Part shown: piece by piece, positions 1-52,376 of the stretch | Numbering within the stretch: the stretch's first letter is position 1 | Layout of the letters: each line of letters begins with the position of its first letter | IMG/VR virus record: IMGVR_UViG_3300037486_000387 | Coordinates: 1 to 52,376 of that record | DNA length: 52,376 nucleotides | Direction: 5' to 3' (one strand) | Origin: a virus | The notes under the pieces: model-generated | The model's input: the letters and a program-made list of their open reading frames with translations, nothing else | The model's database searches: none | What the model was told of the DNA's origin: nothing | Made by a program: the position numbers and the translations under genes

Positions 1-1
1 G

Positions 2-82
2 TCTTATTGTGACAGCTGCGGCTGGAACATCTACTGTACATGCATCAATGGATTGGGAAGAAGCTTCAAGATGAAATGGTAA
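2..82 (+). CDS. C-terminal fragment of a Cys-rich protein (5' end outside the window)
   Basis: An open frame enters from the left edge and ends at a TAA at 80-82. The 26 visible residues contain CDSC followed seven residues later by CTC, a spacing that could belong to a small zinc-binding knuckle. No start is visible and no family can be named. It runs in the same direction as the Dps-like gene 40 nt downstream and may belong to the same operon. Confidence 0.35.
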   Translation, partial: SYCDSCGWNIYCTCINGLGRSFKMKW

Positions 83-121
83 GTAACATTTGTTAAACTA
101 GATAAACAAAGGCATTTGACT

Positions 122-676
122 ATGTATACCCCTGGTCCTCAACCGTATCAACCTACTGAAACCACACAGGTTCAACCGGTTCCTCAGCCCCAGGACAAAC
201 CCAAGGCTCCTGCTAAGTCGAAAGCTAGTGGAGATATCGGGGCATTCATCCAGCAGTTAATTGCACTGTCGTCTTATGTAAAAGAACTTGAGACGCAGTC
301 TCATTTGATTCACCTTAATATTGAAGGTTCAAATTTTCTTGGGCTACATGCATTTCTAAAGGATCAGTACGAAGCGCACCTTGAGCAGTTCGATACCCTT
401 GGTGAGTTTGTCCGTAGCATGGACTACCTCATGCCGATGTGTGGCTGTGGGTTAAAAGATCTGGCACCACCGATACAAGCAGTTAAGTCTTATAAAAGTA
501 GTGACATGCTTGGTGTGTACTACAAAAACCTTGAGGAGCTTGGTGCCAAGGCTAAGAAACTAGAACCTATTGCACAGAAGATCGGTGCTATTGACATCCA
601 GAATTACATGGCTGATCTTGTTGGACAAGCGTTTAAAGCAGCTTGGAAAATTAAAGCTACGTTGCGGAATAACTGA
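122..676 (+). CDS. Dps/ferritin-like DNA-protection protein
   Basis: This 184-aa protein has a Pro/Gln/Lys-rich N-terminal extension (residues 1-37) and then a four-helix Dps-like domain. The family signature lies at about 60-100: IHLNIEGSNF, then LHAFLKDQYEAHLEQFDTLG. Aligned to the E. coli Dps ferroxidase site, His64, His76, Asp91 and Glu95 are kept, but the position of Asp67 is Lys80. Dps oxidises ferrous iron with peroxide and shields DNA. With one ligand changed, activity could be altered. I chose the ATG at 122 over the in-frame TTG at 116 because AAAGG precedes it. The stop overlaps the next start (TGATG). In a cyanophage it could limit Fenton damage; a virion role for the basic extension is also possible. 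Confidence 0.75.
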   Translation: MYTPGPQPYQPTETTQVQPVPQPQDKPKAPAKSKASGDIGAFIQQLIALSSYVKELETQSHLIHLNIEGSNFLGLHAFLKDQYEAHLEQFDTLGEFVRSMDYLMPMCGCGLKDLAPPIQAVKSYKSSDMLGVYYKNLEELGAKAKKLEPIAQKIGAIDIQNYMADLVGQAFKAAWKIKATLRNN

Positions 677-1203
677 TGGAATTTGCTGGGCGTTTTAAAA
701 AAGAAATGGAGTCAAAAGAACCAAATTGGACTCAAGTAAATGCAGGTTCTTTAGGAACCATTGGATTAATTGCTTCTCCACTTATAAATTATGCGACAGC
801 ATTTGGGAATGCACCAAGGGATGAGTCGATAATTGACCGTGCTGTTCAAACTGAAAAGTATTTTAATAAAGATATTGACCCACGTTTAAAGAATCTTTAT
901 TTACAACAAGGAGGCTTTGGTCTGCAATACAGAGCAGGGCCTATTCTTCAAGAGTTAATTCCTTCAACCACTACTCCTTTTGTACCAGCTGACCTTTCTT
1001 TAGCTGGTAAATATAACGAAGAATTAAAAAAAATTAAACCAGCTAACTACCAAGCGGATATTATTACGGTTACACCTAGTCCTAACCCAGCACGTTTTGC
1101 TACACCAGAATTAACAGCAGTTGAAACTGGGGAGGGTGGTTCCAAGGGATATATTTGGGGAATCCTGAAGAACCTCAATGGACTTATGCACGAGGAAATT
1201 TAA
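676..1203 (+). pseudogene. N-terminal part of a frameshifted virion-type protein
   Basis: The frame starts at an ATG overlapping the Dps-like stop and encodes 175 aa with no recognised domain. Its last residues (about 1157-1203) look like out-of-frame translation. The frame starting at 1155 continues smoothly as WGNPEEPQW, which suggests that one base was lost in the GGGG run at 1157-1160. Restored, the two parts would give a protein of about 530 aa resembling the Gly/Ala-rich minor virion proteins elsewhere in the window. No classical -1 slippery heptamer sits in the right phase, so a mutation or a sequencing error is more likely than programmed frameshifting. Confidence 0.5.
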
Positions 1204-2273
1204 ACAGAAAAGTTGTTACAACTTCAAATCCAACGTTGTACATGACTAGGCTTGATCTTAACCCTGAAAACAAAAGCTCTTTTAGAACAACAGGAGAAGT
1301 TGAAAATAATCCGACACTCATTGAAAATCGTGTATGGGGACAGCGTCGCCAAGATAAAGGGGATATATATTTTCCTAAAGAAAATATTCAAGCAAGAGGA
1401 GAAGTAACTGCTGCAGACTTGTATACTAAGTTACGAGATTATGGTTTTAATCCTGAACCTTTAGCTGATGTGAATCGACCAGATAAATATTTTATGAACT
1501 TAGCTAATCGTTTAGCAACTGTTGAAGGAACGCCAGGACGCCCAGCACCAATAAATCAAGTGTTGCAAAATATAGCTACACCTGTACCTGCTTTAGGTGT
1601 TTCTGAAAGAGAGCGTGGCTCTATACCAATTTTAAAAGAGTTTGATCCATTAAACGCAACAGCTGAGCAAAGAACAAAAGCTGGAATTAACAAAATTTTT
1701 AACAATTCAATGGATCCAAATTTAAACTCTGATTTTACATGGGACCACGTAAAGGTTGGAAACAGAGAAACTTTATTAACTATTCCAGAAGGTTTATCTA
1801 GAGAACCGTCTACATATGCAGGCCGTGGTTTCAGGAACATTAGCCCATTAAAATCAGGTGCTTTTGCTGCAGGAGCTTTTTATAGTCCAGAAATTTTTGA
1901 AGACCTAGAAAAAGGACGTTATGACTCTGCTGTAGCAAAAGCAGGCGCCGCTGCAACAACAGGCGCATTGATGGAAGGGGCAGTTAGAACTGGAGTTGTT
2001 AAAGCTGCTCAAGCTGGAATTGCTGTTCCAGCGCGTGCTTTAGCTGTTGCTAATCCTATTGTTTCCGCGATTACAACAGCAACTTTAGCTCCTCGTTCTT
2101 CCAGAGTAACTCCTGCTGTTGTTGCTGCTGAAAAAAAAGCTATTGAAGCGCAGTTCCAAAGAGCAGAGGCTGCTCGAAAACGTGGTGGCAAATGGAAGTT
2201 TCCAACACCTTTTGGCCAAGTAACAATTCCTGAACTAGGCTTGTCCGAAGCTGGTGGTTTGTTTTTCCGTTAA
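1155..2273 (+). pseudogene. C-terminal part of the frameshifted virion-type protein
   Basis: This is the continuation of the 676-1203 frame. The nominal start at 1155 is a TTG without a ribosome-binding site, so independent translation is unlikely. The protein contains SFRTTGEVENN and a long Ala/Val/Thr-rich segment (about residues 255-320) resembling the hydrophobic helices of other virion-cluster proteins here, then a Lys/Arg-rich stretch and the C-terminus GGLFFR. The stop codon sits in a TTAA shared with the stop of the convergent HNH gene. Function is unknown; a structural or ejection protein is inferred from composition only. Confidence 0.5.
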
Positions 2274-2524
2274 TCTACCCAGTGCTCAAGCCTGTGGCAA
2301 TTACAACATAGTGGTATACATTTCTTGATTTCTTTTTGGATGCGCTCCCAAGCATATCCATGATTAACCATTGAAGATATGTTTAAATCTTTATCGCCAA
2401 GGTGATGAAATTCAAGGACACGATGATCGGACAACTCACAATGATCACAACGTAAAGTCTTTTTATACGCAAGTAACGATTGACGATTTCGTTCAATACG
2501 TTTTCGTGCGTGTGTCCAGGTCAT
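2270..2524 (-). CDS. Free-standing HNH endonuclease
   Basis: The 84-aa protein has a compact HNH fold: zinc knuckle Cys26-x2-Cys29 (CDHC), the FHH pair at 39-41 that carries the catalytic histidine, and the second knuckle CCNCHRLEH at 73-81. Such small HNH proteins nick or cut DNA and often act as homing endonucleases in phages. It is convergent with the frameshifted gene, and their stops overlap in a TTAA (2270-2273). Its own start lies six bases from the tRNA-like element at 2530, which suggests insertion into the RNA cluster. Confidence 0.75.
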   Translation of the reverse strand: MTWTHARKRIERNRQSLLAYKKTLRCDHCELSDHRVLEFHHLGDKDLNISSMVNHGYAWERIQKEIKKCIPLCCNCHRLEHWVD

Positions 2525-2529
2525 TTAAT

Positions 2530-2600
2530 CTGCTGTACTGGAATCGAACCAGCTTTCTAATTCCCTTGTCGGGATGTCCTTACCAATAGACTACCAGCAG
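2530..2600 (-). tRNA. tRNA-like element 1 (abnormal anticodon arm)
   Basis: Read on the minus strand this 71-nt element has a 7-position acceptor stem with 6 pairs (CTGCTGG with ACAGCAG), the TA linker, a D-arm GTC...GAC with TATTGGTAAG in the loop, and a perfect T-arm with loop TTCGATT. The hairpin in the anticodon position is TCCC-GACAA-GGGA, giving a 5-nt loop with no T33, so no anticodon can be assigned. CCA is not encoded. It may be a degenerate tRNA or a tRNA mimic. Confidence 0.6.
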
Positions 2601-2617
2601 GTAAGATATAACTTTAG

Positions 2618-2855
2618 CTCTCTTGCCACCAGGCTGCTGAGGTGCTACACTTCGTTTGTGGATTTCGCTCTGTCACCACCGACTAAAAGAACAAGAGCCG
2701 CCCTGGCCGGTGCGTATCCGATACCCCCGTTTCCTCTACAGGATGAAGAGGGTGCTTAGTCCCAGCGGATTGTAGGGACCCAGCAGGCGAATCGGGCCTG
2801 CGTTCAACCCTTTACTTAAGTGGGGTTGAGAAAGTCCTGGGGTTAGTCACCCAGG
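2618..2855. ncRNA. Hairpin-dense structured RNA candidate
   Basis: About 240 nt without a convincing gene can be laid out as successive GC-rich helices. An outer pairing joins 2620-2625 with 2692-2697 and encloses GGTG 2641-2644 paired with CACC 2674-2677. Then follow hairpins at 2708-2729, 2733-2751 (CCTCT/AGAGG), 2759-2779 (GTCCC/GGGAC), 2783-2801 (GCAGGC/GCCTGC), 2805-2828 (CAACCC/GGGTTG) and 2836-2855 (CCTGGG/CCCAGG). The strand cannot be fixed; the minus strand would co-transcribe it with tRNA-like element 1. It does not match tmRNA, RNase P, SRP, 6S or glutamine-riboswitch signatures that I know. Phages do carry ornate RNAs such as GOLLD and ROOL near tRNAs, but these are much larger. 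Confidence 0.5.
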
Positions 2856-2875
2856 CAACCATTTGCTTCTTTACA

Positions 2876-3235
2876 ATGAACACATACAAGCTCACATTAA
2901 GCCAACTAAAAATACCAGGAGTAAAAATTCTTAAGAGCTTAGTGGCAGGACCAAAGCCATATGATTACAACAAGCTTACTTATTGCCATTTTAAAAACTC
3001 GGATGATTATTACGCATTCAAATTTAACTTAAATCTACATGACATACTTGCGGAAATTTTTGTAGGATCAGAAATTCTAGAAGATGAAGAATACACTATG
3101 GGTTGGAAAGGTTTGACAGATAAAGAAAAAATTATCTATGGCAATTTTGCAAATATTGTATTTTTGTTGAAGCAGGACATCGCAAGCTTACAAGAAGAAA
3201 TATACGCCCTCACTGAAAGACTGGACAACATTTAG
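2876..3235 (+). CDS. Hypothetical protein, 119 aa
   Basis: An ATG-started frame lies between the structured RNA and the tRNA-like cluster. The protein is Lys/Tyr/Asn-rich and ends in an amphipathic, probably helical tail (NIVFLLKQDIASLQEEIYAL). I recognise no domain. Its stop at 3233-3235 is immediately followed by the 3' end of tRNA-like element 2 on the opposite strand. Its lower GC than the flanking RNA elements is typical of a late-acquired accessory gene, but that is inference. Confidence 0.55.
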   Translation: MNTYKLTLSQLKIPGVKILKSLVAGPKPYDYNKLTYCHFKNSDDYYAFKFNLNLHDILAEIFVGSEILEDEEYTMGWKGLTDKEKIIYGNFANIVFLLKQDIASLQEEIYALTERLDNI

Positions 3236-3310
3236 CACTTAGGAGTGATTCGAACACTCATCGTCCTGCAGCAGCAGTAACCGCCCTATCCAATTGGTTC
3301 GCACTGAGTG
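3236..3310 (-). tRNA. tRNA-like element 2 (abnormal anticodon arm)
   Basis: The 75-nt element has an acceptor stem CACTCAG/CTAAGTG with 6 of 7 pairs and a perfect T-arm GAGTG-TTCGAAT-CACTC. A D-like arm AACC...GGTT has a GG-containing loop. In the anticodon position there is CTGC-TGCT-GCAG, a 4-bp stem with a 4-nt loop. I found no 5-bp stem with a 7-nt loop and T33 in any register. CCA is not encoded. It abuts the stop of the plus-strand gene 2876-3235. Confidence 0.55.
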
Positions 3311-3318
3311 AATGTTTG

Positions 3319-3406
3319 GGGAGAAGGTGAACTTGAACCACCATTGCCAATGGACGGAATCGAACCGCCTCTGACGCCGACGCGCCCACCGCCAAGGTGC
3401 TCTCCC
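3319..3406 (-). tRNA. tRNA-like element 3 with two T-loop hairpins
   Basis: This 88-nt element has 7 of 7 acceptor pairs (GGGAGAG/TTCTCCC, one G-U) and a T-arm GGTGG-TTCAAGT-TCACC. Between them lie a D-like hairpin CACC-TTGGC-GGTG, a hairpin GGCGC-GTCG-GCGTC with a 4-nt loop, and a hairpin GGCGG-TTCGATT-CCGTC whose loop fits the T-loop consensus, then a small ATT-GGC-AAT hairpin. Read as a class II tRNA, the TTCGATT loop would be an anticodon loop with CGA (Ser), but 30 nt would then separate it from the acceptor, including an extra hairpin. Element 4 has the same layout. Confidence 0.55.
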
Positions 3407-3440
3407 AGTGTTGTTCCAGCTTACCAGAAGATCAATGAAG

Positions 3441-3528
3441 GGAAGGCGCAGGACTCGAACCTGCCTTGACCTTACGGAATTGAACCGTTCCCCGCCGTCG
3501 CGAGCCGCACCGTTTGCGGATACCTTCC
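3441..3528 (-). tRNA. tRNA-like element 4 with two T-loop hairpins
   Basis: It is again 88 nt, with 7 of 7 acceptor pairs (GGAAGGT/GCCTTCC) and a perfect T-arm GCAGG-TTCGAGT-CCTGC. The interior holds a D-like hairpin CCGC-AAACGGT-GCGG, a hairpin CTCGC-GACG-GCGGG with a 4-nt loop, and ACGG-TTCAATT-CCGT with a T-loop-like sequence. If TTCAATT is an anticodon loop it would read CAA (Leu), but the following AAGGTCAAG forms no long variable arm as tRNA-Leu needs. Sequence differs from element 3 while the architecture is kept. Confidence 0.55.
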
Positions 3529-3569
3529 AGTGACCCCCAGGTTTGAGCATTGTTAAGAGGCTTAGGGGG

Positions 3570-3682
3570 TGTTTTGGCGGTCTCTGCAGAGTAGGTCACC
3601 GACTATACGCCAGCAACCACCGCCAGGATAGAAGGAGCAAGCGTAGGCTTTGGTTAAAAGCGTAGAGGCTTGCCCTCTGTCA
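3570..3682. ncRNA. Structured leader or RNA upstream of the tRNA-like cluster
   Basis: The segment upstream (minus sense) of element 4 holds no gene but several helices. TGGCGGT 3575-3581 pairs with ACCGCCA 3619-3625, and its first five bases can instead pair with CGCCA 3608-3612. CTCTGCAGAG is a palindrome at 3582-3591. Two direct repeats AAGCGTAG (about 3639 and 3658) can each form AAGC...GCTT hairpins. A possible minus-strand -10 TATAGT lies at 3688-3693, without a clear -35. It may be the leader of the RNA cluster. Confidence 0.35.
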
Positions 3683-3698
3683 GAAATACTATAGCAGA

Positions 3699-3866
3699 TT
3701 ACTTCTTCTTAGCAGCAGCCTCTTTCTTTTTGGCGATCATCTCTTTGAACTTGTCACGAGCAGTTGCTTGAGCATCACTGACACCAGCCTTGCCCTTGGG
3801 GGGAACTGGCTTGCCTTTAGGTGGTACAGCTTTACCTTTGGCAACGGGGGGTTTCTTGGCAGCCAT
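3699..3866 (-). CDS. Small Lys/Pro/Ala-rich basic protein
   Basis: A 55-aa protein starting MAAKKPPVAKGK contains two copies of PPKGKPV-like text and ends KKKEAAAKKK. An in-frame ATG at 3914 would add 16 residues; neither start has a clear ribosome-binding site. The repeated Pro-Lys-Gly text and strong positive charge suggest a nucleic-acid-binding or DNA-condensing peptide, by composition only. Similar basic mini-proteins occur at 41065, 38479, 48306 and 22335. Confidence 0.5.
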   Translation of the reverse strand: MAAKKPPVAKGKAVPPKGKPVPPKGKAGVSDAQATARDKFKEMIAKKKEAAAKKK

Positions 3867-3938
3867 GATATCTAATGGATGTTTAAGATCATCTTTATTA
3901 TTATACAGTTTCATTTGGTGTTTTAATACTACTATTGG

Positions 3939-4316
3939 TTAATGACGATGACCTTCGTGGGCTTTATGGAATTTTTCCATCAGGTCTTCCATGTGCTCCA
4001 GGGATTCGAGCCGCATTAAGATATCTGAAATGGTGTTGATCGTGATTGGGTGTTCGGCGCGAGCAGCAAATGCCAACGCATCACGTAGGCAATTGGTGGC
4101 ACCAAGGATGGATTCCTTGACTTGATTTGAAAGTGCCATTTCAGAACGTAGGCAATTGGTGGCACCAAGGATGGATTCCTTGACTTGATTTGAAAGTGCC
4201 ATTTCAGAACGTAGGCAATTGGTGGCACCAAGGATGGATTCCTTGGCTTGATTTGAAAGTGCCATTTCAGATTGTTTTGGTGCTCTCAGTATAGGGCCTG
4301 CAATAAACATGTGCAT
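3939..4316 (-). CDS. Protein with three tandem 21-aa repeats
   Basis: The frame encodes about 125 aa (MHMFIAGPILRAPK...). Three near-identical 21-residue units, each SEMALSNQ(A/V)KESILGATNCLR, are followed by a non-repeated tail rich in His, Glu and Lys (HPITINTISDILMRLESLEH...HEGHRH). The repeats look amphipathic and may stack as helices. A longer frame to 4361 would overlap the methyltransferase; the internal ATG at 4316 avoids this. The tail is probably the ancestral domain and the repeats a recent expansion. Function is unknown. Confidence 0.5.
   Translation of the reverse strand: MHMFIAGPILRAPKQSEMALSNQAKESILGATNCLRSEMALSNQVKESILGATNCLRSEMALSNQVKESILGATNCLRDALAFAARAEHPITINTISDILMRLESLEHMEDLMEKFHKAHEGHRH
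4085..4271 (-). repeat. 63-bp tandem repeat, three copies
   Basis: Units begin at 4085, 4148 and 4211 with a period of exactly 63 bp (21 codons). The copies are almost identical; the third has one visible change (ggcttg for gacttg) and diverges in its last bases. Because 63 is a multiple of three the repeat stays in frame. The near identity implies recent expansion. Confidence 0.9.
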
Positions 4317-4330
4317 ACTGTGGACTACGG

Positions 4331-4933
4331 TTATTCTGGCACGGCTTCTTTCCAGATCCAACCTACTTGATAACCGTCAAGGTAGGGTTCGATCCCCAGG
4401 GATTCCATTAGTTCATAGATGAGACGCCCTTTACCAATACGTTTTCCAGCTGGTGTTACAAGATTGTCATCCACTACGATCAACGTGCCATCTTTGATGC
4501 AGTTCTTGGCTGCGAACAACTCCTTTAGGTGGTGTGCAGCAGGTGCCCAGTCGTTATTCCAATCGTCGATATTGTAGGAATCTAGGTAGAGCAGATCAAT
4601 TTTACCTTCGAGAGTACCAAGGAATTCAACTGAATCTGATTCAATAACCTCAGTGAACCACGTATTTTTTTCTGCGAGCTTGCAGGCGACAGGATCAATG
4701 TCAACGGAAAGAACGTCGCCGCCGTGATAATCAACAAAGCTATCAAAGAGAAGAGTAGAGCAGCCGTCACCTTCGTAATTGTTTTCTTCACGGTAAGTAC
4801 CAGTCTCGACAATGACAGGATTTTTAACGGTGGTTAGGTATTCAAATATTTTTTTGAAACCATCCCTGCGATCGTTAAGACGTGGTTGAATCTCTTGGAA
4901 GTATTCAGCCCAAGTTTCGTGATAATCTTTCAT
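4331..4933 (-). CDS. Class I SAM-dependent methyltransferase
   Basis: The 200-aa protein has a Rossmann-type motif I, VETGTYREE (42-50), followed by GDGCSTLLFDSF and the acidic motif II VLSVDID (74-80) that would bind the SAM ribose. A later LLYLDSYNID matches motif IV of small-molecule or sugar O-methyltransferases of the Methyltransf_24/FkbM type. The substrate is not predictable; glycan or nucleotide modification fits a phage that also encodes a glycosyltransferase. It lies just downstream of the 50-aa gene at 4946-5098 in the same direction. Confidence 0.65.
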   Translation of the reverse strand: MKDYHETWAEYFQEIQPRLNDRRDGFKKIFEYLTTVKNPVIVETGTYREENNYEGDGCSTLLFDSFVDYHGGDVLSVDIDPVACKLAEKNTWFTEVIESDSVEFLGTLEGKIDLLYLDSYNIDDWNNDWAPAAHHLKELFAAKNCIKDGTLIVVDDNLVTPAGKRIGKGRLIYELMESLGIEPYLDGYQVGWIWKEAVPE

Positions 4934-4945
4934 GACAAAAAAACT

Positions 4946-5098
4946 TTAGAGGTCAATGCGGAGGTAATCAATTTTTTCTTGTTGAAGATGTTCTTCGTGA
5001 AGATCAGCTTCTATGTCTTCGTAGTCATCAAAGGCTAGTTTATTGAAACCGTCAGGGGTGTGTTCTCCGTAATAAAAACGCACTGACTTACACACCAT
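4946..5098 (-). CDS. Small acidic protein, 50 aa
   Basis: An ATG at 5098 opens a 50-codon frame starting MVCKSVRFYYGEHTPDGF and continuing with many Asp, Glu and His residues to DYLRIDL. It precedes the methyltransferase by 12 nt in the same direction, consistent with a two-gene operon starting from the 5099-5224 region. No family is recognised. Confidence 0.5.
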   Translation of the reverse strand: MVCKSVRFYYGEHTPDGFNKLAFDDYEDIEADLHEEHLQQEKIDYLRIDL

Positions 5099-5224
5099 AA
5101 TAGATTATTTAAAGATTGGGTTGGTCTACTACCAGGGTAGCGTACGCCAGTTTGATTGGAAAGCTGGGAATTCTTACGATTCGTTCATATATGCGTTAGA
5201 TTGCTGGCAATATAAAAAACGCAG
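5099..5224. promoter_or_regulatory. Divergent intergenic region
   Basis: These 126 nt separate the minus-strand 50-aa/methyltransferase pair from the plus-strand nuclease, so promoters in both directions are expected. AT-rich blocks occur (TATTTAAAGATT near 5104; ATATAAAAAACG at 5211-5222, directly before the nuclease ATG). No consensus -35/-10 pair is convincing. Confidence 0.3.
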
Positions 5225-6040
5225 ATGAGCAACGATTGGCGAGGCCGGCTCGAAGGTTTGAACCGTGGTCCGGCACGAATTACGCTCAATGGTAAGCGGC
5301 ATTACGTCACTCCTTTTGATACGGGGCCAGCACCCTCAGTCACTACGATTCTTTCGGAGACTGCATCAGAAGCAAACAAAAAAAAATTAGAGATGTGGTC
5401 TAAGGCAAATCCTGGAGTGAAGGAAGCTGCTGCGGAACGTGGAACTGCTATACACTATGGGATGGAACAATACCTTAAAGGTAATAAAGCTCCGGAGATC
5501 AAGGAAGATTATGCGGATTTTTGGTCAGGTATGCCAGGGATTCTGGACCAATTTACGGAGGTACTTTGGGCAGAATCTCCAATGGTTGAACGTTTTAACT
5601 TTACTGTGGGTTCTGATGATGTGGCTCGCGTGTGGGGTTGCGATGATGAAGGCCGTGCTTGGGCTGGCGCTCCTGACATTATTGGCGTGGTTAATAACAA
5701 GCTTACTCTTGCTGATTTGAAGACTAGTGTCAAACCCTATAGTCGTAATTGGCCTAAAGATTTGGAGAAAGGATCGCCTGAATGGCGAGACTTACTGGGG
5801 GGTCATTTGAAGTTTAAAAAGTGCATGTTGCAGTTGGGAGCTTACGACCTATCTATTACCCAGACTTTAGGAATAACAGTACAACAAGCTGCAATCATTG
5901 TTTCAACACCAATACGTACACAAATTTTTAAAATCTCTAGAAATTATTTAAATGTGATGCATGAAAAATGGCACAAAATAGTTAAAGAGTACTATACACA
6001 AATTGAAACTTATGGCAGGCATGATCCTGATTTAATTTAA
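5225..6040 (+). CDS. PD-(D/E)XK exonuclease, RecB/Cas4-like
   Basis: The 271-aa protein carries the motifs of a PD-(D/E)XK nuclease: RGTAIHYGME with His77, Glu117 in WAESPMV, AGAPDIIG with Asp151, the core TLADLKTS with Asp164 and Lys166, and a downstream QLGAY that matches the conserved Gln-x3-Tyr. Homologues in phages act in recombination or in degrading host DNA to supply nucleotides. It precedes the primase-helicase in the plus-strand block. The stop overlaps the convergent GIY-YIG gene by 9 bp. Confidence 0.8.
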   Translation: MSNDWRGRLEGLNRGPARITLNGKRHYVTPFDTGPAPSVTTILSETASEANKKKLEMWSKANPGVKEAAAERGTAIHYGMEQYLKGNKAPEIKEDYADFWSGMPGILDQFTEVLWAESPMVERFNFTVGSDDVARVWGCDDEGRAWAGAPDIIGVVNNKLTLADLKTSVKPYSRNWPKDLEKGSPEWRDLLGGHLKFKKCMLQLGAYDLSITQTLGITVQQAAIIVSTPIRTQIFKISRNYLNVMHEKWHKIVKEYYTQIETYGRHDPDLI

Positions 6041-6745
6041 AAATAATATCCATCCACCAGTTGAATACTGTTTTCCTAAAGCAACTCTATTTACAGCTGC
6101 TTGATGCAAAGCAAGAACCCTAACAGCTTCTTTTTGGGATACAAAAGATTTAATTTCTTTTGTTTTTATGTTTTGTAAAACTACTACCTTGCTCTGATCA
6201 GGTCTATTAATCCATTTATCTTTGTTGTACACACCAATTTTACGGCGTGTTTCCTTAGACATTCTTTTTCCTAAAGCTTTTGCTTTTATTTTTTCTTTTG
6301 TTGCCAGGCTGTGTTTCCTTCCTGTGTTTGCTAATTTAAGACGTTCAAGATGCCACGGACTAAGTTTTTTATTTTTGTTTTTTTGTCTAATCTTTTCTTT
6401 TGTTTCTTCACTCATGTTTCTACTGGCAATACGTAACCGTTCGATAGTTTCTTTGCTGTGATGTTGGCCAGCCCAGGTAAATCCCGTTGTCGTTACCCTT
6501 GCTCTATTAGCAAACGTGTTGCTGACTGCAACGTCCAAAATAAAATGCAAATAAATTTCATGTTTAAAAGCTTCTTCCCTAGAGCGGAATACTTTTAAGA
6601 TAATCTTTTGCTGTGGTTTAAAAGACTTATCCTTGTAACTTCCGAAGTATTTTGTATCTTCTTTGGGTAAGCACTTGCACGACCTACTGCCAATGTATTT
6701 ACGCTCATCTGCAGGATCAATACTCATGTAAGTGTAATGGTACAT
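6032..6745 (-). CDS. GIY-YIG homing endonuclease with NUMOD repeats
   Basis: The N-terminal GIY-YIG domain is visible as YHYTYMSIDP...RKYIGSRS followed by FGSYKDKSF and an Arg/Glu pair (FRSREEAFKHE, about 77-87). Then come NUMOD3-like DNA-binding repeats (SKETIERLR, SEETKEKIRQKN, SLATKEKIKAK, SKETRRKIG) and a C-terminal NUMOD1-like segment (SFVSQKEAVRVL). It is a free-standing 237-aa homing endonuclease of the Seg type, inserted convergent to the nuclease gene. It spreads its own gene by cutting endonuclease-free relatives. Poly-A/T-rich codon use differs from its neighbour. Confidence 0.85.
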   Translation of the reverse strand: MYHYTYMSIDPADERKYIGSRSCKCLPKEDTKYFGSYKDKSFKPQQKIILKVFRSREEAFKHEIYLHFILDVAVSNTFANRARVTTTGFTWAGQHHSKETIERLRIASRNMSEETKEKIRQKNKNKKLSPWHLERLKLANTGRKHSLATKEKIKAKALGKRMSKETRRKIGVYNKDKWINRPDQSKVVVLQNIKTKEIKSFVSQKEAVRVLALHQAAVNRVALGKQYSTGGWILFLN

Positions 6746-6843
6746 AAAAACAAGAGCTTTCTGTGTATGATATTAGCACGTAAGCGATCTTTATGGAAAG
6801 GCATGAGAACGTTAAAAGTTGTAACAATTGTAACCTTAGCTTT

Positions 6844-7086
6844 TTAATTGTAATACGCCGATTCATTTTGACTTAGCCCCAGGTCACTCGCACCAAATGC
6901 AAGGCGTGGGTTTGCTTGTAGCATCGCACGTTCTGGGCTTAAGCTTTTGATTTTTCCTTCGATCTTAGGACCCGCCATTTCCCTGGAAGGAGCCACATCA
7001 GCTAAATATTTTCCAGCAATCTGCATAGGTTTATTGCTGCAACTCTCATTATAAACGAACTGCTGCTTGAGAATCATGTGTCTCAT
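6844..7086 (-). CDS. Hypothetical protein, 80 aa
   Basis: A frame from the ATG at 7086 (or the internal one at 7077, MILKQQF) ends SAYYN. Composition (Ala, Ser, Pro, Met, Arg) resembles the minor virion proteins of the window. No motif or membrane segment is visible. It stands alone between the GIY-YIG gene and the plus-strand genes, in the orientation of the virion block. Confidence 0.4.
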   Translation of the reverse strand: MRHMILKQQFVYNESCSNKPMQIAGKYLADVAPSREMAGPKIEGKIKSLSPERAMLQANPRLAFGASDLGLSQNESAYYN

Positions 7087-7168
7087 TAGACTTATTGATT
7101 CTTATGATTCTGGTAGTTTTTAGCTGGCTGACCAGGGGTAGGATAGGAAAGCACTCAAATCGATCCCC

Positions 7169-7402
7169 ATGGAAATTCATGTTTTCACTGGGGAATGGCT
7201 AACTTCACTGAATAAACGCATGGCATCTGCTATGGATGGGGACATTTTTTGTCTTCCAACACCTATGCACGTTCATGCTTTTTTATTGCTGAAGGATTCC
7301 CAATTTCCCCAAAGAAACTTAGAGTGGACCCTACGACCAACCTGCACCGCACATGACAAGTACCAACAAACTGTCCCTGCGACCGGGAGAAATACGCCTT
7401 GA
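7169..7402 (+). CDS. Small protein overlapping the primase start
   Basis: A 77-aa frame from the ATG at 7169 overlaps the first 50 nt of the primase-helicase gene. It contains a His-rich stretch (MHVHAFLLL) and no known domain. The last 17 residues fall in the overlap and look less protein-like. It may exist mainly to couple translation to the primase gene. Confidence 0.4.
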   Translation: MEIHVFTGEWLTSLNKRMASAMDGDIFCLPTPMHVHAFLLLKDSQFPQRNLEWTLRPTCTAHDKYQQTVPATGRNTP

Positions 7403-9875
7403 CTTCATTCCACTTGATTGGCCACTCACTCCGTTAGGCGCCCGAAAGGATCCGTACATCAAAGGATGGCAAGGTAAACCATTTAGCCCATATGAAATTG
7501 AAGAAGAGATACTTGCTGGTGACTGTAAAGCAATTGGTGTTATGGGTGGCCCTGCCTACAACAATCCTTATGGGTTGGTATGGGTAGATATTGATGGGTC
7601 AAGTATTTACACACTTGTTAACGAGTTGGCAGATGAAACAGACTTTGATGTGGCACTACCGCCAACGTTAACTGTTTGTAGTGGAAAACTTGGTCGAGAA
7701 CGTAAGCTGTATAAGCTGCCTCGCGAAAAGCATAAACACTTCATTCGTAATAAATACACTTGGCATGGGGAAGCACCTAAAGAAAAACTCGAGATTCTTT
7801 GGTCCCGGCACCAGGGGGTACTTATGGGTTTGCACCCTGAGACAGAGGGTTACTACACGGCAGAGGGACAAGGATTTGAATGGTGTGACAAGCTGCCTGA
7901 ATTTCCGGACTGGCTTCTAAATGCCATCATCAATAAGAATATTAAGCAGGGGATTCCGGCTAAGGAGACCACCCGTTCTGTAGGTAGTAATTTTGCAGTG
8001 ATTTCTGAGATTAGTCTTGAACGTGACATGCAGTTGGCGCAGGAAGCTATGTGGGCTTTACCTGTAGCAGCATGTGACGACTATGACATTTGGATCACAA
8101 TCGGTCAAACACTCCACTCAACAGATGAATCATTACTTGATGCTTGGGACGAATGGTCCCAGCAATCTGCTAAGTACAGAGAAGGTGAATGCCACACGCG
8201 TTGGCTTTCTTTCAGTAAGAAAGGTGGGCGTGGTCTTGGATCATTGATCCACATCGCTCAAGAACACGGCTGGAAACCTTCGCAAGATCATCGCGCCATG
8301 AATGTACAGGTAAAAACGTTGGCGCTCCCAAGAGCGAAACAAGGTAAAGACCAGAAGCCAAGGAACCCATCATCGGATGTGGTGTCGGATGTACTGCGTC
8401 AAATGTATAGCGGAAATCTCCGGTACAGTCAAGCCCAGGGGACATTCTTCATTTATGAACATCATTGGCCTGGGTTGTGGTCTCAGTTGTCGGAGCATGA
8501 GGTACGAGGTGACATCAAACATAAGTTTGAGATGGTGAAGGATAACTTCCTGCATAACGGCTACAGTATGAATTTGATTAATGATGTACTAGAGCAGCTT
8601 CGTATCACACTCATCTTTGATGATTGGCATGAAGGTAATGAACACCTGCTTTTTACCAATGGCATCCTTAATATTCATACCAGGGAGCTGCTGCCCTTCG
8701 ACAGGGAAATGCACATTACACAACAACTGCCATACCCTTACGACCCAGGGGCAGGATGCGAACCCATTATCAAGTGGCTTAAGGGAGTTCAGGATGATTC
8801 CTGGGGTAGGGTGCAAGTCTTGCGGGCTTGGCTGCGGGCCGTGCTCTTGAGTTGTGCTGATATTCAAAAGTTTGTTGAAATTGTAGGTCCAGGGAAATCA
8901 GGGAAATCGACTTATGCAAACTTGGCACATGCTTTGGTGGGCGATGACAATGCCATGATCTCTTCGTTGGAGCATTTGGAAAAGAACCGGTTTGAGACAG
9001 CTAATTTGTACAAGAAAAAACTGTTGCTGTTCAATGATGTTGAACGTTATGGCGGTTCAGTCTCAGTATTGAAAGCACTGACGGGTCGCGACCTTATCCG
9101 TAATGAACGTAAGTTTCAGGCTGGTAGCCAGAAGCCTTTCAAGTTTAGTGGTCTTGTGATGATTACGGCTAATGAACCGATTCAAACGACTGATCCTACA
9201 TCTGGCCTCGCCCGTAGGCGTCTTACTATTCCTTTTAATAATGTTTTTAGTGGCTCATCCGCCCAACAAAAAACACTCATCGATATGGACGACCGTGGTC
9301 GACCGTTTGGTGAATTTGCTCATCTCCTACCTGGATTGGTTAACTGGGTTCTTGACATGAGCGAAGCTGAGATGCGGGAATATCTTATGGAAACAAATAG
9401 TAAAGTTAAGTTCTTTGCTAAACATCATAGTGAGCAAATTCTAAAGTCTAATCAAATTATGGATTGGCTGCAGCACTGTGTTGTGTTTGATGTGGGTGCC
9501 TCTGCTCCTATTGGTCTGGCAAAACACACGATAGGTGGCTCTTCAAATGTATATGTGAACTGCGATAAATGGTTGTATGCCAGTTACTGTGAGTTCTCGC
9601 GTGCCAGCAATAGTAACATCCTTGGTCGTAGTCGCTTTGAATCCCTGCTGATGGATGTGTGTATGCATCAGTTGAAATTGAACATCTATCAATTTAAGGA
9701 TAGTCGTGGCATGCGTGTTGTTAACTTGGCTTGTCGTGCGGGTGACGCTAAGTATGCAACCTATCCATCTATTGTGGAAGTTGGCTTGAATAAGGAAGAG
9801 TGGCGAGCTCACTACGGAGATGTCTTGGATAGAAAGACGGATGAAAAAATAGAAGACGAAGTAGCTGTAACGTAA
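7353..9875 (+). CDS. Primase-helicase (prim-pol / D5 / SF3 helicase)
   Basis: This 840-aa replication protein has an archaeo-eukaryotic-type prim-pol N-terminus; the catalytic hDhD motif is WVDID at 78-82 (Asp79, Asp81). A PriCT/D5-like middle follows. The C-terminal SF3-type helicase shows Walker A GPGKSGKST at about 512-520, Walker B LLLFNDVE near 557, motif C ITANEP near 603 and an arginine-finger stretch ARRRL near 619. It would prime and unwind DNA at the phage fork. It is the only replication enzyme in the window; the polymerase must lie outside or be the host's. It probably forms the core of the plus-strand early block. Confidence 0.9.
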   Translation: MTSTNKLSLRPGEIRLDFIPLDWPLTPLGARKDPYIKGWQGKPFSPYEIEEEILAGDCKAIGVMGGPAYNNPYGLVWVDIDGSSIYTLVNELADETDFDVALPPTLTVCSGKLGRERKLYKLPREKHKHFIRNKYTWHGEAPKEKLEILWSRHQGVLMGLHPETEGYYTAEGQGFEWCDKLPEFPDWLLNAIINKNIKQGIPAKETTRSVGSNFAVISEISLERDMQLAQEAMWALPVAACDDYDIWITIGQTLHSTDESLLDAWDEWSQQSAKYREGECHTRWLSFSKKGGRGLGSLIHIAQEHGWKPSQDHRAMNVQVKTLALPRAKQGKDQKPRNPSSDVVSDVLRQMYSGNLRYSQAQGTFFIYEHHWPGLWSQLSEHEVRGDIKHKFEMVKDNFLHNGYSMNLINDVLEQLRITLIFDDWHEGNEHLLFTNGILNIHTRELLPFDREMHITQQLPYPYDPGAGCEPIIKWLKGVQDDSWGRVQVLRAWLRAVLLSCADIQKFVEIVGPGKSGKSTYANLAHALVGDDNAMISSLEHLEKNRFETANLYKKKLLLFNDVERYGGSVSVLKALTGRDLIRNERKFQAGSQKPFKFSGLVMITANEPIQTTDPTSGLARRRLTIPFNNVFSGSSAQQKTLIDMDDRGRPFGEFAHLLPGLVNWVLDMSEAEMREYLMETNSKVKFFAKHHSEQILKSNQIMDWLQHCVVFDVGASAPIGLAKHTIGGSSNVYVNCDKWLYASYCEFSRASNSNILGRSRFESLLMDVCMHQLKLNIYQFKDSRGMRVVNLACRAGDAKYATYPSIVEVGLNKEEWRAHYGDVLDRKTDEKIEDEVAVT

Positions 9876-9884
9876 GTAACGGTC

Positions 9885-9896
9885 GACAGCGCTGTC
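9885..9896. promoter_or_regulatory. 12-bp perfect palindrome upstream of the glycosyltransferase
   Basis: GACAGCGCTGTC is a perfect palindrome in the 57-nt gap between the primase-helicase and the glycosyltransferase. A possible -10 TATAGT follows about 10 nt downstream (near 9906). It could be an operator or a short hairpin; no terminator-like T tract follows it. Confidence 0.35.
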
Positions 9897-9932
9897 AAAT
9901 TGAGTATAGTAAAACAAGTTATCCCGTCTTAA

Positions 9933-11183
9933 ATGACAACTAAAAAGAAACTGCTTTGGTGTGGTGACATTGTTGCTATGACCGGATTCGCGCGAGTGAC
10001 TGAAAATGTCCTTGCGCGGCTTCGGGATGATTATGAGATTGTGGTCCTAGGCCATAACTGGTGGGGAGATCCGACTCCTTTGCAGCAGTTCTATAAAATG
10101 TATCCATCATCTAATCGGTTCCAGCAGGCACCGTTCGGTGAGCAACGCATCAGGGAAGTAGTTGAGAGGGAAAAGCCTGACGTTATCTTTACCATTAATG
10201 ACATGTGGATCATTAATGAACAGTACAAGCAAATTGCTGATCTGCATAAGGCAAAGAAATTTAAGTTTGTTGGGTACGCCCCAATGGATTCGTATGCCTG
10301 GACTGGCGCATTGGCTGATACGGCTAATGACTGGGATGCAGTTATTTCCTATACGGAATTTGGTGCGTACGAATTTATTGCTGGTGGTATTACCAAGCCT
10401 GTAGCAGTGATTCCTCATGGTGTGACTCGTGGTCAGTTCTATCCGATGGATAAGGCTGAAGCTCGCAAGAAGCTGAACCTACCTGAGGACATCTTTATTG
10501 TGTTTAATGGTAACCGTAATCAATTTCGTAAGCGGATTGATATTACGATTGAAGGCTTTGCTAAATTTGCCAAGGATAGACCGGATACCCAACTGTACTT
10601 ACATATGGGGTTGAAGGACCAGGGGTGGGATTTGATGCCTGTCTTTGCTCGTGCTATGAAGCGGGAAGGGCTCGATCCTAATGGACGCATCATCCTTACA
10701 GCTCAGACGGAAGGCCCGCCCAACGTCGAGGTAGAGATGCTCAACAACATCTATAACGCTGTCGATGTTGGCGTCAATACTTGTAAGGGTGAGGGCTGGG
10801 GGCTTGTCAACTTTGAGCACGCTGCTTGCCGTGTTGCCCAGGTGGTGCCAGCACACACGTCCTGCCGTGAGATCTTTGAGGGGTACGGACGCATGATCCG
10901 GTGTGACCACGTCGATGTGGATGTCAACTACGCACGGGAGATGCCCTGTCCTTCCAGTGATCACCTTGCGGAAATTCTTACGGATCTATATGAGAATCGT
11001 GAGAAGCTTGATGCGACAGCTGAGCTTTGCTATGAACGCGTCACCGATAAGCAGTTTGATTGGGATACGGTTGCATCTCAGTTTGGCGGCATCTTTGAGG
11101 ACGTACTCAAGGAGGCTGATTATACGGTAGAAGAAGAGCCTAAAAAGAAAAAAGAACGCCGGAAGAAACGTATTGTCAGCTGA
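9933..11183 (+). CDS. Glycosyltransferase, GT4/GT-B fold
   Basis: The 416-aa protein begins KKKLLWCGDIVAMTGFARV, the glycine-rich N-terminal loop of GT-B enzymes. Its C-terminal half carries IVFNGNRNQFRKR and the nucleotide-sugar signature GEGWGLVNFEH (about 285-296), an E-x7-E motif of family GT4. It ends in a Lys/Arg-rich tail. It transfers an activated sugar to an unknown acceptor: phage DNA, a virion protein or host surface glycan. A strong terminator follows 40 nt downstream, so it ends the transcript that begins at or before the primase. Confidence 0.85.
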   Translation: MTTKKKLLWCGDIVAMTGFARVTENVLARLRDDYEIVVLGHNWWGDPTPLQQFYKMYPSSNRFQQAPFGEQRIREVVEREKPDVIFTINDMWIINEQYKQIADLHKAKKFKFVGYAPMDSYAWTGALADTANDWDAVISYTEFGAYEFIAGGITKPVAVIPHGVTRGQFYPMDKAEARKKLNLPEDIFIVFNGNRNQFRKRIDITIEGFAKFAKDRPDTQLYLHMGLKDQGWDLMPVFARAMKREGLDPNGRIILTAQTEGPPNVEVEMLNNIYNAVDVGVNTCKGEGWGLVNFEHAACRVAQVVPAHTSCREIFEGYGRMIRCDHVDVDVNYAREMPCPSSDHLAEILTDLYENREKLDATAELCYERVTDKQFDWDTVASQFGGIFEDVLKEADYTVEEEPKKKKERRKKRIVS

Positions 11184-11222
11184 ACTGGAAGTAGTTACGC
11201 ACCGCAGAATGGTCGCTCAAAT

Positions 11223-11247
11223 CCCTTGCTACGGCAGGGGGTTTTTT
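11223..11247 (+). terminator. Rho-independent terminator
   Basis: Stem CCCTTGC/GCAGGGG (7 pairs, one G-U) closes a TACG tetraloop and is followed by GTTTTTT. It ends the primase/glycosyltransferase transcript. Confidence 0.85.
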
Positions 11248-11294
11248 ATTTGTTGACTCAGTCTCAGGTTGGGACCAGGATGCGATACAGAGAA

Positions 11295-11459
11295 TGCAGA
11301 CTTTGGGGGGTGTTTTATTCCCCTATAAGCCAAATGACGCCGCTGTCGCACAATGTATGTGTCTTATGGGACTCAGGTGAGAAACACGTACACTTTGCGA
11401 CAGCGGCGTCATTTGGCTCTAGACTAAATAAAATTAACCCAAAGTACGCAAAGTCTGCA
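11295..11459. repeat. 165-nt imperfect hairpin with nested inverted repeats
   Basis: Three nested inverted repeats share one centre: an outer perfect 11-bp repeat (11295-11305 with 11449-11459, TGCAGACTTTG), a perfect 23-bp repeat (11328-11350 with 11396-11418), and an inner 8-bp repeat with one G-T pair (11355-11362 with 11384-11391). The arms between the outer and middle repeats also pair partly (GGG/CCC and TTTTATT-like text). The hairpin sits between a terminator and the ATG of the HNH-like gene. It could be a non-coding RNA, a recombination or replication site, or part of a mobile unit with that gene. Confidence 0.85.
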
Positions 11460-11468
11460 CAGGCACCC

Positions 11469-12155
11469 ATGGCAAACGTCCACCGACAGGTCAAAAACGT
11501 AGTTGAGCAGGCCGCTTTCAGGTATGTACAGCTGATCGAGCAGCTCACCGAGTCTCAACTTGAGTCTCATGGGTATCATCATGGGTACTATTGCCCCCAC
11601 GGGCATACCATCAGGGACTCAACCAACCACTGGTGTTACTTCTGTGTCAAAAAAATCCTTAGCAACAACTGCGGCTTTGACATCAACTTTCTCCACAATG
11701 ATTACAAACTGAAATATTTGAAGCTTTGGAAGCGTGTTGAGGTCGGTCATTCAGAAGACTGTTGGACCATCACTGCCCCTGGTACCTACAGCCCCAAGCG
11801 TGTGTGTATGCCCTCCTACCGGGCTCAGTACAGCCATCAGAAGGCTGAGAACGTGACCATCCCCAAGGCGATCTACCAGTGCGCCTGGGGGGACGTGGGG
11901 TCCATGGTTGTCACGCGGGCCTGCGGGAACCCAAAGTGTGGTAACCCCTTACACATGGTCTCAAGTTGGAATCGTTCGTTCTCACCTGAGAAAGTCCACC
12001 CATTTGAAATTGAATTCAAAGCAGAAAAGCTGATGCAAATCAGTCGGGCGCGACTGTTAAACCGTGAGCAGGAAATTATTACACAAGATTACAAACCAAC
12101 AATTACGCATCCGCTAAATGTTAGGGAAGTCCCCGATTATGATGAGGGAGGCTAA
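11469..12155 (+). CDS. HNH-like zinc-finger protein
   Basis: From the ATG at 11469 the protein has 228 aa. A first zinc-binding region is CPHGH...HWCYFC. A second is the HNH-like core ACGNPKCGNPLHM near residues 155-167, where Cys-x4-Cys-x3-Pro-x-His matches the CxNxxCxNPxH pattern of many phage HNH proteins. The longer frame to 11226 starts inside the terminator and runs through the hairpin, so I reject that start. It may be a homing endonuclease associated with the hairpin just upstream, or a structural zinc protein. Confidence 0.6.
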   Translation: MANVHRQVKNVVEQAAFRYVQLIEQLTESQLESHGYHHGYYCPHGHTIRDSTNHWCYFCVKKILSNNCGFDINFLHNDYKLKYLKLWKRVEVGHSEDCWTITAPGTYSPKRVCMPSYRAQYSHQKAENVTIPKAIYQCAWGDVGSMVVTRACGNPKCGNPLHMVSSWNRSFSPEKVHPFEIEFKAEKLMQISRARLLNREQEIITQDYKPTITHPLNVREVPDYDEGG

Positions 12156-12174
12156 CTATTAATAAGTGTAAATA

Positions 12175-12831
12175 ATGCGTACCAACCAACAAAGCCAAAG
12201 GCAACGCACTAAAAATAATCCTTTAAATCTTGGCTTGTTTAGCGTAACTTCTTCGCGTCTTCTAAAAGGAACACTTGGTCCTACGTTCCAGGTTGTTGGG
12301 CGAGCTGATACTTGGGACACATCTAACGGAGGTTATGGCGGCGGCACTTACAACCATTGGTTCGAAGTTAATTTAGAAACAGAAGCCTGGATTGTTGTAA
12401 GAAAACAAGGACCACGTCCTAAGTATATTCAAGTTTCTTTTTATGATTTAAACAAAAACCCAATTGAACCACGCAATATTTTTGATAAGGATAGTATCGA
12501 AGTTACAGTAAACGGGGTGGCTACTTATCCTTACGTCGGGCGTGCAATGAACGCTCAGTCTTATCTGTATAATAATTTTGATCCTAATGCTGTTGACAAA
12601 GGCGATAATCGTTATTTTCGTTTACCAGCTGGTGCGTATTTAATTTGTATAGCAACAACCCGCAATGAACTTTTAGACTACATAGTAGAATTAGTCATTG
12701 AGATTGAAGCTGGTTTATCCCAATACTTACTCGAAACAGGAATCGGAAATTATCTTGTTTTTGAATCAGCTACAGATGATGCCGGCCTTTCAAATCCTGA
12801 GAACTATATTTATTTTGATGGTTCCGCATGA
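12175..12831 (+). CDS. Probable virion or fibre-associated protein, 218 aa
   Basis: A basic N-terminus is followed by a beta-rich protein with FEVNLETEAWIVVRK, YIQVSFYDLNKNPIEP and YFRLPAGAYLICIATT, resembling beta-sandwich appendage domains. No enzymatic motif is seen. It is the first of five closely packed plus-strand genes ending at the convergent C39-like peptidase, and the S74 fibre gene lies nearby on the other strand. A structural role in tail appendages is inferred. Confidence 0.5.
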   Translation: MRTNQQSQRQRTKNNPLNLGLFSVTSSRLLKGTLGPTFQVVGRADTWDTSNGGYGGGTYNHWFEVNLETEAWIVVRKQGPRPKYIQVSFYDLNKNPIEPRNIFDKDSIEVTVNGVATYPYVGRAMNAQSYLYNNFDPNAVDKGDNRYFRLPAGAYLICIATTRNELLDYIVELVIEIEAGLSQYLLETGIGNYLVFESATDDAGLSNPENYIYFDGSA

Positions 12832-13052
12832 TTAAAGCTAATGAGATTACAACGACACAAAAAGGTTTGTACGACTTTTTTGCCCCAGGGAATGATCCTC
12901 AAACTGCGTTTGATTCCGTGGATCAAGACTGGCTCGGGCTGCATATGGTTGACGAGCATGGCAGTGGGAAAAAGCATGAAGCAAATAAATCAATGGATGA
13001 ATCGCCGTTCGACTACCAGAGTCTGCCGTCTGGATTCGTCTTTGACTGGTAG
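12828..13052 (+). CDS. Hypothetical acidic protein, 74 aa
   Basis: The ATG overlaps the preceding stop (ATGA, 12828-12831), which supports translation. The protein is acidic and aromatic (FFAPGNDPQTAFDSVDQDWL, ending GFVFDW). Its last 77 nt overlap the next gene in another frame. No family is recognised. Confidence 0.5.
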   Translation: MIKANEITTTQKGLYDFFAPGNDPQTAFDSVDQDWLGLHMVDEHGSGKKHEANKSMDESPFDYQSLPSGFVFDW

Positions 13053-13266
13053 ATTTGGTCCTAAGACCCAAGCTATTGCAATACGTCAGGTGCGCCAGTG
13101 GTTAACTGAAATACCTGCGGGTGACTCCATCTGCTTGCGTTGTGAATCAACTTTGCCAGAGAAACAGTTTCGTGTGTGGAAAAAATGGTTTAAAACCCAT
13201 GAAGATATCCACTGGGAAATATCTGAAGAACACAAAGCTTTCTTTTTTTATAATAAGGGTTGCTAG
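12976..13266 (+). CDS. Hypothetical protein, 96 aa
   Basis: The internal ATG at 12976 (MKQINQWMNRR) is a better start than 12841 because the first part of the longer frame lies wholly within the 12828-13052 gene and looks random. The body, GRFGPKTQAIAIRQVRQWL through RVWKKWFKTHEDIHWEI, is basic and Trp-rich with one Cys pair (CLRC). Function is unknown; it might bind nucleic acid. Confidence 0.5.
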   Translation: MKQINQWMNRRSTTRVCRLDSSLTGRFGPKTQAIAIRQVRQWLTEIPAGDSICLRCESTLPEKQFRVWKKWFKTHEDIHWEISEEHKAFFFYNKGC

Positions 13267-13292
13267 GATAAATTTAAATTACCACGCTTCCC

Positions 13293-13430
13293 ATGGATCC
13301 TGCTACTCTTGCTGCTGTTGCTATTGCTGTTGCCGCCGGCTCTGAAATCATCGGCTTGCTTCCCATTAAAGAAAATAGCTGGGTGCAACTGATTCTTAAA
13401 GTGTTGAGGGTTGTTTTCCCAAAGCGTTGA
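13293..13430 (+). CDS. 45-aa single-pass membrane protein
   Basis: A short frame starting MDPATLAAVAIAVAAGSEII has a hydrophobic Ala/Val/Ile segment at residues 5-23 followed by a basic tail (LKVLRVVFPKR). Small proteins of this shape occur in cyanophages, and a holin or membrane-anchor role is possible. Its stop overlaps the TTG start of the next gene by 4 nt. The C39-like peptidase is convergent 200 nt away, which would fit a lysis role. Confidence 0.55.
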   Translation: MDPATLAAVAIAVAAGSEIIGLLPIKENSWVQLILKVLRVVFPKR

Positions 13431-13630
13431 AGCAGGCGCAAGATTACAAGTTTGAAAAAACTCTTGCGCCCAAGATTGATCGTGCCATTAAAGACTGGGA
13501 GGATACTCAACCAGTTGAGGTAAAGTTACCAGAAATTATTGAATACCCTGTTGACAAATCAGTTCAAACAGGGAAAAGCCAATTGCTTGGTGGGCCTATG
13601 GAGATTAAATCTCCGTGGTCAAACAACTAA
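13427..13630 (+). CDS. Hypothetical protein, 67 aa
   Basis: This frame begins with TTG overlapping the stop of the membrane protein (TTGA), implying translational coupling. It is charged at the N-terminus (KQAQDYKFEKTLAPKID) and Pro-rich later. Its TAA at 13628-13630 overlaps the TAG of the convergent C39-like peptidase in the tetranucleotide CTAA. Confidence 0.5.
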   Translation: MKQAQDYKFEKTLAPKIDRAIKDWEDTQPVEVKLPEIIEYPVDKSVQTGKSQLLGGPMEIKSPWSNN

Positions 13631-14151
13631 GCAATTACGCACCAGCCAGAACTTGGGCCTTCTACTAACCAACGGGGTTCAAAGTTTTTAAAACTGTAGT
13701 GCAACTTTTTACCGTTAGTAGAAAGATAGGTGCCATTAATTAAATCACAATCCCCCCAGGGATCGTGTACCCAATATCCAGTAGGACTGTATCCAATAAT
13801 ACAAAGGTAGTGACCTCCTCCTTGTGGATTCTGCATGGCGCCATGATGCAGGAACCCAGCTGGTACCGGTTTACCTGCGTCAATTTGTTTTTTAATTAAC
13901 GAACGGCTGCCATTAGTAACGAACCTAGCAGGCAAACCGTAATGTTTCAGGGTAGACAGCTGAGCGTCACTAGAAGTACTGTCGCCATAGCTGAATACAG
14001 TGCGAATGTAGTCATCGTCACCTTTAATGGAAGTAGGTTTGAAAAATTTTAACATCATCGCGCAGCTGGAGCTAAAACATGTGCGGGAAGCATCACGATA
14101 ATTATCCCGCTGACTCATGTAAAGAACCGAAAGTGGATTTTGTTTTGTCAT
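13627..14151 (-). CDS. C39-like papain-fold peptidase
   Basis: The 174-aa protein carries the C39-like triad: a Cys in TCFSSSCAMML (Cys25 or Cys30), His114 in GGGHYLCIIGY and Asp130 in VHDPWGD, with the usual aromatic and Gly context. There is no signal peptide. In phages such domains cleave peptidoglycan cross-links or process proteins. It lies directly downstream (12 nt) of the S74 fibre gene in the same operon, so a virion-associated wall peptidase or a fibre-processing role are both plausible. Confidence 0.7.
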   Translation of the reverse strand: MTKQNPLSVLYMSQRDNYRDASRTCFSSSCAMMLKFFKPTSIKGDDDYIRTVFSYGDSTSSDAQLSTLKHYGLPARFVTNGSRSLIKKQIDAGKPVPAGFLHHGAMQNPQGGGHYLCIIGYSPTGYWVHDPWGDCDLINGTYLSTNGKKLHYSFKNFEPRWLVEGPSSGWCVIA

Positions 14152-14163
14152 TTTGTTTTTAGG

Positions 14164-17016
14164 TTATGGCTGCTGTAAAGCTGCAACCGTCGCTTCAAGT
14201 TGTTCAATGCGAATCACAGCTTCTTGTAATGCTTTTGTTAATAGTGGCACCAACTTGGCGTTATCAACTGCCCATGTATCAACAACTTCGTCACCATCAT
14301 CACCTTCTTTTACAGCATCAGGAACAACTTGATTTAATTCTTGCGCAATAAAGCCGTAATCAATTTGATACCCAGTTTCTTTCCATTTGTAGGAGCGAAC
14401 TTTGATAGACGATAGGAGATTGATTGCGCTTGGAGCAAGTTGAATATCTGATTTAAGGCGCTGGTCGGATGTTACGTTAAAACGAACTTGTCCTGCAGCC
14501 CGGTTGTAATCAATTCCTCCACGCGTTGTTCCTGCTGCACGTGCTTCAGTTATAAAAGTTACAAATTGGTTATCTCCGGTTGTTGCTGTGTTATGAACAG
14601 TTATGGGATAATCAGTGGAATTAGTATTTATAAAAGCTGCTACTTGCGAGGCGTTTTCAAAAACTACAAGGCGAGAGGCATAGCTAGTAGTCGTACCTAC
14701 CCAGAAATTACCAGTATCAGTAAAACGACCACGCTCAGTATTTGTGGTTGAAAAACTAATATATCCAGCATCTTGCGCAACAAGGCTAAATCCGTTAGTA
14801 CCACGGTGCCGGAGTTCGGTTAGAGAATTAGCTCCGCTAGCACCACGGGAAACACGAAAGGCAAAATCTGTATAAGTGGTGTCCGCTGTAAAATCTACAT
14901 ATACAAAACGGTTACCGGTTGCGCCTCCACCAATCTCAATCTGTATGTCACTTGCGTCTTTAGGTCCGATTCCTACATTACCGGCAACATCAAACAGCAG
15001 GCCAGGGTTTGTGGTACCAATTCCAACACGACCACCAGAATCAATGTGCAACCGTGATGCACCAGATGTAACTAAAGCAACAGTGTCTGTAGCAAGACTA
15101 TATAAACCTGGCTTAGTAGTAGTTCCATTACCTATTGAAATTGCTGGTGAGCTAACAGAACCTGCTGCAAAAACACCAGAGGTAAAACTTGCTGTAGTAC
15201 CTGTAACCGTAACACCCGTAATAACTGTAAAGGCACCTGAGATGCCAGTCACAGTTGTGAATTGAGCAGTAGTGCCAGTTACGGTTGCACCAGAAACTCT
15301 AGTGGTAAACACACCACTTGCAAAGTTAGCTGTTGTCCCAGTAACCGTTACTCCTGTAACAATTGTGAAGTTACCGGAGGAACCATTAACAGTTGCGAAG
15401 TTTGCTGTAGTGCCAGTAACCGTTGCACCAGTAATAACTGTAAATGCGCCAGAAATACCAGTAACTGTGGTGAATTGTGCCGTAGTGCCAGTAACGGTTT
15501 GGCCGCTAGTTGTTCCAGTTACTGAAATACCTGAGCTGAAAAAACCAGAACCGCTAACCGTTAAATTACCTGCAATCACTGCACTGGTAAACGCAAGGTT
15601 TGTAAAATTACCAGTAATTGCATTAACCGTAGTACCAGTAATTGTTGTTCCTGTGACTGTGGTAAAACCGGCCGTGTTACCAGTGATTGTGGTGAATTGA
15701 GCTGCATTACCTGTGATAGTTAACCCAGAAATACTGGTAGTAAATACTCCTGCAATACCGGCTAAGTTACTAAAATTTCCGGTATTACCGGTAACAGTTA
15801 AACCTGAAACAACAGTTGTAAAAATACCAGTCCCACCGGTAAGAGTAGTAGCTAATACCGTATTACCTGTTACAGTTAGGCCGCTAACACTTGTCGTAAA
15901 AACACCGGTTGCTCCAGTTACATTAGTAAAGCTACCCGTGTTTCCTGTAACTAAGACACCAGAAACACTAGTGGTAAAAATTCCAGAAACACCTGTGATT
16001 GATGAAACTCTTGCAGTGTCTCCTGTGATTAGAGTGCCAGAAAGGCTCGTGGTATAAACACCAGATACGCCAGTAATGTTACTGAATCTTCCGGCGTCTC
16101 CTGTAATAATTGCACCAGAAAGAATTTGTGTATAAACACCTGAAAGCGCTGTAACGCGTCCAAAAGAACTTAAATCACCAGTAACAGTTGCCCCGGAAAG
16201 AGTTGTAGTGAATGTACCAGAAACACCTGTGATATTAGAAACTCTTACAGTATCACCGCTGATAACAGACCCACTTAAAAGAGTAGTAAATACGCCAGTG
16301 GCTCCAGTGATTGTAGTTGTTCTTATTAGTGTCCCAGTAATGGTGCTGCCTGTAAACACACCAGTAGTGTTAATTGTAGAAGCAAACTGAGCAGCCCCTG
16401 AAACAATTAATCCACTTACAACCGTTAAGTCTCCGCTAATAATAAGAGCAGGAATTGAAAGTGAAGAAAATATACCAGTTGTTGCTTGAACAGTTGTCCC
16501 TGTAATTGTTACGCCACTCAATGCGTTAAAAACACCTGATGTACCAGAGATATTATTACCGGTAATTGTTGCACCACTTAAACGAGTAGAGAAATTTCCA
16601 CTAACTGCGTTTACAGTTGTACCGGTAACGGTTGTTGCTGTAACTGTTACACCGTTAATACTGGCGCCTTGTACGGTACCGCCAGTAATTGCTGAACCAC
16701 TGATGGTTCCATTAACTGTTGCGTCGTGTAAAACAACTAAACTATTGGTAGACGCCTGGTCACTGACAACTAAGCCAGAAGTGCTAGTTAAGCTAGAAAC
16801 ACTGAGAGTTCCGCCGATTGTTGTATTACCACTGATAGTACCTCCAGTGCGAGGGAGATAATAAACATTCAAATATTGTTTAGTTCCAGAAATAGTAATC
16901 TTTTTGTTTTTTAATTCTGGATCAACTTCTGCTACACGTACAAGAGTGAAAAGATCTTGCTCAGCAAGGTCGATGCCAGCAAGTTCTTGTAAGTCACTAA
17001 TGCGCCTGTTGGCCAT
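14164..17016 (-). CDS. Tail fibre with C-terminal S74 chaperone/peptidase
   Basis: The 950-aa protein has a short N-terminal attachment domain (MANRRISDLQELAGIDLAEQ). A very long repeat region of VTGTT, TTVTG and SGATITG units runs to about residue 640, predicting a beta-stranded trimeric shaft. A C-terminal Peptidase_S74 intramolecular chaperone begins near 850, with SDQRLKSDI and KLVPLLTKALQEA. S74 domains help trimerise fibres and cut themselves off. It would bind the host surface. Many repeat copies are near-identical at DNA level (about 15180-15520), so copy number may vary. Confidence 0.9.
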   Translation of the reverse strand: MANRRISDLQELAGIDLAEQDLFTLVRVAEVDPELKNKKITISGTKQYLNVYYLPRTGGTISGNTTIGGTLSVSSLTSTSGLVVSDQASTNSLVVLHDATVNGTISGSAITGGTVQGASINGVTVTATTVTGTTVNAVSGNFSTRLSGATITGNNISGTSGVFNALSGVTITGTTVQATTGIFSSLSIPALIISGDLTVVSGLIVSGAAQFASTINTTGVFTGSTITGTLIRTTTITGATGVFTTLLSGSVISGDTVRVSNITGVSGTFTTTLSGATVTGDLSSFGRVTALSGVYTQILSGAIITGDAGRFSNITGVSGVYTTSLSGTLITGDTARVSSITGVSGIFTTSVSGVLVTGNTGSFTNVTGATGVFTTSVSGLTVTGNTVLATTLTGGTGIFTTVVSGLTVTGNTGNFSNLAGIAGVFTTSISGLTITGNAAQFTTITGNTAGFTTVTGTTITGTTVNAITGNFTNLAFTSAVIAGNLTVSGSGFFSSGISVTGTTSGQTVTGTTAQFTTVTGISGAFTVITGATVTGTTANFATVNGSSGNFTIVTGVTVTGTTANFASGVFTTRVSGATVTGTTAQFTTVTGISGAFTVITGVTVTGTTASFTSGVFAAGSVSSPAISIGNGTTTKPGLYSLATDTVALVTSGASRLHIDSGGRVGIGTTNPGLLFDVAGNVGIGPKDASDIQIEIGGGATGNRFVYVDFTADTTYTDFAFRVSRGASGANSLTELRHRGTNGFSLVAQDAGYISFSTTNTERGRFTDTGNFWVGTTTSYASRLVVFENASQVAAFINTNSTDYPITVHNTATTGDNQFVTFITEARAAGTTRGGIDYNRAAGQVRFNVTSDQRLKSDIQLAPSAINLLSSIKVRSYKWKETGYQIDYGFIAQELNQVVPDAVKEGDDGDEVVDTWAVDNAKLVPLLTKALQEAVIRIEQLEATVAALQQP

Positions 17017-17047
17017 TTATCTATTCATGCAAATACCGTTAAGTAAA

Positions 17048-17053
17048 TTATAG
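17048..17053 (-). promoter_or_regulatory. Possible -10 box for the fibre operon
   Basis: TATAAT on the minus strand lies 32 nt before the fibre ATG in the 54-nt gap after the 17071-17415 gene. The -35 region is weak, so this is a candidate only. Confidence 0.35.
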
Positions 17054-17070
17054 TGTGCCCGCACCTAGCT

Positions 17071-17415
17071 CTACTTAATTTGAATCTCAATACGAGGCAA
17101 TGTCTTGGTTGCAAAATCCCAGCCAACTTGAACTGCTGTTACAAGACCACAGGACAAAAACATAATAAGAATAAGTTCAGCTACTGTTAAGTTGCGACGA
17201 ACATAAACAATTTGTGATGGAACCACCTGTTGTTGCCGTTGCTCTAAGGATGTGCGTACCGCTGCCTCCCGTGCACGGGCCTTCATCATCTCAAGTTGTT
17301 CTGGGGTAATGGTTCCAGGGATAGGCGTTGAGGGCTGACAAACCTCGAAGGGGATTTGGCTAGGAGAAATTTGTTCTTCCATAAGACTGCAGAATCTTTC
17401 CTCACACACTAGCAT
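17071..17415 (-). CDS. Membrane protein with a C-terminal TM helix, 114 aa
   Basis: A Pro-rich N-terminus leads to a charged helical segment (TPEQLEMMKARAREAAVR) and then one clear hydrophobic helix, ELILIMFLSCGLVTAVQVGW (about 80-99), before a short basic tail. The start at 17415 or an internal ATG at 17382 (MEEQIS) are both possible; neither has a strong ribosome-binding site. It heads the fibre/peptidase operon. Holin, spanin or fibre-accessory roles are possible. Confidence 0.55.
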   Translation of the reverse strand: MLVCEERFCSLMEEQISPSQIPFEVCQPSTPIPGTITPEQLEMMKARAREAAVRTSLEQRQQQVVPSQIVYVRRNLTVAELILIMFLSCGLVTAVQVGWDFATKTLPRIEIQIK

Positions 17416-17435
17416 TAAACAAAACTTTCTGTCTT

Positions 17436-17849
17436 ATGAAATACGGACTTCGAAAAGGATTAGAAGATGTGGCATTTGAATTGAAAGGAATCAGGAATAT
17501 TTTGGCATCCATGTGGCATAGCCGTTACCAAAACGGAGAAACTGATCTGTTAAATCCGGAGGCGTTTGCAGACGAATACATTCCAACCGAAGAATGTGCT
17601 AGACGCCTTGGAGTGTCTGATCAAACCATTCGCAACTGGATGGCAACTGGTCGCCAAAATACAGGTAAAGGGTGGACCGAAGGTGTCCATTACATCAATG
17701 TTTGTCCTGATATTGGTAAACGCGCTGTAATTCGTATACCCTGGAATCATCTGGTCCGATCGTTTTCCAAAGATAAACCTATGGTTGATTCTGATTTTCA
17801 TAAAATAAAGACGTTGTATCAAACCACTACCGAAGGGAAATTAGAATAA
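17436..17849 (+). CDS. Helix-turn-helix DNA-binding protein
   Basis: A 137-aa protein has a MerR/excisionase-type winged HTH: EECARRLGVSDQTIRNWMAT (about 49-68), then a wing segment GWTEGVHYINV and the basic end WNHLVRSF. It heads the plus-strand gene run up to 21304 and could regulate it. The stop overlaps the next ATG (TAATG). Confidence 0.65.
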   Translation: MKYGLRKGLEDVAFELKGIRNILASMWHSRYQNGETDLLNPEAFADEYIPTEECARRLGVSDQTIRNWMATGRQNTGKGWTEGVHYINVCPDIGKRAVIRIPWNHLVRSFSKDKPMVDSDFHKIKTLYQTTTEGKLE

Positions 17850-18307
17850 TGGCTCATCGTTTCCATGGAATTTGTATTGATTCCGTCACAGTTAACAACT
17901 ATGAAGAGCTCTTGCCTGAGTCTTTAGTGTTTCAAATTATAGATTTTCTTCCTCCCAACGGCTCCTTTGATAATGAGTGTTTGCAACGTTATTTACAAAA
18001 CCTAAAAAACTATGAAGAAGAAGACGCTAACTCCAATATGACGTTGGCAAATCGGCTGCGAATAGCATTCAAAGATATGGAACCAGCCACCATCTGCGGT
18101 AAATTTCCCTTGGCTGAATTGCCTTTGAAGAGGAGGCTGCGATGTGTAGCAGAGTACTTAATTCGTTCAGGCGAATTTGACAAGGTACGAGATGAGAAAG
18201 GTAAGCTGGTTAAAAAACGTGGTAACTTAGGCAAGCTTGTCGTACTATATAAACCTCTTCCCAAGCTCCTTGACTCTTTAGCACGCCAAAAACTTTTAAG
18301 TAAATGA
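17849..18307 (+). CDS. Hypothetical protein, 152 aa
   Basis: The ATG overlaps the preceding stop. The N-terminus is acidic (NNYEELLPESLVFQIIDFLP), the C-terminal half strongly basic (KGKLVKKRGNLGKLVVLYKP). The central LPLKRRLRCVAEYLIRSGEFD may form a winged-helix-like fold, which would fit DNA binding next to the HTH protein. No family can be named. Confidence 0.5.
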   Translation: MAHRFHGICIDSVTVNNYEELLPESLVFQIIDFLPPNGSFDNECLQRYLQNLKNYEEEDANSNMTLANRLRIAFKDMEPATICGKFPLAELPLKRRLRCVAEYLIRSGEFDKVRDEKGKLVKKRGNLGKLVVLYKPLPKLLDSLARQKLLSK

Positions 18308-18690
18308 AAAAACGTGAACAGTTAATTGCTTCGGTCATCGGGCCAGACTTGGATCCAACTAAAGCCAGGATGCTTGATGCCACCATAAAACTGATTCTAG
18401 GTGACATGGGGCAACAATATTCCAAGATGTGGGAACATGAAGGCCCTGGCGTAATGGTGTTTCAGCCTGAAAGTAAAGAACGTTCTATGTTTTTTTTGAC
18501 GTTAAAAGAACTTCACTCAGCACAGGAAGAGTGTGAGCGTAGCAATGATGATGACTTAGCTGAAAGTTTTCGTCGCATCCTTCAAGCCGCACAGAAAATT
18601 GATCCAATTGAAAAAGCTGGTTACCTCATTAATGATCAAGATGGAATGAGGTATTTTGAAATTGATTACAACCAGGCCGCTGAAAAGTAA
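18304..18690 (+). CDS. Hypothetical protein, 128 aa
   Basis: The start overlaps the preceding stop (ATGA). The protein is mainly helical and acidic, with RSNDDDLAESFRRILQAAQK in the middle and an aromatic C-terminus (GMRYFEIDYNQAAEK). No motif points to an activity. It is translationally coupled on both sides. Confidence 0.5.
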   Translation: MKKREQLIASVIGPDLDPTKARMLDATIKLILGDMGQQYSKMWEHEGPGVMVFQPESKERSMFFLTLKELHSAQEECERSNDDDLAESFRRILQAAQKIDPIEKAGYLINDQDGMRYFEIDYNQAAEK

Positions 18691-19277
18691 TGCCCATTCA
18701 TGACATCCGTAGCCGCAAAGAAGATCTTGAGTTAATCACTAACTATGACTTGATAGCTTCTGCACATGCTTTGCTTAACGGCATTGAACTTGATGTTGCT
18801 AGTTCCAAGGTTGCTAATACGTATGTAGAAGCTGAGAAATTTTTTACTCCGTTGGATGACGGTTTAAATGCTCAGCAGTGGTACGGACGTGTCTATTTGT
18901 TTCCACCAGGGGGAGCATATTTCCACGATAAAAAAAACGATAGATGGAAGATGACTAGGGCTTCGTCTCCAACCTTGGTTTCTTCTCATGCTGTTTGGTT
19001 CAGAAAACTTTATCGTTCGTGGTTTAACCGTGAAGTTGAACAGGGCCTGTACTTTACAAACTGCCCAGACATGATTCGATATGAACAGAAGATCTTTGAC
19101 TTTCCTATTTGTATCTTGAAAACCGCACCAACACTGGTCAAGAATACCAGTAAAGGTATTGGCAGACACAAAACCTGTACTTCGTTCTTGGTCTACCTGC
19201 CACCTATGGAGGATTCAGGAAATGCCGTACAAAAATTCATCAACATTTATGGCGGAAAGGGCCGGATTCTTTGCTAG
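18690..19277 (+). CDS. Dam-family (phage N6A methyltransferase-like) protein with altered catalytic motif
   Basis: The protein (195 aa) matches the phage Dam family: TNYDLIASAHALLNGIELDVASS (about 17-39) aligns with the segment that normally reads LDPASS, followed by EAEKFFTPLDDGL and WYGRVYL. The usual catalytic (D/N)PP(Y/F) is replaced by FPPG at 71-74, so the residue that contacts the target amino group is lost. The rest, including a basic C-terminal part, is intact. It may bind DNA or SAM without methylating, or act on another target. It lies immediately before dCTP deaminase. Confidence 0.6.
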   Translation: MPIHDIRSRKEDLELITNYDLIASAHALLNGIELDVASSKVANTYVEAEKFFTPLDDGLNAQQWYGRVYLFPPGGAYFHDKKNDRWKMTRASSPTLVSSHAVWFRKLYRSWFNREVEQGLYFTNCPDMIRYEQKIFDFPICILKTAPTLVKNTSKGIGRHKTCTSFLVYLPPMEDSGNAVQKFINIYGGKGRILC

Positions 19278-19310
19278 GTTTTGTAGACTAAAAGACGTTT
19301 CAGCATTTCA

Positions 19311-19898
19311 ATGAGCATCCTGGCAGATTGGGAAATTAAATACCTGGTTGAAAATAAGGAGATGATCACTCCGTTTATAGATCATCTTGTTAGCCAACGA
19401 GGTGAGCAACCGATCTTGAGTTATGGACTAAGTTCCTATGGTTATGATATTCGCTTGTCAACTCAACAATGCCTTGTTTTTGGTCGTATCCAGGCTGGTG
19501 AGTGTGATCCAAAAAACTTTAACCCTGAGATCCTGTGTGAATCAGAGTTACTAGAAGATGAAAATGGTTTGTATTTCCTACTGCCTCCTTATGGTTATTG
19601 TTTAGGCGTTGCACAGGAACGTTTAAAACTTCCTGGTGATGTGACTGTGGTTGCGGTTGGCAAATCTACTTATGCCCGATCGGGAATCCTGGTTAATATC
19701 ACTCCAGCAGAATCTGGATGGGAAGGTTATCTGACTTTAGAAATCAGTAACTGCACGGGTTTGTTTAATCGGATCTATGCTGATGAGGGAATTACCCAAC
19801 TTCTGTTCTATCGCGGCAATCCCTGCGAGGTCACTTACCAGGATCGAAAAGGCAAGTATCAAAATCAAAAGAAAGAAATTGTTTTCTCTCAAGTTTAA
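19311..19898 (+). CDS. dcd: dCTP deaminase
   Basis: The 195-aa protein is a trimeric dUTPase-fold deaminase by sequence. SYGLSSYGYDIRLS (37-50) is the N-terminal signature, GKSTYARSGI (117-126) binds triphosphate, and SGWEGYLTLEISN (135-147) carries the catalytic Glu138. GITQLLFYRG closes the core. The enzyme converts dCTP to dUTP (or dUMP if bifunctional), feeding dTTP synthesis. It follows the Dam-like gene after 33 nt in the nucleotide-metabolism part of the plus-strand run. Confidence 0.85.
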   Translation: MSILADWEIKYLVENKEMITPFIDHLVSQRGEQPILSYGLSSYGYDIRLSTQQCLVFGRIQAGECDPKNFNPEILCESELLEDENGLYFLLPPYGYCLGVAQERLKLPGDVTVVAVGKSTYARSGILVNITPAESGWEGYLTLEISNCTGLFNRIYADEGITQLLFYRGNPCEVTYQDRKGKYQNQKKEIVFSQV

Positions 19899-19919
19899 TT
19901 AACACCGAAAAAATATCTA

Positions 19920-20117
19920 ATGAGTGTAGAAAAAAAGCTTGACATCTTAGAAGTACTGACTCGTTCAGTCATCTTCCAAGAGAACGATGAGATAGCCAAG
20001 CAATTGTCTCGATACCGCAGCGATGATGTGCAATGGATACTCAATATGCTTGCTGATATGTTTGAGCAGCTTCAAGATTCCTTGGAACTTGAAGCTTACA
20101 ACAATCGCTATCTTTAA
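19920..20117 (+). CDS. Small acidic helical protein, 65 aa
   Basis: This ATG-started frame encodes a short, Leu/Asp/Gln-rich helical protein (KLDILEVLTRSVIF... VQWILNMLADMFEQLQDSLE). It follows dcd after 21 nt. The TAA overlaps the stop of the convergent 20114-20551 gene in a TTAA. Function is unknown. Confidence 0.5.
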   Translation: MSVEKKLDILEVLTRSVIFQENDEIAKQLSRYRSDDVQWILNMLADMFEQLQDSLELEAYNNRYL

Positions 20118-20551
20118 AAGAATCCTTTAAAGCTGCCAGAAAAACGCTGTGGGCCATCAGCATAATTAGTGCTGCCTGCTTGACCAATCCTGTCACCCAT
20201 GCTTGGTAATGCGGTCCCAGCGATGTTAGCCTCTGTTCTAGGGGTCTTACCACGAATGGTCGGTTCATCAATGGCAGCTTTTTGACGGAACTTACCAGCA
20301 CTCCTAGCGGCTGCAAAATATTTTGCGACTTGATCTTGTTTATCGTTTAATGATTCAACGGCTGGTCGCTCTTCTGCTCTTACACGGCGAAGATCTGTGT
20401 CATATGCCTGTTCAGGACGTAAGTCTGATGATTCAGTACCAGAGGTACCAGAGTCATTCCTTGGATCGTATTGAAGACGCCCTCTTCTACCAATCCGCGT
20501 ATCAAACGGTTCGTCTTCTTTGCCTTGACGAGGGTCGTAAAATCTTGCCAT
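20114..20551 (-). CDS. Hypothetical Arg/Asp-rich virion-type protein, 145 aa
   Basis: The ATG at 20551 starts MARFYDPRQGKEDEPFDTR, and the C-terminus is RFSGSFKGFF. The sequence is charged and low in hydrophobic residues, with KYFAAARSAGKFRQK in the middle, like other minor virion proteins of this phage. A longer frame to 20761 lies opposite other genes and is rejected. It is the only minus-strand gene within the 17.4-21.3 kb run. Confidence 0.5.
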   Translation of the reverse strand: MARFYDPRQGKEDEPFDTRIGRRGRLQYDPRNDSGTSGTESSDLRPEQAYDTDLRRVRAEERPAVESLNDKQDQVAKYFAAARSAGKFRQKAAIDEPTIRGKTPRTEANIAGTALPSMGDRIGQAGSTNYADGPQRFSGSFKGFF

Positions 20552-20591
20552 GATAATATTGTAATTGAGAAAATTTAAGTCGTATATAGCC

Positions 20592-20963
20592 ATGCACGGC
20601 GCCGCTGGATTCTTAGACGATTTTGTTAAAGACGAAATCGATTGCCGCTGTCTTAGTGAAGAAAATTTTGGTGGTCCCCTCGATAACGAGGAAAATGATG
20701 TACCATTGTATGACATGTACAACAGGGGCCTAACGGTATGCGAGCAGGGACTGGAACGCAATCCTCTTCACCTAGAAGGAAACCCTTCGCTGCAGGGGCA
20801 GAGGCCGGGCATGACCGGGTATATTCCGTCGATGGAGGAAGCTCTCGAACAGTATCCAGCTTCTTCCCCGAAGCCCAAGACGCTGATGGTGGCACTACCT
20901 TCGGCGGACAAGCTGGAACAGGAACAGATGTTGTCCAGGCAGCGCCGTGGTTTGAGCCGGTAG
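20592..20963 (+). CDS. Hypothetical protein overlapping the DUF3310 gene, 123 aa
   Basis: The ATG at 20592 (MHGAAGFLDDFVKDEIDCRC) starts a protein whose N-terminal half is acidic and plausible; the second half (about residue 50 onward) is Pro/Gln-rich and shares its DNA with the 20738-21304 frame. Over that 226-nt overlap both frames are open and GC is raised. Function is unknown. A -1 frameshift that joins it to the DUF3310 domain is conceivable but has no clear slippery site. Confidence 0.5.
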   Translation: MHGAAGFLDDFVKDEIDCRCLSEENFGGPLDNEENDVPLYDMYNRGLTVCEQGLERNPLHLEGNPSLQGQRPGMTGYIPSMEEALEQYPASSPKPKTLMVALPSADKLEQEQMLSRQRRGLSR

Positions 20964-21304
20964 GAGAGTATGGTTGTAAAGATGGAGTTTGCTCAGTTCC
21001 ATGGATGGCTGGTACTTTTTTAACTGAAGACCGTAATTCAAATTTTCCTGGGGAGAACACTATTCCCCAACGTCCCGAGTCGACCGTGGATGTAGTTAAC
21101 AATCCTTCTCATTATACTGATGGCGAGATCGAATGCATCGATGCCATCGAAGCGCAGCTAACCGCTGAAGAATATCGCGGATACCTGAAGGGCAATATTG
21201 CCAAGTATGTTTGGCGTGAGCGCCATAAAGGCGGGACAGAATCACTGAAGAAATCACGTTGGTATCTGAATCGGTTGGTGATATTTGACGAAGACCGATT
21301 TTAA
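20738..21304 (+). CDS. DUF3310 protein (phage nucleotide-kinase-like family)
   Basis: The C-terminal 70 residues carry the DUF3310 signature: VNNPSHYTDGEIECIDAIEA, then GYLKGNIAKYVWRERHKGG and LKKSRWYLNRLV. The family is common in phages, sometimes annotated as nucleotide kinase, with no proven activity known to me. The N-terminal 75 residues, inside the overlap with 20592-20963, are Gly/Ser-rich and may be untranslated or a linker. The stop shares TTAA with the convergent NblA-like gene. Confidence 0.7.
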   Translation: MRAGTGTQSSSPRRKPFAAGAEAGHDRVYSVDGGSSRTVSSFFPEAQDADGGTTFGGQAGTGTDVVQAAPWFEPVGEYGCKDGVCSVPWMAGTFLTEDRNSNFPGENTIPQRPESTVDVVNNPSHYTDGEIECIDAIEAQLTAEEYRGYLKGNIAKYVWRERHKGGTESLKKSRWYLNRLVIFDEDRF

Positions 21305-21615
21305 AAAGGAACAGCTTCTCTATCTTCATCTTCGTCATCGTCATCCTCGTCGTCGTATGCAAATGCGGCGGCGAGTTCTACTAGCTCTAGATCAGTAGGG
21401 GCATCGAATTCAATCTTAATGTTTTCGCTTTCCAAGATGTCCTTGACTGACTGCCATTCCATTAGTCGTTGGTGATAAAGGCTTAAAAGCGTATAGTGAA
21501 GCTGCTCCCAGGTCATTTCATCAGCCTGAAGTTCTGCTTTGCGCATGGCAAATTGAAGTTCTAAAGGCAGTGAAAACTCCTTGGGTCCAGATGTGCGTTC
21601 CATCTTTGTTTTCAT
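21301..21615 (-). CDS. NblA-like phycobilisome-degradation adaptor
   Basis: Residues 13-62 fit the NblA pattern: EFSLPLELQFAMRKAELQ, then MTWEQLHYTLLSLYHQRLM and VKDIL, as in NblA proteins with (F/L)SLxxEFxLR...MSxEQAxxxLxxLYxQMM...LL. NblA binds phycobiliproteins and delivers the antenna to Clp protease. The protein (104 aa) is longer than the usual 55-65 aa because of a very acidic tail, DDEDDDDEDEDRE (88-100). Phage copies would shut down or recycle the host antenna during infection. It is the last gene of the minus-strand run, just after a lysozyme. The call rests on motif resemblance only. Confidence 0.6.
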   Translation of the reverse strand: MKTKMERTSGPKEFSLPLELQFAMRKAELQADEMTWEQLHYTLLSLYHQRLMEWQSVKDILESENIKIEFDAPTDLELVELAAAFAYDDEDDDDEDEDREAVPF

Positions 21616-21633
21616 AGCTTCGATGAGAGCATT

Positions 21634-22299
21634 CTAAGACCAGCTGTTAAATAACGAATCTAGCTCATCGGAGGGGTAGTCGACCCAGTTGGTGGCATCA
21701 GTTCGAAAATCGTTAGCAAATTCTGATAGTACATATGGACTAATGCGTTGCTCTAGCTGCCGGATTGCTTGTACCTGGCCAATGGATGCCGTGTAGTTTC
21801 GGAAAGCGGCAAGCAGAATATCTGTAAAAGACCGAGAAGGCACCCCTGCTTTTTGAAGAAATAAGTTAACTTCTTCTCGCCTGCGATCCAGGAGGCCGCC
21901 AATAGCACGGTGCTCTTCATCAAAAATCCAACGGCTAATCTCTTCAGTTACTGTGCACAATTCTTCGTGTTCAATACCATCGATTACACGGCTGTAGAGA
22001 AACGCTTCCCATCCTACCGAATGAATAAACGAGATCAACGCCTGGCGCATGCAATCATCTAGATGAAGGTTTAGCTTAGAAAGCTGCGTATCAATAACAT
22101 TGATTTCATGAAATAAATACTCCAGCGCTTTCTCTTTACTGCAACACTGCCCTCTCTTTACTGGCGCACCGTCTGGATAAAATTGCGTACCATATCCAAG
22201 TGTGTAAGGTTCGCCACCAGTAACAGGATTGGCATAAGATTTTTCATTAAACCCTTCGTATTTACGAATGAGATTAATGGCATGTGAAAAATCTGCCAT
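21634..22299 (-). CDS. GH24 (T4-type) lysozyme
   Basis: The ATG at 22299 gives a 221-aa protein with the phage-lysozyme fold: INLIRKYEGF with catalytic Glu15, then EPYTLGYGTQFYPDG (30-44) holding the Gly-Tyr-Gly-Thr active-site strand, and RQALISFIHSVGWEAF (the conserved core helix). It cleaves the glycan chain between MurNAc and GlcNAc. No signal peptide is seen, so release would need a holin or virion delivery. The C-terminal third after about residue 150 is unique. Confidence 0.8.
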   Translation of the reverse strand: MADFSHAINLIRKYEGFNEKSYANPVTGGEPYTLGYGTQFYPDGAPVKRGQCCSKEKALEYLFHEINVIDTQLSKLNLHLDDCMRQALISFIHSVGWEAFLYSRVIDGIEHEELCTVTEEISRWIFDEEHRAIGGLLDRRREEVNLFLQKAGVPSRSFTDILLAAFRNYTASIGQVQAIRQLEQRISPYVLSEFANDFRTDATNWVDYPSDELDSLFNSWS

Positions 22300-22334
22300 G
22301 GGAGCAACTGCTGTTACTCCCAATCATACACAGT

Positions 22335-22454
22335 TTATGTACCTTGTCCGCGCCTTTTCTTGCGTCCGTGATTAGGAACTGAATGTTTCCCTTGGCCTTG
22401 ACGTGTTTTTTTGGGTTTAGATCCCAAATTAAGCAGTGAAGTTGGTTTTGCCAT
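22335..22454 (-). CDS. 39-aa basic protein
   Basis: A frame starting MAKPTSLLNLGSKPKKTRQG contains 13 Lys/Arg in 39 residues and ends HGRKKRRGQGT. Short basic peptides with a TRQGQG-type core are typical small phage proteins that may bind nucleic acid. It lies between the 95-aa gene and the GH24 lysozyme in the same operon. Confidence 0.55.
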   Translation of the reverse strand: MAKPTSLLNLGSKPKKTRQGQGKHSVPNHGRKKRRGQGT

Positions 22455-22491
22455 GCGTTTTGAATGAACTCCGCAGATACCTTACCACAAA

Positions 22492-22779
22492 TTACCAGAG
22501 CTTGGAACAAGCCCAGTACTTAGGCGTGTTTTTGTCCATTGGTTTATCACATCCCATGCGTGCTCTAAAGTTCGTACGTCGATCTTTGTCCTGATGTTGC
22601 GTATAGTCTTCGTAACCACGACGACCATATCTAAGAATTTTTTCTTCGCCATCGTGGCAGCTTTTAACAACCCACTTATGAGTGTCACCAGCAGGAGCCC
22701 GCTGCGGCTTGTTGCACGCCATCTTGTCCTTCTGGTATCGCTGAGATGCACGCACAGCTTTTTTTGCTTTGTCCGACAT
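22492..22779 (-). CDS. Small basic conserved-type phage protein, 95 aa
   Basis: The body is Lys/Arg-rich (KAKKAVRASQRYQKDKMACN). The C-terminus NFRARMGCDKPMDKNTPKY, followed by WACSKLW, matches a motif (FRARxxC...K..YWxCxxW) I associate with small phage proteins of unknown function. It holds three to four Cys that might bind zinc. The ATG overlaps the preceding stop of the 885-aa gene. Confidence 0.6.
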   Translation of the reverse strand: MSDKAKKAVRASQRYQKDKMACNKPQRAPAGDTHKWVVKSCHDGEEKILRYGRRGYEDYTQHQDKDRRTNFRARMGCDKPMDKNTPKYWACSKLW

Positions 22780-25436
22780 TAGAGCCCCTTAAACAATGAG
22801 GTAAATTCACCTAAGATTTTTTGTCCGGTTGGAGATTTGTAATCTGTATCCTCCTCATCTGATCCTAAGCTGAAAAAATCTGACGTATCTGTACCAGTTG
22901 TTTTTTTAGTAGTTGTTGTTTTTGTATCTTCATCTTCAAGGAAACCTTCAATTGTACCAAGGGAGGCAAATGGATCATTGAAGTCCAGCCCTATTGTTTT
23001 AAGTCCTTTGTTAGAACCAGCTTGAGTAAGTAGTGTTTGCTCAGATCTGTCTACATCAGGGAAGAAGTTTTTGTAAAAATCTTCTTCTGTACCCTGGAAA
23101 CCAGCAGATTGAAATGTTTTATACAGTTCTGTTTCTGCGGTGGGCTGTGTGTTTTTAAAATCTTCGGGACGTTCAATGTAAGTGAGTCCCAAAATTTGTT
23201 GTGTTGGTTTTTCTTTTTTTTCGTTCAGGTATTTAATCTGCGCTCTGATATCTTGCGCCGATCCTGTACGTAAAGTTTCAGCTACGTATTCTTTTAATTC
23301 TCCTACAGTTCCATTAAAATCAGTCAGGCCATATTGTTCAAGTACTTTATTCCAGCTCTCTTTATCGTTTGGATCTAGACCAGCCAAGAGCTCATCAGCA
23401 AATTCTTCAGGTGTTACAAATAAGCCAAAAACTGAACCTTGTTTCAAAACTTCTTCGTTTAGTGCCGGAAGGATATTAGTGTAAATTTCATCTTGTACTT
23501 TACCAGCGTTAAGAATATCTTCGGCTGCATCGTAACCTTTCCCCTGGCCCTTAATTTCAAAATGCATACGTGCAAATGCCGCTTTGTCATTGATGTCTAC
23601 ACCAAAGCGATAAGCTTGTTGTTGCCAATACGCATCTCCTTGCTTAGCTGATTCCCAATCTGCAGCAACAGTCGACGCCTGACTAGCGTAATCTGTTTCT
23701 CTTGCTTTGTCTCCTGTCGGATTGAAATAAAAATTAGGATCAAAACTACGAGGAGCTGTGGCTTTTATTTGGTCTAAATACTGTTGTGAGCGTAGATCAG
23801 CAGTAAGTTTTGTAGCGTTAAGTAAGTCTTGTGTTTGGAATGGGTTCTGTTCTTTTTGACTTACATCAAGATAACTAACAAACTCATCCATTGACCTAGC
23901 AGTATTAAAGCGAGGCGTTAAATACTTATCAATAAAATCACGTGCAAATGCACCGTCAATTTTTACTTGTTCATTCGCTTGGTCTTGTGTATAACCAAGT
24001 TCTACATCTTTGCTGTATTTGTCTTTTAATGCGGTATCAAACCATTGCTGCCAGTTATATATTGTGTTGTTCTGAATACCTGTAATCTTTTGAAGACTCT
24101 TATTTAAAGATTCTTCTGCTTTACCAGAACCTGTAAAAGACAGGACTCCACCAACACCACTGTCACCTAGTATTGAATCCGTAAGTGTTTTATTGATATC
24201 CATTATTTCACTAAAGCCGCTAAAACCGCGCAATAGTTCCAGGGATTGCTCTTGTACCTTGGCTTTTTTCATTTCTGCTATTGACTCTTTCAATACATTC
24301 TGAGCAAGTGCACCAAATTTTTTAACGTCTACTATTGTTTTCTCACCGACAGCTTGATTCAAAGCGTCCTCAAGCTGGGTAACACCATACCCAGCATTGA
24401 TGTTGTAGTTGAGACTTACTTGCTTGTCCTCTGGACGATCGGATAATCGAAACAATGCAGCAAATTCATCTGGCTTAGAAACATCTAAAGACTTTTGTTG
24501 AGCTAAAGTTGTCCAGTATTGATCGCCATCTTTAGCTGCTTGCCACTGTTGTGCAATTTCTGGAATCCTAAGCAAACGGTCAGCTTGTGTTTGCGTATCT
24601 ACGCCTAGCTGTAGATCTCTTACAGCTTGTAAATCGGCATCTGTTGGTGTTGCCTCTAAATACCTGGTTGCAGCTTGTGTTGCCTCTGCTGCATTACCAC
24701 GTGCTCCTGCTGGTTTTCCTCGTGTTGTGTAATCTTGTAAATAAAAGTTAGCCTCACCATAACGTTCCGTAATATCAATATCATCCTTGTTTACTGCATT
24801 GGTCCAGTCTTCTGCTGCTCTTGAGTTATTACTTTTGTAATACTTGTAATCAAAAGTGCCGTACGGAGGTTGGGCTCCTAGCCCCGAATTCCAAGTTTGT
24901 AATTTTTCTGTTCTGTAAAAATTCTTATAGTTATCTTTCAGTGAGGAAGTAAACGCCGCTGCCTCATTTTCTGAAGCACCAGTGTTTTTCAGGGTGTCAG
25001 TAATACTGTTAAAACCATCCCGTTGGGTGACGTAATCACCACCATTTGTTCTACTTGCAGTAGCAAGAACAGTATCATAGGCTGAATTCTTAACTGTGTT
25101 TTGGTTGTTTAAAAGTTCATTCTTTTTGTTTTCTTCAGCATTAATTTTCCAGGTATCTTGATTGGCCTTGTAGATATCTTGAAGTTGTTGGCTGTACTTA
25201 AGATCATTAAGCTTGACATTGCTATCAATCAAAATGGATTCAACTTTTATTTTGCTACTGTTAGGTCCAGGTTGTGGAGGTTCCGTAGTGTAAGTTACCA
25301 TTCCCGAGTTAAGAACGGTAGGGTCAGTTATTGTGACTTTATATACAGTTGTACTTGTCGGTCTCTTTGTATCGTAATCTATTTTTTCTTTTGCTACATC
25401 CCATTTTTTTGCTGTCGGATTGTAAATAATTCCCAT
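22779..25436 (-). CDS. Large virion protein, 885 aa (internal or tail)
   Basis: From the ATG at 25436 (MGIIYNPTAKKWDVAKEK) this Gln/Asp/Lys-rich helical protein has several similar segments, for example QQWQAAKDGDQYWTTLAQQ near residue 310 and DWESAKQGDAYWQQQAYRFG near 610, which suggests an internal duplication. The C-terminus is Thr/Asp-rich and ends FTSLFKGL. No enzyme motif or membrane helix is seen. Size and position suggest an internal core or ejection protein, or a tail-length protein. The frame up to 25475 is rejected because it overlaps the HNH stop. Confidence 0.55.
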   Translation of the reverse strand: MGIIYNPTAKKWDVAKEKIDYDTKRPTSTTVYKVTITDPTVLNSGMVTYTTEPPQPGPNSSKIKVESILIDSNVKLNDLKYSQQLQDIYKANQDTWKINAEENKKNELLNNQNTVKNSAYDTVLATASRTNGGDYVTQRDGFNSITDTLKNTGASENEAAAFTSSLKDNYKNFYRTEKLQTWNSGLGAQPPYGTFDYKYYKSNNSRAAEDWTNAVNKDDIDITERYGEANFYLQDYTTRGKPAGARGNAAEATQAATRYLEATPTDADLQAVRDLQLGVDTQTQADRLLRIPEIAQQWQAAKDGDQYWTTLAQQKSLDVSKPDEFAALFRLSDRPEDKQVSLNYNINAGYGVTQLEDALNQAVGEKTIVDVKKFGALAQNVLKESIAEMKKAKVQEQSLELLRGFSGFSEIMDINKTLTDSILGDSGVGGVLSFTGSGKAEESLNKSLQKITGIQNNTIYNWQQWFDTALKDKYSKDVELGYTQDQANEQVKIDGAFARDFIDKYLTPRFNTARSMDEFVSYLDVSQKEQNPFQTQDLLNATKLTADLRSQQYLDQIKATAPRSFDPNFYFNPTGDKARETDYASQASTVAADWESAKQGDAYWQQQAYRFGVDINDKAAFARMHFEIKGQGKGYDAAEDILNAGKVQDEIYTNILPALNEEVLKQGSVFGLFVTPEEFADELLAGLDPNDKESWNKVLEQYGLTDFNGTVGELKEYVAETLRTGSAQDIRAQIKYLNEKKEKPTQQILGLTYIERPEDFKNTQPTAETELYKTFQSAGFQGTEEDFYKNFFPDVDRSEQTLLTQAGSNKGLKTIGLDFNDPFASLGTIEGFLEDEDTKTTTTKKTTGTDTSDFFSLGSDEEDTDYKSPTGQKILGEFTSLFKGL

Positions 25437-25437
25437 T

Positions 25438-25800
25438 TTAAATTGCCAGTTGTAACGTATTCGGCTGGTACACAAAGAGGTCTATGGGCTCTTGAGATGT
25501 CCAGGTTTTAATCCTATCCATCTTAGCCTGCTTAAAAAATTCTTGTTTTTTGTACCAGGTTTCCATCGGCTCACTTGCCTTGGATGTATTGCAACGCTGG
25601 CAAGCAGGAAGCAAGTTATTACGATTACTGGAACCAGATTTAAACCTTGGGATGATGTGGTCAAGGCTCGTAGCTCTATCTCCGCAATAGCCACATGTAC
25701 AGTCCCAAGCATCGTAGATGGACTGTCTGAATCGTTTCTTTGCAAGTTTAGGAGTAAGTTCAAGGAGCAATGCGAGGGGTTCGTGTTCGCAGTTGAACAT
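25438..25800 (-). CDS. HNH endonuclease, free-standing
   Basis: The 120-aa protein has a classical HNH core: CGYCGDRATSLDHIIPR (two Cys, then Asp-His), NNLLPACQRCNTSK with the catalytic Asn and second Cys pair. Its stop ends one base before the ATG of the 885-aa gene, so it appears to have been inserted at a gene boundary. A TTG at 25806 could extend it by two residues. Homing activity is likely but not shown. Confidence 0.8.
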   Translation of the reverse strand: MFNCEHEPLALLLELTPKLAKKRFRQSIYDAWDCTCGYCGDRATSLDHIIPRFKSGSSNRNNLLPACQRCNTSKASEPMETWYKKQEFFKQAKMDRIKTWTSQEPIDLFVYQPNTLQLAI

Positions 25801-25937
25801 GCTCAATTTGCAGTTACTTTATTTTAATTTGGACTTACACCTTTACGACTGAAATGCCAATGTGAAGAAAAGTAAAGATCCCTGACAGCCGGCGCAAAAG
25901 CGCTATGGTAGATGTGTATACGACTTTTGTTCAAATC

Positions 25938-26147
25938 ATGGCCAAGCAACACGAGTGGGTTTCCATCCAGCAAGCTGAAGAACTTCTGGGCATTGATCGC
26001 AAGACCCTTTTCAAATACCGCGATGATGGCACCCTGAAACTCGGCCCCCATTTCGCTGCTTTCCCTGGCACCTACTCACGTGATAGCTACCGCTGGAACG
26101 TTGAAAAAGTTCGGAAGCATCTGAACAAAATGGCAGTTGCTGTCTGA
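25938..26147 (+). CDS. Small MerR/excisionase-type HTH protein
   Basis: From the ATG at 25938 (MAKQHEWVSIQQAEELLGID) the 69-aa protein is one winged HTH; RKTLFKYRDDGTLKLGP forms the recognition helix and wing. It resembles the 17436-17849 protein in fold. It is a monocistronic plus-strand gene within the minus-strand block and has its own terminator, which suggests a separately controlled regulator. Confidence 0.7.
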   Translation: MAKQHEWVSIQQAEELLGIDRKTLFKYRDDGTLKLGPHFAAFPGTYSRDSYRWNVEKVRKHLNKMAVAV

Positions 26148-26163
26148 TTCTTGAATAAAACTT

Positions 26164-26194
26164 AAAACAGTCCTGGCTATGGGACTGTTTTTTT
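26164..26194 (+). terminator. Rho-independent terminator of the HTH gene
   Basis: AAAACAGTCC/GGACTGTTTT is a perfect 10-bp stem with an 8-nt loop, followed by TTT. It lies 17 nt after the HTH stop, and the tail reaches the 3' end of the convergent 26193-26414 gene. Confidence 0.85.
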
Positions 26195-26414
26195 ATGCAG
26201 GACCAATGCCGCTTGCATAAGCCGCCCATGCATTACCCAACGCATTCATCGTTGAAGTTTCTCCAGTGGCATAAGGTAGGTTTACTACATCACCAGGGGA
26301 ATACACGGTGGGACTACCACTGTAAAACACTTCGCTAAAACCAAATTTACTGGCGTTTAATTGTTCTTCAGAAAGGATGTAACGCGTTTCAATAATCTCA
26401 CCAAAATCAGCCAT
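26193..26414 (-). CDS. Hypothetical virion-type protein, 73 aa
   Basis: The ATG at 26414 (MADFGEIIETRYILSEEQLN) lies 2 nt after the stop of the SWIM-like gene. The protein is Ser/Tyr/Gly-rich and ends AAYASGIGPA. It is co-oriented and probably co-translated with the SWIM-like protein. Function is unknown. Confidence 0.5.
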   Translation of the reverse strand: MADFGEIIETRYILSEEQLNASKFGFSEVFYSGSPTVYSPGDVVNLPYATGETSTMNALGNAWAAYASGIGPA

Positions 26415-26415
26415 G

Positions 26416-27897
26416 TTAAGTAGCGGGTCGTTGCCCGGCTGCTGGGTTGTAGAAGGCACCAGTCTTATCCTGCATTCTAAAGTTCTCCAACCTAATAAAG
26501 GATGCTGGCACGTTAAGTAATTTCTGCATCATTGGAAGTACTTGAGGTGATTGAAAATTCTTTGGTGGTACATCCATAAGTGCTAAGGCCCGTAATCCAG
26601 TCATCCTTCGAATATGCTCTTTGCTTGCAGAGCTTTCACGAATTAAATCTTGTTCCCATTTTGTAAGGCTTTCTTCTGTATCTACTGGAAGATCCGAAGG
26701 CTCTGGCGGTAAAATACCTTCTTCAAAGCGAAGCGCATAGATGTGTTTGCAATAACGCATCTCATCAAGCAATGGGGACCAATAATCGGAATATGAAACG
26801 ATTTGATTATCTTTTGCTTTGTAGTCAACAAAGGTAGTAGGACCTTCCGCTCTTCGGGCGGCTGAAAAGTTACGTAAATATCTTCCACCAAAATCACTAA
26901 AGACTCCTGGGTTATCAATCGAATCTGAGGTTAAAGCTAGATCTCTATTGGTATTGGCATCTGTCATTGCACGGTTATCAATCGCACCTGAATTTGGATC
27001 TGTAATTAATTCGTGTCGCCCGTATTTAAGCAGAGATGGTTTGGTGTATGGAAAACGACGGCGTTCTTTGCCGTCAAGGTTCATCAAGAATGCATAACTC
27101 CGGCGGCTAAAATCTTGGCAGGAGCAAGCATAACGAGTTCCCACTGTTAAATAACGTCCTACATTTGGCTTTCTTGTGGAGGGCGTTAGGTAAACATTGT
27201 CGGGACTAGCCTCAAAAGAACTTGTCTTTTGTAGTTTTAAAATACCTTTCTCACCATCAACATCAATCAACAGTGCCTGAACATAACCATATTGTTTATC
27301 TGTAGTGGGATTTAATGTCTCATGGGTCACCGGAGCACTACCAGGTGTAATAATGCGATCTTCTAGTATTTCACCAAGTAAAGGTTTAAAAGGTGCTCCA
27401 GAGGGATTAGGAACATAAAGAGGAGGTGGAAGTGGATTGGTACTGCTCCATGTTCCTGATAGTTGTACGTACCAGTATTCATCGTCTTCAGTAACTGATT
27501 CGATACTTGCTAAAGTTCCCGTCGAGTCGGTCACGGTATCAAACCGAAGAATAGCCCCTACACGGCATCCGGCCCAGTGTACGCCGAATTCCCTGCCTGC
27601 CGTTGGAAAGCCTTGTACAACGCCAAGGATCAATGGCTGACGGCCTTCTGTTGGCGCGGTACCGTCTGGATACGGAACCTGGTACTCAAACGGATATGTT
27701 AACGCGTGTTGAATACCAACGCCAGCTGCAATTTCCCATCCGCGTCTCCACCTAGTCCAGGCAGATTCTCGATCCATCCTTAGGATAGAGTTTGGTACAG
27801 AACCTTTAGAAAATTCTGTTGTAATCGGTTTTATTCTTCCGATATTGGTGATTTCCTGGGCTCCAAAAGAACCAAAGTTACCTCCTTGCTTAGCCAC
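26416..27897 (-). CDS. Virion-type protein with a SWIM-like zinc motif, 493 aa
   Basis: The N-terminal half is beta-rich (VHWAGCRVGAILRFDTVTD, YWYVQLSGTW). At about 257-259 a CSCQDF occurs and at 382-384 a CKHIYAL; together they reproduce the CxC...CxH pattern of SWIM zinc domains (usual text CSCPDF...CKHI) with an insertion of about 120 residues. SWIM domains bind DNA or proteins. The rest, with charged helical text (SLTKWEQDLIRESS), is unknown. The context is minor virion genes, so a tail or baseplate role with a metal-stabilised domain is possible. Confidence 0.55.
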   Translation of the reverse strand: MAKQGGNFGSFGAQEITNIGRIKPITTEFSKGSVPNSILRMDRESAWTRWRRGWEIAAGVGIQHALTYPFEYQVPYPDGTAPTEGRQPLILGVVQGFPTAGREFGVHWAGCRVGAILRFDTVTDSTGTLASIESVTEDDEYWYVQLSGTWSSTNPLPPPLYVPNPSGAPFKPLLGEILEDRIITPGSAPVTHETLNPTTDKQYGYVQALLIDVDGEKGILKLQKTSSFEASPDNVYLTPSTRKPNVGRYLTVGTRYACSCQDFSRRSYAFLMNLDGKERRRFPYTKPSLLKYGRHELITDPNSGAIDNRAMTDANTNRDLALTSDSIDNPGVFSDFGGRYLRNFSAARRAEGPTTFVDYKAKDNQIVSYSDYWSPLLDEMRYCKHIYALRFEEGILPPEPSDLPVDTEESLTKWEQDLIRESSASKEHIRRMTGLRALALMDVPPKNFQSPQVLPMMQKLLNVPASFIRLENFRMQDKTGAFYNPAAGQRPAT

Positions 27898-27900
27898 TAT

Positions 27901-28680
27901 TTAGAAGAATCCGCCTTGTGCAATTACTTGTACACCAGGAAGATAACCGGCAACATTGGGTCCATCAGGAAAAACACCGACGTAAATACGGTCGCCTCGC
28001 TCCAAATAAACCCCTTTGTTGCGTAAAGGAGATCCTGTACCCAATCCATTTGTATTACCTGCGGCAGGCATTGGGAATGCCAGTTGTGGCATTACGTCTG
28101 AGCAGTCAACTACACCACTGTTTGCGGGAATGGTTTTAGCAAATAAAACACGGTAATCGCCAGATGCCGGAATAGGTGTGGTCGTATTACGCGTTTGGTA
28201 GAACACAAAGGTTGCCGGTTGCTGGTAACCATATGAAATACCTTGGTAGTTAAATCCTGTTGCAGTACCACCTGAATAGTTAAATGTACCTAGCTTGCCG
28301 GTGATAGTAGTTGTACCTGTGTACGTGTAGTAGCCAATGCCACTAGCTGTACCAGTGTTCATAGCACCTGTGGTGGTAATGGATACAATCTGACCATTAA
28401 CCAAAGAAACAGCAGTACCAGAGCTGGTGGTATCTAAGGTGAAATCAGGACCACGGTAAAAGTCATTACGTACAATCGTAATGGAATCAACGATACCACC
28501 AGAGTTATTATCTTCATTCAAGGTTGCATCCATGTCAACCAAGATGGATGGTGCTTGTCCACCTTGTACAAACAAAGTGTTGACGGATGCACTCCCAACT
28601 GTTTGCGTCGTTACTCGAACCGTATCAAATAACGGACGGTCAATGAATACGGGTTGCTTATTCGATGAGGTCGAGCTCAA
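27901..28680 (-). CDS. Beta-rich structural protein, 259 aa
   Basis: The sequence is Thr/Gly/Ser-rich with alternating hydrophobic strands (SITIVRNDFYRGPDF, YYTYTGTTTITGKLG) and a C-terminal YLERGDRIYVGVFPDGPN, as in jelly-roll or Ig-like virion proteins. No catalytic motif is visible. It is the first gene of a minus-strand set after the HNH gene, 3 nt upstream of the SWIM-like gene. A decoration or tail-appendage protein is likely. Confidence 0.55.
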   Translation of the reverse strand: MSSTSSNKQPVFIDRPLFDTVRVTTQTVGSASVNTLFVQGGQAPSILVDMDATLNEDNNSGGIVDSITIVRNDFYRGPDFTLDTTSSGTAVSLVNGQIVSITTTGAMNTGTASGIGYYTYTGTTTITGKLGTFNYSGGTATGFNYQGISYGYQQPATFVFYQTRNTTTPIPASGDYRVLFAKTIPANSGVVDCSDVMPQLAFPMPAAGNTNGLGTGSPLRNKGVYLERGDRIYVGVFPDGPNVAGYLPGVQVIAQGGFF

Positions 28681-28744
28681 TGTTGACTAAACACCTTGTC
28701 TCTGGTAAATTGACAAGGGTCCCTGAAAAACTTCTTTTATTCTA

Positions 28745-29293
28745 ATGGTACAAACTAAATTTGTCTGTGAGTGCTGCCAAGAACAATTCGAACGTTTTGG
28801 AAGCGCGGGTGCTTCTTGTCGAAAACGTTTAAAGCAACGTGGTTACGTGTTTTGTTCTAAATCCTGTGGTAGCTACAAACACGGAGGATTTAAAAATAAA
28901 ACAAGTGAATACATGTCTTGGGGAGCAATGAAAGATCGTTGCAACAATCCTAATTCCACAGCGTATGCACGATACGGTGGGCGTGGCATCACACACGATC
29001 CTAGCTGGAGCAATTTTGAAACATTTCTAGAGGATATGGGTTTAAAAGAAAATTCAAAACTAGAACTAGAACGTATTAACAATGAAAAAGGTTACTGTAA
29101 AGAAAATTGCCGTTGGGCTACACATAAAGATCAAACACGCAACCGTGGTGGCAAGCGTGCAACAAGACTTTATACATTTGAAGGAAAAACTCTGTGTATT
29201 GCTGACTGGGCAGAGGAGGTTGGCATCTCACCTCAGTCGATGCAAAAACGATTAAACAAAAACTGGCCTTTGGAAAGGGCCTTTAACCGTTAG
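28745..29293 (+). CDS. HNH-type homing endonuclease with zinc fingers
   Basis: The N-terminus has a treble-clef-like pair CECCQEQF and CSKSCGSY. The core KDRCNNPNSTAYARYGGRG, SNFETFLEDMG, LELERINNEKGY and CRWATHKDQTRNR is typical of phage homing endonucleases of the degenerate HNH type. A C-terminal HTH (IADWAEEVGISPQSMQKRL) would bind target DNA. It is a plus-strand gene in a minus-strand operon and its 3' end overlaps the 29283-29546 gene by 11 bp. Confidence 0.8.
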   Translation: MVQTKFVCECCQEQFERFGSAGASCRKRLKQRGYVFCSKSCGSYKHGGFKNKTSEYMSWGAMKDRCNNPNSTAYARYGGRGITHDPSWSNFETFLEDMGLKENSKLELERINNEKGYCKENCRWATHKDQTRNRGGKRATRLYTFEGKTLCIADWAEEVGISPQSMQKRLNKNWPLERAFNR

Positions 29294-29546
29294 TCATTTG
29301 CATGAAGTCCAAAAATTTAGATGGTAATTTAACTTGGGAGGACATGGCAGCATCTGGGTTGTTTTGCCAATTTAAGAAGTCTTGAAAAGAAGCTCTCTTA
29401 ACAGAAGACCCTGGTCGAAAATTCCATTTTTTAGTGGCTTCATACAAAGTAGTAGCCAGGGGATTTGTTGCCGCTGTTTCGTAAGTAGACCGGCGAATCT
29501 CCCCTGGTAAGTAATTTGAATCTAAGTAGTTAGCAAAGCGTGCCAT
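29283..29546 (-). CDS. Hypothetical virion-type protein, 87 aa
   Basis: It starts MARFANYLDSNYLPGEIRRS, one nucleotide overlapped with the GH104 stop, so translation is coupled. The sequence is Asn/Ala/Ser-rich with no motif. The start resembles that of the 20114-20551 protein (MARF...). Probably a minor virion protein. Confidence 0.5.
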   Translation of the reverse strand: MARFANYLDSNYLPGEIRRSTYETAATNPLATTLYEATKKWNFRPGSSVKRASFQDFLNWQNNPDAAMSSQVKLPSKFLDFMQMTNG

Positions 29547-30241
29547 TAGGGGGCAGTTCCAAAGATACTAGGAATTAACTTCCGAATAACATCGAATGTA
29601 AACCCTTGCGCAAAGTCTTTAGCCACGTTTTTTTTTTCTTCCGTCTTAGGAGATCCTAGGCCCAGTTTCGAAAGGATTGAGTCAACAGGAGGTGGCGTAG
29701 ATACCGAAGATGGAAGAGGTAAAGTGTTTGGGGCAGGTGGCACAGCTGTAGTAGTAGGCACTGGAGCCGTGCCATAATATTTCTGTAACTCTGCCAGGGA
29801 CTTAACAGGTTGGCCGTAATAACTACGTCCCGTCTCTGTTGGGAATGAAGCCCACTCTGGCGACAGAGCAGCAGCCACACGTTGACTAAGACCTTCCTTG
29901 CGGATAGTTTCTAAACCACCTATCTTCAGCAAACGATTACGCGCTAAAGCTAAGGCGGCAACGTCTTGTTCTGCTGGACCAAACCCTTTCAAACCAAGGC
30001 GAGAAGATTGTTCTTGCCAAGTTCCAGGGAGAAACTGATAGGCGCCTGCTGCTGCACTTGAGTACCCATTACCATGAATTACACGATCTGGGTGGCGACT
30101 TAGGTCATTAAACGTACCGCCACCAAACATCGTTTGATAACCTTTAGGACCAGAAGTTCCTTCTGCAAATCGAATAGTTTTTAAAAGGCGTTGACCCTCA
30201 GGTGTTTCGCGAAACTTTTCTAAAAGAGTGCGTTCACTCAT
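29546..30241 (-). CDS. GH104-type lytic transglycosylase (lambda endolysin-like)
   Basis: Residues 20-140 follow the lambda R-type fold: KTIRFAEGTSGPKGYQTMFG with catalytic Glu27, FNDLSRHPDRVI, SAAAGAYQFLPGTW and FGPAEQDVAALAL. This family cleaves peptidoglycan to 1,6-anhydro ends. A Pro/Thr-rich linker (about 165-195) leads to a short C-terminal tail. No signal peptide is present. Lying inside the minor virion genes, it is more likely a virion-carried wall lysin for entry than the lysis enzyme. Confidence 0.8.
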   Translation of the reverse strand: MSERTLLEKFRETPEGQRLLKTIRFAEGTSGPKGYQTMFGGGTFNDLSRHPDRVIHGNGYSSAAAGAYQFLPGTWQEQSSRLGLKGFGPAEQDVAALALARNRLLKIGGLETIRKEGLSQRVAAALSPEWASFPTETGRSYYGQPVKSLAELQKYYGTAPVPTTTAVPPAPNTLPLPSSVSTPPPVDSILSKLGLGSPKTEEKKNVAKDFAQGFTFDVIRKLIPSIFGTAP

Positions 30242-31233
30242 TGGCGTTCTCTCAATTTCAATAGTTCTCTGTAAGCAAGAGCTGGGTTCTTCTCGGCCCA
30301 GATCTTCAGATTTTCTGGTGTCATCCCAGGCGCACCACCTAGTCCCTGGAGCTGACTCACCAAAGTTCCTTTCTGCATCATACTCCTACCCAGTTGCTGC
30401 TGGCCCTCATAGAAGGAAGGAAGAGGAACATTTGTAGGAGCATTGAACTGCTGAGCAGCGTTAAGTACTTCTTGAGGGAGTGCGCGGTTAACAACATTAG
30501 GTTTTTGTGCGGGAACACCGGCCCCATTGGAGATGACATTAGGAGTAATGTTGGATCCCACTTGTCCGGCTTGCCGCCCACTAAATAGGTTCTGTGGAGA
30601 ACCAGGGGCAGGAGTAGAAGGCGGGCTAGCGCCTCCTGAATACGTTCTCTGCCAACCTAAGTTATCACCTTGCCACGAAACTTCATTACCATTAAGTGTA
30701 GCTATTGTGCCAATAGGTCGTTGTTGAGTTTGTGCTTGATTAACTCGGAAGCCGGGTAGGTTTGCTTCTAGGGTTCCATCCCCTAATCCAACTCCTGTAC
30801 TGTGTCGATTTAAGAACATATCATACAACCCACCTCCAATTATTTTGGCAGGAATACCACCAGGAGTAAGCGATGCAACTGTTGCTGTATCACGCATTCG
30901 CTCAGGCAAAAGATAATCTACAGCAAGTGATGCACCATAACCGGCCAAGTTTAAAGGATTTAATGGATTAATAAATTTACCTGCTTTACCAAGTAGTGTG
31001 GTTGGTGTGCTTGTTCTAAGCGGATTCAATGCTGTTGAACCAAGGCCCTGCACCTTGCCGAAAAGTCCTCTGGCAGCATCGACACCACCTTGAGCTTGAC
31101 GTTGAAAATAACGCCCCTTGGCACCCAGGTAAGTCAAAGGATTGTCAAAGGGAAACGAAGTTGACGCTGGGTTGCGTGCAGGAAAGCCACTTGCTTTAGC
31201 TTGCCGTAAAAGCTGCAAAAAAAGTTTATTCAT
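30238..31233 (-). CDS. Probable internal/ejection virion protein, 331 aa
   Basis: A basic N-terminus (MNKLFLQLLRQAKASGF) is followed by a hydrophobic Gly/Ala segment near 95-110 (LAGYGASLAVDYLLPE) and TPGGIPAKIIGGGLYDMFL, then a Gln/Pro/Asn-rich half. Such proteins with one weak membrane helix recur in this phage. It overlaps GH104 by 4 nt and may be ejected with it. Function is inferred from composition and place. Confidence 0.5.
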   Translation of the reverse strand: MNKLFLQLLRQAKASGFPARNPASTSFPFDNPLTYLGAKGRYFQRQAQGGVDAARGLFGKVQGLGSTALNPLRTSTPTTLLGKAGKFINPLNPLNLAGYGASLAVDYLLPERMRDTATVASLTPGGIPAKIIGGGLYDMFLNRHSTGVGLGDGTLEANLPGFRVNQAQTQQRPIGTIATLNGNEVSWQGDNLGWQRTYSGGASPPSTPAPGSPQNLFSGRQAGQVGSNITPNVISNGAGVPAQKPNVVNRALPQEVLNAAQQFNAPTNVPLPSFYEGQQQLGRSMMQKGTLVSQLQGLGGAPGMTPENLKIWAEKNPALAYRELLKLRERQ

Positions 31234-31694
31234 TATCTACATACCATCCGTAAATAAAGACGTGAACCAACTGCAGTATCAGCTGGGCCGGGTAAAGCTT
31301 GAATGAATTCCGCACCAGAGCGTTCGTAACGATAACGAGCCTGGAAAGGATCTTTGTAGTTAGGGACGTAAAGAATACCAGCTAAACGATTGGTTTCGTA
31401 AAGATAGATCTCATCCCAAACTTTTAACGCTTCTTTGGCATTACTGGATCTAATAGTACGATCAACGTCACCAGCAATGCTTTCCAGGCGAGTCGAAGGT
31501 GAGGTCGCAACTTCAGTTTTCTTTTCAGCCGTATCACAACGACCAATCTGAATGACAATTTTATCGTAGAAATAAGAATCTGGAACAGTATTCATTGCTT
31601 CTTCGAGCCTGGCATAGTCACCAGCAGGCACAGAAACAGTGAAGTACCCCAGGTGGTACCTGACTCTACTCTTGTCGAAGTCAGATAGATTCAC
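31233..31694 (-). CDS. Hypothetical virion protein, 153 aa
   Basis: The frame starts with GTG at 31694, preceded by AGGAG at a workable spacing. The protein is mixed alpha/beta (VRYHLGYFTVSVPAGDYARL... KVWDEIYLYETNRLAG) and ends SRLYLRMVCR. It might be a head-tail connector or completion protein, but no signature confirms it. The stop overlaps the next ATG. Confidence 0.5.
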   Translation of the reverse strand: MNLSDFDKSRVRYHLGYFTVSVPAGDYARLEEAMNTVPDSYFYDKIVIQIGRCDTAEKKTEVATSPSTRLESIAGDVDRTIRSSNAKEALKVWDEIYLYETNRLAGILYVPNYKDPFQARYRYERSGAEFIQALPGPADTAVGSRLYLRMVCR

Positions 31695-31732
31695 TTCTTA
31701 TTGCTCCTATTCATTTATTATAAAGGAGAAAA

Positions 31733-32542
31733 TCAAAGCGGGTATCCGGAAAGGTAGTTAGACGTAGAAGCCGCTTGACCCATTAGGTATGGTTGTTGAT
31801 TAACAAAAGAAGAAAGGAAGGATTTTTTAGGTGCTAATGCATTAGATAAAGCTCCTGCAAGTAACTCGCCTTTCAAAGTTTCTGCTAAAGTTTTTTCTTT
31901 TTTAGGCTCTTGGTATTTTGTTCCATACATAAATGCTTCAAGAATGTCTTCAGTTCGTGTATTATTTGTTGCTGCTGATGGTGGTGTTGTACCAGGGGCA
32001 GGAGGTAGGGTAGGTGGTGCCAAATCTAGTACATCAATATCTCCAACTTCTGGTCGGTCCACATTGCCATGCCCGACTTTAGCAATAACACGTCCCTTTG
32101 GATCTAATGATTGAGAAAAATAACCATAGCCCCCACCAGAACCTCTTGTTACTCTGCCTCCAGGGACCCCTGGTAAATAAATAGAAGCATCTTCTACAGC
32201 ACCTTTGTCAAATCTAGTTTTACCTTTAAACGGTGTGTAGTAATCAAACGATTGCCAACCATCATGTACGCTATGCCCATGAGTGGCAGCAGCTTTTTCA
32301 AGTAAATCAACTTTATCCGCTAGATTTGCATTTAGGTTCCAACGCCTACCAGAGACTGCAGGATTAGAAAATTCAACTTCTCTTCCGATAGATTGATGTT
32401 GACGTGCAATTGCGTCCAGCATCTTTACCCTTTCTCCAATGGGTAAAGATTGCAGTAATTTAAGATCCTGGTGATACTCGGTTGAACCACCAATCTTATT
32501 ACTGGGTCCGGTAAAACCAGATCTAATAGGAACGTAACCCAT
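31733..32542 (-). CDS. Hypothetical virion protein, 269 aa
   Basis: This is the first gene after the capsid-module terminator, with AGGAAA upstream of its ATG. The N-terminal half is charged and helical (LKLLQSLPIGERVKMLDAIA), the centre is His/Gly-rich (HGHSVHDGWQSFDYYTPF, GGGYGYFSQSLDPKG) and the C-terminus Pro-rich then basic. A peptidase-like or barwin-like fold cannot be confirmed. Function unknown. Confidence 0.5.
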   Translation of the reverse strand: MGYVPIRSGFTGPSNKIGGSTEYHQDLKLLQSLPIGERVKMLDAIARQHQSIGREVEFSNPAVSGRRWNLNANLADKVDLLEKAAATHGHSVHDGWQSFDYYTPFKGKTRFDKGAVEDASIYLPGVPGGRVTRGSGGGYGYFSQSLDPKGRVIAKVGHGNVDRPEVGDIDVLDLAPPTLPPAPGTTPPSAATNNTRTEDILEAFMYGTKYQEPKKEKTLAETLKGELLAGALSNALAPKKSFLSSFVNQQPYLMGQAASTSNYLSGYPL

Positions 32543-32564
32543 TATCGTTTTATTTCCTATTTTA

Positions 32565-32592
32565 AAACAAAAAACCCCCGGTTACCCAGGGG
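32565..32592 (-). terminator. Rho-independent terminator after the capsid module
   Basis: On the minus strand CCCCTGG-GTAA-CCGGGGG forms a 7-pair stem (one G-U) with a GTAA tetraloop, followed by TTTTTTG. It sits 19 nt after the stop of the HhH gene and separates head genes from the following minor virion genes. Confidence 0.85.
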
Positions 32593-32610
32593 AAGCAAAG
32601 GAGACGAGAA

Positions 32611-33021
32611 TCAGACTCGAATTAGATCGGCAGAAAAAACAGAATTCCAATCAACCCGTTTGATTTGTTTGAGCTGCTCCAGGTTATTGAACTTTTCACC
32701 CGATAAGGACATTTGAAGGTCTTTAATTTCTCGAGCAGTTTTAAGACCGATACCTTTGAGATGATCAGCGATCATTTGCGGGGTAGCGGAATTGATATTC
32801 AAACGTGTTTCTGGCGGGAACACACGGGGTTGCTCTTTGGCTGCTTTGTCCTTGACTTGTAAAGTCGTTACCTTTTTGGTAGCAACTTCATCAAGAATCA
32901 ATTCAGTTTTGTAAGCGGTAAAGATGCGACCGTCTTGGTCTTCAACCATCAACCAATCGCCGTTGTCAAATTCACTAACAACCTTAACGCGAGCACCGGT
33001 TTTTTTGTGTTGATAAAGCAT
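32611..33021 (-). CDS. Helix-hairpin-helix (ComEA-like) protein
   Basis: An N-terminal SH3-like half (KTGARVKVVSEFDNGDWLMV) is followed from about residue 72 by LNINSATPQMIADHLKGIG and LKTAREIKDLQ, the classical ComEA-type HhH duplication that contacts DNA backbone without sequence preference. It is the last gene of the coat operon, directly before the terminator. It could bind DNA at the portal or tail, or act in the infected cell. Confidence 0.65.
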   Translation of the reverse strand: MLYQHKKTGARVKVVSEFDNGDWLMVEDQDGRIFTAYKTELILDEVATKKVTTLQVKDKAAKEQPRVFPPETRLNINSATPQMIADHLKGIGLKTAREIKDLQMSLSGEKFNNLEQLKQIKRVDWNSVFSADLIRV

Positions 33022-33063
33022 TTAGGGACCAAGAAAGAATTCACTGGTCCCAGTTTAGCTTAA

Positions 33064-33876
33064 TCAGCTGACAGTGCGGTTATTAAGATATGCTTCGATA
33101 TCTTCGTAACCAGGGGCAACGTCGGGCTGGACATAGCACACTTCAACAACCAGGTAACCAACACGGCCAGCAGCGGCATCACCACTGGAGATATAGAAAC
33201 CACTGGCGGTAGAAGTCGCGTTCGCAGTTGCCTTAGAGAACACCCGAACGGTGGTAGAAGCAGCAACTGGATAATAAGCGGTACCAGGACCAGGGACCGT
33301 ACCAGCAGCACCAGTGGTGGTGATGAAAGGATCAGTGCTAAAAGCCTGGGTGCCACCAGCAAAGAAGATTTCATTAACCTGGAGACCCGAAACAGTAGAT
33401 GCCAGGTTCGCCTGGAACACACCTTCTGCAACACCAGAGGCAGCAGTGGGGCTACCAGCGTTACTGCGGCCCACAGAAATTACGACACCAGTGGCGTTAT
33501 AGACACCAGAAGCAACACGATCATCACCCCAGCCAGAAGCCACGGAGATGGCGGTGCGATACACATAGCCAGTGCTCGTGGAACTACCAGAGATCACCAT
33601 ACCGGTGATGTCGGTACGGGTATCATCCTGCCGATAAGGGGAAGGGATGATAATCGAAGCAGAAGCAACTGGGCCAGCACCAGAAGTATTGGTAACAGGT
33701 ACATAACCACGTTGCTGGAAATAACGGTAACCAGGAATGGCTAACACACAAGTGGGGCCGCCTTTACTGGCATCGTCGGTTCCATCGGCGGGGTTCGCGT
33801 CGATGTTTTTGTACCAACCATTTAAAGCATTTACCCAGTTACCAGGATAAATCTTTTTAGCAGACAAGTAAGTCAT
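33064..33876 (-). CDS. Head decoration or minor head protein, 270 aa
   Basis: The protein follows the coat gene by 29 nt. It is Ala/Ser/Thr/Gly-rich with strands such as GMVISGSSTSTGYVYRTAI and VGYLVVEVCYVQPD, typical of beta-rich virion surface proteins. Ends YEDIEAYLNNRTVS. No enzyme motif is present. Head decoration is the likeliest role from gene order. Confidence 0.55.
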   Translation of the reverse strand: MTYLSAKKIYPGNWVNALNGWYKNIDANPADGTDDASKGGPTCVLAIPGYRYFQQRGYVPVTNTSGAGPVASASIIIPSPYRQDDTRTDITGMVISGSSTSTGYVYRTAISVASGWGDDRVASGVYNATGVVISVGRSNAGSPTAASGVAEGVFQANLASTVSGLQVNEIFFAGGTQAFSTDPFITTTGAAGTVPGPGTAYYPVAASTTVRVFSKATANATSTASGFYISSGDAAAGRVGYLVVEVCYVQPDVAPGYEDIEAYLNNRTVS

Positions 33877-33904
33877 TTATTTTTCCTAAAGTTATTGTTA
33901 ATTA

Positions 33905-35065
33905 TCAAATGATGCCGTCATCAGAGACAAAGCTGAATGCAGTGGTGACAAAATCTTTGTTCAAAATTTCAAAACCAGCGTACAGTTGCCAAATCAGGAT
34001 GATGAAACGACTGAAGTCATCATTGTTATTGATGAGAACTTGAGCATTGGGGCCACCAATACCCACACCAATTGCCTGAGGACCAAAGAAATAACCTTGA
34101 GAGATTTCTTGGCTGGCAAAAGAGCTAGCGTTAAAGCTGGCGCTAATAGTCCTGGTGGGGAAGTTGGTCGATTCGAAGAACTTCACACCTTCAAACTGAA
34201 CGCCAGTAGGCATCACAGGTTCGCCAGCAAGGAAATAACCTTGTCCAGCTTGAGGACCCATGTAGAAGCTGGCATTGTTAGGCATCATGGGGTTACCCAT
34301 GTACATGCCTTGGCCAGGATTACCAGCGTAACGAGCAATCTCACGGAAGTCAGGGTCACGACGCAGATGCATCATGAACGTGGGATCGCAAATACAACGA
34401 TACAGACCGTCCGAGTAGGTAGGAACGTTGCGCTTACGAAGGTCCTTGACGATATTCAGAAGGTCAGTACGTACTTGGAACTGTTGAAGATCAGCGGTAT
34501 ACTCCGTGGTGGTGTAAGAAATAGAACCGTTGGCAGCCTTCGTTTTGTTACCAGGGAAGTAATAACCACCTTGAGTAGTCGAAGCTTGACCATTAGCTTC
34601 TGCTTTGGAAAGTTCGTCAATGAAGACGCGGTCACGCCACCGACGATAGTCATCCAGCAGCGTGAGGCTACCGATGGACTGGTGGAACATGTTCAGGTTG
34701 CCACTGTCAAGCAGCATGCGCTGCGCGGTGATCAGAGTCTCACGAGCAATCTTGAAAGTCGAAGGCTGGGTCGGATCGCCGGGATCAGCGGGACCAGTGT
34801 ACTCCTTAAGCACCACAAGGACTTTCTCCTTGGTGATGTTACGGCTGTTAGCACTACCAATGGTCTGGTCAGCAATACGTTCGCGACTGTCTTTGGTACC
34901 AGGGGTTCCCCAGAACTTATAGCGGTCTAGCTGAACAGTTTGACCGGGTTGACGAGTGAAGTCATGGACAACCACGGGCTCCACTGCCATCTCGGCAATG
35001 TAGGCAGGGTGGGGACGATAAAGTTCCGCACCTAGGATCTTCGGAAAATCGCTATCAATAAACAC
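33905..35065 (-). CDS. Major capsid protein (HK97-fold candidate)
   Basis: The 386-aa protein lies downstream of portal and scaffold, the normal coat position. PGQTVQLDRYKFWGTPG and QTIGSANSRNITKEKVLVVL resemble the N-arm and E-loop region of P22/T7-like coats. The C-terminal half, with GVKFFESTNFPTRT, FFGPQAIGVGIGG and FSRFIILIWQLYAGFEIL, resembles the A-domain and final strand of HK97-fold coats. It forms the shell around the scaffold. Codon use is regular with few weak start options. Confidence 0.75.
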   Translation of the reverse strand: MFIDSDFPKILGAELYRPHPAYIAEMAVEPVVVHDFTRQPGQTVQLDRYKFWGTPGTKDSRERIADQTIGSANSRNITKEKVLVVLKEYTGPADPGDPTQPSTFKIARETLITAQRMLLDSGNLNMFHQSIGSLTLLDDYRRWRDRVFIDELSKAEANGQASTTQGGYYFPGNKTKAANGSISYTTTEYTADLQQFQVRTDLLNIVKDLRKRNVPTYSDGLYRCICDPTFMMHLRRDPDFREIARYAGNPGQGMYMGNPMMPNNASFYMGPQAGQGYFLAGEPVMPTGVQFEGVKFFESTNFPTRTISASFNASSFASQEISQGYFFGPQAIGVGIGGPNAQVLINNNDDFSRFIILIWQLYAGFEILNKDFVTTAFSFVSDDGII

Positions 35066-35169
35066 TTTGGTTTATCCTCCAGAGTCTCAGGAATTTTTTT
35101 TATCGGGTGAAAGATTCAGACATCAATATGTCTTATCTATCACACATTTTAGCAGTCCGTAATTTTTGT

Positions 35170-35757
35170 TTATGCGTACCGTGGGGTATACGCTAAAGTT
35201 GTATCAAAATTAGTACCGCCATTACTAGAACCGTAAGCTTCTGGATCAATAGGCATGTTTTGCTGGAAACCAGGTACTCCCAACGCACCAAGCCCACCAC
35301 CTGCAGCGACACCGCCTAAACCAGCTAGGGCTCCAGCACCAGGGACTAAGCCAGCGGCAAGAGCACCACCTAGGTTCCTTTGAACATTCTGTGTTGGAAA
35401 AGGAAGGGACGCAGATATGCCCGCACGAGGATCACCGAAAAGACGAGTATCCATTGCGTCTACAGCATCAGCTGCAACATTAACTGCCCCACGACGTAAT
35501 CCCCTTGGAGGAAGATTACGCCCAGCATCGCCAACTTTGGTACCAAGATTGGATACTTGTTTTTGCATTGCTGAAATTAAAGCTGGATTATATTTGCCAG
35601 CGAGTTTTCCAGCTGACAATAAACCAGCAACACCACCGGCGCCGCCGGCTAATCCAGCCAACGCAGCAGATCCTGGATCTTCATCTTGAGAAAGAGCGTA
35701 CCCACCAGCGGCTAAGCCACCAGCAAGAGGTACGCCATATCTAATGGATGGACGCAT
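35170..35757 (-). CDS. Gly/Ala-rich membrane-type virion protein, 195 aa
   Basis: Three hydrophobic Gly/Ala segments are visible: GVPLAGGLAAGGYAL (about 9-23), AALAGLAGGAGGVAGLL (about 32-48) and GALAAGLVPGAGALAGLGG (about 130-148). Between them lies an Arg-rich helical stretch. It sits between scaffold and coat genes (starts 4 nt after the scaffold stop). Such helices could insert into the host envelope during ejection or line the internal core. A head role is inferred from position. Confidence 0.55.
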   Translation of the reverse strand: MRPSIRYGVPLAGGLAAGGYALSQDEDPGSAALAGLAGGAGGVAGLLSAGKLAGKYNPALISAMQKQVSNLGTKVGDAGRNLPPRGLRRGAVNVAADAVDAMDTRLFGDPRAGISASLPFPTQNVQRNLGGALAAGLVPGAGALAGLGGVAAGGGLGALGVPGFQQNMPIDPEAYGSSNGGTNFDTTLAYTPRYA

Positions 35758-35760
35758 GAC

Positions 35761-36729
35761 TCACTCCATCACAAACAGTTTGTTCGCAACAGTGCCAGGT
35801 TGAGCTTGATTCAGTAGACGCCAGGCGTTCTGGGGATCACGCGCCATTGCTTCGTTGAAACCACCCCAGAAGTTTTCAGGCATCTGCGGAGCAGCGGCTG
35901 CAGGAGGTGCCGGGAACTGACCCATGCTGGGTGCTTGCATTTGTGCCGTGGGATAACCACGCGTCTCAAGCTGGGCTTCGTTTTCGTACACAGGATACGG
36001 ACCTTCAGGACCGAAGAATTTCAGCGTGTAATCACTGAGAACATCGGGGTTGGTAAGGATCTCGTTATAAGCCAGGTTCTCCTGGTGCTCATTAACAGCA
36101 AAGTTGGCATAACCAACGATGTTACTTGCGGCCCGGTTTCCCCACTGGACGGCGCTGTCCAGCATTCCTTCCAGTTCCAGGGCGTAGTTGTTCAGGACTG
36201 TCGGAGCTTCGATCCCGAACGCGTCCATTACCTGGCGGCTTTCCTGGCTCATTCCCACCAGGTCCGCGAGTTGCTCCAGCGAGGGACTCGAAGAGGTTTG
36301 GGAATAGTTGGGCGAGTATGCCTGGCTGGGATACGAGGTCTGCGGAGCCGATTGTTGCGTAGCTTGGCTGCTGGCCAGACCGTAGTTGGCCGGGGTATAC
36401 GCGGTCGTCGGTGCTGACGGTTGACCCTGGAACGGGGATTGGACTGGTGCGCTCAGCAGGTTGACTACCTTGTTGAACGCCGATTCCCAGGGATTCCCCG
36501 ACAGGTCCGCCGGTTGGGATTGGGGGGCGTACTGAGTAGGGGCGGATTGGTAGCTGTAAGCTGCCTGAGGTACCGCTTGCGGGTAGCTCATACCCACCTG
36601 ATAAGCCTGGGGCGCCGCCTGGTAGTTGACCGGAGCTGCCTGTGGTGCTGCCACCACGTAGCTGCTCGGGGCGACTGCCACTGGTGCTTGGCTCGTCTGT
36701 GGGATCGATTGGACGATAGCGTCCTGCAT
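35761..36729 (-). CDS. Scaffold-like protein, 322 aa, overprinting the portal 3' end
   Basis: The N-terminal 150 residues are Gln/Pro/Ala/Ser-rich. The C-terminal half is structured, with NNYALELEGMLDSAVQWGNR, a charged helical segment, and the end NKLFVME. Position between portal and coat and low complexity fit a scaffolding protein. Its first 608 nt lie in another frame inside the portal gene, and GC there is 57-67% in counted lines against 42-47% outside. The non-overlapping C-terminal half looks clearly coding. Confidence 0.65.
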   Translation of the reverse strand: MQDAIVQSIPQTSQAPVAVAPSSYVVAAPQAAPVNYQAAPQAYQVGMSYPQAVPQAAYSYQSAPTQYAPQSQPADLSGNPWESAFNKVVNLLSAPVQSPFQGQPSAPTTAYTPANYGLASSQATQQSAPQTSYPSQAYSPNYSQTSSSPSLEQLADLVGMSQESRQVMDAFGIEAPTVLNNYALELEGMLDSAVQWGNRAASNIVGYANFAVNEHQENLAYNEILTNPDVLSDYTLKFFGPEGPYPVYENEAQLETRGYPTAQMQAPSMGQFPAPPAAAAPQMPENFWGGFNEAMARDPQNAWRLLNQAQPGTVANKLFVME

Positions 36730-38479
36730 AACTCATCTCCTTTTGTAGAGCTTCTAAGGTTCGATACAGATATGGAGTTAAATCCAATCTCGGATCCGCA
36801 GCCATCGGTAAATCCGGTGATTGCGGGTGAGGGGTCTGCATCATGCCCCCCACAAGGCGAGAGAACTGAGAATATGCATTCTGTAGTTCACCCACCATCC
36901 TGAATGGGAAGCCTGATAGCATCCCGGCCCTTTCTTCATCTGTTTTAGATGGGAAAAGATATTTCAGTGCTTCAATGCTATCAACCCCTAATTCTTGTAG
37001 GTTCCTCACAACAATCGAGTTGTTTAAAATGTCTTGAGTGGAGTCTTCATAAACAGGCCCCAACCAACGCCATAACATTGTAACGTCACCATCAGGGATA
37101 AGACCTAAAACACCAGGAGGAATCTGTTGAGTCTTAAGACAAGCCATCATTAACTGTTTGACTTTCTCTTCAAAACTTGCCATTGCATCTTCGTACATTG
37201 CCATGTCTTGAGCACTTGCCTCTTCAGGTAGTTCCAGGGGTTTTTCAAGTCCTGCCGCCCCTGCTAACGTTTCACGGAATAAGCGTTCCTCTTGATAGAT
37301 AATCAATTCCAAACACCTACAGATGCCATGTGTATAAATTGCAGTTGCTTTCTTTTTAGATGTTGCTGATACGCGTCCAAACAGTGATTTGTACTCAGTT
37401 GCAGTTACGCCTGCCGAAATCGAAAGTTCATCAACACCACCAAGAGCTGTCCTAATCTCTTCTCTATACTGACGAGCAAAACTATTTTGATCACCAGTAA
37501 TAGCATCTGGCACAATGTAACCAACTCTATCGTTTGGCTCCAGGTTTGAAATGATGCGCGGCACCCTCATTTGGCCGTCAGCACCACGGCTAATGGGATC
37601 TTGCTTGAAAGTAGAACGACTCAAAGAGCCCATGCTGCCAAATCCAGAATTGGCTGCAATAGATGGACGTTGTACAACAGAATCACTACCGGATTCCATT
37701 AAGTCAGTTTTTGGACGCGACGAAAGCAATGTTGGATTACCAAAGAACTGAACGTTCTTTCGCATGGTCCGAACCATTTCATCATGCGTACAAATATGAT
37801 TAGCTAACGCATCAAATTCCCCAACACCCTCAGTAGAAAAACCCTTGGGGTTATTGAAGATTTCAACACAAGGAATGAAGCCTAGTGTATTTTTAAAAGT
37901 TTTGGTTTTACCTGGTATTACTTGATAAAGCGTATCAAAAGAAAGCTCAGCTTCTGAGTGAGTTTCTTCAATTGTTTTGCGTTTAATTGAAAGCCTGATG
38001 TAACGCTTGGATCCTTGGTTACCCATTGTTGCGGAACCAGACAAACCACTGGCACCAATATCTTGCTGAAAGCCAATCCCATGACGAACTTTATAGCTAT
38101 AGATGATTACAACTTCATCTAGCTCGCCGTCAATATTGTAGAAAGTGCGGTACTCGTGTTTACGGAAGTAGTAAAGACGATAGTTGTTTTGTGTGGGTCG
38201 AATATAAAATAATCCCTGGCCATCAGCCAGGTGATAATCCCAGATGGAATCAAGGCGTATATCAAGTTGATTGTATTTGATTACGCGATCAATAAAATCT
38301 TTGCGTTGATTTCCGAAGTTATCTTGTGATGGGAAAAATTCTACACCTTGGCGAATGCCAAATAGTCGCATTTGTGCCAGGTGGGATGCCACAATCCCAG
38401 TATCAACTGCTGATCCCCCATCTTTTTCAATGTAGGAATCAACAATATCTTTTAATCGGGACTTAGCATCAACAGACAT
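36122..38479 (-). CDS. Portal protein with long C-terminal tail
   Basis: The 785-aa protein is by gene order and size the portal (head-to-tail vertex dodecamer through which DNA passes). Its first 580 residues are a regular portal-like alpha/beta body (RLYYFRKHEYRTFY, LDEVVIIYSYKV, YREEIRTALGGVDELS). From about residue 583 a Gly/Pro/Ser/Arg-rich low-complexity tail of about 200 residues follows and is encoded on DNA shared with the scaffold. Portals do not need such a tail, so its translation should be tested. The ATG overlaps the stop of the 48-aa gene (TAATG). Confidence 0.75.
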   Translation of the reverse strand: MSVDAKSRLKDIVDSYIEKDGGSAVDTGIVASHLAQMRLFGIRQGVEFFPSQDNFGNQRKDFIDRVIKYNQLDIRLDSIWDYHLADGQGLFYIRPTQNNYRLYYFRKHEYRTFYNIDGELDEVVIIYSYKVRHGIGFQQDIGASGLSGSATMGNQGSKRYIRLSIKRKTIEETHSEAELSFDTLYQVIPGKTKTFKNTLGFIPCVEIFNNPKGFSTEGVGEFDALANHICTHDEMVRTMRKNVQFFGNPTLLSSRPKTDLMESGSDSVVQRPSIAANSGFGSMGSLSRSTFKQDPISRGADGQMRVPRIISNLEPNDRVGYIVPDAITGDQNSFARQYREEIRTALGGVDELSISAGVTATEYKSLFGRVSATSKKKATAIYTHGICRCLELIIYQEERLFRETLAGAAGLEKPLELPEEASAQDMAMYEDAMASFEEKVKQLMMACLKTQQIPPGVLGLIPDGDVTMLWRWLGPVYEDSTQDILNNSIVVRNLQELGVDSIEALKYLFPSKTDEERAGMLSGFPFRMVGELQNAYSQFSRLVGGMMQTPHPQSPDLPMAADPRLDLTPYLYRTLEALQKEMSYAGRYRPIDPTDEPSTSGSRPEQLRGGSTTGSSGQLPGGAPGLSGGYELPASGTSGSLQLPIRPYSVRPPIPTGGPVGESLGIGVQQGSQPAERTSPIPVPGSTVSTDDRVYPGQLRSGQQPSYATIGSADLVSQPGILAQLFPNLFESLAGATRGPGGNEPGKPPGNGRVRDRSSDSPEQLRPGTGRNAGQRRPVGKPGRK

Positions 38480-38625
38480 TAACTGTTTTCCCTTTCATCT
38501 TTACTGATCTTAGCAGATTTCTTTTTCTTCTTTTCGGAAAGCCACAGATTAAAGTACATCAATTCTCCGGAGCTAAAAAGTTCCGGGCTTTCAAATGCTT
38601 TTTTAATTAGCTTTTTTGTTTTCAT
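38479..38625 (-). CDS. 48-aa basic protein before portal
   Basis: The ATG at 38625 overlaps the upstream stop and its own TAA overlaps the portal ATG, so it is tightly coupled on both sides. The sequence MKTKKLIKKAFESPELFSSG leads to a Lys-rich end (SEKKKKKSAKISKDE). It may assist head assembly or only couple translation. Confidence 0.6.
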   Translation of the reverse strand: MKTKKLIKKAFESPELFSSGELMYFNLWLSEKKKKKSAKISKDERENS

Positions 38626-38957
38626 CAGGATACGCTTTTACCAGCAAAGCCTGTTGGCATTTGACCGTATTGCGGGCCTGCAAAGAAACCTGCATTTCCC
38701 GTAGGTACTTGACCATTTATTGATGCCAAGGGAAGAAGAGTAGGACCACCAAATTTCCTATTATCATAAATATTTTGCAACTGTTGTGCCGATCCTGGAT
38801 CCCACTGTTTAAGTTCTTCGAGTTGAGCTGGGCTCATACCACGGATCCCACGTTGTGGAATAGTGAATTGTGGTCCAAAGGGATTACCTGCTAGTGCGCC
38901 GATATTCCCTGCGGCACCGGGGACATTTTGTTCACCTTGGTAATACTGGTAAGACAT
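38625..38957 (-). CDS. Hypothetical virion protein, 110 aa
   Basis: It is Gly/Pro/Gln/Tyr-rich, starting MSYQYYQGEQNVPGAAGNIG with a charged helical patch SPAQLEELKQWDPGSAQQLQ. It lacks motifs. It lies between the AbrB-like gene and the portal in the packaging operon and is translationally coupled to the 48-aa gene. Confidence 0.5.
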   Translation of the reverse strand: MSYQYYQGEQNVPGAAGNIGALAGNPFGPQFTIPQRGIRGMSPAQLEELKQWDPGSAQQLQNIYDNRKFGGPTLLPLASINGQVPTGNAGFFAGPQYGQMPTGFAGKSVS

Positions 38958-38981
38958 TTAGGAGTTTCTGTTGTTCTTATT

Positions 38982-39167
38982 TTACTCCTCTAATACTACA
39001 TACCCAGCTGGATCACTAACTTTAGTCAAAATAATCCCTTCTCCCTTCACATCCCAATTCAGGATGTCTCCTTCTTGCCACCCAAGACCTTCAATTACTT
39101 CATCCGGAAAGACTATGAATAACTCCCCGTCATCATCTCCCTGGATCTCTAAAATGTAACTGCTCAT
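38982..39167 (-). CDS. AbrB/MazE-type swapped-hairpin protein, 61 aa
   Basis: The pattern GELFIVFPDEVIEGLGWQEG, then DILNWDVKGEGIILTKV, matches the AbrB/SpoVT/MazE swapped-hairpin fold (usual text ITIPKELREKLGLKEGD...). Such dimers bind DNA as regulators or antitoxins. No toxin gene is adjacent. Its 3' neighbour is the 110-aa gene and its ATG overlaps the preceding stop. It could regulate late genes. Confidence 0.65.
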   Translation of the reverse strand: MSSYILEIQGDDDGELFIVFPDEVIEGLGWQEGDILNWDVKGEGIILTKVSDPAGYVVLEE

Positions 39168-39457
39168 TTGGTTAAAAGCTTTTCCATAAGCTTATCAAGC
39201 TTACTGTTGATTTGTTGAAAATTATCGTGCATGTTTTGAATTTCCCTAAGGAAGTCAACTTTTAAAACATATTCCAAGGGCATCCGATTTATGTGTTGCT
39301 CCAAGGAATCCACACGATTTTCTTGGGAGCGTAACGATTCATTAAGTGTTTGTATCCGTTCGTGCGTTCTAGTTAAAATTTTATTTGCCACCCAAGATCC
39401 ACTCGTAATAGCTGATACAACTGCGGTAAGAGCAAGCGTTAAGTATTCTGGTCCCAC
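39164..39457 (-). CDS. Membrane-anchored coiled-coil protein (holin-like)
   Basis: One N-terminal membrane helix, LTLALTAVVSAITSGSWVAN (about 6-25), is followed by a charged coiled coil (TRTHERIQTLNESLRSQENR to KLDKLMEKLLTK). This architecture is common in phage holin-like or spanin-like proteins encoded beside terminase. The stop overlaps the AbrB-like start. A lysis role is plausible but unproven. Confidence 0.55.
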   Translation of the reverse strand: MGPEYLTLALTAVVSAITSGSWVANKILTRTHERIQTLNESLRSQENRVDSLEQHINRMPLEYVLKVDFLREIQNMHDNFQQINSKLDKLMEKLLTK

Positions 39458-39505
39458 AGCTGTAAATCTTTCTCTAATCTTAAACGCAGCTTATCTGCAT
39501 CCTCT

Positions 39506-41032
39506 TTAATAATCTAAATGTAGATTGCCTTTCCTTGCCAATCCAGTGACTAACCAAACCAACGCATCCACACAATCATCATGACCACTTACGCCGAAAT
39601 TCGTGAGTTCCTCGAAGAGATTTGTGAAATTCCTGAAACGGTTGAAGATGATTTTGCGGTCTTCAAACATGCCCATAATCCCACGGAATCGTGCCAGCTT
39701 ATCTGCACGAAAACCTTTGACTGGATGCCAAATCAAATTGTAAAGACCTTCGTTATTTAAACAAACACGCTTAAAGTCAGCCTCCAAGGATGCTTGGTAC
39801 TGGACCGCTTCTGACCAGATATCACACGTGGAATAAGTTGGGAAATAATTACCACCTTCATCAGCACCAAGAATTGACCAGTCATTGAGAAGTTCTTTCA
39901 TGGCATCAAGCTTTTCAAGGTTGCCCATGACGCGGATTCGTCTGTAATCAATAATGTGAATACGGTCGCCAATGCGACCACCAAGAATCATTACTGTGTA
40001 GTCATTCTTTTCTTTAATGCCCGCAGACAAGTCAACACCAATTCCCAGGGCATCAAACTCTGTTGCAATTTCCGCCTTAACAATAAGTTCTGGTGCCAAT
40101 GAGAGTTCACTTTGTCTGATAATTTGATTCATGTATTGAAACGAAAAAGCAACAGGTGCTTGTCGTTTCTTTTCTTTTAAGTATTCCAGGGACCACATAT
40201 CAGGCCAATAGGATTCTTCGTCTCCTGTTTTAACATTGTTTTGAATAGCAGAAAGAACAATCTGGGTCCAATTATTCTGTTCGTTAAAGGTTGTAGCGTG
40301 AATATCGTCATGTCTAAAACGTGTGCCAAGACAGATGGCTCGCGCCCCTTCAAACATCGTTGGTGCGATCACAGCATTCCAATTTTCCTGCATCATTTTC
40401 CTGATGTCAGGGTTTGCAATATCAGCGGCTGATTTGATAGGGTCATCAATCATCACTAAGTGCGAACGCTTAGAAGTCACGGAACCTTTCAAGCCAGCTG
40501 CACAAAGCGTAAATTGCTCATCACCGGTTACGTCGATACCAGCAAATTTATGGTCAATAGACCAGTACTCATTACTGGTAACGTTCTTAAGAAGACGGAC
40601 TGTTGGAAAAACTTCTTGGTATCGTTTGCTTGCAATAATGCGTTTAATGGTTGCTGACTTTGAGCGAGCGATATCAACCGTATACGACAAGTAAAGAACT
40701 TGAAGAGGAAGTTTAGCTTGTGTATGAATACCAATGGCCCAAGCAGTTAACAAACCAAGGACCGTACTTTTCGCAGAGCCCCTTGGAGCCAATAGATCTA
40801 CGTTGGGACCAGCAATTCGAATTAGGCAGTTACTATCTTCATTAGTAATAAAGTGACGATGCCAGCTTTGGTGGTGTTGAGCAGGTGGTTTATCTGCTAC
40901 ATACTCACAGAAATATCCAAAATCTTCTCTGGCGCGTTCCAGGAGATGTGCGTTGCTTGGTGCCTTGACCTTGAAATTCTTAGACGCCGCACGCGCATTG
41001 CGACGGTAAGCAAGATGCTGGTAAGAAGGCAC
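39506..41032 (-). CDS. terL: Terminase large subunit
   Basis: The 508-aa protein has the packaging ATPase Walker A LLAPRGSAKST (about 80-90), Walker B HLVMIDDP (near 191-198), coupling motif region ICLGTRFRHDD, and the RNase H-like nuclease with GIGVDLSAG (near 331) and DDCVDALVWL near 486. It translocates DNA into the prohead through the portal and cuts concatemers. Gene order, with portal, scaffold and coat downstream, is canonical. Confidence 0.92.
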   Translation of the reverse strand: MPSYQHLAYRRNARAASKNFKVKAPSNAHLLERAREDFGYFCEYVADKPPAQHHQSWHRHFITNEDSNCLIRIAGPNVDLLAPRGSAKSTVLGLLTAWAIGIHTQAKLPLQVLYLSYTVDIARSKSATIKRIIASKRYQEVFPTVRLLKNVTSNEYWSIDHKFAGIDVTGDEQFTLCAAGLKGSVTSKRSHLVMIDDPIKSAADIANPDIRKMMQENWNAVIAPTMFEGARAICLGTRFRHDDIHATTFNEQNNWTQIVLSAIQNNVKTGDEESYWPDMWSLEYLKEKKRQAPVAFSFQYMNQIIRQSELSLAPELIVKAEIATEFDALGIGVDLSAGIKEKNDYTVMILGGRIGDRIHIIDYRRIRVMGNLEKLDAMKELLNDWSILGADEGGNYFPTYSTCDIWSEAVQYQASLEADFKRVCLNNEGLYNLIWHPVKGFRADKLARFRGIMGMFEDRKIIFNRFRNFTNLFEELTNFGVSGHDDCVDALVWLVTGLARKGNLHLDY

Positions 41033-41064
41033 GAGTATTATTTAGAGCAGTACTAAACAATATC

Positions 41065-41229
41065 TTACTTCTTTTCTTTACCTTTCCGTTTTTGCTCCTG
41101 ATATTTACGTGCCTTATCCAAAGCAGCTTTACGCTTTTCCTTATCGCTCATCTCTGAGCCATCTTCTTTTTTGGCTTCTTTCTTCTTGAGATACTCAAGA
41201 AACTGTGGAGGCATTTTACCTTTAGACAT
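41065..41229 (-). CDS. 54-aa Lys/Glu-rich basic protein
   Basis: The ATG overlaps the TAA of the 41229-41537 gene (TAATG), so translation is coupled. The sequence MSKGKMPPQFLEYLKKKEAK continues as a highly charged helix (ALDKARKYQEQKRKGKEKK). It directly precedes terL. It may bind DNA at packaging. Confidence 0.55.
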   Translation of the reverse strand: MSKGKMPPQFLEYLKKKEAKKEDGSEMSDKEKRKAALDKARKYQEQKRKGKEKK

Positions 41230-41537
41230 TAAAAATTAGACCCCGCATTTTTCATTGGGTTTGAATTGCGGATACGCTCCATCATTTGATCATAAACAGG
41301 TGATCCCTGTTCACTGAATCCGGATTCAGTTGAACCTTGCGGAGTTCTGGGTAGACTGACATCAGGTGATCCACCACCAAATACGTTGGGGGTTTTAGCG
41401 CCAGGGGGCGGCCCTTCGTTTTTCAATCCCCTGTTCTGTAATGCTAAACGACGTATCTGGATCCCTTGGCTGGCTGCCTCACGCAGACGGGCGGCAGCGT
41501 CACCAGCTAAACGTGTATTTCCTACTTGAGCACCCAT
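41229..41537 (-). CDS. Hypothetical virion protein, 102 aa
   Basis: An N-terminal charged helix (GDAAARLREAASQGIQIRRL) is followed by a Pro/Gly/Ser-rich low-complexity tail. It lies between the candidate small terminase and the 54-aa gene. No function can be read from the sequence. Confidence 0.45.
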   Translation of the reverse strand: MGAQVGNTRLAGDAAARLREAASQGIQIRRLALQNRGLKNEGPPPGAKTPNVFGGGSPDVSLPRTPQGSTESGFSEQGSPVYDQMMERIRNSNPMKNAGSNF

Positions 41538-41575
41538 TCAAAAACACTATGTGATTTATTAATATTTTAAACCAT

Positions 41576-42127
41576 TTATTCTTCTAGTTGCATACGTGCC
41601 CACACACTCATTGAGGCTTCTTCCAGGGGGCCTTCAAAGGGATCATCTTTAAAGATAAACATTAACTCACGTATGGCTCTATCAGCACCAGCCATTAACA
41701 AACCTTTGCGGTCTTTAGTTGAAGTAAATTGCTCAACCTGAGCAATGGTGCCGCGTAATTCTTTTTGCATCGAAGCAACACGTGCAACACCTGCGTCACG
41801 TTTCACGGCTCCAAACTCTACGTCTGCTCTTAATTTACGGATATCTTCCTGCATCTCATCAATCTCATACAAGAGGATTTTACGATGATCAGGTTTTTTG
41901 TAATTATCTCTTACCCAAAGATCGCACGCAGTGATGCTTCCTCTATAGCCAAGGAATCTGGCATATAGGAAAATTTCAATTACAGAATAATTCTCTGAGG
42001 AAAAAGAACAAAATGATTCCTGGGTCGATGAATCAAGGTTATCTACCCAAGTATCAAATACTTCAATATCGATAAGCTCGTTGGGCTTGGTTGTAATCGC
42101 GCCCTTCATCTCTTTGCCTGAACTCAT
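41576..42127 (-). CDS. Candidate terminase small subunit, 183 aa
   Basis: The ATG at 42127 (MSSGKEMKGAITTKPNELID) gives a protein with an N-terminal helical domain, YSVIEIFLYARFLGYRGSIT (an HTH-like segment), a coiled coil (YEIDEMQEDIRKLRADVEFG) and an acidic C-terminus (FKDDPFEGPLEEASMSVW). HTH plus coiled coil plus C-terminal tail is the layout of small terminases, and terL follows within 600 nt. The upstream 36 codons of the longer frame overlap the 42063-42326 gene and are rejected. The overlap with that gene is 65 nt. Confidence 0.4.
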   Translation of the reverse strand: MSSGKEMKGAITTKPNELIDIEVFDTWVDNLDSSTQESFCSFSSENYSVIEIFLYARFLGYRGSITACDLWVRDNYKKPDHRKILLYEIDEMQEDIRKLRADVEFGAVKRDAGVARVASMQKELRGTIAQVEQFTSTKDRKGLLMAGADRAIRELMFIFKDDPFEGPLEEASMSVWARMQLEE

Positions 42128-42326
42128 CAGCTTGTTCGGCAGAGGCTCGAGATTCTGTTGCCCCTTTACCGATGGTTTCACGTTCTTGAGCACCAGCCTC
42201 CTCCATTTTTTTCTTCGAGAATTCGTAAGCCACACCAGCAGCTTGGCGATACTTATCTAGATCAAACCAGTCATCCTCACCGGATTGACCGATGGGTACT
42301 GATGGATCGGCAAAGCTGCTAGTCAT
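42063..42326 (-). CDS. 87-aa protein of the DDYFD-motif family
   Basis: The N-terminus MTSSFADPSVPIGQSGEDDWF resembles the 58-aa duplicated proteins upstream (MTSVPIGQSENDDYF). The rest is a charged helical stretch (KKKMEEAGAQERETIGKGAT) ending QAQRAYRY. The shared N-terminus suggests a common tag or docking element. Its 3' end overlaps the candidate small terminase. Confidence 0.55.
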   Translation of the reverse strand: MTSSFADPSVPIGQSGEDDWFDLDKYRQAAGVAYEFSKKKMEEAGAQERETIGKGATESRASAEQADEFRQRDEGRDYNQAQRAYRY

Positions 42327-42351
42327 GTCTTCTGTACTCTATAGGAAAAAA

Positions 42352-42657
42352 TTAAAAATTACTCATCATCCCAGAAAGTCCCTGCGCATAGATATCGCGG
42401 CGACCCTCTATGGATTTCTGGCGTTGCTGGCGACCCTTGGAACCTTCAAGTCTGTTAAGTAGTGACTCAAACTTATTGATATCAAAATAGTCATCACTTG
42501 AAGGTTGGCCGGTAGGCGTGGTTAACTGATCAAGTGTACGGCCTTCGGCTCTGCCACTCCTGTTGTAATGATCGCGAGCTGCTTCTAAATCTGAACCAAA
42601 AGCAGATTTTAGGTCTGGATACCTATTTAAATAACCAGCATAATCTCCATTATCCAT
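42352..42657 (-). CDS. 101-aa protein with a DDYFD-type domain
   Basis: The N-terminal half is its own (GDYAGYLNRYPDLKSAF...). From about residue 48 it matches the 58-aa duplicated proteins: DDYFDINKFESLLNRLEGSK, RQQRQKSIEGRRDIY, and the common end SGMMSNF. It is the most diverged copy of the repeat family. Function unknown; the charged helix suggests protein-protein contacts. Confidence 0.55.
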   Translation of the reverse strand: MDNGDYAGYLNRYPDLKSAFGSDLEAARDHYNRSGRAEGRTLDQLTTPTGQPSSDDYFDINKFESLLNRLEGSKGRQQRQKSIEGRRDIYAQGLSGMMSNF

Positions 42658-42669
42658 TTTGGTTTCCTA

Positions 42670-42846
42670 TCAGAAATTACTCATCATACTAGCAAGACCT
42701 TGCGAATAGATATCGCGACGGCCTTCTAAGGATTTCTGACGTTGTTGACGACCCTTAGAGCCTTCAAGTCGCTGGAGCAATTGCTCAAACTTATTGATAT
42801 CAAAATAGTCGTCGTTCTCAGACTGGCCGATAGGTACAGAAGTCAT
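42670..42846 (-). CDS. 58-aa duplicated protein, copy 2
   Basis: The protein begins MTSVPIGQSENDDYFDINKF and ends YSQGLASMMSNF, with a central LLQRLEGSKGRQQRQKSLEG. It differs from copy 1 in one visible residue (Glu10 against Ala10). It is too short for automatic gene callers but has a start, a stop and strong conservation with its twin. Confidence 0.7.
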   Translation of the reverse strand: MTSVPIGQSENDDYFDINKFEQLLQRLEGSKGRQQRQKSLEGRRDIYSQGLASMMSNF

Positions 42847-42858
42847 TTTGGTTAGTTA

Positions 42859-43035
42859 TTAAAAGTTGCTCATCATACTGGCGAGACCTTGCGAGTAAAT
42901 ATCGCGGCGACCCTCCAGGGATTTCTGACGTTGTTGACGACCTTTGGAACCTTCAAGTCGCTGGAGCAATTGCTCAAACTTATTGATATCAAAATAGTCG
43001 TCGTTTGCAGATTGACCAATAGGTACAGAAGTCAT
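42859..43035 (-). CDS. 58-aa duplicated protein, copy 1
   Basis: The ATG at 43035 gives MTSVPIGQSANDDYFDINKF, nearly identical to copy 2. A possible -10 TATAAT lies at 43059-43064 upstream. The two genes are 189 bp apart start to start, including a 12-bp spacer. The family may form a multi-copy peptide of the virion or of assembly. Confidence 0.7.
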   Translation of the reverse strand: MTSVPIGQSANDDYFDINKFEQLLQRLEGSKGRQQRQKSLEGRRDIYSQGLASMMSNF

Positions 43036-43058
43036 GTAATGTGCGTCAATTTAAAGTA

Positions 43059-43064
43059 ATTATA
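43059..43064 (-). promoter_or_regulatory. Possible -10 box before the duplicated genes
   Basis: TATAAT on the minus strand lies 24 nt before the copy 1 ATG in an AT-rich gap of 58 nt. No good -35 at 17 nt (TAATTT). Candidate only. Confidence 0.35.
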
Positions 43065-43093
43065 GCAATCTTAAATTTTAAAAATTAAAGCTA

Positions 43094-43984
43094 TCAACCA
43101 AAATTAAAGCTACCAACCAAACTATTGTAAATCGAACCTTGTGATTGAACTTTAGCTAACTCCTTAGATCCCTCCGTTTTTAACTTCTGGGTTTCTTTGT
43201 CAATTTCACCTTGAAGATTGGTGAGACCAGCACTGTATAGATATTGACGAGTGTCACGTACATTCTGCGTTTGTTCATCAATCTCTCCTGGTGTTCCAGT
43301 AAAAGAATCAAATTGTGGTGTAACAACTCCAGTGCGTTTTGTAGCACCTTCCGCCATTTGCGGAAGAAGATTGGACGCAAATTTAAACGTACGCTGACCT
43401 GTTTTTTTCCCTGCTGCATCGGTAGTTTGTTTACCGAACATCGTGTCATAGTAATTATCCAGGTAGCTCTGGTTAAACTTGTCGTTATACTCTGAACCCT
43501 TGTAAAGAGAATTACGCAAGTCTTCGTTAGAACTATAATAACCTTGGTTAAAACGTTCAGTAGCTTTTGCTTGTTCTTCAGGTGTAGCTTGGCGTCCCAG
43601 GATCTCTTCGTAAGCGGAGCCTATACCCGTCGCACGGCGACCGGGGAGAAGTTCTTTGGTATAGATATCAGTAAGTTGATTAACGTCCCCTTCAGGAGGC
43701 GCCATCTCATACTTAGTTGCATAACTGCGCAACTGATCAGCTGCACCTTCGTAATTGATTAAACCTTGTCGAAGTTGGTTTTCAACACCTGTACGTAAAC
43801 CAGAGTATCCTGCAGCGCCTGCCACATTACGTGCAGTAGCTGCCGCTTTTTCCTCTGCCTTTTCCTGTGCAGCAAGTTTCTCTGCGTCCTTTTCTTTACT
43901 TTGTTGGTACGATAAATACTTCTCAAAGGTATCATCCTTTGGGATTTTTGGTGGATTGTAACTAACTTTTTTAGACCCGCCCAT
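43094..43984 (-). CDS. Internal virion-type protein, 296 aa
   Basis: A basic start (MGGSKKVSYNPPKIPKDDTF) leads into charged helices (KEKDAEKLAAQEKAEEKAAA) and Gln/Tyr/Gly-rich segments; the C-terminus is SLVGSFNFG. No enzyme motif or membrane helix is visible. It belongs to the run of unknown proteins upstream of terminase and is probably a minor virion component. Confidence 0.5.
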   Translation of the reverse strand: MGGSKKVSYNPPKIPKDDTFEKYLSYQQSKEKDAEKLAAQEKAEEKAAATARNVAGAAGYSGLRTGVENQLRQGLINYEGAADQLRSYATKYEMAPPEGDVNQLTDIYTKELLPGRRATGIGSAYEEILGRQATPEEQAKATERFNQGYYSSNEDLRNSLYKGSEYNDKFNQSYLDNYYDTMFGKQTTDAAGKKTGQRTFKFASNLLPQMAEGATKRTGVVTPQFDSFTGTPGEIDEQTQNVRDTRQYLYSAGLTNLQGEIDKETQKLKTEGSKELAKVQSQGSIYNSLVGSFNFG

Positions 43985-43986
43985 AA

Positions 43987-44532
43987 TTACACCATTAACG
44001 ATTCAATAGGAGCTTGTGCAATACGACCAAACATTCCTGTTGGTTGCGCTCTTGCTGCCGCAATTGTTTCTTGTAGTCTACCAAAACGTTTTTTACGTGA
44101 TACATTTTCAAATAAAGGACTACCCTGGAAAGCTGCTTCCCATTTTGATTGATCTCGTTCTAGGCCCATTTGCTTGGGCATGAACTCACCCAGTTCCAGG
44201 CGTTTACCACGAGCTTGACGATTAAAATCAAGGTCTGCTCCAGTGGTAGAACCATAGATTTGAGGGAACATGGCCATAGCCATATTACCCTTGGCGGAAT
44301 CACGGTTAAAAAGAATGCCTTGCTTTAACGCATCAGCTTGAGCAGCATTTTGCGCATTGGCAATATCAGCTGCAGTACGTTGTTGCCCAAAGCCAGAAAT
44401 TAATCCGCCTACTGCGCCGATACCTGCTACTGCTACATCATCCCAACCAAACATGTTCCCTCCTGATTTACCTACAGATTTAGACGGCATGTTCCCTCCT
44501 GATTTACCTACAGATTTAGACGGGCTGCTCAA
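43987..44532 (-). CDS. Hydrophobic-N-terminal virion-type protein, 181 aa
   Basis: The nominal start reads through a 36-bp tandem repeat (PSKSVGKSGGNM twice) to MFGWDDVAVAGIGAVGGLIS, a Gly/Ala-rich membrane-like helix, then a charged body and IAQAPIESLMV. The ATG of MFGWDD could also be the start. The membrane helix next to a basic region fits an ejection protein. Confidence 0.5.
   Translation of the reverse strand: MSSPSKSVGKSGGNMPSKSVGKSGGNMFGWDDVAVAGIGAVGGLISGFGQQRTAADIANAQNAAQADALKQGILFNRDSAKGNMAMAMFPQIYGSTTGADLDFNRQARGKRLELGEFMPKQMGLERDQSKWEAAFQGSPLFENVSRKKRFGRLQETIAAARAQPTGMFGRIAQAPIESLMV
44452..44523 (-). repeat. 36-bp perfect tandem repeat, two copies
   Basis: Units at 44452-44487 and 44488-44523 are identical and encode SKSVGKSGGNMP-type text in the 43987-44532 gene. 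Period 36 is in frame. Confidence 0.9.
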
Positions 44533-44578
44533 ATGACCAGCAGCCGACCCAAGACTATTTGTTATTATTATAAGTCAG

Positions 44579-45151
44579 CTAGCTGAAATAACGTACTTGT
44601 GCTGCATTATAGCTAGGTGCTTGAATATTCATCGATGGCACACTTGCGAATGTGCCACGATAAATTTCAGGAATCTGGCTCATGCCCTGATAGTATTTAT
44701 CAGCCGCAAAAGAACGTTCAATTTGACCAGGGATATTAGCAAGCGTTTGGAACTCTAACATTCGCTTGGCTTGCTCTTTAGCCATTTCTTTACCCATCTC
44801 AAGCTGTTCACGCATGCCTGCAGGGCTTTGATTGTAGATCTGTTGATCCAGCGACCGCTGAAGAGCACCGTAAACTTTATCCATTCCTTGTTGTTCAGGC
44901 GTAGGCGGGGGTGCAGCTTTAGCCATTGCACTCTCAATCTGTGCTTCAGTACGCCCTTGTCTCCTTAAAGTATCTTGGTATTCCAATACGCTTTGTGGAG
45001 TCCTGTTCCAGGCACTTGGAGGAGCAGCTGCAGGTGGCTTCAGTAATGATTGAAAGTCTCCTCCTTTAAATCCGACATTAGGAGCAGTGTTCCAATCAAA
45101 AGTAACTGGGTTATTTAAAAGGTTGTTAAAACCATATCCTTGGTCAGCCAT
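44579..45151 (-). CDS. Hypothetical virion-type protein, 190 aa
   Basis: A Pro/Asn-rich N-terminus (MADQGYGFNNLLNNPVTFDW) precedes helical text with KQLEMGKEMAKEQAKRMLE-like charged residues, ending YNAAQVRYFS. It starts 2 nt after the stop of the 45154-46047 gene. No recognised domain. Confidence 0.5.
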   Translation of the reverse strand: MADQGYGFNNLLNNPVTFDWNTAPNVGFKGGDFQSLLKPPAAAPPSAWNRTPQSVLEYQDTLRRQGRTEAQIESAMAKAAPPPTPEQQGMDKVYGALQRSLDQQIYNQSPAGMREQLEMGKEMAKEQAKRMLEFQTLANIPGQIERSFAADKYYQGMSQIPEIYRGTFASVPSMNIQAPSYNAAQVRYFS

Positions 45152-45153
45152 GA

Positions 45154-46047
45154 TTACCTCAACACTGCGTTGGCATAAGGGTTAGCCGTAAGCATGGTAC
45201 GAATAGTTGCACCAGTTTCAGACTGACCGCCAGTGGCAAGCTGACCAGCAGTACCAAGGACACTCAAGTTACCAAGTTGTTGACCTTGGCTTGCAAGAAG
45301 AGATTGCTGACGAATAAGGTCTGCATTCTTCATTTGATTTATAAGAGGCAGATTTCGCTTTAAATCATAATGCTGAAGATCGGACGCATATTTCTGAAGA
45401 TCACGAATTGCACTGGTTTGAACGCCAAGGTTGTTACGGTACTGTGTAGCACCTAACTCACCCATAGCTTGTTGTGCTGCAAGTTGAGAAGCAAAATCTC
45501 CTTCTTTACCTTTGGTTGGAATCTTGGTAACAGCTTGGCGACCATACTCAGCAGCTTGTGCGCCTTGCCCTGCACCAATTTGGGCACCAAGGAAAGGTAA
45601 AGCGACTTGAGCAGCTTTTCCAATTAAGCCAAAACGACCAGTACTAGGGATAAGGCGAGCTGCACCAGCGGCTGCTACACCGCCAATTCCGGCCCCAAGT
45701 AGGGCACCACCGGCACCAACGGTACGTCCTTCACCAAGCTCAGACAATGCTGTGGTAACACCAGGGATAAGTCCAGCTCCTAAGCCAAGGCGCCCCGTTG
45801 GAATCTCTGCAAGGCCACCCTTAGCCTGCCTCATATACCCCATCATGTCTTCTAAGGTTCTGCCTGCAAACTGCTTGGCTTGTTGAGCTGCGGGAATAGC
45901 AGGACCCTTCGGAGCAATGGTAGTGGCACCACGCCCTTGCAAAACTTCTGCAGGAACGGTTCCAGCGGCGGCCTGTTGTTGGATATTTTGATAATAAGCA
46001 CGTGGGTCAAGACCAGCCTGCATCTTTGCAATTTCGTCTGGAGTCAT
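45154..46047 (-). CDS. Gly/Ala-rich membrane-type virion protein, 297 aa
   Basis: Two Gly/Ala-rich hydrophobic segments are present: LGLGAGLIPGVTTALSEL (near 85-105) and VGAGGALLGAGIGGVAAAGA (near 110-130), followed by a third weaker one (AAQVALPFLGAQIGAG). The flanks are Gln/Ala-rich. This pattern recurs in several proteins of the run. A role in DNA ejection is inferred. Confidence 0.55.
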   Translation of the reverse strand: MTPDEIAKMQAGLDPRAYYQNIQQQAAAGTVPAEVLQGRGATTIAPKGPAIPAAQQAKQFAGRTLEDMMGYMRQAKGGLAEIPTGRLGLGAGLIPGVTTALSELGEGRTVGAGGALLGAGIGGVAAAGAARLIPSTGRFGLIGKAAQVALPFLGAQIGAGQGAQAAEYGRQAVTKIPTKGKEGDFASQLAAQQAMGELGATQYRNNLGVQTSAIRDLQKYASDLQHYDLKRNLPLINQMKNADLIRQQSLLASQGQQLGNLSVLGTAGQLATGGQSETGATIRTMLTANPYANAVLR

Positions 46048-46070
46048 TATTAACGCAGTTATCTTGTTAG

Positions 46071-47030
46071 TTAAATTCTATCAGCACTTATATTTTGATA
46101 CTCATTAACCGTAGGGAACTTTGGACGATTTGCTGCTGCAATTTGTTCATTAACTGCATTACCGGCTGCAACACCTGTTAACGACCCAAGTAAACCACCA
46201 GCCAAACCACGGGCAGCACGTGCCAAGGGTGTCTTGCCACCAGGGATCCCTAAGCGCTGGCTACCTTTACCTGCAAGTACAGCACCAGTTGTTCCAGTAG
46301 CAAAACCTGCGACCATTGGAATGTTTACAGGGAAGCCTAACATTCGAAGCTCTGGTACACCTTGAAGATTTTCAGTTGTTCCTTTGAGAACACCAAGACC
46401 TAGTAAGCCTCTATCGTTGTAAGTGTAATCTAAATAATTACCGTATCGTTGTGGCGTCAAACTAGGAATATCTCTTTTAGCTGTTTCGTACTTAAGCGGC
46501 TCACCTGTACGCCCCAAGAAGAAACGTTCGAACATCTCTTGAACTGGTTGTTGAGATGTTCTTCGATCATCCGTACCAAGTGCTGAATAGGTTTGTGCAA
46601 ATCCCTTAGGACGGAATTGCTCTTCTGGGTTAGTAATATCATATGTGCCAGCGGCTGCAACAGCTGGTACTGCAATCCCAAGAGCTATTGCCGCACGTGC
46701 CGTAGGTGATCCAACCCAATCTCGATTAACTCCTGATTCAAGCCCACGTTGCGCAATTGCTAACGGATGGTTATAGCGCCACCAGTACGTACGAGTACCG
46801 TCGTTTGCAGCATCAACCATCATGCGAGATGCATAAGCACCTAAGAATTTAGCTGGGTTTTCACGAGCGTAAATCCCTGCTTCTGCAACTTTAGTTTTAA
46901 AGCGAGGATCTAAAACACTTTGACCATACCCCATGCCATCATTAATCATCTTCTGCTGAATACGATCAGCAGTTTTAAAACCTTCTTGAAGGTCTTGTGC
47001 AACTTGTTTAATTGGCTGAAAAAGATTCAT
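46071..47030 (-). CDS. Membrane-type virion protein, 319 aa
   Basis: A helical N-terminus (MNLFQPIKQVAQDLQEGFKT) precedes a hydrophobic segment IALGIAVPAVAAAGTYD (about 113-130). A second, IPMVAGFATGTTGAVLAG, lies near 236-253, and a Gly-rich stretch follows (ARGLAGGLLGSLTGVAAG). It overlaps the next upstream gene by 4 nt. Likely an internal or ejection protein. Confidence 0.55.
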   Translation of the reverse strand: MNLFQPIKQVAQDLQEGFKTADRIQQKMINDGMGYGQSVLDPRFKTKVAEAGIYARENPAKFLGAYASRMMVDAANDGTRTYWWRYNHPLAIAQRGLESGVNRDWVGSPTARAAIALGIAVPAVAAAGTYDITNPEEQFRPKGFAQTYSALGTDDRRTSQQPVQEMFERFFLGRTGEPLKYETAKRDIPSLTPQRYGNYLDYTYNDRGLLGLGVLKGTTENLQGVPELRMLGFPVNIPMVAGFATGTTGAVLAGKGSQRLGIPGGKTPLARAARGLAGGLLGSLTGVAAGNAVNEQIAAANRPKFPTVNEYQNISADRI

Positions 47031-47611
47031 AGCGTTTGTCCCTGCCTTGCATAAGAACGCAAGTCATTTAGGTATTGTTCATACTCAGGCATCAACTCAG
47101 ACATGTACTGCTGAGGTTTTGTAAAGTTTTGTAAAAACTGTTGTTCGAGACCCTGCATTTGGAACTGTGTTCCAGGGGAAACTAATTGTGGTTCCTGTAG
47201 ACCATTAATAGCAGCACGTTGTTCCATTTCTTGAGCAACCTGTTGTTGCTGAAGAATATTGCTTTGAGTAGTTTCTGGGTACAAAGCTCTACCAGCTACT
47301 GCATCTGCAACAAGAGGAGAAACAACAGATGCCCCTAAGTTTGCAGTCATCTCCAAACCACCTTGTAGTGTCTTTGGGGAAATTCCCATTACAGGTTTGG
47401 TGATTTTTGAACCAAGCTTACGAGCAATTAACGTAGCTGGGTAAGCTGTTAAAAAATCAGCTGCTCCGTATGCGGCGGCAGCTTTTGGTCCACCTCCCAG
47501 TAAACCAAACCCTGCGGTTAACGCACTGCCGGTAGCAACGTTCCCGACAATGTCTTTATTTTTTCCAGCGTATTGAGCAAGACGCTGAAGAAGACCTGTG
47601 GGAATCGGCAT
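47027..47611 (-). CDS. Membrane-type virion protein, 194 aa
   Basis: The ATG at 47611 (MPIPTGLLQRLAQYAGKNKD) has AAAGG upstream; the TTG at 47620 is rejected. A strong Gly/Ala hydrophobic segment, VATGSALTAGFGLLGGGP, lies near 23-40, with AAAYGAADFLTAYPATLIA after it. The C-terminal half is Gln-rich. It is coupled to the following gene. Confidence 0.5.
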   Translation of the reverse strand: MPIPTGLLQRLAQYAGKNKDIVGNVATGSALTAGFGLLGGGPKAAAAYGAADFLTAYPATLIARKLGSKITKPVMGISPKTLQGGLEMTANLGASVVSPLVADAVAGRALYPETTQSNILQQQQVAQEMEQRAAINGLQEPQLVSPGTQFQMQGLEQQFLQNFTKPQQYMSELMPEYEQYLNDLRSYARQGQTL

Positions 47612-47646
47612 CTTATGCAACCTTTATCTATTTATTTTATCCGTAC

Positions 47647-48306
47647 CTAAGTCAGAGTTTTACCTGGGGAAGTATTAGTTTCTGTTTCATTGGCATTGGC
47701 TGCTTGTTCTCCTTGTTTTTCTTCTTCTTTAAGTTGTTGCACTTTAATCAATCCTTCACGATCAAGTAACTGAGAAATAGAAGGTTTGTCCTCAACTTCA
47801 TTCTCTGCTTGTTTCTCAGCCATTGCCATAAGATATCCTTGAGGATCTGGGTTTCTGAGTCGTGGCATTGGATTTTTAGCCATCTTTGCCGGATTCAAAG
47901 TCGGACTAATTTTGTAGGCTTCCATCCATTGCGGATTAAAATCAGGTTGCTCTTGTGGACGTTGCATCGTTTTGCCACGGCCTTCAGCAAAATCATAATC
48001 TTGAGGTCTGTTAAAACGCCCAACCCCATCAAACATTTCATACTCAGGCGTTACACCATTTTTATTACCATCAAAGAAAGGTGCATTACCAACAAAATTT
48101 AAGGCTGGATTCAATGTCTCTTTACGAGTCATCATCCGCCTTGTCAAATCACGTTCACTAAATCTTGATGGGTTCCAGGGGTACTCCCCTGTTGCAGGTT
48201 TAGATGCAAACAAATCATGGAAGTCAAGTTTTTTACTTACTTGCCCTTGCCTGTTAAAAGGATTTGATACGTAACGACCAAGATCTAGGCGTGCGTCTTT
48301 TGCCAT
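47647..48306 (-). CDS. Hypothetical virion-type protein, 219 aa
   Basis: The ATG at 48306 overlaps the stop of the 78-aa gene (TGATG). The protein is charged, Asn/Pro/Arg-rich, and ends in Asn/Glu/Thr-rich text (EEKQGEQAANANETETNTSP). No domain seen. Probably a minor virion protein. Confidence 0.5.
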   Translation of the reverse strand: MAKDARLDLGRYVSNPFNRQGQVSKKLDFHDLFASKPATGEYPWNPSRFSERDLTRRMMTRKETLNPALNFVGNAPFFDGNKNGVTPEYEMFDGVGRFNRPQDYDFAEGRGKTMQRPQEQPDFNPQWMEAYKISPTLNPAKMAKNPMPRLRNPDPQGYLMAMAEKQAENEVEDKPSISQLLDREGLIKVQQLKEEEKQGEQAANANETETNTSPGKTLT

Positions 48307-48542
48307 CAATCCTCAGTTTTCTTGGTTTTTTTCTTGTTGTGTAATCCTACCAAGGTCTTGCGGAGGTTGGCTTGTTTTTGAGTAGTTTCATCGTATTTAT
48401 CTGGGCTGCTCAAAACATTTTCCTGTAGTTGAGCAGTGGTAATACCCTTACGTTTAGCCTTAGCTGTGAAGGCACCTTCCTTCATATCAGAAGATTGAAT
48501 CCACTTGCTTGGCTTATCTTCTTTGTTTTTCTTTTTAGACAT
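48306..48542 (-). CDS. Small basic protein, 78 aa
   Basis: It is Lys-rich at both ends (MSKKKNKEDKPSKWIQSSDM, then NKKKTKKTED) with a short hydrophilic centre. It starts 2 nt after the 891-aa gene ends. A nucleic-acid-binding role is possible by charge only. Confidence 0.5.
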   Translation of the reverse strand: MSKKKNKEDKPSKWIQSSDMKEGAFTAKAKRKGITTAQLQENVLSSPDKYDETTQKQANLRKTLVGLHNKKKTKKTED

Positions 48543-48544
48543 GA

Positions 48545-51220
48545 TTAGCGATTACGACGTTTGCCTGCACGACGACCTGCTTGCGCCAGTAGACCTGTCA
48601 TCGCTGTCTCTATGTTACCAGCTAAGGACGCTGCTTCTTGCTGAGGAGCAAGATGCGGAAATTGAGCTTGCCAGTTTTTATTTTCAACATTCTGCATTGC
48701 GGAACGCATTTGTTGTAATTCGGCTCCAGTACCAGTTGTTGCTGCTGACATCGGTTGTTGCCCAAGACCTGGGCGACGTGCGCTACCTAGTTCAACAGAC
48801 CGAAAACCTGAATAAGGTAAATCACCTTCATCAAGTACTGAACCTCTTACGTCACGATTTTGTTGAAGCATATCTTCGTCTTCTGCAGCAACACCAGTTA
48901 ACGTACCCTTTGGTGCTTCTTGGATATTTAAGGTGGGCACACCAGTTGCTTGTCGAGGACGTGTAACACTTGAGAAACCACTCTGCCCAGCTTTTCTGGT
49001 ACCAAGAGCTGGTAATTGATTAACATCTAAAAATGTTTCGATTTGATTGGCGGCAATAGGATAAATTTCCCCAAGACTGCCCATTGTTCCGTACATGACA
49101 CGAGCTGGACGGCTACTCGGGCGACCACGCACATTTTCAATAAAGTTGAAGGCAGTATTAGAAGACAGTACGGGAAGTTTAATGTTTTGAGTATTGATCA
49201 AGTGCTGATTTAACCTATCCGCTAATATGTTGTAGTCGGCATTTAAACCAGCTTTATGTAGCTCACCTTCTAAGCGATCTAGTGTCCCATTAAGTGTTGC
49301 ACGTGAAATTTGTGCAGATCCACTGACTTCTTGATTCGTTGTTGCATCAAAAACTTGAAGAGGTGCATACGTAATGTGATCTTCAATTTGAACTAAAGGA
49401 GCAGAAAAACTCTTGCCTGTGCTCCTAGCAACACGTTGAACATTACGTTGACGTGTATTACCTTGTACATCTGCTTCAAGCACGGGCGTAACACGACGCA
49501 CTGACATGGGTTGCGTTAAAACTGAATGTCGTTGCTGTGCAGCGGAAACTTTTAAAACGTTTCCCTCTCCATCCAAGAGTGGTCCAAGTGAATTCAATTC
49601 GTCTAATGTTTCAACTGGAATGGCTGAACCGCTTTGATCGAATCCAACAACTTTAATTGGAAATTTATTTTTAGGATCAGAATCTATTTGGAATTTAAGA
49701 GGTGCCAAAGTGTCACTTAAAGCTTCTTCCACTGCCCCACCAACAAGTTTGCCACGTTGCGATCCAGGACCGCCCTTGGGAGTAATACCAGTTTCCCCTG
49801 GCTCAAAATAAGTACCTTCCGTCAGGTTGGGAATATATTTAGATTCTTCATAAGGACCAACATGTTTTTGGTGTAACTGTACCAAGGCACGCCCTGTGCG
49901 TTGATAGTCTTGTGCAACAACTTTATTTGTAAGCGTTGGATTGGTTTTGTAATCTAAATAAGCTCTACCTTTGTTCACTTGAAAAGGAACATCTAATACA
50001 ACGTTTTCACCTTTTTCAATTTGGCTAACAACCTCTGAGGGAAGAGTATACCTATAAAGAGTGCGACTTAAACCTTGCCCCTCACTACCTTTTTCAATAT
50101 TTACAGGAATGTCTAAATCTTGAAAATCAACACGTCGTTCGGCGCGGGCAGGCATAACAATGTCGCTATAGTCACCTTCGTTAGTTGCCATGCGCCTAAC
50201 GTTTTCCCGAACGTGACTATCCCATTCTCCTCGCAAATCTTGAATTGCTTTATCGTATTGCTCACTCAATTTAAAAGAAGCAGGCGAAGTACTGGCACCT
50301 TGTGTCAAGCCAGTGACTTGTTCACTAATTGGGTCGTAAGATTCAGTATCTACATTGTTTAATGTTTCCGAAACCGCTGTTTGCTTTTTAGCAAAAGCAG
50401 ACATACGTACATCACCCTCGGGATTAACTAACTCACCATCAATGAGCTGCATTTGGCTGTTAACTTTTGCGTTACGTACTCCTAACGCTTTCAAGTATTC
50501 GTAATGCCCAATGGTTTTAGAGTTTACATTCGGATTCAATAATGCTTTATCACCCGTGCTTGCATATGCCTGCATACGAGCATTGATTTCAAACTCAGGG
50601 AGTTGTGCAGCTTGTAAATCTTTATAGGTATAAGTCGCATCTAGATCAATAGCTGGTTCTTCCTTAACTTGTTTGGTTAAAAATTCTTGAGCTGAAATTT
50701 TTTGGGTATTGACTTGATCGCTAACAGGCAGACGGCCTGTAGTAGCATCTGTATCTCGTTGAACCTCGCGTAATTGGCGACCAGTAAACTGATCTTCCCC
50801 AGATTCAAATGCGCTTCGCTGTTGTTGTGCAACTTCTTTACTTGGAGGCGGATTTAAATTACGTTGTAAATTTCCAACAGCTCCATAGTTGGCAATATCT
50901 GGCGCAACTTGTGCTCTAGCAGTTGTCTCTGGAGTTACCCCAGTACCTGAAGGCGGATCAAAAACGGTTATACGGCCACGACCAGCAAGTCCTCTACGCA
51001 AACCATAGGCTCCTGCTCCAACTCCTGCCGCTAATGCACCAACGCCAAGTAAATCACCTACATCAAAGCCATCATTTTTTTCTTGACGTGGAGCCCTGAG
51101 TTGATTACGACGGAACTCAAGTACTTCTGGCACCATCCGTGCCTGTTCCTCCGGATCTTGCGGTACAGGGGCACCAGTAGCACGGCTGTAGGCGTAAAAA
51201 TCAGCTTGAGAGAGCGCCAT
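48545..51220 (-). CDS. Large virion protein with N-terminal membrane helix, 891 aa
   Basis: The N-terminus (MALSQADFYAYSRATGAPVP) leads to a Gly/Ala-rich helix, DLLGVGALAAGVGAGAYGLR (about 56-75), and then a long Gln/Asp/Val-rich body without enzyme signatures. A C-terminal Arg-rich end follows (RAGKRRNR). Being the first and largest gene of the virion block, it may be an ejection or internal core protein analogous to T7 gp16 in size only. Confidence 0.5.
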   Translation of the reverse strand: MALSQADFYAYSRATGAPVPQDPEEQARMVPEVLEFRRNQLRAPRQEKNDGFDVGDLLGVGALAAGVGAGAYGLRRGLAGRGRITVFDPPSGTGVTPETTARAQVAPDIANYGAVGNLQRNLNPPPSKEVAQQQRSAFESGEDQFTGRQLREVQRDTDATTGRLPVSDQVNTQKISAQEFLTKQVKEEPAIDLDATYTYKDLQAAQLPEFEINARMQAYASTGDKALLNPNVNSKTIGHYEYLKALGVRNAKVNSQMQLIDGELVNPEGDVRMSAFAKKQTAVSETLNNVDTESYDPISEQVTGLTQGASTSPASFKLSEQYDKAIQDLRGEWDSHVRENVRRMATNEGDYSDIVMPARAERRVDFQDLDIPVNIEKGSEGQGLSRTLYRYTLPSEVVSQIEKGENVVLDVPFQVNKGRAYLDYKTNPTLTNKVVAQDYQRTGRALVQLHQKHVGPYEESKYIPNLTEGTYFEPGETGITPKGGPGSQRGKLVGGAVEEALSDTLAPLKFQIDSDPKNKFPIKVVGFDQSGSAIPVETLDELNSLGPLLDGEGNVLKVSAAQQRHSVLTQPMSVRRVTPVLEADVQGNTRQRNVQRVARSTGKSFSAPLVQIEDHITYAPLQVFDATTNQEVSGSAQISRATLNGTLDRLEGELHKAGLNADYNILADRLNQHLINTQNIKLPVLSSNTAFNFIENVRGRPSSRPARVMYGTMGSLGEIYPIAANQIETFLDVNQLPALGTRKAGQSGFSSVTRPRQATGVPTLNIQEAPKGTLTGVAAEDEDMLQQNRDVRGSVLDEGDLPYSGFRSVELGSARRPGLGQQPMSAATTGTGAELQQMRSAMQNVENKNWQAQFPHLAPQQEAASLAGNIETAMTGLLAQAGRRAGKRRNR

Positions 51221-51322
51221 ATGTAGTTATTACAACTAACTTTTACCTTCACACATTCTATTGTTTCTTCATCCAGGGAGTAGGGACGGTATATTAAGTA
51301 AAGAAGTTCAGTTCACACCAGG
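51221..51322. promoter_or_regulatory. Divergent intergenic region
   Basis: The 102 nt between the virion block and the plus-strand 70-aa gene must hold opposing promoters. A TATATT lies near 51291-51296 in plus orientation, before a short leader ending CCAGG-ATG. No consensus -35 is clear. Confidence 0.3.
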
Positions 51323-51535
51323 ATGGACGCGGGAACACGTCAAAAACGAGTAGAAGCTCTAGAAGCAATTAAAGATAGGGCTATGAGCATGGCTACTAAG
51401 GGCCATGACTCCCTTGATGTGCGTGGTTTTGTTAAAGATGCCAAGATGAGTTTGGCATACGAACTACCTGACAAAGAAGCATTCGAAAAAGCTAAGGCCG
51501 CAACATTGGCTTACAAAAGATCCAAGGGTGGATGA
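51323..51535 (+). CDS. Small helical protein, 70 aa
   Basis: The protein starts MDAGTRQKRVEALEAIKDRA and is Ala/Lys/Glu-rich and fully helical in appearance. It ends TLAYKRSKGG. It has its own terminator 24 nt downstream, so it is a monocistronic unit. Function unknown. Confidence 0.55.
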   Translation: MDAGTRQKRVEALEAIKDRAMSMATKGHDSLDVRGFVKDAKMSLAYELPDKEAFEKAKAATLAYKRSKGG

Positions 51536-51559
51536 TATAAGCCAGTAAAATTAACAAAC

Positions 51560-51583
51560 GCCGGGTTTACCCCCGGCTTTTTT
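51560..51583 (+). terminator. Rho-independent terminator
   Basis: GCCGGG/CCCGGC (6 bp) with a 6-nt loop is followed by TTTTTT. It ends the 70-aa gene transcript. Confidence 0.9.
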
Positions 51584-51869
51584 GTGTAAATTCTTGGGCA
51601 AATTGGGGTAAGTACATACAGAAATGCAGTTTTACCTCGAAGTAGGGACCACAATTTTTAAAAATAAATCGATATTACCCCAAAAAAGGGTCGTATAAAT
51701 CCCATATAGGGTACAGATTTACCTGACGCTTCTTCAGATAGCTAACCGAAAGTGAATGTGGGGAGAAAAAAAGAATGGGGGGTATGACCCAGATCTTTTT
51801 TCCTCATATTAAGTGAGGTTAGGTGTCTGCTACCAGGGGAGATTAGCACCCTATCAACGGAGAAGGTTA
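51584..51869. other. Non-coding stretch with inverted repeat
   Basis: About 285 nt contain no convincing gene. TTGGGGTAA (51603-51611) is repeated inverted as TTACCCCAA (51675-51683), 63 nt apart. The right half is purine-rich (GTGGGGAGAAAAAAAGAATG). GGAGAAGG at 51858-51865 is the Shine-Dalgarno for the next gene. It may be a control region or origin, but no iterons are seen. Confidence 0.35.
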
Positions 51870-52106
51870 ATGACTGATCGAGTTGAGAGGTTCGAGAGGG
51901 CGGCAGAGGTGCTTGCAGCTGGCCGTAAGGTTAGTGTGCCAGTTCATGAATTGCCACAAGGTAATGTCGCAGCTTGGTTAGCCGAGTTACGTGGATACGT
52001 TATCTTCGGTCACACAGATCCAGGGGATGAGTTCACTTACAAAGTTTACGTAACTGTTCGAAGCGGCAATGCAATTGCTGCGGCGAAGTTAGTTTACGTT
52101 GATTGA
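51870..52106 (+). CDS. Hypothetical protein, 78 aa
   Basis: The ATG at 51870 (MTDRVERFERAAEVLAAGRK) has a good Shine-Dalgarno GGAGAAGG. The protein is small, alpha/beta, ending TVRSGNAIAAAKLVYVD. The longer frame from 51813 has a worse start. Higher GC than most of the window. Function unknown. Confidence 0.6.
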   Translation: MTDRVERFERAAEVLAAGRKVSVPVHELPQGNVAAWLAELRGYVIFGHTDPGDEFTYKVYVTVRSGNAIAAAKLVYVD

Positions 52107-52131
52107 AGCTAAGTGAGTCATTATTACGCTT

Positions 52132-52147
52132 GATACGAATTCGTATC
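52132..52147. promoter_or_regulatory. 16-bp perfect palindrome
   Basis: GATACGAATTCGTATC is fully self-complementary and lies in the 114-nt gap before the last gene; a second palindrome CCACGTGG follows near 52173. An operator or short hairpin is plausible. Confidence 0.45.
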
Positions 52148-52220
52148 GCGCTCAATTTAGGGCTCCGCTCCGCCACGTGGGGTGCTTCAGATAGGACTGT
52201 AATTTATTGAGGTTATCATC

Positions 52221-52376
52221 ATGGACATTGATTCACTGCAACGTGCGCACTCTGTTGCACTCTGTGAACTACAGCAGAAACAGAATGCTGAACTGCTACG
52301 CATTAAGAAGTTAGTTAAGCATGAGCTATCAAAGTTATCTTTGGTTGCGACTTCACAAGGATTTGTGAATGCTGAA
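52221..52376 (+). CDS. N-terminal part of a hypothetical protein (continues past the window)
   Basis: An ATG at 52221 opens 52 codons to the right edge: MDIDSLQRAHSVALCELQQK, then a charged helical part and LSLVATSQGFVNAE. It is a probable helical protein, cut by the window end. No family recognised. Confidence 0.5.
   Translation, partial: MDIDSLQRAHSVALCELQQKQNAELLRIKKLVKHELSKLSLVATSQGFVNAE

Follow-up and report, generated by a model that had tools for sequence, protein, structure and literature searches.

The window, by which is meant the whole 52,376-nucleotide stretch of DNA analysed here, belongs to a cyanobacterial phage and carries two copies of a tRNA-like RNA, E1 and E2, in which a second hairpin capped by a T-loop precedes the true T-arm. 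This double-T-arm element is almost certainly a real, conserved class of phage RNA; it looks like an undescribed viral tRNA mimic, since dozens of viral sequences retain its structure and Rfam has no family for it. Judged from sequence comparison, it is probably a five-armed mimic without an anticodon, composed of an acceptor, a D-like arm, a short GACG-type hairpin, the additional T-loop hairpin (T1) and the true T-arm (T2), plus a linker bearing GG. The reading favoured here, on balance, is that these elements are non-decoding tRNA mimics that are excised by host tRNA-processing enzymes and may then act as mimics of the tRNA elbow.

Architecture of the tRNA-Like Array

E1 and E2 lie on the minus strand and fold in the order of helices that a first-pass annotation of the same DNA had described without assigning a strand. 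That annotation also missed the adjoining abiF RNA and the wide spread of the RNA class; the two elements that it reported are real, but the array holds two more that lack an anticodon, E3 and E5 (3310-3236 and 2600-2529). In 5' to 3' order on the minus strand, the features are as follows.

3699-3914, minus strand: small basic ORF preceding the array, found at the same place in Synechococcus phage S-EIVl
3533-3569, minus strand: abiF RNA, the AbiF antitoxin RNA motif in a phage version (55.3 bits with Rfam RF03085, whose gathering score is 37)
3529-3532, minus strand: 4-nt spacer CACT between the abiF RNA and the 5' end of E2
3528-3441, minus strand: E2, double-T-arm tRNA-like RNA (match to covariance model R1, described below, and agreeing MFE fold)
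3528-3522/3447-3441, 3519-3505 and 3504-3491, minus strand: acceptor, D-like arm and GACG hairpin of E2
3488-3474, 3473-3465 and 3464-3448, minus strand: T1 hairpin, GG linker and T-arm T2 of E2
3406-3319, minus strand: E1, double-T-arm tRNA-like RNA (homologues, and 101.3 bits with R1, E1 being among that model's 16 sequences)
3406-3400/3325-3319, 3399-3387 and 3386-3373, minus strand: acceptor, D-like arm and GTCG hairpin of E1
3369-3353, 3352-3343 and 3342-3326, minus strand: T1, linker and T2 of E1
3236-3310, minus strand: E3, tRNA-like, with acceptor CACTCAG/CTAAGTG (6/7 paired) and T-arm GAGTG-TTCGAAT-CACTC
2529-2600, minus strand: E5, tRNA-like, with a GACAA pentaloop in the place of the anticodon loop (tRNA-??? 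in ARAGORN; 33 bits with the Rfam tRNA model, using permissive filters on the array region)
2270-2524, minus strand: small HNH-type ORF at the array end, its type taken from motif reading only, also present in S-EIVl

The abiF RNA is the only Rfam match at gathering score across the whole window. The 34-nt spacer between E2 and E1 ends in CACT, the same letters that stand before E2, and the region between E3 and E5 contains a plus-strand ORF (2876-3235) that sits within the tRNA-like array in the opposite orientation. Elsewhere in the window, a minus-strand ORF at 6745-6032 was judged by eye to encode a GIY-YIG-like homing endonuclease, and another (3939-4361, minus) contains three near-identical in-frame repeats (ALSNQ.KESILGATNCLRSE), perhaps from a recent tandem duplication.

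The acceptor of E2 (GGAAGGT/GCCTTCC) is paired at 7/7 positions, one of them GU, and is followed by a D-like hairpin (CCGC-AAACGGT-GCGG), a short hairpin (CTCGC-GACG-GCGGG), a T1 of 4 bp rather than 5 (ACGG-TTCAATT-CCGT), the linker AAGGTCAAG and T2 (GCAGG-TTCGAGT-CCTGC), a structure to which the MFE fold of E2 closely corresponds (-36 kcal/mol, z -2.0). E1 repeats this layout with other letters: acceptor GGGAGAG/TTCTCCC, D-like hairpin CACC-TTGGC-GGTG, short hairpin GGCGC-GTCG-GCGTC, T1 GGCGG-TTCGATT-CCGTC, linker CATTGGCAAT and T2 GGTGG-TTCAAGT-TCACC. Predicted as a single sequence, E1 has an MFE structure that differs from the described fold, and RNAalifold recovered that fold exactly from 16 relatives when no structure was supplied. 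CCA is encoded at neither element. A scan of the window for an acceptor with a T-arm returned four real matches under loose criteria against 0.55 expected in shuffles, all within the array: E2, E3, E5 and a spurious inner-T-arm pairing inside E1, the outer T-arm of which lies outside the T-loop consensus of the scan. Under strict criteria, E2 was the sole pass (one match against 0.0 in shuffles).

The two smaller elements have relatives of their own. The central arm of E3 carries a 4-nt loop where an anticodon loop would be, and among at least 10 further full-length distinct homologues it shows paired changes (GTT/GAC, GCT/AGC, GTT/AAC). The E5 type comprises at least 25 distinct sequences, including those of S-PM2, S-RIM8 and S-CREM1, with a covarying 3-bp stem (CCC/GGG, GCA/TGC, GTG/CAC, GCG/CGC, CCA/TGG); relatives lie at L005:2998-3069 and L006:2498-2569, and this anticodon-less RNA is unannotated in S-PM2 and S-RIM8.

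A Conserved Class of Phage RNAs

When viral contigs were first scanned for two T-arm motifs 9-25 nt apart, many stretches among the matches listed read as a full E1-like structure, in which the acceptor is followed by a D-like hairpin whose loop contains GG, a hairpin that usually closes on GACG, a T-loop hairpin, a linker bearing GG ahead of AA, the T-arm and the returning acceptor strand. A second scan, which fixed the linker and T-arm and left T1 free, yielded at least 43 stretches, in almost all of which the T1 hairpin is intact and its loop reads TTCGATT. The covariance model R1, built from 16 E1 relatives with E1 included and E2 excluded, recovers the left-out E2 at 47.8 bits (E about 1e-7, from 1.6e-7 to 1e-8), ordinary tRNAs in R1 searches scoring mostly below 36 bits. 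It also matches at least about 35 other distinct sequences from viral contigs and the phage isolates S-CREM1 and B23; identity to E1 is 92% in L087/L089 and, over the full length, 84% in S-CREM1.

In the 16-sequence alignment of R1, 99.8% of base-pair cells are paired and 14 of the 26 pairs show a double compensatory change, a number equalled in 0/500 shuffles. The extended alignment holds at least 43 members (38 distinct) with 98.1% paired cells, and was fitted to the model structure, towards which alignment by covariance model leans. Among the 38 distinct members, double changes occur at 23/26 pairs, supporting all five helices; they amount to 225 cells, where shuffles give 43 and sliding of the partners gives 19-44. 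The T1 helix itself has double changes at four of its five pairs; for many loci, the search patterns constrained the T-loops and, in part of the sample, the inner two pairs of T1, leaving the outer three T1 pairs, the D-like helix, the GACG helix and the acceptor free throughout. The first-pass annotation had proposed that the fold is selected and that covariation be sought in related phages; both suggestions are borne out, as the homologues keep the second T-like hairpin with compensatory changes.

The T1 loop reads TTCRATT in 37/38 distinct members (TTCGATT in 33, TTCAATT in four; the remaining one is TTTGATT), and the linker GG is present in 38/38. The discriminator base may be A, C, T or G, and members have no usable anticodon. 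Rfam 15 contains no family matching the element, and a literature search conducted without subscription journals found no published account of the layout, leaving an earlier description possible. With regard to a cellular origin, the E1-type linker and T2 pattern produced one match in 84,980 bacterial and archaeal genomes, which is without any of the structure and reads as coding sequence.

Genomic Settings

Class members occur in several settings. Many are found in tRNA arrays, 1-5 nt from true tRNAs and with up to 26 ARAGORN tRNAs within 2.5 kb. The member in S-CREM1 occupies the stretch left unannotated between tRNA-Phe and tRNA-Ile, in a genome annotated with tRNAscan-SE and Rfam for which 24 tRNAs and one abiF sRNA were reported (PMC9964418). 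Others begin 4 nt after an abiF RNA (E2 of the window, L087/L089 and L295), and some divergent members have no recognised tRNA, abiF or tmRNA neighbour. In three viral contigs, the element constitutes the intervening segment of a viral permuted tmRNA, between CCA and the 5' domain (RF04321, 96-160 bits); these permuted tmRNA genes lie at L304:5815-6212, L277:1149-1539 and L288:4682-4980. One permuted tmRNA is reported to contain a tRNA-Ala gene in its intervening sequence (PMC11915505), likewise a tRNA-like gene in such a segment, but that case is an intact tRNA, reported as unique, whereas the segment found here is a double-T-arm element.

The association with abiF RNA extends beyond the class. 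Among 101 non-redundant phage abiF sites, picked regardless of T-arms, an element with acceptor and T-arm begins +3 to +5 after the abiF RNA in 27 (at exactly +4 in 20), compared with 0.14% of random positions. In some phages this is a true tRNA (tRNA-Gly in S-CREM1, tRNA-Ala in S-SZBM1), and in others an anticodon-less form, be it E5-like with a GACAA pentaloop, E3-like with a 4-nt loop or a mini-form of 47 nt. The acceptor/T-arm half, which is the part recognised by RNase P, is kept in these abiF-linked elements while the remainder varies, down to 47 nt. Copies of the class linked to abiF are themselves partly relaxed, E1 of the window having a GTCG loop and L087 a T1 stem that is disturbed; this would fit processing as their main job there.

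In C. difficile, abiF RNA acts in trans, binding the AbiF toxin directly and so neutralising it (PMC12373285). No AbiF toxin (Abi_2, PF07751) was found in 15 phage records, some of them fragments, and the phage abiF copies may thus act in trans on a host toxin. Such toxin-less phage abiF RNAs lie at 3533-3569 (minus) in the window, L003:2633-2669 and L004:3061-3097; S-EIVl has an apparent abiF RNA with a loop insertion of ~70 nt (L002 ~2848-2947).

Proposed Mechanism and Rival Functions

The element would be co-transcribed with its neighbours and then excised by RNase P and the 3' tRNA-processing enzymes of the host, the acceptor/T-arm half being the part that these enzymes would read. Such tRNA-type processing of its ends is likely, and the placement of members near RNase P substrates (true tRNAs, abiF RNA and permuted tmRNA) is consistent with cleavage by RNase P. 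Downstream of an abiF RNA, the same cut would also define where the antitoxin RNA ends at its 3' side. Once free, the element may mimic the tRNA elbow and thereby bind or occupy some tRNA-recognising factor of the host, with no part in decoding. This action in trans is proposed tentatively, as the most likely further step, since processing does not require the conservation seen in the D-loop, GACG loop, T1 and linker.

In a tRNA, G18 and G19 of the D-loop dock at positions 55 and 56 of the T-loop. Class members have two T-loops and two GG sites, one in the D-like loop and one in the linker, which raises the suggestion of two elbow-like contacts, in which the GG of the D-loop would dock in T1 and that of the linker in T2. 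In the alignment, phage B23 combines a TGATA D-loop with a TTTGATT T1 loop, and its sister L315 combines TGGGCAG with TTCGATT; read from these letters, the difference would be a double change from G19-C56 to the A-U type, as expected for D-loop/T1 pairing, and is suggestive of it. If the D-loop pairs with T1, the linker GG is left for T2. A search for T1 loops with U56 by R1 returned no further class member in 80 of 120 loci, and a descriptor scan of all 120 found only a different double-T-arm layout, so that the D-loop/T1 covariation rests on the one event in B23. The fullest form of the proposal is more conjectural still, yet conceivable: these would be double-elbow RNAs forming a new non-coding class in phages, each T-loop docked by its own GG, spread across different phages in tRNA arrays, abiF cassettes and permuted tmRNA genes, and acting on the elbow-binding machinery of the host.

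A less likely reading is that the elements are processing punctuation only, that is, RNase P and RNase Z signals which free their neighbours (abiF RNA, two-piece tmRNA or downstream mRNA) in the manner of mascRNA, the released piece being idle. The constant 4-nt spacing after abiF RNA, the location between the CCA and 5' end of permuted tmRNA and the retention of only the top half in abiF-linked elements all agree with it. The class is also found, however, in arrays of tRNAs whose every neighbour is processed already; punctuation is unnecessary there, and processing alone thus does not explain the conservation. Nor does RNase P need the D-loop GG, the GACG loop, the T1 hairpin or the linker GG, all of which are conserved.

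That the element is instead a tRNA decoy against host anti-phage tRNA nucleases or toxins, forming with abiF RNA a cassette of counter-defence RNAs, appears improbable. The adjoining phage abiF RNA, the failure to find an AbiF toxin in the 15 phage records and the neutralisation in trans in C. difficile fit such a role, as does the proposal that phage tRNAs evade tRNA-targeting defences (PMC10264068), but the element has no anticodon loop, the usual cleavage site of such nucleases.

Relationship to tRNAs

The processed elbow mimic favoured here is very probably not a decoding tRNA. It shares with canonical tRNAs a 7-bp acceptor and a T-arm with a TTCRA loop, but a hairpin with a 4-nt loop occupies the place of the 5-bp stem and 7-nt loop of an anticodon arm. 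Class II tRNAs do not offer a better fit, as the extra hairpin stands before a GG linker of ~10 nt and there is no anticodon arm. ARAGORN called nothing at E1 or E2, its only call in the window being E5, without a valid anticodon, and both elements fell below threshold with the canonical tRNA model (RF00005) in cmscan. The earlier view that no standard tRNA class has this layout therefore stands, no ordinary cloverleaf having been found at either element by ARAGORN or the Rfam covariance models. The tRNA-Sec family (RF01852) was rejected as a candidate, at 18.7 bits for E2 and 23 bits for L280 against a gathering score of 47.

It is very hard to credit that the elements are unusual decoding tRNAs that carry an inserted hairpin and use T1 as the anticodon arm, so that E1 would read as Ser(CGA) and E2 as Leu(CAA). 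ARAGORN forces some members into tRNA-Ser(cga) and several array members adjoin true tRNA-Ser genes, but a U would stand at position 37, the invariant closing G-C belongs to a T-arm, no long variable arm lies next to the T-arm for SerRS or LeuRS, and the Rfam tRNA model gives no match. The loop, TTCRATT in 37/38 members, varies essentially at R57 alone, a change that T-loop grammar permits, so the supposed switch from Ser to Leu would fall precisely on that T-loop position. The T-loop grammar, absent variable arm and lack of a model match disfavour this reading. Decay of tRNA genes within an array, suggested by neighbouring phage tRNAs annotated as pseudo in the B23 record, can be dismissed, being refuted by covariation: 98% of base-pair cells are kept, the double-change cells are as numerous as given above and one architecture recurs in different phages.

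Comparison With Known RNAs

Among the closest parallels are mascRNA and menRNA, tRNA-like 3' ends of the MALAT1 and MEN beta lncRNAs, each likewise a non-decoding mimic directly 3' of a non-coding RNA. They are cut by RNase P, and by analogy the same would be expected of the phage element. The human mascRNA, however, has one T-arm, against five arms, a second T-loop hairpin among them, in the phage class; a match of E1 or E2 to the mascRNA family (RF01684) was rejected, scores being below threshold and far short of the gathering score. With the tRNA-like module of YrlA, a bacterial Y RNA, the element shares D- and T-loop-like elements in a bacterial non-coding RNA. YrlA is not known to have such an acceptor stem, and its family (RF02553) gave no Rfam match at the element. 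In RNase P, the T-box and the L1 stalk, two interdigitated T-loops deal with the tRNA elbow (PMC4810234); those are internal tRNA-binding modules, whereas the phage T-loops cap two hairpins of a tRNA-like cloverleaf. As for the abiF RNA family (RF03085), the RNA 4 nt upstream of E2 is a member, but E1 and E2 themselves are not.

Other Multi-T-Arm Layouts

Several other layouts were noticed in viral sequences. Apparent still larger RNAs of ~160 nt, with three consecutive T-arm modules, occur at L272:1520-1700+, L216:3480+ and L194:505+ and on the minus strand of L289, L209, L239 and L246; R1 does not match them as members, and Rfam gave no match for L289, L209, L239 and L194. In another tandem-T-arm layout, the arms are separated by TACGGTGGC and a conserved block, GTGGGGTG..GGTGCCCAGCC..GTAGCCGGA, lies downstream (L214, L218:3320+, L270 and L311:5795+). 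A tRNA-like form of 69-72 nt has a T-arm in the D-arm position, in the order acceptor, AGGG, T1, hairpin, T2 and acceptor (L449, L453, L419, L354, L364 and L233).

Implications for Phage tRNA Clusters

Because tRNA finders and Rfam miss the double-T-arm RNA, it has remained hidden in phage tRNA arrays annotated as ordinary, including that of the isolate S-CREM1. Phage tRNA clusters thus carry conserved, non-decoding tRNA mimics, a finding relevant to the long-standing puzzle of why tRNAs are found in phage genomes at all. Its proximity to abiF ties the class to an RNA antitoxin of the AbiF family, the proposed evolutionary source of Cas13, and provides a testable route by which a phage could free such an RNA using the tRNA enzymes of its host.
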